Positions 1 to 37,318 of a DNA stretch of 37,318 nucleotides are shown in pieces. Below the pieces are notes generated by a model. It did not search any database, was not told where the DNA came from, and saw only the letters and a list, made by a program, of their open reading frames with translations. Position 1 is the stretch's first letter. Every line of letters starts with the position of its first letter. The position numbers were made by a program, and so were the translations under genes. The DNA is taken from NCBI RefSeq assembly GCF_000445475.1, contig NZ_AUPZ01000006.1, positions 1-37,318 on the forward strand, written 5' to 3'. This stretch comes from Sulfurimonas hongkongensis (GTDB taxonomy: Bacteria > Campylobacterota > Campylobacteria > Campylobacterales > Sulfurimonadaceae).

Positions 1-2
1 GT

Positions 3-68
3 GAGAAAAAAGTACCTTATCAGACACTTATAAATGCTTTACTTAGAAAAGAACTACAGTCAGTATAA
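3..68 (+). CDS. C-terminal end of a BrnA/CopG-like antitoxin (5' end outside window)
   Basis: Only the last 21 codons are inside the window, ending in TAA just inside the first attC site. The tail carries VPYQTLINALLRKEL, the style of the second helix and DNA-binding end of ribbon-helix-helix antitoxins such as BrnA, which commonly end in YQTLINxLLxxY. Its position directly before an attC site makes it the last gene of a gene cassette whose toxin would lie to the left. Toxin-antitoxin pairs are common cargo of large chromosomal integrons. The call rests on a short stretch only, so the family is likely but not certain. Confidence 0.5.
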   Translation, partial: EKKVPYQTLINALLRKELQSV

Positions 69-130
69 CAAAACCTCGTAGCCAATAAATGCCCTAGCGG
101 TCATTTATTGGCTAGAGTCAACCGTTATAA
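63..130 (+). other. attC recombination site 1
   Basis: Left box GTATAAC (63-69) and right box GTTATAA (124-130) enclose a long imperfect palindrome. The inner arm TAGCCAATAAATG pairs perfectly with CATTTATTGGCTA around a CCCTAGCGG-type loop. The stop codon of the upstream antitoxin lies in the left box, as is usual for compact cassettes. The integrase would cut between G and TT at 124/125. The right box belongs to the next cassette and is matched by TTATAAC at 1271. Confidence 0.88.
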
Positions 131-148
131 ACACAAGGAGACAAAACT

Positions 149-1267
149 ATGGCAAATTTTTTTGCATTTATATTTTTCGGTTCAATTATTGGACTTATAG
201 TTGGTATGTTCAAACCAAAGGCAGTTGTTAGGTGGAAAGAGGAAGCTTCACGAAAAGATGTTTTTAAAATATATCTTTCCTCAGTATTGGTAAGTTTAGT
301 TGCAATAGGTATTTTTGCCCCAAAAGTTGAAAATAATAATAATGGTACAAAAGAAGAAGTGTCAATGACAGCCAAAGAAAAGCAACCTACAGTAGATGAA
401 GATTACGAAAAAGACAAACAGGAAGTTTTAAAATTACTAAATATGTCTTATCATGATCTATTTCAAGTTGAAAAAGATTTTTCGTATTTTCAAAAAAATA
501 TAGATAGTGATATCTATACAGCTATTTCAAGTGCAAAAAGAAATGAACCAAAGATAATGAAGCTAACATACAAATCCTATCCAGATAACTTTGAAGATAG
601 CAAAACAGAGGATATTGTAGAAAAATATATAGAGACACTACATAATTCAAATTTATTTTTACAAATGGCATACAATAACTTTCTTGATTATGTAGATAAC
701 AAGAAGCCTACATTAGTTGTAAAGTTTAAAGAAAATATACAATATTATCAAGCTTCAAAAATGCAAACTATCACACAAGCATTTTCTATCGGAGAAAAAT
801 ACAAGTTAGCTTATGATGAGATGACAGAGACTTGGAGAGAGAAAAAATTTATTGAAGAAGATAAAAAGGAACTTCAAACAAAACAAGATAATCTTAAACA
901 GACAAAACCATTTATAAATATGAAAGATTTCGATCCAAACACGCCTAAATATATCATTGCTGGTTTTATTACTACTTGGCAATACAAAGACTTTAAAGAA
1001 ATGGTTCAATATACGCAGAAAAGTTGGAGAGACAGAGAAAATTCACCTGCTGGATATCTACTTAATAGTTTTGAATATAAAACATTAACAGATGCAAAGA
1101 TTGAGAACATAAAAAAAAGAACAGATGATTTTTATGTTGCAATAATATCAATAAAATATAAAAATAGTTTTAACAATAAAGAAACTGTGGTCAAAATAAC
1201 ACCGACCATCATTAAAGAAGATGGAAAGTTTGGATTTAATCCAATTTCAGCGATAAGAGAACAGTAA
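149..1267 (+). CDS. Cassette protein with two N-terminal membrane helices, unknown function
   Basis: A 372-residue protein that I do not recognise. Residues 2-20 (FFAFIFFGSIIGLIVGMF) and about 43-58 (LSSVLVSLVAIGIFA) are hydrophobic helices, separated by a short basic loop. The remaining 300 residues are charged, rich in Lys, Glu and Asn, and likely helical, with a stretch around 235-255 that looks like coiled coil. This suggests a membrane-anchored protein with one large soluble domain. The start has an AAGGAG ribosome site about 8 bases upstream (136-141). It is the only gene of its cassette (about 125-1334), ending four bases before attC site 2. Function cannot be assigned; a structural or defence role would be a guess. 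Confidence 0.8.
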   Translation: MANFFAFIFFGSIIGLIVGMFKPKAVVRWKEEASRKDVFKIYLSSVLVSLVAIGIFAPKVENNNNGTKEEVSMTAKEKQPTVDEDYEKDKQEVLKLLNMSYHDLFQVEKDFSYFQKNIDSDIYTAISSAKRNEPKIMKLTYKSYPDNFEDSKTEDIVEKYIETLHNSNLFLQMAYNNFLDYVDNKKPTLVVKFKENIQYYQASKMQTITQAFSIGEKYKLAYDEMTETWREKKFIEEDKKELQTKQDNLKQTKPFINMKDFDPNTPKYIIAGFITTWQYKDFKEMVQYTQKSWRDRENSPAGYLLNSFEYKTLTDAKIENIKKRTDDFYVAIISIKYKNSFNNKETVVKITPTIIKEDGKFGFNPISAIREQ

Positions 1268-1270
1268 GGT

Positions 1271-1340
1271 TTATAACAAAACTTTGGAGAGAAATATTTG
1301 ACCCTAGCGGCTCAAATATTTCTCAACTCAACCGTTGTAC
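1271..1340 (+). other. attC recombination site 2
   Basis: Left box TTATAAC (1271-1277) is the exact reverse complement of GTTATAA at 124-130, closing cassette 1. The arm GAGAAATATTTGA pairs with TCAAATATTTCTC around CCCTAGCGGC. Right box GTTGTAC lies at 1334-1340. The outer arm GGAGAGAAAT is shared with sites 3, 4 and 5, showing one attC family. Confidence 0.9.
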
Positions 1341-1402
1341 TTACAAAATTAACTTTTAAGTAATATAAACTATTTATCAAATTAAATCAAAGGAATTAAA
1401 AA

Positions 1403-1798
1403 ATGTTTTTAGCATCACTATCATATAAACAAAGAAAGGTTTTCTTAGGACTAGCAAAAGAAATATTAACCATAGATGACGGAATTATGGATAACCATGA
1501 AGAGGACTATCTAAGAGGTTTATGTTCAGAAATGTCATTAAGCTTTAATGATGAATTAACAGTTAAAAAATCAGAGATTAAAGATTATTTTAATGAAATA
1601 GAATCAAAAAAAATATTATTATTAGAATTGGTAGCACTAGGACATTCAAACAAAGATTATCATGAAGCACAAGATAAATATACAGATGAAATTTGTAATT
1701 TAGTTAATATCCCTATGAAAGAACTCAAAAACATAGAAAGCTTACTAGAACAATACAATAAAATTCAAAATAAATTTATATCATTTATAGAGAGCTGA
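1403..1798 (+). CDS. TerB-like small helical protein, first gene of three-gene cassette
   Basis: A 131-residue acidic, all-helical protein. The pattern of an early LAKEILTIDDGIMDNHEEDYL segment followed by a helix with LLELVALGHSN resembles the TerB/DjlA-type fold of tellurite-resistance and phage-defence-associated proteins, in which acidic residues in the first half bind metal. The similarity is at the level of pattern only. AAAGGA (about 1389-1394) is a good ribosome site for the ATG. The stop is two bases before the next start at 1801, so the three genes of this cassette are probably co-translated. It lies between attC sites 2 and 3 in an unusually large cassette of about 3.1 kb. Confidence 0.6.
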   Translation: MFLASLSYKQRKVFLGLAKEILTIDDGIMDNHEEDYLRGLCSEMSLSFNDELTVKKSEIKDYFNEIESKKILLLELVALGHSNKDYHEAQDKYTDEICNLVNIPMKELKNIESLLEQYNKIQNKFISFIES

Positions 1799-1800
1799 TT

Positions 1801-2838
1801 ATGGGGTTTTTAAAAAGAACAGCTAATTTTGTAACATTTGGTGCAGTTGATAGAAGTGATGCAAAAAAAATTACAAAAAATGCCAACAAAAGAAAAGATG
1901 ATATCAAAGAAGAGCTAGATGATGCAAAAGAAAATACACAAAATGATATTAAAAATTTAGGGATTTTAAAAGAAACTACATATTCAGAAACAATTAGTAG
2001 TTTTGTTAAATCATATGAAGTTATAGGAAAAGTTGATTTAAAACCATTAAAACAAAATGAAGCTTTGGATTATGATATTTTTCAAGCAGATTTTAAAGAA
2101 ATGCAAATTATAACAACAAATATAAAAGAAATTTCTACAGCTGTTGTAGGTGGTGCATTAATAGGTACAACAGCAGCATTTGGTGCCATGGGAACTGCAG
2201 CAATTATAGGAACAGCCTCAACTGGTACGGCAATAGGAACATTATCTGGAGTAGCTGCAACTAATGCTACTTTGGCATGGCTTGGTGGTGGAGCAATAGG
2301 TGCAGGTGGTGCAGGTATGACTGGGGGAATGGTAGTCCTTGGAGGAATAGCACTAGCACCTGTCGTAGTGTTTGGAATGTTTATCGGAACAAATAAAGGA
2401 AAGCAAGTATTAAATGAAGCTAATAATTATTCTGATGAAATTGATGTACTTGTAGAAAAAGTAATAACATTGATAGCTGAGTTATCGCAAATAAGAAGAG
2501 GTTGCTACTTAATGAGTGAAAGTATACAAGGACTAGAAGCTTTAATGAAAGTTTATAATATTGAAATGGATAAAATAGCTTATAGATTGGAGCAAAGATC
2601 TGCTATATCAAAATTTATTGACCCAATAAAAAATAAAGTATTTAATATTGATATATTATCAAAAAAGGAAGCTGAAATATTTGCAACTTCTGCAAATATA
2701 GCCTCCATGTTAAGTGAGATTATAAAAATGCCACTCATGGATGAAGAAGGTGCTTTTATTAGTAATAGTTTAGAAGTTTTAGAATGTAATAATCAAGAAA
2801 TTGAAGAACTAAAACTTCAAATAAATCATCAAGGATAA
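1801..2838 (+). CDS. Glycine-zipper membrane protein, second gene of three-gene cassette
   Basis: A 345-residue protein with three parts. Residues 1-105 are charged and helical (KKITKNANKRKDDIKEELDD). Residues about 112-197 are a long Gly/Ala-rich hydrophobic block with repeated GxxxG spacing (VVGGALIGTTAAFGAMGTAA, then LGGGAIGAGGAGMTGGMVVL). Residues 198-345 are again helical and charged. Glycine zippers of this length are found in pore-forming or membrane-inserting proteins. A tiny gap to both neighbours, and the partner's own glycine zipper, suggest that the two work as a pair. No enzyme motif is visible. Family not recognised; membrane action is inferred from composition. Confidence 0.65.
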   Translation: MGFLKRTANFVTFGAVDRSDAKKITKNANKRKDDIKEELDDAKENTQNDIKNLGILKETTYSETISSFVKSYEVIGKVDLKPLKQNEALDYDIFQADFKEMQIITTNIKEISTAVVGGALIGTTAAFGAMGTAAIIGTASTGTAIGTLSGVAATNATLAWLGGGAIGAGGAGMTGGMVVLGGIALAPVVVFGMFIGTNKGKQVLNEANNYSDEIDVLVEKVITLIAELSQIRRGCYLMSESIQGLEALMKVYNIEMDKIAYRLEQRSAISKFIDPIKNKVFNIDILSKKEAEIFATSANIASMLSEIIKMPLMDEEGAFISNSLEVLECNNQEIEELKLQINHQG

Positions 2839-2842
2839 TTTT

Positions 2843-4360
2843 ATGGATTTATTTGGATTTAAAAAAAGGAAAAAAGAAAAAGATTTTACCAATGAAGTAA
2901 ATGTAGCTATTAGTGCTGAATTAGAAAGGTTTGGATTTGCCAATGCTGAACACTTTAAATCACATACGGATTTAAGTAAAATTGCTGATAGTAGTATTAA
3001 TCCAGAATATGTTGATAATAATTATCATCAACAAGCTGGATTTTCTGCTGAAATAAAAACAACAGCAAGAACAAATGCAAATAATATTATTGATGGGAAG
3101 AACACAAGAATAAGTAGGACTGATGACGTAGGAAGTGTTAATCACCCACAATTTGACCATGTAGAAGTTGATAAATATGGAAATCCAATTTTAGATACTA
3201 ATGGAAAATATATGGGAGGTTCACAACAAAAAGTTTTTAAAAATCTTGACAGCTATAGAAAGCTTTATGGAAAAGAATTTAACCACTATAAAGATGCCAT
3301 CTTAGATGTACCAAGTGATCAAATCAAAGATATTAAAACTGATTGGAATAATCAAATTTCAAAACTTAAAAAACAAAAACAAAATAGAATCGAAAGTGGA
3401 GACAGTGTTAAGGCAAATGATTTACAGAAAAGAATTGATGAAATAGAAAATGCTAAAAGTAGATTAAGAGATGCAAAAGTCACTACAGAAGAAGCTATGG
3501 AGGCGAGAAGAAACCATAATATAAGTATTGCTAAAGATATCGGTAAAATATCTCATAAAGCAGGTATAGAGTCTGCAAAAATTGGCGGCACTATTAGTGG
3601 TGGAATAAATTCAGCTAAAAATCTTTATGCTTATTTTAAAGGTAATAAAAGTGCTAAAGAAGCATTACAAGATATGGCAGTTGATACAAGTAAAGCAACA
3701 GCACTTGCTTATGCAAGTGGAGCAACAAGTTCAACTATTGGTGGAGTTTTAAAATCTTCAAGTAATCAAATTGCACAAAACTTAGCAAAAGGTAGTACAC
3801 CTACTGTAATACTACAATCAGGAGTAATATTAGCAAAGCAAACAAAAAACTTATTATCTGGAAAAATTGATGCAAATGAATTTGCTAAAAATATTGGCCA
3901 AGAAGGAACTACATTAGCAACATCTTTAACGGGTGCAAATTTAGGAGCAGTTGTAGGAACTGCAATAATACCAGGTGTTGGAACAATTGTTGGTGGTGTC
4001 ATTGGTGGTATGACAGCATCAATTATGAGTAGTGCAGTATATTCAGAATTACAAAAATCAATTCATGATACAGAAATATCAAATCAGCAAAGAGAAGCAA
4101 TAAAAAATTATTGTAAAGATTTAATTAGTCAAGAAAAAGAGTACCGTGAATATGCAATGTCAATTTATGATAATTATTTTGACAAAAAAGAATTAGAAAT
4201 AAAAGATGGATTCAAAACTGTAAGTTTGGCTATTCAAAATGGTGAAGATATAAATAGTGGCTTAGCAGTTATTGGTAAGGCTTTTAACATTGAATTGCAA
4301 TTCAACAACACAGAAGAATTTAAACAACATATTAAAAGTGAAAAAACTTTAAAATTGTAA
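2843..4360 (+). CDS. Large protein with glycine-zipper region, third gene of three-gene cassette
   Basis: A 505-residue protein of unknown family. The basic N-terminus (FGFKKRKKEK) is followed by a His/Asp-rich part around residues 50-115 with EIKTTARTNANNIIDG, SRTDDVGSVNHPQFDHVEVD and KYGNPI, which looks like a compact folded domain. A coiled-coil stretch lies at about 165-225. A Gly/Ala-rich segment occupies about 230-400 and includes AVVGTAIIPGVGTIVGGVIG, a typical glycine-zipper membrane hairpin. The C-terminal hundred residues are charged and helical. The architecture (soluble domain, coiled coil, glycine zipper) is like membrane-acting effectors or toxins, but no catalytic motif can be named. 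It ends 24 bases before attC site 3. Confidence 0.65.
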   Translation: MDLFGFKKRKKEKDFTNEVNVAISAELERFGFANAEHFKSHTDLSKIADSSINPEYVDNNYHQQAGFSAEIKTTARTNANNIIDGKNTRISRTDDVGSVNHPQFDHVEVDKYGNPILDTNGKYMGGSQQKVFKNLDSYRKLYGKEFNHYKDAILDVPSDQIKDIKTDWNNQISKLKKQKQNRIESGDSVKANDLQKRIDEIENAKSRLRDAKVTTEEAMEARRNHNISIAKDIGKISHKAGIESAKIGGTISGGINSAKNLYAYFKGNKSAKEALQDMAVDTSKATALAYASGATSSTIGGVLKSSSNQIAQNLAKGSTPTVILQSGVILAKQTKNLLSGKIDANEFAKNIGQEGTTLATSLTGANLGAVVGTAIIPGVGTIVGGVIGGMTASIMSSAVYSELQKSIHDTEISNQQREAIKNYCKDLISQEKEYREYAMSIYDNYFDKKELEIKDGFKTVSLAIQNGEDINSGLAVIGKAFNIELQFNNTEEFKQHIKSEKTLKL

Positions 4361-4383
4361 CTTAAACTTTATCTAGTTAATAA

Positions 4384-4454
4384 GTACAACAAAATCTAGG
4401 AGAGAAATAGTTTACCCTAGCGGGCAAAACTATTTCTCAAGAAAGTCGTTAGAT
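4384..4454 (+). other. attC recombination site 3
   Basis: Left box GTACAAC (4384-4390) is the exact reverse complement of GTTGTAC at 1334-1340, so genes 1403-4360 form one three-gene cassette. The arm GAGAAATAGTTT pairs with AAACTATTTCTC around CCCTAGCGGGC. Right box GTTAGAT is at 4448-4454. Confidence 0.9.
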
Positions 4455-4470
4455 AGACAAGGAGATTTTT

Positions 4471-5979
4471 ATGGCGATAACATTAAAGAGACAAATATCA
4501 GAAGATGAGAAGAATATTGTATTAGAAAAGTATGGTCATATTTGCTATGCAACAGGACATGAAATATTAGATGAAAAAGATATACATTTTGATCATATTA
4601 AAGCATTTGCAGATAATGGTGTATCTGAAATTGACAATATAGCACCAATGTGTAAAGAGCATAATTTAAAAAAAGGTAGATTACCACTTGAAGACTTTAG
4701 AATAAAGCTAAAACTTGAAACTTTTTTTCAACAAGGTCAAGCTTTGACTCTCAAAGATGAATTACAATATTTTCAGGATAATAAAGACATTAATGGCTTT
4801 GGATTATCTGTATATTCAAAAAGTACAGAAAATACTATTGAAATTGAAATTGCAAATAAAAAAACCACTTATCATCTTTTTACATGTCCAACGACACAAT
4901 GGAAATATTTTTATGCATTAATACCCGTAGAAGCTATCAATAGTGACGATGATGAAGATGGGGAAATTGGACTACAACCAAGATATTTAATTTTGGATAA
5001 AGTATTTAATTTGTATCGTCACTTTCAAAAACATCCTGTTCTTCAACCATCAATTGCTAGACTATATAAAAATAAAATTTTAGTTTTTGATGGGCAACAT
5101 AAAATTGCTTCTATGCTATGGGGTGGAAGAAAAGAATTTGAACTAAAAATATATATTAATCCAGACCCACAAATACTTAATAATACAAATATTGCCGCAC
5201 ATGATAAGTTTGCACAAACAAGATTTTACTCATCGATTATGGTTTCCAAACTTGGTTCTCAATTTGGAAAGCAATTTGAAGACTATAAAAATAAAGAAGA
5301 TGAAGAGAAAAAAAGTGAACTCGGATTTATAAATCATTTAAAAATATCAGATGAACTAACTGTTGCCGAAGCAAACAAAAGATTTTACAGCTTTTTATAT
5401 AATATGGTATTAGATCCAGAAGTAAATAATATAGTCCATCTTGTTTCAAAAAGTAATCGAAGTTCTAATGAATACCCACTGACAGTAGACATGTTAAGCA
5501 AATCACTGTTTAGTAATTTTTTATACAGACACCCACTTGATGAAGATATGGCTTCAAAGCACTATATAAGAGAAAAAGAAATAAATAACTTGATAAAACT
5601 TTTTAATATTTTTCATGATGAAGCACTTCATGATTGGGATGCTAATAAAAATTCAAGTGATACAAATCAGAATAAATTAGCAAGACTAATACGAAGTAAG
5701 TCTATTATGTCATGGTCAGAAATTTTAAAAGATGCAATTGCAGCCAAACTTGATGTTATAGATGCTGATGATAAAGAAAAACTATTTTATGGGGAAATAT
5801 CTGATGAAAGCTTCGAGAAAATAAGACAAGTTGTAAGAAGATTGGTAGAATGGGCAATATGGTCTTTACCACAAGATTCAGAAATTGATAGAATTTTATC
5901 TGATAATAAAAGTGAAATCAAAAAATATATGAAAAGTAAAGGCTTAACTGCTGGTTATTTATTAGGTGCCCCAGAATAA
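4471..5979 (+). CDS. HNH nuclease-domain protein with DGQHR-like domain, probable defence gene
   Basis: A 502-residue protein. Residues about 20-75 form an HNH motif: CYATGHEIL, then FDHIKAFADNG, then IDNIAPMCKEHNLKKGR, with the expected D-H, N and H-N-K residues and two cysteines that could hold zinc. Around residues 205-211 is VFDGQHK followed by IASMLW, close to the DGQHR signature of DndB-like and ParB/sulfiredoxin-fold proteins. The rest is helical and unassigned. HNH plus DGQHR suggests recognition and cutting of modified or foreign DNA, but the substrate is unknown. AAGGAG sits 8 bases before the ATG. It is alone in its cassette, between attC sites 3 and 4. A non-defence nuclease role remains possible. 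Confidence 0.72.
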   Translation: MAITLKRQISEDEKNIVLEKYGHICYATGHEILDEKDIHFDHIKAFADNGVSEIDNIAPMCKEHNLKKGRLPLEDFRIKLKLETFFQQGQALTLKDELQYFQDNKDINGFGLSVYSKSTENTIEIEIANKKTTYHLFTCPTTQWKYFYALIPVEAINSDDDEDGEIGLQPRYLILDKVFNLYRHFQKHPVLQPSIARLYKNKILVFDGQHKIASMLWGGRKEFELKIYINPDPQILNNTNIAAHDKFAQTRFYSSIMVSKLGSQFGKQFEDYKNKEDEEKKSELGFINHLKISDELTVAEANKRFYSFLYNMVLDPEVNNIVHLVSKSNRSSNEYPLTVDMLSKSLFSNFLYRHPLDEDMASKHYIREKEINNLIKLFNIFHDEALHDWDANKNSSDTNQNKLARLIRSKSIMSWSEILKDAIAAKLDVIDADDKEKLFYGEISDESFEKIRQVVRRLVEWAIWSLPQDSEIDRILSDNKSEIKKYMKSKGLTAGYLLGAPE

Positions 5980-5983
5980 AGGT

Positions 5984-6054
5984 ATCTAACAAGTACTTGG
6001 AGAGAAATACGAAGCCAAAGCGCGGCTTCGTATTTCTCAAGAAAGTCGTTATAT
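5984..6054 (+). other. attC recombination site 4
   Basis: Left box ATCTAAC (5984-5990) is the exact reverse complement of GTTAGAT at 4448-4454. The arm GAGAAATACGAAGCC pairs with GGCTTCGTATTTCTC around a short AAAGCGC loop. Right box GTTATAT lies at 6048-6054. Confidence 0.9.
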
Positions 6055-6069
6055 GAACAAAGGAAAAAA

Positions 6070-6414
6070 ATGTATAAAGTGATAATTTTAGTTTTGGCAA
6101 TTATTTTGTCTGGATGTTCAGCAAAAAAAGTTATGTTAGAAGCAAATAGTGTTGAAATTGTTAACGAACCTGTTAATAAAAGTAAATGTAAATTTTTGGG
6201 TGAGATAATTGGTTCTCAAGGAAATTGGTTTACTGGTGATTATACATCAAATAAAAATTTAGTTACTGGTGCGAGAAATGAACTTCGCAATGAAGCATAC
6301 AAACTTGGAGCGAATATTGTTTATATACAAAATATGGCAAATACAAATGCTTGGGGTTCTCTTGGGACAACCAATACTACAGCTATTGGTAAAGCATATA
6401 AGTGTTCGTACTAA
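6070..6414 (+). CDS. Small DUF4156-like lipoprotein
   Basis: A 114-residue protein with a lipoprotein signal: basic-hydrophobic MYKVIILVLAIILSGC with lipobox LSGC, so Cys16 would be lipidated. The mature part has KCKFLGEIIGSQGNWF, then ARNELRNEAYKLGANIVYIQ and a final KAYKC, which is the arrangement of DUF4156 lipoproteins: two cysteines that could pair, and a central RNELRNEAxxxGAN helix. Members are probably outer-membrane lipoproteins of unknown role. AAAGGA precedes the ATG by about 5 bases. It is the only gene of a 432-bp cassette, and its stop codon abuts attC site 5. Confidence 0.8.
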   Translation: MYKVIILVLAIILSGCSAKKVMLEANSVEIVNEPVNKSKCKFLGEIIGSQGNWFTGDYTSNKNLVTGARNELRNEAYKLGANIVYIQNMANTNAWGSLGTTNTTAIGKAYKCSY

Positions 6415-6415
6415 C

Positions 6416-6486
6416 ATATAACAAGTACTTGGAGAGAAATATGAAGCCAAAGAGCGGCTTCATATTTCTCAAGACAGTCGTTATAT
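6416..6486 (+). other. attC recombination site 5
   Basis: Left box ATATAAC (6416-6422) is the reverse complement of GTTATAT at 6048-6054. The arm GAGAAATATGAAGCC pairs with GGCTTCATATTTCTC. Right box GTTATAT lies at 6480-6486. This site is nearly the same as site 4 (only a few base changes), so the two probably share a recent ancestor. Confidence 0.9.
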
Positions 6487-6559
6487 CCTGTATCATTATC
6501 ATGATGCTAGATGATGTAACTATTTTATATAGTTGCAAATTCAAAAAAAGGAGTCTTAC

Positions 6560-6652
6560 ATGGGAAAAGGCGGATGCACTCCACCAAATGGTCCTAGTAC
6601 AACAGGTAACCCATCTGGTGGCGGTAGAGGAAATTGCTCTCCTAAAAAATAA
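6560..6652 (+). CDS. 30-residue Gly/Pro-rich peptide with two cysteines
   Basis: A very short reading frame (30 codons and TAA) with a strong ribosome site, AAAAAGGAG at about 6545-6553, seven bases before the ATG. The peptide begins MGKGGCTPPNGPSTTG and ends NPSGGGRGNCSPKK: seven to eight Gly, several Pro, Cys at 6 and 26, and no hydrophobic segment. Similar short GPSTTG...PSGGGRGN peptides may be widespread as unnamed small proteins, but I cannot confirm this here. It is the first gene of cassette 5, upstream of a toxin-antitoxin pair. A palindrome that could be its terminator follows at 6663. Function unknown. Confidence 0.5.
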   Translation: MGKGGCTPPNGPSTTGNPSGGGRGNCSPKK

Positions 6653-6662
6653 TTAAAGAAAA

Positions 6663-6695
6663 AATATACATCATTTTGCTAAAATGATGTATATT
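6663..6695 (+). promoter_or_regulatory. Perfect palindrome: candidate toxin-antitoxin operator and promoter, or terminator
   Basis: A perfect inverted repeat with 15-bp arms (AATATACATCATTTT) around GCT ends about 19 bases before the antitoxin start. It contains TTTTGCTAAAAT, the extended -10 form seen before other genes here (TAAAAT at 6680-6685). Antitoxins usually bind palindromes over their own promoter, so an operator is the first reading. There is no T-run after it, which speaks against a simple terminator. Confidence 0.5.
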
Positions 6696-6713
6696 CGAAT
6701 ATTGGAGTTAATC

Positions 6714-6947
6714 ATGACAGCTTTAAAACAAGATGAGCTTTTTAATGAGATAGATATTTTACCAATAGATTTGAAAACTGAAATTGTTGATAAGATATTA
6801 GCTAGTATCACACCTTTAAACAGTGAAATAGATAAACTATGGATAAAAGAAGTTAACAAAAGAAAACAAGAGGTTGAGTCAAATTCCATTACATTAGTTG
6901 ATGGAGACGAAGTTTTCAAAAAAATCTCTCAAAGACTCCACTCATAA
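6714..6947 (+). CDS. Antitoxin, addiction-module component family (TIGR02574-like)
   Basis: A 77-residue acidic helical protein. LPIDLKTEIVDKILASI followed by LWIKEVNKRKQEVESNSI and LVDGDEVFKKI is the typical build of the putative addiction-module component family: N-terminal helices, then W-x-x-E-x-x-x-R, then a GxxV tail that wraps the toxin. I chose the ATG at 6714 because GGAG (6704-6707) lies 6 bases upstream; the in-frame start at 6684 is inside the palindrome and has no ribosome site. Its stop TAA is directly followed by the ATG of the toxin, the usual antitoxin-first operon. The module probably stabilises the array. Confidence 0.82.
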   Translation: MTALKQDELFNEIDILPIDLKTEIVDKILASITPLNSEIDKLWIKEVNKRKQEVESNSITLVDGDEVFKKISQRLHS

Positions 6948-7241
6948 ATGACTTACTCTTTCCACCCAGATGCTGAAGTCGAATTAAATGCTTCAGTTGA
7001 CTACTATCAAGAATGTAAAGATGGACTTGGTGCAGAATTTGCATATGAAGTTCAAAAAACAATCCAAAGAATTTTAGAATATCCTACTGCTTGGCAGAAA
7101 CTAGATGAAGAAATAAGAAGATGCTTAACAAACAGATTTCCTTTTGGAATAATCTACTATCAAAGAGATAATGAAATTATTATTTTAGCTGTTATGCAAC
7201 TTCACAGAAAACCAAACTATTGGAAAGAAAGAAAGATATAA
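6948..7241 (+). CDS. RelE/ParE-family toxin
   Basis: A 97-residue basic protein. FHPDAEVELNASVDYY opens the first helix, then LGAEFAYEVQKTIQRI, YPTAWQKL, then RRCLTNRFPFGIIYYQ and IIILAVMQLHRKPNYW. This is the complete RelE/ParE fold with the conserved R-x-F-P-x-x-I-x-Y strand and the HxxRxPxYW end. The family splits into ribosome-dependent mRNA cutters and gyrase poisons; the ParE-like C-terminal end slightly favours the gyrase type, without proof. The stop codon lies inside the left box of attC site 6, so the pair is a tight cassette end. Confidence 0.85.
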   Translation: MTYSFHPDAEVELNASVDYYQECKDGLGAEFAYEVQKTIQRILEYPTAWQKLDEEIRRCLTNRFPFGIIYYQRDNEIIILAVMQLHRKPNYWKERKI

Positions 7242-7305
7242 CAAGTACGAGGAGACCAATAATTTACCCTAGCGGGAAAATTATTGCTCACGACAACCGT
7301 TATCC
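7236..7305 (+). other. attC recombination site 6
   Basis: Left box ATATAAC (7236-7242) is the reverse complement of GTTATAT at 6480-6486, closing the toxin-antitoxin cassette. The arm GACCAATAATTT pairs imperfectly with AAATTATTGCTC around ACCCTAGCGGGA. Right box GTTATCC lies at 7299-7305. Confidence 0.88.
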
Positions 7306-7344
7306 GCTCACTGCGTGACCGGATAACGGGGGCGCGGGTTGTAC
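7299..7344 (+). other. Collapsed 39-bp mini-cassette with remnant attC
   Basis: GTTATCC (7299-7305) is followed only 16 bases later by its exact complement GGATAAC (7321-7327), then GGGGGCGCGG and a new right box GTTGTAC (7338-7344). By the rule that holds for the other sites this is a cassette of 39 bp without a gene, whose attC has lost nearly all of its stem. GTTATCCG and CGGATAAC with TCAC/GTGA inside also form a strong hairpin. The patch is GC-rich, unlike its surroundings. Reading it as a deletion remnant is inference. Confidence 0.6.
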
Positions 7345-7387
7345 CTAAGGAAAGAAGATTGAAAAAAATAATATTATTTATACACAG

Positions 7388-9460
7388 ATGGTAGCTATGC
7401 AACATTTAGACATTCCAATTAATCATTATGACAGTGATAAATTAAACTTTAAACCATTTGCAAAAAAAGTTGCTACAAGTATATTAAATTATAATCAAAA
7501 TGAGACTTTAATATTTTCGATTGAAGGAAGGTGGGGAAGTGGTAAAACATCATTAATAAACCTAATAGAAAATGAAATAAAAGGTAATGTTGAAGTATTA
7601 CATTTTAATCCTTGGTTATTAACAGATATTAGTCAAGTTATTAAACTTTTTTTTGATGAACTTATAAAAATATTATCATATGGCTCGTTTAAAGTAAAAT
7701 TAAATGAAGATATCAAAAAAGATTTAAAAAATTTAGCAAATATTTTGTTACCTGAAAGCATGACAATAAAGGTGCCTTTTATAAATATAGGCTATAAGCC
7801 AAAAGATGTTTTACTATCAAGTAGTGAAGATAGTTTAGAAAAAATCAAATTGAAAATTAATAAATATTTAAAAAATTTAGATAAAAAGATAGTTATAGTT
7901 ATTGATGACATAGATAGATTGACAGACAATGAGACAGAATTTATTTTTAGACTCACAAAAGGTATAGCTGATTTTGACAATTTGATTTATATTCTATTGT
8001 ATGATAAAACTATTGTATCTAAATCACTTCAAACATTTAAGCAAGAAGATGGAGAGAAGTATCTTGAAAAAATAGTACAGTACTCTTTATCTGTACCAAA
8101 ACCGCATAAATTAACTTTACATAATTTATTATTTGAAAAACTAGACTTGATTATTAGAAAACTTGAAGATGATGGTAATCAAATATTTTTTGATAAAGAC
8201 AAGTGGTATTATATAGTAAATAAGGTGTTTACAAAATATATTTTAACCATACGAGATATAAATAACATTATAAATATCATCTCTTTTGAGTATCCAATAG
8301 TTACAGAAGATGTAAATCTATCAGATTTTTTTCTTATTTCATTACTTAGAGTAAAGAATAATTCACTATATGAAAGTATTCAAAATACTCCTGAGAAATT
8401 TTTTATTGATACGGAAACGATGATTTTGGATGAACATAAGAATCAAGTGATAGAATCATTAAAAAAAATTATTAAAGATAATCAAGAATATAAAGAGATA
8501 CTTAATTTATTATTTCCAATCATAGGAACAGATGAACTAGGTTATGAACAAAAACCAATAAATAAAGACCATAAAAACAAATATTTAGCTGATCCATATT
8601 ATTTTGAGAATTATTTTTCTTTTTCAATGTCCGATGATAAATTAACACATAGAGAGTTTAAAGAGATAGAAAAATACTTTTTAGATAGTGACTTTGATAA
8701 ATTTAAACAAGAAATACTAAATCTTGATAAAAATAGAAAAAGTTCCTTATTTTTAGAGATGTTTGAACAAACTAGTTTAGATAGCTTAAATAATCAAAAT
8801 AAATTAAACAATGGATTTTATAATGCTGTAAAAATATCTTATCAACTAGAAGAGGGAAAATTTGATAAGAATATGGGGTGGACATATATATCTCCATCCA
8901 TTAGATATATTTGGCTATCTTACGAAATATTGAGAAAAATTGATAACATCGATGCTTTTTTATTAAAATTCTTTACATTCATAGGAGAACAAGTTGTTCC
9001 CCTAATTATAAAAGTTGATATATATGAAAGAATAATAAAAGAAATATCTGAACAATCACATGAAAAATTAAATATTAAAGATGAAACAAAAGAGCAGATA
9101 TTTAAACATTTGAAAAGTAGATTAGAAAAATTATCTTTAGATGATTTTTTGAATGATGATAAAATTGAAACTTATATCTTTTCAAGATATGATAAGTTTG
9201 ATTTAACTTTGGATAAAATATCAAATGAATTAAATAATTATATTTTTAAAACAAATGATAATTTTTTTACAATTTTAAACAAATTTAAATATTGGCAAAT
9301 GTCATCTGACGGTAACAGATGGCTTATTGCAAAAGATAGTTTAAATAAGTTAATTAGCTTAGAAGATGTTGAAAAGTACATAAGTGATTTAAAACAAAAA
9401 GATTTAAGTGATAATCAAAAAGAATTATTAGAAATATGGGATAGAAAAACAAGGTGGTAA
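7388..9460 (+). CDS. KAP-family P-loop NTPase
   Basis: A 690-residue protein. Walker A GRWGSGKTS is at residues 47-55, with FNPWL about 30 residues later (the conserved W of KAP NTPases), and Walker B IVIVIDDIDRL around 168-180. RLTKGIADFDNLIYILLYDK then follows, a sensor region typical of the family. The C-terminal 400 residues are helical and AT-rich, with no hydrophobic insert, so this KAP protein seems soluble. KAP NTPases occur in many defence systems as sensor or switch proteins. The ATG at 7388 lacks a clear ribosome site; a second Met is at residue 4, and a short TTG-initiated leader with AAGGA overlaps the start and might couple translation. The next gene (Fic) starts 6 bases after the stop. 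Confidence 0.82.
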   Translation: MVAMQHLDIPINHYDSDKLNFKPFAKKVATSILNYNQNETLIFSIEGRWGSGKTSLINLIENEIKGNVEVLHFNPWLLTDISQVIKLFFDELIKILSYGSFKVKLNEDIKKDLKNLANILLPESMTIKVPFINIGYKPKDVLLSSSEDSLEKIKLKINKYLKNLDKKIVIVIDDIDRLTDNETEFIFRLTKGIADFDNLIYILLYDKTIVSKSLQTFKQEDGEKYLEKIVQYSLSVPKPHKLTLHNLLFEKLDLIIRKLEDDGNQIFFDKDKWYYIVNKVFTKYILTIRDINNIINIISFEYPIVTEDVNLSDFFLISLLRVKNNSLYESIQNTPEKFFIDTETMILDEHKNQVIESLKKIIKDNQEYKEILNLLFPIIGTDELGYEQKPINKDHKNKYLADPYYFENYFSFSMSDDKLTHREFKEIEKYFLDSDFDKFKQEILNLDKNRKSSLFLEMFEQTSLDSLNNQNKLNNGFYNAVKISYQLEEGKFDKNMGWTYISPSIRYIWLSYEILRKIDNIDAFLLKFFTFIGEQVVPLIIKVDIYERIIKEISEQSHEKLNIKDETKEQIFKHLKSRLEKLSLDDFLNDDKIETYIFSRYDKFDLTLDKISNELNNYIFKTNDNFFTILNKFKYWQMSSDGNRWLIAKDSLNKLISLEDVEKYISDLKQKDLSDNQKELLEIWDRKTRW

Positions 9461-9466
9461 TAAAAA

Positions 9467-10153
9467 ATGCAAAAACTAAATAAGCTAACGCTAAAACAAA
9501 GAGAAGAACTTTTTAGACAACTTCGTATTTCTATCACACATCACTCAAATGCAATGGAAGGCACAACACTTTCATTTGGAGAAACTAAAGAATTACTTGA
9601 ACTTGGACACACAGCAGGGCATAAACCACTGGGTGAACAGCTTGTAATATTAGGCTTTGCAAAAGCTTATGATGTAATAGTTCGTGAAGCATCAAATAAA
9701 GAAAATATTATAGACAGTAGTTTTATCAAAGATATTCATGCCATTATGTTTGAAGATGCTCTAAAAGTGGCACCCCAATATGTATCTAAACCGATTGGAG
9801 CATATAGACTAGATGAACGATATATAAAAGGTGTAGATATAAAACTGTCTTTGCCACATATGATTTCAAACGATATTGAAAATTTACTCTATAGATTTCA
9901 TAGTAATAAAATGGATTTACTAGATATATCAGAGTTTCATATACTATTTGAAAGAATTCATCCATTTGCTGATGGAAATGGAAGAGTTGGTAGATTAATA
10001 ATGGCATTTCAAGCTATTCAAAATAATATAGTACCTCCACTTATAGAAAATGAGCATAGAGATGATTATCTAAAAGCTATAAACAATAAAGATGACTTGT
10101 GTAAATTTTTGGATGAGAGTATTACTAAAAGTTTAGAATTGATAGATTTATAG
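9467..10153 (+). CDS. Fic-family protein (AMP-transferase fold)
   Basis: A 228-residue protein with an intact catalytic loop HPFADGNGRVGR at residues 165-176 (His165 is the base; the family motif is HxFx(D/E)GNGRxxR). The N-terminus has SNAMEG at 27-32, fitting the inhibitory (S/T)xxxE(G/N) helix of self-inhibited class II Fic enzymes, so activity is probably held off until Glu31 is moved. Fic enzymes transfer AMP or other phosphate groups to target proteins; some work as toxins or in defence. Its start lies 6 bases after the KAP gene and the two probably form one operon. No attC site follows: IS21-type sequence begins about 6 bases after the stop. Confidence 0.88.
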   Translation: MQKLNKLTLKQREELFRQLRISITHHSNAMEGTTLSFGETKELLELGHTAGHKPLGEQLVILGFAKAYDVIVREASNKENIIDSSFIKDIHAIMFEDALKVAPQYVSKPIGAYRLDERYIKGVDIKLSLPHMISNDIENLLYRFHSNKMDLLDISEFHILFERIHPFADGNGRVGRLIMAFQAIQNNIVPPLIENEHRDDYLKAINNKDDLCKFLDESITKSLELIDL

Positions 10154-10198
10154 GTAGATTGTCAAAAATTCACTTGTTTTTAAAAGCCCACCAAAATG

Positions 10199-10655
10199 AG
10201 AGACCGTTTAAAATTTCGTGTCAGCTACATTTAGTAACATAAAGCTACACCTCTAAATATTTATCCAGCCTCCCTTCGAAAAAGATAGCAAGTTGAGAAA
10301 TAGTCAGTGACCAATTTCTCACTGGCATACTCCATTTTTTACTTGCATTTTGTATCCCTAAATATAGTAATTTCAAGAGTGAATTTTCATTTGGAAACGC
10401 ACCTTTAGTTTTAGTTAGTTTTCTAAACTGGCGGTGTACTGATTCTATAATATTTGTAGTGTAAATTGTCTTTCTAATCTCTGCTGGATACTTGAAAAAT
10501 ACAGATAGATTCTCCCACTTATTATTCCAAGAGTTGATGACAAGTGGGTATTTTTTACCCCATTTGTCATCAAGTTTGAGTAGTTCTTCTTCTGCTACTT
10601 CCTTAGTTGTCAAGAGCGTAGTTAAATTAGGCATTTTTTCGTAAAATTTTTTACG
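10199..10655 (-). mobile_element. IS256-family 3' fragment with terminal repeat
   Basis: The outer end AGAGACCGTTTAAAATTTCG and the following GTGTCAGCTACATTTAGTAA (39 bp in all) recur exactly at 37280-37318. The end fits the IS256-type pattern of an AATTTnGTGTC inverted repeat. Inside is the last third of a transposase. The 5' two thirds and the other end are missing; IS21-type sequence takes over near 10660. Confidence 0.75.
10245..10655 (-). pseudogene. IS256-family transposase, C-terminal remnant
   Basis: The frame gives about 137 residues, from RKKFYEKMPNLTTLL to the natural C-terminus GRLDKYLEV. Clear family marks are DDKWGKKYPLVINSWNNKW, YPAEIRKTIYTTNIIES and the following VHRQFRKLTKTKGAFPNE; the Glu of IIES is the last acid of the DDE catalytic triad. 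The first two Asp residues, and so any activity, are lost. An open frame starts at an internal Met at 10634, but similarity seems to go on upstream to about 10655. The full-length family is about 400 residues. Confidence 0.85.
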
Positions 10656-10680
10656 AATTGTAACCTTAAGCGACGAGGCT

Positions 10681-11086
<406 letters not shown>

Positions 11087-11093
<7 letters not shown>

Positions 11094-12200
11094 CATAATG
11101 CACCTCCAACTGCATACACTGGTACAAGTATATAAGTCATAGCAGGGATGAAAGCATCATAACTTTGTAAATCTCTTGTGGGTATATGTATACTTATTCT
11201 ATTGGATGTTTGCTTATCTTGTGTTACACTTTTAGCTGTAGCTTTTATTGGGTGGATTCCGTGATAAGGCTTCGGTAGAGGTAGCAACTGCAATTGCTCT
11301 TCTGCCAACATGTCAAATGGCCTGTAAAGTGTTGTTTGATGTATTCTCGCGTTAGCTGTAAAGTCTAGCCAATCCATAACTTCCGCATTAGCGTTTTGTA
11401 AAGTCATTTTATAACCCATCATTGAGAGCCTTGTTTTAAACATATTGTGAAAACTATATCTAAGATATAAGATAGTGATTGAACCGTTCTACTTTACCTT
11501 TCGTTTGAGCACGATAAGGCTTACAAACTTTTAGTTGCATCCCACAGTGTTTCTGGGCAAAGTCACGAAGCTGTTCGTTAAATTTATGTTTGCCATAGCC
11601 ATAAGCATTTCGTTTTATGATGACAGTTTTCATATTGTCATAAAGTCCTTCTGCTGGTACACCACCGAAGTAACTAAATGCATTCATATGACATTTAATA
11701 AGAGTATCAACTTTCTCATCACTTACATATTCGGCATAAGATGCACGAGAATATCCCATTGTAGCTACAAATGCAGATAAACCATCTTTAGGAAACTCAA
11801 CCCAGTCCACTTGCATCTGCTGACCTTTTTTAGTCTCAAACCTGACTAACGGTTCTTCATCTTTAACTTTTTGACGTAGTTCATGGCTTCGCACAACTTC
11901 ATTCATCCAGCGCAATGAACCTCTATAACCTAGCTTTTGAATTTCTTGATATACTGATGTATTTGGAATCTCTATACCAAGTTTATATGCTTCTTCTAGC
12001 ATCATGGCAATATTGGGGAGGTATGGATCTACAGTTGTTGATACAGGCTCTCTTTTTATTACAGGAACATAGCCTTCAGGTAACTTGGCATATTTAGTAA
12101 CTGTATTTCTATTGATACCTAGTTTACGAGCAATTGCAACTTTACTCAATCCATCTTTGAGCATTTTATGAATCATTTTTACTTCACCTTTTTTAAGCAT
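11087..12200 (-). pseudogene. istA: IstA-type IS21 transposase with 7-bp duplication frameshift
   Basis: Frame one (12200 to 11460) has an N-terminal helix-turn-helix (LSKVAIARKLGINRNTVTKY) and the first part of a DDE integrase core (QMQVDWVEFP, then VPAEGLYDNMKTVII, then TKGKVERFNHYL). It stops at FNHYLIS. The rest (MFKTRLSMMGYKMTLQ to the C-terminus VYAVGGALWH) is in another frame. The cause is visible: TAAGATA occurs twice in tandem at 11461-11474; removing one copy restores HYLRYSFHNMF. The product would lack the last catalytic region. The ribosome site GGAGA is 5-6 bases before the start. Confidence 0.9.
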
Positions 12201-12264
12201 TTGTCTCCTTTCAAAAATTTGAAAAAAGACTTTAACAAAATTAATTTGTTTATTTAAGCTTTGG

Positions 12265-12301
12265 GTTGTAAAAACTACTTTTTAAGCAGCTTTCTTGCTG
12301 C
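12265..12301 (-). terminator. Possible terminator of the NADH dehydrogenase-like gene
   Basis: Directly after the stop codon, the minus strand reads GCAGC-AAGAAA-GCTGC, then TTAAAAAGTAGTTTTT. The stem is only 5 bp and the T-run is about 12 bases away, so this is a weak candidate. Confidence 0.4.
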
Positions 12302-13501
12302 CTATTTTAACTCCGCTCGTGACATATATCCCGCATTTATACGAAGGCGAAGCCCAAGATAATAGAGCTTCGCTATAGCCTTTTTTAGAAGATATGCCGT
12401 ATATCCACTCACTTTTATAAAACCAAATAACTCACCTACTGAGTATTTTCCACCTAAGGCTATAAAAATTCCCAGCATGCTTGCATCAAATGGTTTGACT
12501 CTCTTTTTGTTTATTTTGCTCATTATTGTTTCTGCCACGTACTCAGCACTTCTCTCTGCACTCTGCGCCGTGGGAGGAAGAATCTCTCCCTTTGCATCTT
12601 TAATCTCAACGCAATCGCCTATTGCAAAAACATTCTTATGATTGTCTATGTTTAACTCTGCATTTGGTATAAACTGAGAAATACTATTCTTCTGCACATC
12701 TATTGAATCGTTTAAATGAGATGCTTTTATGCCGCCTGTAAAAATCATAAAATGGTACTTTAATTTTTGAGAATCTTTAAAGTAGATATAGTTCTCATCC
12801 ATCCTGTCTATAAAAGTCTCTGTTAAGATATTTACATCTAAAGACTCTAACCTTTTTTCGGTGTTTTTTATAATAAACTCGCTCATCCCAGGTAAAATAG
12901 TTTTACTCGCATCAATAAGATAGATTTTTATACTTTTTACTCTATCTCCGATAGTTTTTTTATATGCCTCTATAACATATGCCATCTCAGCTGCAACTTC
13001 TACACCACTTAATCCTGCACCGCCTATGACTAAGTTTATATCTTGGCTCTCTTTTGTATTTTGCAGTTTTTTATATATTAGATTTTCAAACTCAACTCTG
13101 AAATTAAAAGCTCTATGTAAATTTTTCACTCCGTAGCTATGCTCTTTCAATCCTTCTATAAATGAGAAAAAGTTTGTTCTAGCACCAGTTGCTATAATTA
13201 GATAATCATAATCTATTAGAGAAGTAGCACTCTTTACTAACTCTTTGTCAAAATCAACACTTACTACTTTGTCTTGAATAAACTGGGCCCTCTCTTTAAA
13301 GCCGTCGCACCACTCTTTTAAGTCAATCACCAAGTCATGCATATCAAATTTTCCTGCAATATACCCATAAGCTTCGGTTTGGAGATAATGATATGGATTT
13401 TTATCAATTAGAACAATATCTATACCGGCATCTTTAGATAAAAACTCAACAGCCCTAAGCCCTCCGTAACCTCCGCCAATAACAACTACTTTTTTATTCA
13501 A
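12302..13501 (-). CDS. Type II NADH dehydrogenase-like FAD oxidoreductase
   Basis: A 399-residue flavoprotein of the NDH-2/SQR fold. VVVIGGGYGGLRAVEFL at residues 4-20 binds FAD, a second dinucleotide site is INLVIGGAGLSGVEVAAEMA around 155-175, and FAIGDCVEI with PPTAQSAERSAEYVA around 295-325 is the FAD and quinone-side motif of NDH-2. The C-terminus (GFIKVSGYTAYLLKKAI) is amphipathic and would hold the enzyme to the inner face of the membrane. No Cys pair of a sulfide:quinone reductase is seen, so NADH:quinone oxidation without proton pumping is favoured. The start is TTG, with AAGG about 7 bases upstream and a TATAAT box before it. Monocistronic by its spacing. Confidence 0.78.
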   Translation of the reverse strand: MNKKVVVIGGGYGGLRAVEFLSKDAGIDIVLIDKNPYHYLQTEAYGYIAGKFDMHDLVIDLKEWCDGFKERAQFIQDKVVSVDFDKELVKSATSLIDYDYLIIATGARTNFFSFIEGLKEHSYGVKNLHRAFNFRVEFENLIYKKLQNTKESQDINLVIGGAGLSGVEVAAEMAYVIEAYKKTIGDRVKSIKIYLIDASKTILPGMSEFIIKNTEKRLESLDVNILTETFIDRMDENYIYFKDSQKLKYHFMIFTGGIKASHLNDSIDVQKNSISQFIPNAELNIDNHKNVFAIGDCVEIKDAKGEILPPTAQSAERSAEYVAETIMSKINKKRVKPFDASMLGIFIALGGKYSVGELFGFIKVSGYTAYLLKKAIAKLYYLGLRLRINAGYMSRAELK

Positions 13502-13531
13502 ATTTTGCCTTTTCGTGCATTAATAGCTAAA

Positions 13532-13537
13532 ATTATA
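13532..13537 (-). promoter_or_regulatory. -10 box of the NADH dehydrogenase-like gene
   Basis: On the minus strand TATAAT stands about 30 bases before the TTG start, in the context GTATTGTATAATTTTAGC. No clear -35 box, as is normal for Campylobacterota sigma-70 promoters. Confidence 0.5.
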
Positions 13538-13601
13538 CAATACAATTACACCACAGGGGTAGCATATCAACTTTTATAATATACTCTCTCGTAACTGATT
13601 T

Positions 13602-14888
13602 TTACAAAAAGAAAAAGATTAAAATACCTGCTAATGCTAAAATTATCATCGCTGGTGATATCTCTTTTGTTTTTCCTTGTATGATGTTGACAAGCATATA
13701 AACTAGTGCTCCAAGGAGTAAACCATTTGTTATGGAATATGTCATGGGCATACCTAAAACAATGAAAAATGTTGCGTATTTACTTGCATCATTTGTATAG
13801 TCTATGTTTTGTAGTTCACTAAACATCATAATCCCAATGACAATTAAAATAGGATAGATTGCATTGGGCGGTATGGCTTTAAAGAGTGGAAGGAAAAAGA
13901 GCGGTAGTAAAAACAAAAAACCTGTTGTAACAGCGCTAAGTCCAGTTCTTCCACCCTCTTCAACTCCCGCAGCACTCTCAATAAATGAAGTGGTACTAGT
14001 AACACCAGCTACTCCACTTAGCATTGTTCCAACTGCATCAGCTTCTATGGTTTTTTGCAGGGCCCTAGAGCCTTCTTCATTTTCAAAAAGTTTTGCTCTC
14101 ATACCTACCCCTGTTAATGTTCCAAGTGTATCAAAGAGATCTGTAAGTAAAAATATCAAGATTAGAGGTAAAAAACTAAGACTTAAAGCTGATAGTATGT
14201 CTAGCTCAAAAGCGATTGGAGCCATTGACGCAGGTAAAGATATTAACTCCTTTGGCATAGGCGATATTCCCACTCCCCATGCAAAAAGTGTAGCAACTAA
14301 GATAGAGAGAATAAAAGCACCTTTATACTTTTTAACGCTAAAATAAATAGCTAAAACTAAGCCAAATAAAGCGAGTAAAACGCCACTATCTTTAAAGTCT
14401 CCTAGTGTTACTAAAGTTGAGTCATTTGCAACAATTATTTTTGTCTGCTCTAACGCGATAAAAGCTATAAAAGCTCCAATACCTGCACTAACAGCTCTTT
14501 TTATATCTACAGGAATAGTCTCTATAAGCCATCTTCTAGCAGGAGTAATACTAATGAGAACATACAAAACTCCAGATATAAAAACTATCCCCAAAGCAGT
14601 CTGCCAAGGTATACCCATACCATTTACAAGACCAAAACTAAAATATGCATTTAAGCCCATTCCTACACTCATAGCTATAGGAGTATTAGCCCATAAGCCA
14701 TTGAGAATAGATACAAAAACACTCATAACTATGGTTGCAGTTATCAGTGCATCATAGGGCATACCACTCGCACTAAGTATGTAGGCATTTACGGGAATGA
14801 TATAGAGCATTGCTATAAAAGTCGTAAATCCGGCTGTAATTTCTGTTCTTATATCTGTTTTGTTTTCTTTGAGTTTAAATAGATTCAT
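13602..14888 (-). CDS. NCS2-family purine permease (AzgA/PbuG type)
   Basis: A 428-residue inner-membrane protein with about 12-14 helices. The AzgA/PbuG marks are ITAGFTTFIAMLYIIPVNAY near residue 20, SVGMGLNAYFSFG near 75, and GTLTGVGMRA followed by ADAVGTMLSGVAGVTSTTSF near 260-300. The family brings in adenine, guanine or hypoxanthine with protons. The adenine deaminase gene is immediately upstream on the same strand, with one base between its stop and this ATG, so transport and deamination of adenine are very probably one operon. Exact purine specificity cannot be read from the sequence. Confidence 0.88.
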   Translation of the reverse strand: MNLFKLKENKTDIRTEITAGFTTFIAMLYIIPVNAYILSASGMPYDALITATIVMSVFVSILNGLWANTPIAMSVGMGLNAYFSFGLVNGMGIPWQTALGIVFISGVLYVLISITPARRWLIETIPVDIKRAVSAGIGAFIAFIALEQTKIIVANDSTLVTLGDFKDSGVLLALFGLVLAIYFSVKKYKGAFILSILVATLFAWGVGISPMPKELISLPASMAPIAFELDILSALSLSFLPLILIFLLTDLFDTLGTLTGVGMRAKLFENEEGSRALQKTIEADAVGTMLSGVAGVTSTTSFIESAAGVEEGGRTGLSAVTTGFLFLLPLFFLPLFKAIPPNAIYPILIVIGIMMFSELQNIDYTNDASKYATFFIVLGMPMTYSITNGLLLGALVYMLVNIIQGKTKEISPAMIILALAGILIFFFL

Positions 14889-14889
14889 A

Positions 14890-16485
14890 TTAGCTTTTAC
14901 AAGGCGCTATAAAGTGAAAACTTCGTCCATCAAAGAGACCCTTATCACTGAGTTTTATCTCTGGGATAACAAGTAGTGCCATAAAAGAGAGTGTCATAAA
15001 AGGAGCACTGAGAGTAGAGTTTAAAGTGTTTTTTACAAAGGCATCAATAGCCTCATACTCGGATGCTACTTCAAATGCATCTTCACTACTCATGATGCCA
15101 CCAACACCTAGTCTTAAAAGATGAGATTCACCTTTGCCTACTGCACTTATTCCACCTTTAGCATTTAGGACAAGGTTAGCAGCTTCTGCCATTGCTTTAT
15201 CGCTACAGCCAACAACGATGATATTGTGAGAATCATGTGCAACACTAGATGCAATAGCCCCTACACTTAAACCAAAGCCTTTTACATGGGCTATTCCTTT
15301 AATGGCACTATTTTCATATCTGTTAATCACAGCGATTTTTAAAACATCTTTATCTATCTTGTGTAAAATTTTCTCATAAGTGATGAGTTCATGATCAACT
15401 ACTTGAATAACCTCCATGTTCTCACATTCTGGCAAATAAAAATCTTTTGCCTCTTTAGTAAGTGCTTCAAACTTGTTTACACTGTTTACTTTAACTGATT
15501 TAAGGAGTGTCTTACCCTCTTGTGCGACAGTTTTTCCATCTATTACTGTTTGTAAAACTCTGAACTCTTTTAAATCAGATACTAAAATAAAATCAGCACT
15601 ATCTCCTACTCTTAAAGTCCCCACATCTAAGTTGTAGTGCTCTATAGGGTTGATGCAAGCCATCTCTAAAACATCAAATAAGTCGTGACCTAGAGAGATA
15701 GCACGCACTACCATCTCATTTATATGACCTTTGAGTAAATCGTCTGGATGCTTATCGTCACTACAAAACATCATATTTTCATGATGTTCATCTATAAGGC
15801 TGTGAAGTGCATCAAAGTTTTTTGCGGCTGAGCCCTCTCTGATGAGAATCTTCATTCCTTTTTGGAGCTTTTCTAAAGCCTCTTCATAGGTAAAGGCTTC
15901 ATGATCAGTAGATATTCCAGCATCTATATAGATAGAGAGATCCTCTCCTCTAAGACCTGGAGCATGTCCATCTATGGGTTTACCCTCATTTTTTGCAGCA
16001 GCTATTTTTCCCATCATATCAGCATCATTAGCCAAGACTCCAGGGAAGTTCATCACTTCACTTAAAAACTTGATTTTTGGATTTTTGAGAAGTTTTGTAA
16101 CAGCTTCTAGGTCTAAAATATCTCCACTTGTCTCAAAAGGAGTAGCAGGAACGCAAGGAGAGGCTCCAAAGTAGAACTTGAAGTTTGTTTTAGAAGCATT
16201 TTCCAGCATAAAGTCTACACCATCGAGTCCAAGAACATTCGCTATCTCATGGGGATCACTCACAGTAGCAACACTTCCATGAAGAGTGGCTAGCCGGGCA
16301 AACTCACTAGGAACTAACATAGAACTCTCTATATGAATATGCGAGTCAATGAATCCAGGAAGTATGTAGCTATAGCACTCCTCTTTAGTCTCTTTTATAG
16401 AAGTGATACGAGCATCTGTAACTTCAACTATGGAGGGTTTTATGGTTTTATTTCTAATGTCGATTAAATTTGCTTTTATAGTCAT
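14890..16485 (-). CDS. ade: Adenine deaminase
   Basis: A 531-residue amidohydrolase of the Ade type. LPGFIDSHIHIESSML near residue 42 gives the metal-binding HxH; SDPHEIANVLG, PGLRGEDL, SDDKHPDDL and the C-terminal HVKGFGLSVGAIASSVAHDS with GGISAVGKGE are typical. Ade converts adenine to hypoxanthine and ammonia in purine salvage, using Fe or Mn in the active site. The length is close to the family's 550-600. Together with the downstream permease it forms a salvage operon whose product can feed IMP and guaB. ATG with GGGAG about 10 bases upstream; divergent from gatA. Confidence 0.92.
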   Translation of the reverse strand: MTIKANLIDIRNKTIKPSIVEVTDARITSIKETKEECYSYILPGFIDSHIHIESSMLVPSEFARLATLHGSVATVSDPHEIANVLGLDGVDFMLENASKTNFKFYFGASPCVPATPFETSGDILDLEAVTKLLKNPKIKFLSEVMNFPGVLANDADMMGKIAAAKNEGKPIDGHAPGLRGEDLSIYIDAGISTDHEAFTYEEALEKLQKGMKILIREGSAAKNFDALHSLIDEHHENMMFCSDDKHPDDLLKGHINEMVVRAISLGHDLFDVLEMACINPIEHYNLDVGTLRVGDSADFILVSDLKEFRVLQTVIDGKTVAQEGKTLLKSVKVNSVNKFEALTKEAKDFYLPECENMEVIQVVDHELITYEKILHKIDKDVLKIAVINRYENSAIKGIAHVKGFGLSVGAIASSVAHDSHNIIVVGCSDKAMAEAANLVLNAKGGISAVGKGESHLLRLGVGGIMSSEDAFEVASEYEAIDAFVKNTLNSTLSAPFMTLSFMALLVIPEIKLSDKGLFDGRSFHFIAPCKS

Positions 16486-16517
16486 AATCTCTTTGCTCCC
16501 AACATCTCATTATCTTG

Positions 16518-16523
16518 ATTATA
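16518..16523 (-). promoter_or_regulatory. -10 box of the ade-permease operon
   Basis: The minus strand reads ATATTATAATCAAG, a perfect TATAAT about 32 bases before the ade ATG. It shares the divergent spacer with the gatA promoter. Confidence 0.55.
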
Positions 16524-16583
16524 ATATATCCGAGCTTTGAATTTCTTATGAGCACTTCTAAAGAAAAAATAAACACATTTTGC

Positions 16584-16589
16584 TATAAT
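16584..16589 (+). promoter_or_regulatory. Extended -10 promoter of gatA
   Basis: CATTTTGCTATAATGC: a perfect TATAAT with TGC in front (extended -10), 32 bases before the GTG start, in an AT-rich stretch without a -35 box. Confidence 0.65.
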
Positions 16590-16621
16590 GCACCAAATAA
16601 TTTATAAAGATAGGAAAACTA

Positions 16622-17965
16622 GTGATTACATTAAAAGAAGCCCTAAAGTTGAGTAAAGAAGAACTAAGCAAATTTAAGCAAGAACTAAAAGCAAAGATAG
16701 ATGCAAAGCCCGAGCTTAATGCTTATATAGATGTAAACAATGTAGGTGATGGTGTGCCTATCGCTATAAAAGACAATATCCAAGTAAAAGATTGGTCTGT
16801 TACCTCTGCTTCAAGCATACTTCAAGGCTACATCGCACCATATAATGCAACTGTGATTGAGAAGATGATGGAGGCAGGACTAAGTCCTTATGGGCGAACA
16901 AATATGGATGAGTTTGCTATGGGTTCAACTACTGAGTCGAGTTTTTATGGTAAAACTCAAAATCCTCATAGTTCACAAAGAGTTCCTGGTGGGAGTTCTG
17001 GTGGAAGTGCAGCTGCTGTTGGTGCTGGTTTAGCTATTGCAGCACTAGGAAGTGATACTGGTGGAAGTATTCGCCAACCGGCTAGCTATTGTGGCATCGT
17101 AGGGATGAAACCAACTTATGGAAGAGTTAGTCGTTATGGTTTAGGTGCTTATGCATCTAGTCTTGACCAAATTGGCCCAATGACACAAAATGTTGAAGAT
17201 GCAGCGATTTTGTATGACATCATCAGTGGTCATGATAAGAAAGACTCTACAAGTATGGAGATGGATGATAAAGTTTCAGACAAGCTAGATGCAAACAAAA
17301 AACTAACTATTGCAATACTTCCAAAACATATAGATGGTGCTAGTGAGATAGTAAAAAAAGCTTATGAAAAAGCTATAGAAGCACTTAAAGCGGCTGGACA
17401 TACAATAGTTGAACGTGAGCTAATGGATGCAAAGTTTGATATCTCTGCTTACTATATAACTGCAACTGCTGAGGCTGCTACAAACCTTGCAAGATATGAT
17501 GGCATCAGATATGGCAACAGAGTTGAGGGTAAAAATCTTGAAGATACTTTTATCAAAACAAGAAGTCAAGGTTTTGGAGATGAAGTAAAGAGAAGAACCC
17601 TGCTTGGAAACTTTGTACTCTCTAGTGGATATTACGAAGCTTACTATGTAAAAGCTCAAAAAACAAGACATATGATAAAAGATCAATATGATGAGATTTT
17701 CAAAAGTGTAGACTTGATACTCTCACCTATAGCTCCATCTATCGCTCCAAAATTTGGAGAACTCTCAAATCCTATGGATATGTATCTTAGTGATTTATAT
17801 ACTATTAGTGTAAACTTAGCGGGTCTGCCTGCTCTTTCACTGCCAGTATTAAAATCCGATGATGGACTGCCAATAGGACTTCAACTTATAGCTAAAGCTT
17901 ACGATGAGCAAACTCTTTTTGATGGCTCACTCTCTTTAGAAAAATATATAAACTATAACTCTTGA
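16622..17965 (+). CDS. gatA: Aspartyl/glutamyl-tRNA amidotransferase subunit A
   Basis: A 447-residue amidase-signature protein. The catalytic triad can be seen: Lys50 in VPIAIKDNI, Ser in [15 protein letters not shown] near residue 125, and Ser in [16 protein letters not shown] near 150. RYDGIRYG and [19 protein letters not shown] mark GatA rather than other amidases. GatA frees ammonia from glutamine for GatB, which amidates misacylated Asp/Glu-tRNA. Length is slightly short of the usual 480 because of a compact N-terminus. Start is GTG, with AGG about 7 bases upstream. gatB and gatC are not next to it, as in many Campylobacterota. Confidence 0.95.
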
Positions 17966-17995
17966 AGCATAAAGGATTAAAATCCTTTATGCTTC
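17964..17995 (+). terminator. Strong hairpin terminator of gatA
   Basis: The arm GAAGCATAAAGGATT pairs without mismatch (15 bp) with AATCCTTTATGCTTC across an AA loop, overlapping the gatA stop codon and followed by TTTAATC. The T-run is short. Confidence 0.7.
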
Positions 17996-18067
17996 TTTAA
18001 TCACAAAAAAGATATATTTCCAAAATTTAAATCAGTAGCTTATTTTCTCTTCAAGAAGGCATATATT

Positions 18068-18625
18068 TTGATAATAGTTAAACAATATTTTAGTAAAATG
18101 AAGGGGTTTGAGAAATCTCCTCCTAGAGAGCCATTCAAAAAAATTATTTGGTCATGGATTGGTGCTTTTTTTGGAATCTTTTTTGTCTCTTTTATCCCAG
18201 AGATGATGGATTTAGGGATCATAAATAGCCTATTTATTGTTGGATCTTTTGGTGCTTCTGCTGTACTTGTGTATGGTGCTCCGCAATCAGATTTTGCACA
18301 GCCTAGAAACCTGATTGGTGGACATCTTATATCTGCTATTATAGGTGTGAGTGTTTACAAATTTATCAATCTTGATATCTCTATACTAGGTGCACTAGCC
18401 GTTTCTTTATCTATAGTCATGATGCACTTTACTTGCACACTCCATCCTCCTGGTGGAGGAACTGCACTCATTGCTGTTATTGGAGGTAGAGCCATTCATG
18501 ATTTGGGCTATTTATATGTTTTATCTCCAATAGCTCTTGGTGCCTTTTTATTACTCTTTATCGCCTTAGTGGTAAACAACTTTTCAAGAAATCCAAAAAG
18601 ACATTATCCGAGATATTGGATTTAA
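18068..18625 (+). CDS. HPP-family membrane protein
   Basis: A 185-residue protein with four or five membrane helices (about 25-45, 55-75, 85-105, 110-130, 150-170). HPPGGGTALIAVIGG near residue 128 is the signature from which the HPP family is named; members with this domain have been tied to nitrite transport in plants and cyanobacteria, though bacterial functions are mostly untested. I keep the TTG at 18068 because AAGAAGG lies 9 bases before it; the ATG at 18098 has no ribosome site. The gene stands alone between gatA and guaB. Substrate unknown. Confidence 0.8.
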   Translation: MIIVKQYFSKMKGFEKSPPREPFKKIIWSWIGAFFGIFFVSFIPEMMDLGIINSLFIVGSFGASAVLVYGAPQSDFAQPRNLIGGHLISAIIGVSVYKFINLDISILGALAVSLSIVMMHFTCTLHPPGGGTALIAVIGGRAIHDLGYLYVLSPIALGAFLLLFIALVVNNFSRNPKRHYPRYWI

Positions 18626-20164
<1,539 letters not shown>

Positions 20165-20184
20165 TCGAAAAAGATAAGGAACCG

Positions 20185-20271
20185 ATGCTTTTAGGAATGC
20201 TAACCCATGGCATTCTCCACGATGAGCTTCGGATGTGGGGCTTTAAAATCAAAGCAAGGAGTTATATATGA
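20185..20271 (+). CDS. Possible 28-residue leader peptide before the RDD gene
   Basis: A short frame with AAGGA four bases before the ATG encodes MLLGMLTHGILHDELR and a basic tail (MWGFKIKARSYI). Its TGA overlaps the start of the next gene in an ATGA junction (20268-20271), which would couple translation. A hairpin (GAATGC pairing with GCATTC) lies within it. There is no similarity I can name; it may simply be untranslated leader. Confidence 0.3.
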   Translation: MLLGMLTHGILHDELRMWGFKIKARSYI

Positions 20272-20762
20272 ATGAAGTAAGATATGCTGGTTTTTGGATA
20301 CGCTTTTTTGCTTCTTTTTTAGATACTCTTTTTTTAGCTCTACCAGTTGGCATAATAATCTACTTTTTAAGTGATGGCAACTGGTTTGACTTTTCACAAT
20401 ACCAACAAAACATAGCTTATGCCATGAGTGGAAATGCTGAAAAGGCGCTTGCTTCTCAACCCCAAACCTCACTCAAGTGGGAATTACTTTTTGAAGTTAG
20501 TGTTTTGCTTATTACTATGCTTTTTTGGAAAAGGTGGCGTGGTGCTACTCCTGGCAAAAAGTTTGTAAATATCAAAATAGTTGATACAAAAACCCTTGGA
20601 GAGATAGACAACAAACAAGCACTTACTCGCTCTTTAGGCTACATTGCATCTACTCTTGTCTTGCTTATTGGTTTTTTTATGGTTGCTTTTAGAAGTGATA
20701 AAAGAGGACTTCATGACCTCTTAGCTGGAACTGTTGTTATTTATGACAAAGAAAATCTTTAG
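20268..20762 (+). CDS. RDD-family membrane protein
   Basis: A 164-residue protein of the RDD family: AGFWIRFFASFLDTLFLALP at residues 7-26 (the R and D of helix one), a charged loop, a second helix VLLITMLFWKRW, TPGKKFVNIKIVDTKT near 105, and a last helix followed by SDKRGLHDLLAGTVVIYDK, the usual end with the second D. The function of the family is poorly known; some members affect ion or Na+/H+ exchange. AAGGAG lies 6-8 bases before the ATG. It probably shares transcription with guaB. Confidence 0.88.
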   Translation: MNEVRYAGFWIRFFASFLDTLFLALPVGIIIYFLSDGNWFDFSQYQQNIAYAMSGNAEKALASQPQTSLKWELLFEVSVLLITMLFWKRWRGATPGKKFVNIKIVDTKTLGEIDNKQALTRSLGYIASTLVLLIGFFMVAFRSDKRGLHDLLAGTVVIYDKENL

Positions 20763-20810
20763 ACTATAGATAAGTATAAATTTTTTTTATATATCTTAAG
20801 TTATCTTTGC

Positions 20811-20816
20811 TAAAAT
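20811..20816 (+). promoter_or_regulatory. -10 box of metY
   Basis: TTATCTTTGCTAAAATTACC carries TAAAAT with TGC in front, 34 bases before the chosen ATG. It has the same extended form as before metX and in cassette 5. Confidence 0.5.
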
Positions 20817-20849
20817 TACCCAATTTAAAATATGCATATCGGAGATATT

Positions 20850-22115
20850 ATGGACTTACAAACAAAAGCTATTCATGTTGGTTATGAAAAAGACTCTCAA
20901 AGAACTATGGCAGTTCCAATTTACCAAACAACCGCTTATGAGTTTAACGATACACAGCACGCTGCAAACCTCTTTTCACTAAAAGAGCTTGGAAACATCT
21001 ACACAAGACTTAATAACCCTACTACAGATGTTTTTGAAAAAAGGTTTGCAGAAGTTGAGGGCGGAGCTGCATCTATTGCTACTGCTAGTGGAATGAGTGC
21101 TATATTTTATGCAATTGTCAATGCTTCTGAGGCTGGAGACAACATAATCTGTGCGAGCCAACTCTATGGCGGAACTCTGACTCAGACTACATACACACTA
21201 AAAAGACTTGGCATTGAGACTAGATTTTTTGATGTACATAAGCCTGAAGCTATAGAAGCTCTAGTGGATGAAAGGACAAAAATAATCTTTTTTGAATCTC
21301 TTACAAATCCTAGTATAGACGTAGCGGACATAGAAGCAATAACGACTATTGCCAACAAGTATGGCATCTTAAGTGTAGTTGATAACACTGTAGCAACGCC
21401 TATACTATGTCGCCCATTTGAGTTTGGTGCAGATGTCATTGTTCACAGTACATCAAAATATACCACAGGTCAAGGCTTAGCACTAGGTGGCATCATGGTT
21501 GAGAGACATAATCTTGTGGAAAAATTAAAAAACAATCCTAGATATACTCACTTTAATGAGCCCGATGAGTCTTACCACGGTTTAGTCTATACAGAGGTAC
21601 CACTTCCGCCATATAGCCTTAGGGCGAGACTCTCACTTCTTCGCGATTTAGGGGCGGTTCCAGCTCCATTTAACTCATGGCTTTTTATCCAAGGACTAGA
21701 GCATCTATCTCTTCGTATGCAAGAACACTCTAAAAATGCACTCGCTCTAGCTCTATTTTTAGAGTCTCATCCAAAGGTCACAAAAGTAAACTACCCTGGA
21801 CTAAAGAGCAATGCAAACTATAAAAATGCTCAAAAATACTTTGATGGTGGAGCTAGTAGTGGGCTTCTTAGTTTTGAAGTATCTTCATATGAAGAGGCAG
21901 CTAAAGTTGTAGATGCAACGAAAATCTACTCTTTAGTAGTAAATATAGGTGACTCAAAGTCCATCATAACGCACCCCGCATCTACAACGCATCAACAGCT
22001 TAAAGATGATGAGCTAAAAGCGTGTGGAGTTTCACAAGGGCTTATCAGAATCTCTTGTGGATTAGAGTCGATAAATGACCTCATAGCAGATATAAAACAG
22101 GCATTAGAAGCTTAA
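20850..22115 (+). CDS. metY: O-acetylhomoserine sulfhydrylase (aminocarboxypropyltransferase)
   Basis: A 421-residue PLP enzyme of the Cys/Met metabolism family. QTKAIHVGYEKDSQRTMAVP and IYQTTAYEFNDT open it; YTRLNNPTTDVFEKRFAEVE follows; the PLP lysine is Lys203 in VHSTSKYTTGQG; and SLVVNIGDSKSIITHPASTT is characteristic of O-acetylhomoserine enzymes. It joins sulfide to O-acetylhomoserine to give homocysteine, so the product of the next gene metX is its substrate. I take the ATG at 20850, since GGAG lies 6 bases before it; an earlier in-frame ATG at 20832 has no ribosome site. metX has its own promoter. Confidence 0.93.
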   Translation: MDLQTKAIHVGYEKDSQRTMAVPIYQTTAYEFNDTQHAANLFSLKELGNIYTRLNNPTTDVFEKRFAEVEGGAASIATASGMSAIFYAIVNASEAGDNIICASQLYGGTLTQTTYTLKRLGIETRFFDVHKPEAIEALVDERTKIIFFESLTNPSIDVADIEAITTIANKYGILSVVDNTVATPILCRPFEFGADVIVHSTSKYTTGQGLALGGIMVERHNLVEKLKNNPRYTHFNEPDESYHGLVYTEVPLPPYSLRARLSLLRDLGAVPAPFNSWLFIQGLEHLSLRMQEHSKNALALALFLESHPKVTKVNYPGLKSNANYKNAQKYFDGGASSGLLSFEVSSYEEAAKVVDATKIYSLVVNIGDSKSIITHPASTTHQQLKDDELKACGVSQGLIRISCGLESINDLIADIKQALEA

Positions 22116-22127
22116 AAGCTTCTAATG
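22102..22127 (+). terminator. Hairpin terminator of metY
   Basis: CATTAGAAGCTT pairs perfectly (12 bp) with AAGCTTCTAATG around AA, overlapping the metY stop codon, and is followed by TCTTAAACTTT. The layout matches the hairpin after gatA: the stop codon is inside the hairpin. Confidence 0.7.
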
Positions 22128-22172
22128 TCTTAAACTTTAGCCTCACTAAAATTTGGCTTAAGTCCTTTTCGC

Positions 22173-22178
22173 TAAAAT
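22173..22178 (+). promoter_or_regulatory. -10 box of metX
   Basis: CCTTTTCGCTAAAATTGTAC: TAAAAT 31 bases before the TTG start of metX, in the same context as the metY box. Confidence 0.5.
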
Positions 22179-22208
22179 TGTACAACTATTTTATAAAGAG
22201 ATACAAAC

Positions 22209-23315
22209 TTGTCCTTAAACCTCAAAACACACACGCAACACTTTACAAATCCCCTCTATTTAGAGAGCGGTCGTATAATAGAGCCTTACGACATTGCTTA
22301 TGAGACCTACGGCGAGTTAAATGATGACAAAAGTAATGTTATAGTAGTTTGTCATGCACTAACAGGCTCGCATCATTGTGCTGGGCTTTATGAGGGTGAA
22401 AATAAACCCGGTTGGTGGGATGGACTCATCGGCCCTGGCAAAGGGATTGATACTGATAAGTACTTTGTAATCTGCTCAAATGTTATAGGTAGTTGTTTTG
22501 GTTCAACTGGTCCTATGAGCATGCAACATCCGCATCTTGAGCATTATCGCTATAAATTTCCAGTTGTCACCATAAAAGATATGGTAAAAGCTCAACGCAT
22601 CCTCTTTGATAGGCTAAATATCCATAAAGTTCACGCCATCATAGGTGGCTCAATGGGTGGGATGCAAGCTCTGCAGTTTGGGGTTCATTTTCCAAACTTT
22701 ACAAATAAAATCATCTCTCTAGCTTCAACTCATGCAACGCAACCTTGGGCTATAGCATTTAACAAAGTAGCTCAAGAAGCGATACTCAAAGATCCAGACT
22801 TCAAACAGGGCTATTATGATGCTACTCTTATAAAAGAGAAGGGTCTCTCAGGTATGGCAGTTGGCCGTATGGCTGGACATATTAGCTTCTTATCTCATGA
22901 GTCTATGGTTAGAAAATTTAACCGTGAGTATAAAAGAACAGATGGGCTTTATGAGCTATTTGGTAAGTTTCAGGTTGAATCATACCTAGAGTATAATGGC
23001 TACAATTTTACTAAATGGTTTGACCCACTCTCATACCTCTACATAACAAAAGCTATCAATATTTTTGATCTCTCTCGTGGTTTTGACTCACTTGAAGAAG
23101 CATTAGAAAAGGTAACAGCAAAGATTCATCTTATTAGCTTTAAGAATGATATCTTGTTTAAAAATACAGAGATGAAGCACATTGCAGACACGCTAGAGTC
23201 TGTTGGAAATAGTAACTATGACTACATAGATATTGATAGTGATTATGGTCATGATGCATTTCTTGTAGAGTTAGATAAGTTTGAAGACTATATAAAGGAA
23301 GCCTTAGATGAGTAA
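22209..23315 (+). CDS. metX: Homoserine O-acetyltransferase
   Basis: A 368-residue alpha/beta hydrolase. VVCHALTGSHHCAG with WWDGLIGPGKGIDTDKYFVI is typical of MetX; the nucleophile is Ser148 in IIGGSMGGMQAL; the catalytic His is in DSDYGHDAFLVE near the C-terminus, with Asp in the preceding ISFKNDILF region. It makes O-acetylhomoserine from homoserine and acetyl-CoA, feeding the neighbouring metY. Start TTG, ribosome site AAAGAGA weak. The last 8 bases overlap xseB, so metX, xseB and the next gene are one operon. Confidence 0.94.
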   Translation: MSLNLKTHTQHFTNPLYLESGRIIEPYDIAYETYGELNDDKSNVIVVCHALTGSHHCAGLYEGENKPGWWDGLIGPGKGIDTDKYFVICSNVIGSCFGSTGPMSMQHPHLEHYRYKFPVVTIKDMVKAQRILFDRLNIHKVHAIIGGSMGGMQALQFGVHFPNFTNKIISLASTHATQPWAIAFNKVAQEAILKDPDFKQGYYDATLIKEKGLSGMAVGRMAGHISFLSHESMVRKFNREYKRTDGLYELFGKFQVESYLEYNGYNFTKWFDPLSYLYITKAINIFDLSRGFDSLEEALEKVTAKIHLISFKNDILFKNTEMKHIADTLESVGNSNYDYIDIDSDYGHDAFLVELDKFEDYIKEALDE

Positions 23316-23490
23316 AGATTTTGAGACAAAACTACAAAGTGCTAAAGAGACTCTAGAGACTCTTATGAATCCTGAGATTACCCTAGAAGAAAGCGTAAAA
23401 GCTTATGAAAAAGGTACAAAAGAACTTAAAGATGCACAAAAAATCTTAGAAGATGCAGTGCTTAAGATAAACACGATAAAAGCTAGTTAA
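23308..23490 (+). CDS. xseB: Exodeoxyribonuclease VII small subunit
   Basis: A 60-residue protein: FETKLQSAKETLETLMNPEI then TLEESVKAYEKGTKELKDAQ and KILEDAVLKIN. This two-helix hairpin with LxEsvxxYExG is the XseB family. It joins XseA to make exonuclease VII, which trims single-stranded DNA. xseA is not nearby. It overlaps metX by 8 bases and is followed by the next gene after 9 bases, so expression is coupled to methionine genes with no obvious reason. Confidence 0.9.
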   Translation: MSKDFETKLQSAKETLETLMNPEITLEESVKAYEKGTKELKDAQKILEDAVLKINTIKAS

Positions 23491-23499
23491 GAGTCACAA

Positions 23500-24294
23500 A
23501 TGAGAGCTGCTGTACTACAACTAAATGCACAAGGTATGAGTAGTACAAAGCTATACAACTACATACGCATAGCACATAACAAGGGTGTAAAAGTCCTTCT
23601 TTTAGGCGAATATGTGTTAAATCCCTTTTTTAAAGAGCTAGAATCTTTGAGTGCTTCTATGATAAAAGAGCAGGAAAAACATCAAAGTAAAGTCCTAAAA
23701 GAGCTCTCTAGCACTTACAGTATGACAATAGTAGCACCACTCATTATAGTAAGAAAAGGTGAGATTTTTAAAGTTGTTGCGAAGTTTGCACCCTTCTCTA
23801 CTTCCTACTATGAGCAACAACTCCTTATAAACTACTCTCACTGGAATGAAGAAAAATTCTTTGCAAACTCTCAAAAAGCTTTAAAATCGCCCTTGGTCTT
23901 TAAAGTAGATGGATTTAAATTTGCCATCATGAGTGGTTTTGAGATTCATTTTGATGAACTCTTTGCAAAACTTACGGGAAAGAACATCGACTGTCTGCTA
24001 CTTCCTAGTGTCTCAACTTTTGAATCATACCAAAGATGGAAAACGCTTATACTCTCTCGTGCTTTTACTCATAACTGCTACATACTGCGAGCAAATAGAA
24101 TAGGCGAATACATAGACAAAGAGTTCAAGTGGAAATTTTATGGCGACTCACTCCTAGCCTCTCCAAATGGCGAACTCTTAGAGCATCTAGGAAACAAAGA
24201 AGAGTTAATGATAGTAGATATGAGCCACTCAGAAGTCGTAGATGCAAGACGTGCTTGGGGTTTTAAAGATATTATAAAAAGATGTGAGAGTTAA
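23500..24294 (+). CDS. Nitrilase-fold (carbon-nitrogen hydrolase) protein, probably inactive
   Basis: A 264-residue protein with the nitrilase pattern: VLQLNAQGMS at the N-terminus, Glu37 in VLLLGEYVLNPF (first of the Glu-Lys-Cys triad), TIVAPLIIVRKGEIF, then SHWNEEKFF, then DGFKFAIMSGFEIHFDELF, IDCLLLPSVSTFE and the late RANRIGEY. By my hand alignment the catalytic Lys position is Gln (106 or 107), and the Cys position of the usual ICYD is Gly146 in SGFE. It thus seems to lack two of three catalytic residues and may be a binding or structural protein. In operon after metX-xseB. The alignment was done by eye. Confidence 0.75.
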   Translation: MRAAVLQLNAQGMSSTKLYNYIRIAHNKGVKVLLLGEYVLNPFFKELESLSASMIKEQEKHQSKVLKELSSTYSMTIVAPLIIVRKGEIFKVVAKFAPFSTSYYEQQLLINYSHWNEEKFFANSQKALKSPLVFKVDGFKFAIMSGFEIHFDELFAKLTGKNIDCLLLPSVSTFESYQRWKTLILSRAFTHNCYILRANRIGEYIDKEFKWKFYGDSLLASPNGELLEHLGNKEELMIVDMSHSEVVDARRAWGFKDIIKRCES

Positions 24295-24322
24295 AATTCC
24301 CACGCACTAGGCGTGGAGATTT
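24294..24322 (+). terminator. Bidirectional terminator between convergent operons
   Basis: CCACGC (24300-24305), loop ACTAG, GCGTGG (24311-24316), extended by an outer AAAT/ATTT pairing after one mismatch; T-rich on the + side and A-rich on the other. It lies exactly between the + strand operon and the minus-strand NnrS operon and would end both. Confidence 0.75.
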
Positions 24323-24323
24323 C

Positions 24324-25565
24324 TTAACCCTTAATCCCATCCGCTCTAGGTGAGAGTAGAAATGAGAAAAAGACTTTTATGTAGATCATAAAAGGGATAG
24401 TCCAAACTATGGATGACCATAGATACAGCTCGCTTATATACTCCTCAAAAAAAGGTATCAAACTTCTCATTAGTGTTGCTAATATCATGAATCCTACCAT
24501 CAGATGTGTATAGATATTTGATGTTAGGTGTCGTCCTGTGTGTATCCAGCCTATGATTATCATAACAACCAAGTAAGCAAGCCCTACTCCGCCACTTGTG
24601 ATAAAGTGTCTAAAGTGGTTTATAGCATCTATCTTGTCATTTAACAAATCCCATCCCATCAGAGCATAGCCAGCAGAGAGCATCACAAGGATAGATGCAA
24701 GGTAGAGCACAAATGGTTGGTTTAGTATAAACTCATCTTTTAGTATATAGTCTCCCGTTATGGCTAAAATAGCCGCACCAGTTGCTAAGCCTAGCCAGCC
24801 AAGTGCCGAGTTTTGTGGATATAAAAACTCAACTATTGTAAATAAAATTACTGCAAAAACTGCTAAGTTTGTCTTTGGTGGACGAGATACATAGATATCA
24901 TCTATGCCTTTATCTTCCATAAGCTCATTTACCGCTTCCATATTTACTCGTCTAAGAGCAAGCAAAATTAGCACAACTATAGCTCCAAGAGCCACTTTTA
25001 GTATGCTCATGCCATTAGTAGATGCAAGTCCTGCTTGGGATGCAAAAAACCACACTTCTATGACAAAAATAGCAACTAATGCATATCCAAGTGAAGCATG
25101 TCTTTGAAGCTTGTCAAGCACTGCATCTTTTGCAAACCAGATGAGCCATAAAAGCATAGCAAGGTTTAGTGCTGCGACTATATATACTCCTAAATAGTCA
25201 ATAAACCAAAAGCTAATTCTCCCAGCTATCCAAAGTATCATGATGTACTTTAGTCTCTTTCCAACAAAAGGAACCATTCCGGGAAAAAGCTCAGGAATTC
25301 CAGTTGTTAAAAATGCCATAGCTCCAGCTGTAAGTATTCCAAATATCATCTCATAGACATGCCAAGTAAGAGTATCATTCATAAAAGGCAAGTTTATTAT
25401 GCCAGCCCAAACCAGTCCCCACAAAATCATAGTGATAATCATATATGGAGCTAAGAGTAGAAAAACAGGTCTAAATCCATAAGCTAAATATGTTGGAATA
25501 TCCTTCTCATCTGGATAGTGCAAATAGTGATTTGTTGCATGAAGTTTCTGTTGTGGTTCACTCAT
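24324..25565 (-). CDS. NnrS-family haem-copper membrane protein
   Basis: A 413-residue protein with about 12 membrane helices. YLAYGFRPVFLLLAPYMIIT, LTWHVYEMIFGILTAGAMAF, LTTGIPELFPG, and later INHFRHFITSGGVGLAYLV with WIHTGRH are the NnrS marks, including the His residues thought to hold haem and copper. NnrS protects against nitric oxide stress in denitrifiers. Here it ends an operon with a TauABC-type ABC transporter: its ATG and the ATPase stop meet at 25565. Pairing with an ABC uptake system behind a Fur-like box suggests a role in metal or nitrogen-oxide metabolism, but the link is inferred. Confidence 0.88.
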   Translation of the reverse strand: MSEPQQKLHATNHYLHYPDEKDIPTYLAYGFRPVFLLLAPYMIITMILWGLVWAGIINLPFMNDTLTWHVYEMIFGILTAGAMAFLTTGIPELFPGMVPFVGKRLKYIMILWIAGRISFWFIDYLGVYIVAALNLAMLLWLIWFAKDAVLDKLQRHASLGYALVAIFVIEVWFFASQAGLASTNGMSILKVALGAIVVLILLALRRVNMEAVNELMEDKGIDDIYVSRPPKTNLAVFAVILFTIVEFLYPQNSALGWLGLATGAAILAITGDYILKDEFILNQPFVLYLASILVMLSAGYALMGWDLLNDKIDAINHFRHFITSGGVGLAYLVVMIIIGWIHTGRHLTSNIYTHLMVGFMILATLMRSLIPFFEEYISELYLWSSIVWTIPFMIYIKVFFSFLLSPRADGIKG

Positions 25566-26302
25566 TATTTTATCTCCAATTCAAAAGTATCTATTATCTT
25601 TTCATCTTGAAGTATCTTTGCGCTCTGGGCATAAACATACTCATCATCCCTTCTGTTTTGTGCTAGATCATAAGAAAATTTTTTGACAATATGCCCAGGA
25701 TCTGCCTTTAACAAAAGTATCTCATCACTTAATCTGATGGCTTCCATCAGATCATGTGTGATAAAGAGTATGCTTATCTCTTTTTTGCTTATCATCTCTA
25801 TGAGTATGCTTTGTAGCTCTTTTTTAAGCCCAATATCAAGGGCTGAGAAAGGCTCATCAAGAAACAAAAGTGAAGGTTTTACGACTAGTGCTCTAGCAAA
25901 ACTAACTCTTTGTCTCATACCGCCACTCAAATCTTTTGGAAATTTAAGAAAATCGCCCTCTTCAAGTCCAAACTCTAAGGCTATCTTTTTTGATTTCTCT
26001 ATGGCTACACTCTTTTTCTCTCCGGCAGCTAAGAGTCCTAGAGCGATATTGTCTATTACATTTTTCCAAGGAAGTAGTCTTGCATCTTGAAAAGCAAAAG
26101 AGCTACTTGTAAATGTATTAGTCACACTCCCCTCCTCCACATCTAAAAGTCCAGCACAAAGGTGTAGTAGTGTAGTTTTTCCCCCACCACTAGGTCCCAC
26201 TACTGATAGAACTTGTCCCTTATTTAGCCTAAAATTTATACCACGAAGTATCTCTGTAAAACCAAAGTGATGATTTAAGTTTTTAACTTCTAACTTCTCC
26301 AT
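25565..26302 (-). CDS. ABC transporter ATP-binding protein (TauB/SsuB/NrtD type)
   Basis: A 245-residue ATPase: Walker A GPSGGGKTT at about 35-43, Q-loop FQDARLLPWKNVIDNIALGL, signature LSGGMRQRVSFARAL, Walker B LLFLDEPFSALD, and switch His in FITHDLMEAI. The DARLLPW segment is typical of the nitrate/sulfonate/taurine group. It powers the permease encoded just upstream, which overlaps it by 13 bases. Substrate unknown; see the binding protein. Confidence 0.9.
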   Translation of the reverse strand: MEKLEVKNLNHHFGFTEILRGINFRLNKGQVLSVVGPSGGGKTTLLHLCAGLLDVEEGSVTNTFTSSSFAFQDARLLPWKNVIDNIALGLLAAGEKKSVAIEKSKKIALEFGLEEGDFLKFPKDLSGGMRQRVSFARALVVKPSLLFLDEPFSALDIGLKKELQSILIEMISKKEISILFITHDLMEAIRLSDEILLLKADPGHIVKKFSYDLAQNRRDDEYVYAQSAKILQDEKIIDTFELEIK

Positions 26303-27072
26303 AACTCAACCTCTCTTTTAATCGGCTCTAAGATGATATACTCAACAAACATAAGTGAGCCTATCATGATAACAACTAAAGCTAAAGCCGTTGGTGTATC
26401 TAACTGACTTCTAGCAACCGCCAAAGATGCACCTATACCATTGCTTGTAGCTAATAACTCAGCCATCACAACTATCTTCCATGCCATTCCAAGCCCACTA
26501 ACCCACGCTGGAAATACATAAGAAAATATATGCGGAAAGTAAACATCAAAAAACTTCATATGCCATGGTAGTTTAAAGCTATCTGCCATCTCTTTTAAGT
26601 CGCCATCAAGCGTGCGAGTTCCTTGCAGGGCTCCCACAAAGATGATGGGAAATGAAGCGACTATAACGGTAAAGATAACAGTCTCATCGCCCATTCCAAA
26701 CCAAATCATAGCTAGAACTATCCATGCGATTGGTGGCATCCCCACAAGTATGGTTACAATTGGGCGGCTCATCATTGATGCAGTTGCAAAGAAACCTGCT
26801 AAGAGCCCAAAAAAAGAACCTACTACTAAAGATATACCAAAACCAATAGATGCACGGTACAAAGTTGTTTTTATCTCAGCTATCACCATCTCATCGCCTA
26901 GCATCGCAACTAGAGTAGCAAATGTCTCTAGTGGTGATGGTAAGACTAAGTTGCCATAGATCTGGTTTCCCATATCCCATAGAGCAATGAAGAGCAGTAT
27001 AGAAGCGATAGCACCCCATCCACTCCACAAGTATGCGGGAAAATCTTTTAGTATCTTTAGTGTGAACTTCAT
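26290..27072 (-). CDS. ABC transporter permease (TauC/SsuC type)
   Basis: A 260-residue membrane protein with six helices of the binding-protein-dependent type. The EAA loop reads EMADSFKLPWHMKFFDVYFP, and PAWVSGLGMAWKIVVMAELL is characteristic of the sulfonate/nitrate/thiamine-precursor group. TLVAMLGDEM and TLYRASIGFGISLVVGSFFG are near the N-terminus. The start directly follows the stop of the binding-protein gene; the end overlaps the ATPase gene by 13 bases. Confidence 0.9.
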   Translation of the reverse strand: MKFTLKILKDFPAYLWSGWGAIASILLFIALWDMGNQIYGNLVLPSPLETFATLVAMLGDEMVIAEIKTTLYRASIGFGISLVVGSFFGLLAGFFATASMMSRPIVTILVGMPPIAWIVLAMIWFGMGDETVIFTVIVASFPIIFVGALQGTRTLDGDLKEMADSFKLPWHMKFFDVYFPHIFSYVFPAWVSGLGMAWKIVVMAELLATSNGIGASLAVARSQLDTPTALALVVIMIGSLMFVEYIILEPIKREVELWRS

Positions 27073-28062
27073 CTAATCCTCTTTATAGTAAAAGCTATCT
27101 TGTGGAAGTTTTGAACCTATTATTTTAGGGTCTTCTTCCTTTAAAACATCAAAGAAAAACTCTATTTTATCTTTTACATCAACAGCACGTCTACTCTTTA
27201 GGTTTACATGAGCTATGGAGTCAGCTACACCATCTTTAGTTAAGAGGTCAATCTCTTTTGCCACCATCTCTCCAGCCTCTTTAGGATGCGACATATACCA
27301 CTTTAGTGAGTTATCATATTCTTCTAAAAAGCGAGATATAACTTTTTTATCTTTCATGCGACCTAAAACTGCCATCCCAGCTTGTGGAATATCCTTATCA
27401 GTGTTAAAAACTCTAGCCCACTCCTCTTGCAAATCAACACTTCTATACAAATCAGGTGCTATTAGTTTGATAGGAAATGAGTCGGTTTTGCGAAGTGCAA
27501 CTGAGATTGCAGGCTCAGCTAGAAGTGAGTGGTCGATGCGTCGTAGGATTAGCATCTGCATAGCGTCTATAGGATTTGACACATAAACAAGTTCAAAATC
27601 TTTTTTAGGGTCTAGTCCCTGTTTTTTTAGTAGCTGCACAAAAACGATGTCTGGCATATCTGCACGAAATGGAATTGCAATCTTTTTACCCTTAAAGTCT
27701 TTTAAGGTTTTAAGAGTGTCATCACGACTAATCATTCCTAAAATCCCCCAAACAGAGACATTTAGAAGTCTAATATCAACTCCTTTATTATTTAAAATCG
27801 CTGCTGTATTTGTTGGAACTGCAACAAAATCAACATCTCCTTTTATAACAATAGCACGAAGTTCATCTGGATTTTTCCAAAGTCTAAACTCAACTTCTTT
27901 TGCAACATCTTTAAGTGCATCTGTTTTTATCATGTGTAGTAGCGGATGAGAAACAGATGCGAAAGGTCCAGCTATAACTATTTTATCTACTTTTGAATCT
28001 GCGTGTAATGAGGTTATTATTGATAATATCAATAATAACCTCACATATATAATTTTTTTCAT
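27073..28062 (-). CDS. Periplasmic substrate-binding protein of the NMT1/SsuA-like group
   Basis: A 329-residue secreted protein: signal peptide MKKIIYVRLLLILSIITSLHA, then KIVIAGPFASVSHPLLHMI, VDFVAVPTNTAAILNNKG, LKDFKGKKIAIPFRADMPDI, and the IDAMQMLILRRIDHSLLAEP region. This is the binding-protein type of the NMT1/TauA/SsuA group, whose known ligands are sulfonates, nitrate, bicarbonate or pyrimidine precursors. I start at 28062, because AGGAG lies 8 bases before this ATG; the ten residues before it are not a signal sequence. First gene of the NnrS operon, with a Fur-like palindrome upstream. Ligand not predictable. Confidence 0.86.
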   Translation of the reverse strand: MKKIIYVRLLLILSIITSLHADSKVDKIVIAGPFASVSHPLLHMIKTDALKDVAKEVEFRLWKNPDELRAIVIKGDVDFVAVPTNTAAILNNKGVDIRLLNVSVWGILGMISRDDTLKTLKDFKGKKIAIPFRADMPDIVFVQLLKKQGLDPKKDFELVYVSNPIDAMQMLILRRIDHSLLAEPAISVALRKTDSFPIKLIAPDLYRSVDLQEEWARVFNTDKDIPQAGMAVLGRMKDKKVISRFLEEYDNSLKWYMSHPKEAGEMVAKEIDLLTKDGVADSIAHVNLKSRRAVDVKDKIEFFFDVLKEEDPKIIGSKLPQDSFYYKED

Positions 28063-28105
28063 TAAACTGCTCCTATATGAAATAATAATCAAATAATATC
28101 ATATT

Positions 28106-28130
28106 GATATTAATTATCATTGATATCAAT
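28106..28130 (-). promoter_or_regulatory. Fur-like palindromic box before the ABC-NnrS operon
   Basis: GATATTAATTATCATTGAT matches the 19-base Fur consensus GATAATGATAATCATTATC at 13 positions and runs into the perfect palindrome ATTGATATCAAT (28119-28130). It lies 44-68 bases before the start. Binding is plausible, but this box is weaker than the one at 30099. Confidence 0.45.
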
Positions 28131-28150
28131 CAATATATGAGTGTTTTATT

Positions 28151-30082
28151 TTAAAATGAGTAATTTAACCTAGCATAGACATAACGACCTCTAATAGAAT
28201 ATTGATTAGAATCACCAATATGTTTTATATTACTTAAATTTTCTGCTCCTGCTCTTATTGTAAAATTTTCTATAAATTCTTTAGAAAACTGTAGCCCTAA
28301 AGTAGTATAAGCATCTAGTTTTTCACCATCTGCAGCTGTTTGATTTCCTACATAATTTACACGAAAATTACTATTTATCTCCCATGGAAGTTCAACTGAG
28401 AGTTTTAAATTTGCTGTATGTGCTGGTCTATTGAATAGTTCTTTTTTTGTATCTTTGTTTTCTGTATCAAGAAATGTATAATTAAGATTCAAATCAAGTT
28501 TATCAAATATTTTATTTTGAGTGAACTCTAACTCTACACCATCTATTCTAGCTTTTCCCACATTTGAATAAGTATATTCTCTGTATGTCATTGGTCCAAC
28601 AGGAGTATCTTTTATATGAAGAGTATCTATAAGATCTTTAAGTTCAGTATGAAAATAAGTTGCTGAAATAGCCAGCTGATTTTTTTCATAATCATAACCC
28701 AGTTCAAATGTATCAGATATTTCAGGATTTAGATTATCATTACCCTTAAATCTATTAAATGTTTTAGGCATTCCATTAAATGGAGGTCCTGATGGATAAA
28801 ATTCTATAGGAACAGCAAGAGTATAATCATCTGAATTTTGTGTAACAGTTGGAGCATTAAATCCATGTCCATAACCTGCTTTAAATCTACTATTATCATT
28901 CAGTTTATATACAAGATTGGCTTTAGGTGATAATTCTCCACCAAATTTTTCATGCTTGTCATATCTGGCACCAAGAGTTAGAATTGTATTTTTTCCTATC
29001 TCTATTTCATCTTGTAAATATACCGAAGCGTATTTTATAGAATCATCAAAGCCACTTGTTAAATCACTAGCTGAGTTATCGTATTTCTTTTTATATTTTT
29101 CTGTTCTATAATCTCCACCAAATACTATAAAATGATTTTCAAATGAAGCAATTTTAAGTTCAGCATTAAAAGTATCATCATGCATCTCATGAGTATATGA
29201 AAATTGTTCCGTATGTGCATCAGATATATTTGTGTAATACTTAAGGTCTAAACTAATATCATCAAAATCTTTTTCATACCCTATTGAATAATGAGCTTTA
29301 TCTATATCGTATAGTTCATCATAAGCTTCTGTTTTTCTTTTTTCATTTCCTAAAATTACAAAGGCTGTTATTTGCTGAGTTAAATCAATGTCATACCAAG
29401 CTTTTACCATTACATTTCTAATTTTTTTACCTTCTATTTCTGTTGTATTATCAGTCTCTTCAGGCTCTGAAGTTTTAGCATCTACATATCCAATGATAGA
29501 AAATTTATCATTTATTTTTCCACCTCCTGAAATTGATACTTCCATGTTTTCTCCTCCATCTCGGGAGGCTTTTCCAGTTTCTAAAGTTATATCACCTTGA
29601 GTTTTTTCTGTTGGTTTTTTTGTGATTATATTTACAACTCCACCAATAGCACTAGAACCATATAAAGAACTCATTGGTCCACGAATAACTTCTATTTTTG
29701 ATATAGCACTCATAGGTATCCAATTGTATTGAAAATCACTATGCCCTATTTGAGAGTCACTTCCAGAAATTCTTTCACCATCCACTAAAATAAGAGTGTT
29801 TTTAGAATCAGTACCACGAATACTGATATTTTGTCGACCATTTATAGAAGCATCATTAACACCCATATTTAATCCAACAACACCCTCCAGAGCTTCTTTA
29901 ATGGAAGAGGCACCTGTTCTTTTTATATCTTTTGCTGTAATTATAGAAAAACTTCCTGCTGTATCTACTGATGATTTTTGTGTTTTTGCTGTTACAATAA
30001 CATTCTTTAAATCATCTGCCGCACTTAAAGAGTTTACTAGCATCGCACTAACTAGCAGACTCAAATATATTTTTGTATTCAT
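28151..30082 (-). CDS. TonB-dependent outer-membrane receptor (haem/siderophore type, HmuR-like)
   Basis: A 643-residue receptor. Signal peptide MNTKIYLSLLVSAMLVNSLSA; TonB-box-like region LKNVIVTAKT; plug domain with GASSIKEALEGVVGLNMGVN, ISIRGTDSKNTLILVDGERI and MSSLYGSSAIGGVVNIITKK; then a 22-strand barrel ending in YVYARLNYSF with the terminal Phe. I start at 30082, where AAGGAGATAAG precedes the ATG; the longer frame from 30106 begins in the Fur box. It follows exbD on the same strand, after a 116-base gap with a Fur box. Its link to a CobN-like protein and DUF2149 suggests haem as ligand; this is inferred. No FRAP/NPNL haem motif was found by eye. Confidence 0.88.
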   Translation of the reverse strand: MNTKIYLSLLVSAMLVNSLSAADDLKNVIVTAKTQKSSVDTAGSFSIITAKDIKRTGASSIKEALEGVVGLNMGVNDASINGRQNISIRGTDSKNTLILVDGERISGSDSQIGHSDFQYNWIPMSAISKIEVIRGPMSSLYGSSAIGGVVNIITKKPTEKTQGDITLETGKASRDGGENMEVSISGGGKINDKFSIIGYVDAKTSEPEETDNTTEIEGKKIRNVMVKAWYDIDLTQQITAFVILGNEKRKTEAYDELYDIDKAHYSIGYEKDFDDISLDLKYYTNISDAHTEQFSYTHEMHDDTFNAELKIASFENHFIVFGGDYRTEKYKKKYDNSASDLTSGFDDSIKYASVYLQDEIEIGKNTILTLGARYDKHEKFGGELSPKANLVYKLNDNSRFKAGYGHGFNAPTVTQNSDDYTLAVPIEFYPSGPPFNGMPKTFNRFKGNDNLNPEISDTFELGYDYEKNQLAISATYFHTELKDLIDTLHIKDTPVGPMTYREYTYSNVGKARIDGVELEFTQNKIFDKLDLNLNYTFLDTENKDTKKELFNRPAHTANLKLSVELPWEINSNFRVNYVGNQTAADGEKLDAYTTLGLQFSKEFIENFTIRAGAENLSNIKHIGDSNQYSIRGRYVYARLNYSF

Positions 30083-30098
30083 CTTATCTCCTTTGAAC

Positions 30099-30117
30099 GA
30101 TAACAATAAGCATTATC
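30099..30117 (-). promoter_or_regulatory. Fur box of the TonB-dependent receptor
   Basis: GATAACAATAAGCATTATC matches the Fur consensus GATAATGATAATCATTATC at 16 of 19 positions. It lies between a possible -10 (TATATT on the minus strand, 30126-30131) and the ribosome site, so bound Fur would block transcription when iron is plentiful. Confidence 0.75.
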
Positions 30118-30198
30118 ATTAAATAAATATAAAAAAATTTACTTTTTTATAAAACATTTTGCCTAAAACAATTCTCCTTGTAAATTAAATTTTTACTA

Positions 30199-30582
30199 CT
30201 ATTCTTCTTTTGTAACCAATGCCAACTTATTTAAAGAATGTTTTTTTAATAAATCCAATATGCCAATAACACGAGAATACGGAACATCTCTATCTATATA
30301 AAACATTATCAATTTTTCTTCTTTTACTAGAGGTAATATTTCAGCAATTATCTCTTCATACGAAACTTTTTTTCCATTGACTGCTAGTGAATCTTTTGAC
30401 AGCTCAATATTAATAGTTTTTTCTTCTTTTACCTCTTTACTGGCTCCTGCTTTTGGTAACTCAAGCATAAGAGCAAGCTCTTCTTTTTTGAAAACTGAGC
30501 TTACAAGAAAAAATATCAATAAAATAAATACTATATCTACTACAGGAGTCATATCTAACCCCAAAGGTTCACGACGCTTCAT
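30199..30582 (-). CDS. exbD: ExbD/TolR-family proton-channel protein
   Basis: A 127-residue protein: short basic N-terminus, LDMTPVVDIVFILLIFFLVS at about 9-28 with the conserved Asp that carries protons, then a periplasmic domain (LSKDSLAVNGKKVSYEEII, then FYIDRDVPYSRVIGILDLLK). It couples proton flow to TonB motion together with ExbB, whose gene overlaps it by 14 bases. It is the last gene of the tightly packed operon that begins at 36690. Confidence 0.92.
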   Translation of the reverse strand: MKRREPLGLDMTPVVDIVFILLIFFLVSSVFKKEELALMLELPKAGASKEVKEEKTINIELSKDSLAVNGKKVSYEEIIAEILPLVKEEKLIMFYIDRDVPYSRVIGILDLLKKHSLNKLALVTKEE

Positions 30583-31036
30583 AAATTCCTGCTATTTTTT
30601 GTGTTAATAATTGTTCAGTTTTATCTAGTTCGCCAATAAAGTAGTTATAAAACACATATGCTGGGATTGCTACAACTAAACCACCAACAGTTGTTATAAG
30701 TGCTGTTGAAATGCCTTTAGCAAACTGTGTCGGATCACCTAAACCATGAACCATGATTCCCTCAAAAGCCATAAAAATTCCAAGAACAGTACCAAGAAGA
30801 CCTAATAATGGCGATATAGTAGACACTATCTTAAGGGTTGTTAATCCCCTCTCAAGCGGCGCTACTAAAGATGCTGCTCTTAACTCTGCTCTATCTGAAG
30901 GTAAATCAATATTTCTTGTACGAAATTTAAAAAGTGATATAGAAGCTATTTTCCATATTATTATTATTGTTCCAACTATTGCCATAGCAAATAAAACATA
31001 CATAATAATTCCACCTTTATCTAAATAATATTGCAT
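30569..31036 (-). CDS. exbB: ExbB-family proton-channel protein
   Basis: A 155-residue MotA/TolQ/ExbB protein. YVLFAMAIVGTIIIIWKIAS is the first helix; ISPLLGLLGTVLGIFMAFEG and STALITTVGGLVVAIPAYVF are the conserved second and third helices. It is shorter than E. coli ExbB, lacking the long N-terminal part, as is common for Campylobacterota. AAGGA lies 7 bases before the ATG. With ExbD and TonB next to it, it drives the receptor at 28151. Confidence 0.92.
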   Translation of the reverse strand: MQYYLDKGGIIMYVLFAMAIVGTIIIIWKIASISLFKFRTRNIDLPSDRAELRAASLVAPLERGLTTLKIVSTISPLLGLLGTVLGIFMAFEGIMVHGLGDPTQFAKGISTALITTVGGLVVAIPAYVFYNYFIGELDKTEQLLTQKIAGIYEAS

Positions 31037-31039
31037 TTT

Positions 31040-31792
31040 TTAATCCTTAAGTGCGTAAATTATAGGAACGCTAAGTTCCCATCTATCTAAATTTTGAGGC
31101 AATGGTTTAAAACGCTTTAATTTTATTAAAAGCGATTTTGCTGCTACATTTAATTTTGTATATGGGCAAGGAGAACTGATTTTTACAGACTCAATATCTC
31201 CTTGTTTTGTGATAATAAAAGAGATTTTAACAACTCCCTCTTGATTCATTCTTCTTGCGTGTCTTGGATATTCTAGATGCTGTTGTATCCAAATTGCCAA
31301 CTCTGAAAGATAGATATTTTTTTCTTCTTCTAAAAGATTTTTTTTAGCTAACTGTCTCTTTTTGTATTCTTCTTCTCTAGCCAACTCTTCTCTTTGAAAT
31401 TCTTCAAACTTTTGTTGTTCTAGTTTTTGTTGTTGTAAATTCTCTTCAAATAAGTTTTGTTTTTGCACTAATTTCTCTTTAATCAATGCTTTTTCATCTA
31501 TTGTTTGAGGTTTTTTTACTACCTTTTCATCTATTACTCGAGGTTTTTTAACTACCTTTTTAACTACTTTTTTCTTTATTTGTGGTTTTCTTTTTAATTT
31601 TTTATGTTCTTTTTTTTCTATCTTTTTTGTTGCATTTACTATAGATACATAGTGAATAGACTCCGTTTTTGAGGAACTTATACTCACATTATCATTCTTA
31701 GCGATATTTTGAGCGAATAAGATAGACACCATTATAAATGTACTAATAATGGCACCAACTAAAAAACTAAAATCTTCACTTTTATTTATCAT
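31040..31792 (-). CDS. tonB: TonB energy-transducing protein
   Basis: A 250-residue protein with one N-terminal helix (FLVGAIISTFIMVSILFAQ, about 10-28), a long basic and then Gln/Glu-rich spacer with a repeat VVKKPRVIDEK / VVKKPQTIDEK, and a C-terminal TonB domain (YPRHARRMNQEGVVKISFII, then KLNVAAKSLLIKLKRFKPLP). The spacer has K-P rather than many P-P pairs. It starts 4 bases after the CobN-like gene's stop and ends 3 bases before exbB. Confidence 0.9.
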   Translation of the reverse strand: MINKSEDFSFLVGAIISTFIMVSILFAQNIAKNDNVSISSSKTESIHYVSIVNATKKIEKKEHKKLKRKPQIKKKVVKKVVKKPRVIDEKVVKKPQTIDEKALIKEKLVQKQNLFEENLQQQKLEQQKFEEFQREELAREEEYKKRQLAKKNLLEEEKNIYLSELAIWIQQHLEYPRHARRMNQEGVVKISFIITKQGDIESVKISSPCPYTKLNVAAKSLLIKLKRFKPLPQNLDRWELSVPIIYALKD

Positions 31793-31796
31793 TTTT

Positions 31797-34700
31797 TTAC
31801 TTTAATCTTTTTTTTCTATTGTCTCTAACCTCTAGAAAAACACCTATGAGGATTAGAAAAATTATAAATAACCACATAAAGACAGTGTCATAATTAACTT
31901 TCTCTTTAGACTCTTTCTTAACCTCTTCTAATTTTTGTCCTTTCACTTTTGGTTTAACTTTGACTACTGGTTTACTTTGTGCAATTTGAGCATTTGCTAC
32001 TGGAGACGCTATCGGTATACTTAGTCCGAATCCAGCGGCTTTTTCTGCTTCGATGAATTTTTTAAGTTTTTCATTCTCTATCTTATGGTTAAACCTTTTT
32101 GAGATATCTTCTAATGTATCAACTAACTTTTCAATAGTTTTAGCATCTGTTTGAAAATAACCTTTTCTAACTGCTTCTAGCATTACTTCAGCCATTTGTG
32201 CTCGAACTGTTGGGTTAGTTTTTTCAAACCACTCATCCATCTTCATATCATATTTGTCATCATAATAAATATCTACGAATTCTTGCCATTGGTCTGAGCG
32301 AACTCCATCTGGATATACAACTTGCCATCCCCAAAAGTTATTTACAACATCTAGTACACGATTTGCTCCGCTATATCCACTCTTTTGCATCTCCTCTATC
32401 CATTTAGGATTATAGTAACGAGTACGAAGTTCGTTTGATATAAATTCGCTAACATTTTGCATCTTTGCATTATTTGGATCTCGAAGATTTGATATTAGCA
32501 TCTGCGGAGAATTACCATCAATTGATCGAACAGCTAACGCCATGGATCCAAAATAACCATAAGGATCATCTGATGTCATCATTCCATAAAGGTTTGAACT
32601 TCTCGAGAACATCACAGCGTCCGTTCCACTTAAATTTTTTGCAAAAAGGTCAACATCATCTAATTTGGTACCCCATTTTGAAACATCTGAACCATATATA
32701 TAACCAGATTTTCTAAGATAATTTGCAGCTATTTTTTCTTCTTTGTCCCAAGTTTCTGTTGCCATTGCAGTATCTGAGACACCGTTTCCATATTCTCCAG
32801 ATTTTGCACTAAACATTCTTGCGGTTGAAAGATATTTAGCATCATCTTCTGAGTAACCTTTTTTGAGAAGCATCTCTTTTAGAGAAAGTGCATTCTTTCT
32901 TACATAGTTATGTTCTTCTTTTAAAGCTACAACTTTTTCAACTCCATCTTGAATGAGTTTCATAACATTGGGAAATGTATCGCGGTAAAGCCCAGTCGCT
33001 TGTATTACAACATCTACTCTTGGACGCTTTAAATCGCTATATGAAATTATTTCAACTCCACTTATCTTTCCACGCCCCATTTTCAGAGCCATATAAAACA
33101 TATCTTTTATTTTTTGTGGCATTAAAAAATCAAAAGTTTTTATTCTCTCAACTGTAACTAATTTAGACAACCATGTTGCAAAATCTTCATTTAAGTAACC
33201 TGCAAGAATTCCTTTTGCAAAACTCTGAACCATTTCATCAGAGATACCACCTTTAGACCAGATAGGTTTAATACCCATTGCATAAAGTATTTGTGATTCA
33301 AGTACTCCAAAGTGACGCATTGTCTCCAATGACCAAAGATTAAAACTTATCTTATCTGGATATTTGCCATTTTTATCATAGTAGTTTTCTATGTAATCTT
33401 TCATAATTTTAGAACCTGTTTCATATGCAGCTTCTGTTGGGATTCTTTCTGGATCAAAACCATACATATTTTTACCAGTTGGAACTGATTCTGGACTTCT
33501 AACGGGATCTCCACCTACACTTGTAGGTATATATTCGCCATTTAAACCCTTAAGAAGTGACTTTATCTCTTCATTATTTTCAAAATTATCTCTATATATT
33601 TTTGCTGTTTGCATAAATGCTTTTAAAGAATCATCTAAGTCATTAAAATTTTTATTTTCTATTACATATTTCTGTAAATTAGTATATGATTTAGTCTTAT
33701 TTAAGTCCTTATAGTTAATTCCAGCAAGCCCATTTTCCCCATCAGCTATCTTTATGTAAGCATCACCTAGCATAGACATAAGTGTTTGAACCATATGATC
33801 ATCATTTGGGTATGAGCCATATTTATGCATTCCAAGAGGAGTAAGAGTAGTACTTAGTCCATTTAAGTAGTCATATAAATCAGCTACAAAAATTTCTGTT
33901 TGTATCTGCATTTTTTCTTGAGAATATTCCATATCCTTATGTAGATTCATCTTCATTGCAAGCTCTATTAGCTGCGTCTTAGTGTTTTTCTTTACTGCAT
34001 CACTACTTTGTTGATATTGATTTATCAAATCCATAATATCACTTAACTCTTTGTATGTTCCGCTAGCTCCAAAAGGCGGTGTTTGATGAGAAATCAGAGT
34101 TGCACGACCGCGTCTTTTTGCTTGAATTCCTTCTGCTAAATTGTTAGTAATATATGGGTATATATTTGGTATCTCTCCTATGCTCAATAGTGGCGAATCA
34201 TACGCACTAAGACCACGTTCTTTTCCATAAGCCCATTCATATGTTCCATGAGTTCCAAGATGCACCACTGCATCATAATTTTTCTTAACATATAGATATA
34301 CTGCTAAGTAATGATGTGGAACTGGCTTAGATGTATCATGATAAAGTGCATTTTCATTTGTATCATCACTCATATTTGAACGACTTGGCTGTGGCATCAA
34401 AACAACATTTCCAGTTTTATATCTAGGAATTATAAAATATTTTTTTCCATCTTTGTTTATAACAAACTGATTATTTTTTGCTTCGCCCCATGATTTATTT
34501 ATAAATTTTTGTGTATCTTCTGGTAAAGATTCAAACCACTCCATATAAACATCAAAAGCAAGCAAATCTGCGTACTCCTCATCATATACAGTTTTTTCAT
34601 AATAATATGTCATGGATTTAGGAAGAGTTTTTATAAAATACTCTGCTTTCTCAGATTTTGTTTGATAACCATCTGCTTGCATACTATTAAGTATATTCTC

Positions 34701-35879
34701 TAATGATTCTGGAAACTGCATATATGATGCTCCAAAATTATTTACTCCTGGAGGATAGTTATAGTAAAAGATTGCTATTTTTTTATCTTTATTTTCTTTT
34801 TGTTTTAGTTTAGAATTATTTATTGCTATCTTCATAAATAAATCCATCTGATACTCAATTGGCGTTGTTTTTTTAGTCTCAGGATCAAGTGCTGCAATGA
34901 TTAGCTGATCTGTATAACCAATATGTTCAGGAATAGTGTGAGCCATCGGTATCCAGTTCATAGCTATTCCTTGCTTATCTTGTTCCCAATCTTCTTGTGA
35001 ACCTTGGCGATACACCATACCTTGCATGACTTTTAGACCTACTCTTGCGTAATCTTTTCTCAATTTTTCTTGATCCATTATCATTACTTGAAAAGAAATC
35101 ATCAAATCAATAAGCTGTTTAGAATCTTTTGTAAAAAAACGCTCTCCTATAAAATCTTCTTCACCAACTTTTGTGTAAAAAGCTATAGGAGTAATACCTG
35201 CACTTGTGAGTTTTTTAATTGCTGTATCTACTATAACAGTATCATCAGAAGTTACATTTTCTTTATGCATAACAATCCCAACCATAGGATTATTTCTCTC
35301 TTCTTCACTTAAAGTTTTTAAGTACTCATCTAAATTTTCAAAAGTACCATTTCCTTTGTTTGGATGGTAAATCCCTGTATCACTCATTTCATGAACAGGT
35401 TGAGGATTAGTATTTACAGAAAAATATTCTTTAGCTAAAAGAGCCGCTCCTTGAGCATAGTTATATTTTCCAGCTTGTGAGAAATAAGACAATATTTTTG
35501 AAGCAAATACTTCATCCATATTGCCAAATTTTTCATAATCCAGTTTTAGCGCAATGTATGGTGTTTTAGTATCCTCTAAAATACTCTCATATTTACGCAA
35601 AAGTGAAGCAACACCTTGCTTGCCGTCTAAAGAGTCTATGATTACCAATCTTCTGTCTTTAAAAGATTCTGCTGCTTTATTTTCATCTAAATTAAAAACT
35701 ATCTCTGATGAAATATTATAAGGAGCTAACTGTTCTTTTAAAAGTTCAGCTTTTCTCTCTTGGCGATTTTGACCCATATTTGTTGATAATACTAAAATAT
35801 CACTCTTTATTGGAACTTGTTTATTTGCTTGTAGTAACGATGCCAATAATAAAAATGTTATTAATATAATTTGCTTCAT
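31797..35879 (-). CDS. Periplasmic membrane-anchored CobN-family chelatase-like protein (HmuS-like)
   Basis: A 1360-residue protein of the CobN/BchH/ChlH large-subunit family. Signal peptide MKQIILITFLLLASLLQA; CobN marks YLAVYLYVKKNYDAVVHLGT with HGTYEWAYGKERGLS near residue 530-550, GLYRDTFPNVMKLI near 960, and SNLYGMMTSDDPYGYFGSMA near 1100. The C-terminus has a basic spacer, one helix (VFMWLFIIFLILIGVFL) and RDNRKKRLK, so the bulk is in the periplasm, anchored by the C-terminal end. Cytoplasmic B12-making CobN has no such ends, and no cobS/cobT is near. With DUF2149, ExbB-like, TonB and receptor genes this matches hmuRSTUV, where HmuS removes iron from haem. Haem as substrate is inferred; cobalt or nickel chelates remain possible. 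Automated tools may call it cobN. Confidence 0.85.
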   Translation of the reverse strand: MKQIILITFLLLASLLQANKQVPIKSDILVLSTNMGQNRQERKAELLKEQLAPYNISSEIVFNLDENKAAESFKDRRLVIIDSLDGKQGVASLLRKYESILEDTKTPYIALKLDYEKFGNMDEVFASKILSYFSQAGKYNYAQGAALLAKEYFSVNTNPQPVHEMSDTGIYHPNKGNGTFENLDEYLKTLSEEERNNPMVGIVMHKENVTSDDTVIVDTAIKKLTSAGITPIAFYTKVGEEDFIGERFFTKDSKQLIDLMISFQVMIMDQEKLRKDYARVGLKVMQGMVYRQGSQEDWEQDKQGIAMNWIPMAHTIPEHIGYTDQLIIAALDPETKKTTPIEYQMDLFMKIAINNSKLKQKENKDKKIAIFYYNYPPGVNNFGASYMQFPESLENILNSMQADGYQTKSEKAEYFIKTLPKSMTYYYEKTVYDEEYADLLAFDVYMEWFESLPEDTQKFINKSWGEAKNNQFVINKDGKKYFIIPRYKTGNVVLMPQPSRSNMSDDTNENALYHDTSKPVPHHYLAVYLYVKKNYDAVVHLGTHGTYEWAYGKERGLSAYDSPLLSIGEIPNIYPYITNNLAEGIQAKRRGRATLISHQTPPFGASGTYKELSDIMDLINQYQQSSDAVKKNTKTQLIELAMKMNLHKDMEYSQEKMQIQTEIFVADLYDYLNGLSTTLTPLGMHKYGSYPNDDHMVQTLMSMLGDAYIKIADGENGLAGINYKDLNKTKSYTNLQKYVIENKNFNDLDDSLKAFMQTAKIYRDNFENNEEIKSLLKGLNGEYIPTSVGGDPVRSPESVPTGKNMYGFDPERIPTEAAYETGSKIMKDYIENYYDKNGKYPDKISFNLWSLETMRHFGVLESQILYAMGIKPIWSKGGISDEMVQSFAKGILAGYLNEDFATWLSKLVTVERIKTFDFLMPQKIKDMFYMALKMGRGKISGVEIISYSDLKRPRVDVVIQATGLYRDTFPNVMKLIQDGVEKVVALKEEHNYVRKNALSLKEMLLKKGYSEDDAKYLSTARMFSAKSGEYGNGVSDTAMATETWDKEEKIAANYLRKSGYIYGSDVSKWGTKLDDVDLFAKNLSGTDAVMFSRSSNLYGMMTSDDPYGYFGSMALAVRSIDGNSPQMLISNLRDPNNAKMQNVSEFISNELRTRYYNPKWIEEMQKSGYSGANRVLDVVNNFWGWQVVYPDGVRSDQWQEFVDIYYDDKYDMKMDEWFEKTNPTVRAQMAEVMLEAVRKGYFQTDAKTIEKLVDTLEDISKRFNHKIENEKLKKFIEAEKAAGFGLSIPIASPVANAQIAQSKPVVKVKPKVKGQKLEEVKKESKEKVNYDTVFMWLFIIFLILIGVFLEVRDNRKKRLK

Positions 35880-36202
35880 ATTTTTGCTTCTTTGTTTGGT
35901 ACATATACGAATGAGCCATCTTCCATTTTGTATGATATACCGGCTTTTTCACCATTTCCTTCACCAATATTTCCTTGAGATTTAAAAGTTTTTATCTCTT
36001 TACCTTTTTTAACCATAATTTCCATGTTTTTCTTTCCAGAGTTTTTTATAACAGTCACATCATCACTACTAAACGGATTTAGTGGATTTTGAGAGATTAT
36101 AATAAGTAGAGCTGCAATAACAACCAAAAAGATATCTATTAAGTTAATTACTGAGTTCATTGGATTATTATCATCATCTTCATTTAGTAATCTAATTGCC
36201 AT
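35876..36202 (-). CDS. DUF2149-family membrane protein (HmuV-like)
   Basis: A 108-residue protein. MNSVINLIDIFLVVIAALLI at about 15-34 is a single helix with an Asp in it, like ExbD, followed by SQNPLNPFSSDDVTVIKNSG and a small periplasmic part (MVKKGKEIKTFKSQGNIGEG). DUF2149 proteins are found beside CobN-like and ExbB-like genes and are thought to be the ExbD-like partner. It overlaps both neighbours (ATGA with the CobN-like gene, TAATG with the ExbB-like gene), so the three products are made together. Confidence 0.82.
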   Translation of the reverse strand: MAIRLLNEDDDNNPMNSVINLIDIFLVVIAALLIIISQNPLNPFSSDDVTVIKNSGKKNMEIMVKKGKEIKTFKSQGNIGEGNGEKAGISYKMEDGSFVYVPNKEAKI

Positions 36203-36690
36203 TAAGACGCCTTTGCAATTTCAATGATATGTAATTCATCTGCGTACCATCTTTTTTTCACATTACCTATCCAGTAAGTAAGAGAAGCTGCGATAAGTCC
36301 TAGCGTTACACCAGAAAAGGCAATAATCAAGCCCTCACTCATACCTTGAATATTTCCATCAGTTAAAGCTTTAAGTGCAGGTCCAAGAGGAATTAAAGTA
36401 GCGATAAGCCCCATCATTGGAGCAATTCGTGAAACATTACGAATATGTTCTAACTTTTTATATGCAAAAAGTTCTAATTTTTCCATACTTAAATGTATGT
36501 CTGTGTTGTAGTGATGCAAAATAGGATATGCTCCTTTTGTGTCTAACTGCATACTATTTTTTTTACGCGATATGCCCTCATATATAAATGCACCTAGTGC
36601 TATAAACGAATAAACAAACATTAAAAGTATTAAAACTAATGTTGGTGTTAAAAACAGTTGTGACAGTGTGTACATCGTAGTATCAATCAT
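36202..36690 (-). CDS. MotA/TolQ/ExbB-family proton-channel protein (HmuU-like)
   Basis: A 162-residue protein with three helices: FLTPTLVLILLMFVYSFIAL, then VSRIAPMMGLIATLIPLGPA, then GLIIAFSGVTLGLIAASLTY. The PMMGLIATLIPLGPAL stretch is the ExbB/TolQ core in the form that goes with DUF2149 and CobN-like proteins. I place the start at 36690, since AAGGA lies 8 bases before that ATG; an upstream TTG at 36705 overlaps the ribosome site. It is the first gene of the run of six that ends with exbD. This second ExbB-type motor besides exbB/exbD probably serves the CobN-like protein. Confidence 0.85.
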   Translation of the reverse strand: MIDTTMYTLSQLFLTPTLVLILLMFVYSFIALGAFIYEGISRKKNSMQLDTKGAYPILHHYNTDIHLSMEKLELFAYKKLEHIRNVSRIAPMMGLIATLIPLGPALKALTDGNIQGMSEGLIIAFSGVTLGLIAASLTYWIGNVKKRWYADELHIIEIAKAS

Positions 36691-36787
36691 TGTGATTTCC
36701 TTCAATAAACTATATTTTAATTAACAATAGTTATTTGAATCACATTCTAATCACATAAAAATTAATTCATCTTTAAACTGATAACGG

Positions 36788-37279
36788 TTATCGGTATTGA
36801 TAAGATTTTTTGAAACTATATAGTATTGGAAGATAATATAAGTTAATTATTGTCGCGTATATAAGTCCAAAACCAATACTGACTGCTAATGGTTGCATCA
36901 AAGTAGATTCTCCTGATGCAAAAAATATCAAAGTGCTTAACCCTACTATTGTAGTAATAGAGGTAAGAAGAACAGGTCTTACTCTAAGAGAAGAATTTTT
37001 TAGTAACTCATCTATATTTTTTGACTTTTTAAGCATACTTAACATAATAAGAGTATCGTTTATTACTATTCCAACTAATCCCACAAACCCTAATAAAGAT
37101 GAAAAAGATATATCCATACCAATAAGCTTATGTCCCAAAAGAACGCCTAATACAGAAAGTGGTATCACACTAAGAGCAAAAAAAGACAACCAAATTGAAG
37201 AAAATAACCATGTAAGAATAATCAAAATTCCAAACAGAGCAAAGAGTAAGGAGATAAAGATATCTTTTATGATTTGATT
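36788..37279 (-). pseudogene. C-terminal fragment of an RND efflux permease, cut by IS256-type end
   Basis: The frame is open from the IS junction (NQIIKDIFISLLFALFGILI) to the stop: 163 residues with FSSLLGFVGLVGIVINDTLI and SSLRVRPVLLTSITTIVGLS, the last-quarter marks of AcrB/HAE1-type RND pumps. The full protein would be about 1000 residues; everything before is lost at 37280, where the IS256-type end starts. It could be an intact gene further off if the IS lies inside it, but it is not functional in this form. It reads toward the haem operon with an 82-97-base gap; a former role in that operon cannot be tested. Confidence 0.82.
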
Positions 37280-37318
37280 AGAGACCGTTTAAAATTTCGT
37301 GTCAGCTACATTTAGTAA
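37280..37318 (-). mobile_element. End of an IS256-family element (rest outside window)
   Basis: The last 39 bases are identical to 10199-10237, the outer end of the IS256-type fragment, in the same orientation. The element body would continue to the right. Its start exactly at the broken RND frame marks the insertion point. If the window end is also a contig end, the repeat is the likely cause of the assembly break. Confidence 0.8.

Follow-up and report, generated by a model that had tools for sequence, protein, structure and literature searches.

A one-gene integron cassette of Sulfurimonas hongkongensis encodes an HNH protein with a ParB/sulfiredoxin-type DGQHK domain and a possible role in restriction

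What might be the role of a gene that travels alone in an integron cassette and that joins an HNH nuclease to a motif resembling that of the DndB proteins? The question is raised by an ORF of 502 codons at positions 4471-5979 (+ strand) of the window, the term that we use for the whole stretch of 37,318 bases analysed here, which is the entire contig C6 of the S. hongkongensis genome. An initial annotation had noted an HNH motif and FDGQHK in one chain of this ORF and had classed the latter as DGQHR-like; both are present, with FDGQHK at residues 206-211 of the product, and its wording is corrected here in that the motif reads DGQHK. No PADLOC, Pfam or NCBIfam model names the 502-residue protein (P0001) as a whole. 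At E<=1, it matched by itself only the HNH family PF01844 and, at chance level, ChrB_N in Pfam, only the HNH part of IscB in NCBIfam, and nothing in PADLOC; its central region was called by no model of the three libraries at this threshold. Since the region around DGQHK is thus invisible to curated models, it was tested by comparisons of profiles and folds, for which 11 full-length family members were aligned. As explained below, we consider it on balance probable that this cassette gene encodes a defence effector of the restriction type that works as a one-gene system.

The mobile setting of the gene can be read from the DNA around it. Sites of the attC type flank it at 4384-4454 (+ strand; the site of the preceding cassette) and at 5984-6054 (+ strand; its own site), and were matched by R1, a covariance model built from 8 attC sites, with 77.8 bits (E 1.3e-15) and 72.9 bits (E 2.3e-14), respectively, both being training sites of the model; both belong to a family of repeats (D1 for the second site). 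The start of an integron cassette must pair with its own R'', and in this cassette the 5' start, GTTAGATA, and the cassette's own R'' are reverse complements along 8 bases, as compared with 4 for the neighbouring R'. The matching own ends and the attC sites therefore place the HNH gene alone in a cassette of 1600 bp at 4449-6048 (+ strand), with boundaries between the G and TT of the R' sites, that is bounded by attC and has complementary ends. The five complete cassettes of the array at 63-7305 (+ strand) show own-end matches of 9, 10, 8, 8 and 8 bases versus 3, 3, 4, 7 and 5 for the neighbouring R', the value for the fifth, whose R'' overlaps a stop codon, being obtained when tested in register. 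The array is delimited by R1 matches together with these own-end matches; its six attC sites (63-130, 1271-1340, 4384-4454, 5984-6054, 6416-6486 and 7236-7305, all on the + strand and all training sites of R1) are imperfect palindromes. The earlier reading of the gene as a mobile cassette of its own is thus borne out.

The remainder of the genome also carries the marks of an integron. R1 gave at least 27 matches at E<=1 (from 150 of 335 first-look candidates that were scored) and at least 20 at E<1e-5, 12 of these 20 lying outside its training set; the matches are located on contigs C6, C14, C20, C7, C16 and C22. An intact integron integrase (IntI; 415.5 bits against a cut-off of 265) is encoded on contig C14 and is adjoined there by an attC array, on a contig separate from that of the window and with the linkage of the two not assembled. 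A second integron integrase, interrupted by an internal TGA, occurs at 5447-6430 of contig C7 (392.5 bits), which has two attC-like matches at 954-1022 and 2052-2118.

The window holds other cargo as well. Within a three-gene cassette at 1335-4448, the second ORF (1801-2838) gave a PADLOC match of 86.8 bits to PDC-M09A, a candidate defence family, and the fifth cassette carries, at 6684-7241, an antitoxin-like gene (Unstab_antitox) and a 97-residue partner that has no Pfam match, the two being probably a toxin-antitoxin pair. Inspection by eye of the bases beyond the last attC (7299-7327) showed GTTATCCG and, within 29 bases, its own complement CGGATAAC, an arrangement like a tiny or truncated cassette that carries no gene. 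Just past the same site, a KAP-family P-loop NTPase resembling PifA (7388-9460; 290.8 bits in PADLOC) precedes a Fic-domain gene at 9467-10153, and IS transposases (Mutator family, IstB and integrase core) are represented by fragments at 10245-12200, beyond the array. A scan of the window with Rfam gave nothing at the gathering threshold.

The N-terminal part of the protein, residues about 10-81 (4498-4713, + strand), is predicted to be an HNH nuclease domain of the beta-beta-alpha metal type with intact catalytic positions. The match of P0001 to PF01844 is 20.4 bits, just below the cut-off of 21.4, and all 11 family members match this model at E<=1; PHROG profiles match the domain as well, and the family profile at about positions 12-80 matches HNH chains in the PDB (Cas9, a Geobacter HNH nuclease and others). 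C25, D41, H42, N56, N65 and K68 are invariant in the 11 aligned members, among them the catalytic His and Asn, and Cys and His at zinc-ligand-like positions are conserved in two forms: positions 61 and 64 are C and H in seven members and H and C in the other four, which also have C28. Both arrangements around C25 fit the pattern expected of a zinc-bound beta-beta-alpha HNH site. The model of the domain superposes (VIA-align) on Cap5, the HNH domain of Cas9 and EcoKMcrA at Z values of about 5-7, a level that is possibly common by itself.

In the central part, residues about 137-246 (4879-5208, + strand), the modelled structure points to a ParB/sulfiredoxin (ParB/Srx) fold. In Foldseek, the PDB chains ranked highest were Noc, ParB, PadC and sulfiredoxin, at modest E-values that start at 2.4e-3 and stay above 0.001, and VIA-align superposed the model of residues 137-246 on PadC with Z 9.9 and an rmsd of 2.1 over 96 residues, on ParB with nucleotide with Z 9.5 and an rmsd of 2.0 over 93, and on sulfiredoxin with Z 8.5. 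Among predicted viral structures, 5 matches pass E 0.001, one of which is named ParB/sulfiredoxin. Searched against the PDB, the family sequence profile gave E 0.22 and 0.29 for its matches to ParB chains, values that are not significant.

Evidence on the relationships of this domain also came from profile-profile alignment (hhalign) with 12 DGQHR/DndB proteins, a set obtained from 18 loci that yielded 14 ORFs with a DGQ[HQ][RK] motif, the long fusions of L070 and L078 being excluded. The 11-member alignment matched this set with a probability of 94.2 and E 1.2e-7, with DGQHK laid on DGQHR. The central region by itself (residues 132-352) scored 61.0 (E 5.7e-8), as compared with a maximum of 19.2 for 40 column shuffles of the same set and 16.7 for the reversed profile, and this difference speaks for a distant homology to the DGQHR/DndB domain. 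The C-terminal part scored 19.6, no better than the shuffles, and the HNH part scored 11.2 and has no counterpart in the 12 proteins when these are judged as one profile. The close group of relatives taken alone gave a weak alignment with the DGQHR/DndB set (24 columns, probability 77), which reached E 6.5e-6 when cropped to the centre. Seventeen DUF262 proteins (a usable ORF was obtained from 17 of 20 loci) matched the central region with a score of 27.9 and a probability of 4.4, 20 shuffles giving scores up to 16.2. As far as sequence can tell, the switch domain is therefore nearer to DGQHR/DndB (61.0) than to DUF262/GmrS (27.9). Its FDGQHK motif (residues 206-211; 5086-5103, + strand), presumed to bind an NTP, is invariant in all 11 members, and the last residue is Lys in each of them versus Arg in 12 of 12 compared DGQHR proteins. 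The suggestion of the initial annotation that an HNH domain is joined to a DndB/ParB-like domain was thus upheld by the ParB/Srx fold and the profile link to DGQHR/DndB. Of the two findings that it had named as refuting, a central region lacking such a fold and HNH residues that vary among homologues, neither was obtained, D41, H42, N56 and N65 being invariant.

The remainder of the chain, residues 270-502 (5278-5976, + strand), was folded alone with AlphaFold2 and gave a confident, all-helical model (pLDDT 88.1, pTM 0.85). It found no Foldseek match in the PDB at E<=0.001, and the best VIA-align Z was 3.6 among the 432 chains aligned, poor matches that do not establish a new fold. The AlphaFold2 model of the full-length protein, made from the 11-member alignment, has a mean pLDDT of 82, with values below 50 at residues 241-260; its pTM is only 0.50, and the predicted domains are therefore believable while their arrangement is not.

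The relatives found are scattered across several phyla. A single pattern-based pass through 84,980 species genomes, a method limited to close relatives, recovered 5 full-length relatives at 60-73% identity in the multiple alignment: one each from Neomarinimicrobiota (L004), Bacteroidales (L005) and Ignavibacteria (L008) and two from Planctomycetaceae (L006 and L007). Within the phylum of S. hongkongensis, 46 of 397 genomes have a match at E<=1e-5; the match is full-length in only 3 of these (S. hongkongensis itself, G005 and G269) and is confined to the N-terminal HNH part in the remaining 43. Similarly, 2 of 395 genomes in the phylum of L005 pass E 1e-20, namely the L005 genome itself and G729. 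Two full-length loci at 22-23% identity were found in viral contigs, where all other matches were HNH-only and where P0001 alone found no full-length relative. P0001 found HNH-only matches in 8 Streptococcus phage records of the phage collection, which had no match to the distant member L022, and the plasmid collection had no match. The high identity across several phyla, taken together with the patchy spread within each of them, indicates that the family was probably spread by horizontal transfer. Five pairs were compared for substitution rates: the distant-type members of G005 and G269 differ with dN 0.017 and dS 0.272, and P0001 differs from L004, L005 and L008 with dN 0.20-0.25, dS being saturated for the first two and 1.5 for L008. 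Judged by these rates, the protein is under purifying selection, which disfavours the status of a decaying passenger.

There are indications that some of the relatives are also cassettes. The homologues at L004 and L005 each have an own-end match of 10 bases, a length reached by 6 of 2000 random intervals (8 or more bases by 29 of 2000), and an IntI gene (468.5 bits) lies upstream of the relative on the contig of L004. These are the grounds on which the two look like cassettes, since R1 found no attC at E<=1 in any of 10 relatives' loci (L004-L008, L020-L022, L080 and L081). The cassette signature is not shown by L006, L007 and L008 (own-end matches of 3, 6 and 3 bases), and no IntI was found at E<=1e-40 in the genomes of L005, L006, L007 or L008 or in G269.

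Other relatives reside among restriction genes. In G005 (L020), the order according to Pfam and PADLOC is HsdR, a PsyrT-like RecQ helicase (965 bits), a PsyrA-like DprA (438.6 bits), the HNH-DGQHK gene, HsdM and HsdS, such that a PsyrTA pair within a type I restriction cluster (6304-9524 of L020) directly precedes the gene. Translations read by eye show the same order in G269 (L081), where PsyrA is shorter and HsdS differs; because the two loci share this order and very similar proteins, the PsyrTA/type I context is counted once. A SIR2_2 gene adjoins the relative in G729 and lies three genes downstream of it in G269. A type IIG restriction-methyltransferase (983 bits) is encoded upstream of the relative at L022, two genes intervening, and at L008 an 849-residue protein encoded 44 bp downstream has methyltransferase-like motifs by eye and no match in Pfam, NCBIfam, PADLOC or PDB sequence searches. 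Recombinase- and terminase-like genes are seen by eye near L021, and L006 and L007 lie on short contigs with little context. No gene for DNA modification accompanies the HNH-DGQHK gene in its cassette in the window, at L004 or at L005.

Membership in the known classes that share parts with this protein was examined and rejected. For DndB/DGQHR proteins, PF14072 had no match at E<=1 in the 11 members, and TIGR03187 reached a best E of 0.018 in 2 of the 11; the motif is DGQHK, not DGQHR. In agreement with the earlier remark that no dnd genes are nearby, the DndB model PF14072 had no match in the S. hongkongensis genome at E<=1e-5, and dndC was absent at E<=1e-5 from all 11 genomes or records with a family member, among them two virus fragments and several draft genomes; a link to phosphorothioation was rejected on these grounds. 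For GmrSD, neither PF03235 nor PF07510 matched the 11 members at E<=1, and the central motif is DGQHK and the N-terminal HNH is PF01844-like. PF03235 had no match in the S. hongkongensis genome at a strict E<=1e-15; 3 weaker candidates fall outside this limit, so that the genome may still hold a divergent DUF262 gene at another locus.

Likeness to these systems is nevertheless instructive. DndB/DGQHR proteins (PF14072, TIGR03187) share a ParB/Srx-type domain, the DGQH[R/K] motif and the best profile-profile match, but have Arg in place of Lys and no counterpart of the HNH domain in the 12-protein profile. GmrSD, as described, consists of ParB/Srx plus HNH (PMC4619093), and in GmrSD, SspE and DndI a DGQQR ParB/Srx-fold NTPase is reported to control an HNH nuclease that is part of the same polypeptide or of a partner protein (PMC4619093, PMC9646914, PMC11662687). 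The type IV systems GmrSD, BrxU and TgvAB (DUF262 plus DUF1524) thus resemble HNH-DGQHK in combining a ParB/Srx NTPase domain with an HNH nuclease; they differ in having HNH at the C-terminus rather than at the N-terminus, in reading DGQQR rather than DGQHK, and in the weak similarity of their DUF262 profile. TgvAB, a Vibrio system, is moreover embedded in a type I restriction locus according to a review (PMC12409362), as is the relative in G005. SspE and DndI, the phosphorothioate-sensing DUF262-HNH proteins, are described as a one-chain NTP switch with an HNH nickase, the likeness ending with the order of domains, the motif and the lack of dndC. A 2025 survey (PMC12704722) reported as novel, in bacteria, proteins in which HNH is fused to the ParB-CTPase fold (PF01844 with PF02195), the same two folds as here; the fusion counts given there rest on PF02195, and as PF02195 is absent from all 11 members at E<=1, the HNH-DGQHK family is probably outside those counts. 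Nucleases and ParB-HNH (GmrSD) proteins have been described around Dnd and BREX systems in two comparative studies (PMC10853773, PMC12839542), and a search of the literature, with supplements outside its scope, found no description of an N-terminal HNH-DGQHK family.

For function, GmrSD, SspE and DndI are a better comparison than DndB itself. The protein has the parts of these systems in the reverse order and is therefore best explained as a device of the same kind; by this analogy, it most likely works as an NTP-gated HNH restriction effector. Further points in favour are the position of relatives beside restriction or defence genes, the purifying selection, the cassette setting and the role of integron cassettes as anti-phage reservoirs, as reviewed (PMC12409362). 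The ParB/Srx domain would use DGQHK to bind, and perhaps hydrolyse, an NTP; on contact with target DNA, the NTP state would change and so release or position the HNH domain, and the latter would nick or cut the target as in GmrSD, SspE and DndI. The target might be distinguished by a modified base or backbone or by the absence of a host mark, and the helical C-terminal domain would be the likeliest site for the recognition of DNA or of a partner. Sensing of modified DNA, as had been proposed at the outset, is put forward here as a hypothesis. Binding of ATP/GTP has been reported for a DndB-like protein (PMC12704722), and the mutations R100A in SspE and R87A in DndI, both in DGQQR, are reported to abolish NTP hydrolysis (PMC9646914, PMC11662687), as mutants of the HNH Asn impair nicking (same sources). 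All 11 members have Lys where SspE and DndI require Arg for hydrolysis, and NTP hydrolysis is therefore not assured for this family. As cargo of an integron, the gene would be poorly expressed when deep in an array and would be expressed once brought close to the promoter.

Other explanations must be weighed against a restriction effector of one gene. The protein might be a suicide (abortive-infection) effector or the toxin part of a system, in which a trigger frees the HNH domain to damage the cell's own DNA and in which PsyrA-like or other partners restrain it where they are present. Its position directly after PsyrT and PsyrA in G005, and by eye in G269, is consistent with this, as are the toxicity of DndI to cells that are without its mark, as reported (PMC11662687), and the antitoxin-like gene with its partner elsewhere in the cassette array. 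No antitoxin shares the cassette of the HNH-DGQHK gene, which is its sole occupant in the window, at L004 and at L005, and the PsyrTA linkage is probably one event; we regard a suicidal role as unlikely. The adjacent genes can also be read as the other half of a split system, in which a methyltransferase or other marker enzyme would be needed in trans and marked DNA would be spared. HsdM directly after the gene in G005, the type IIG methyltransferase near L022 and the methyltransferase-like neighbour 44 bp downstream at L008 point in this direction, but the last is matched by no library, the cassettes of the window, L004 and L005 hold no modification gene, and dndC is absent from all 11 genomes or records; a dependence of this kind seems to us quite unlikely.

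Free-standing HNH genes of phages are often mobile, and the HNH-only matches in Streptococcus phage records raise the thought that the gene serves homing or mobility, or else that its product is a regulator of the DndB kind whose HNH domain is vestigial, and that it is not a defence gene at all. The description of DndB as an ATP-dependent repressor (PMC12704722) would suit the second of these roles. Against both stand the invariance of the HNH catalytic positions in 11 of 11 members, the attC-cassette ends of the gene and the location of relatives among restriction genes, and we hold either role to be very improbable.

If the restriction effector that we favour is taken one step further, the protein and its relatives might constitute a new family of restriction enzymes, each made by one gene and gated by an NTP, in which HNH comes first and ParB/Srx second, the motif is a Lys-type DGQHK and the helical domain is an unrecognised sensor. 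Such a family would occur both within a type I/PsyrTA locus and as a streamlined cassette exchanged by integrons across phyla; we offer this broader proposal tentatively, as a possibility that we would not yet call probable. Chromosomal integrons are reviewed as holding anti-phage cassettes, among which type II and type IV systems are reduced in size (PMC12409362). Should the proposal hold, a restriction plan that combines a ParB/Srx switch with HNH would have been reached with an order of domains opposite to that of GmrSD, SspE and DndI, and the whole plan would fit a single 1.6-kb cassette that is easy to clone and test. It would pose the question of whether the DGQ[HQ]R switch can work with Lys in place of its Arg, and it would add a class of restriction enzyme to the reported anti-phage reservoir of chromosomal integrons.
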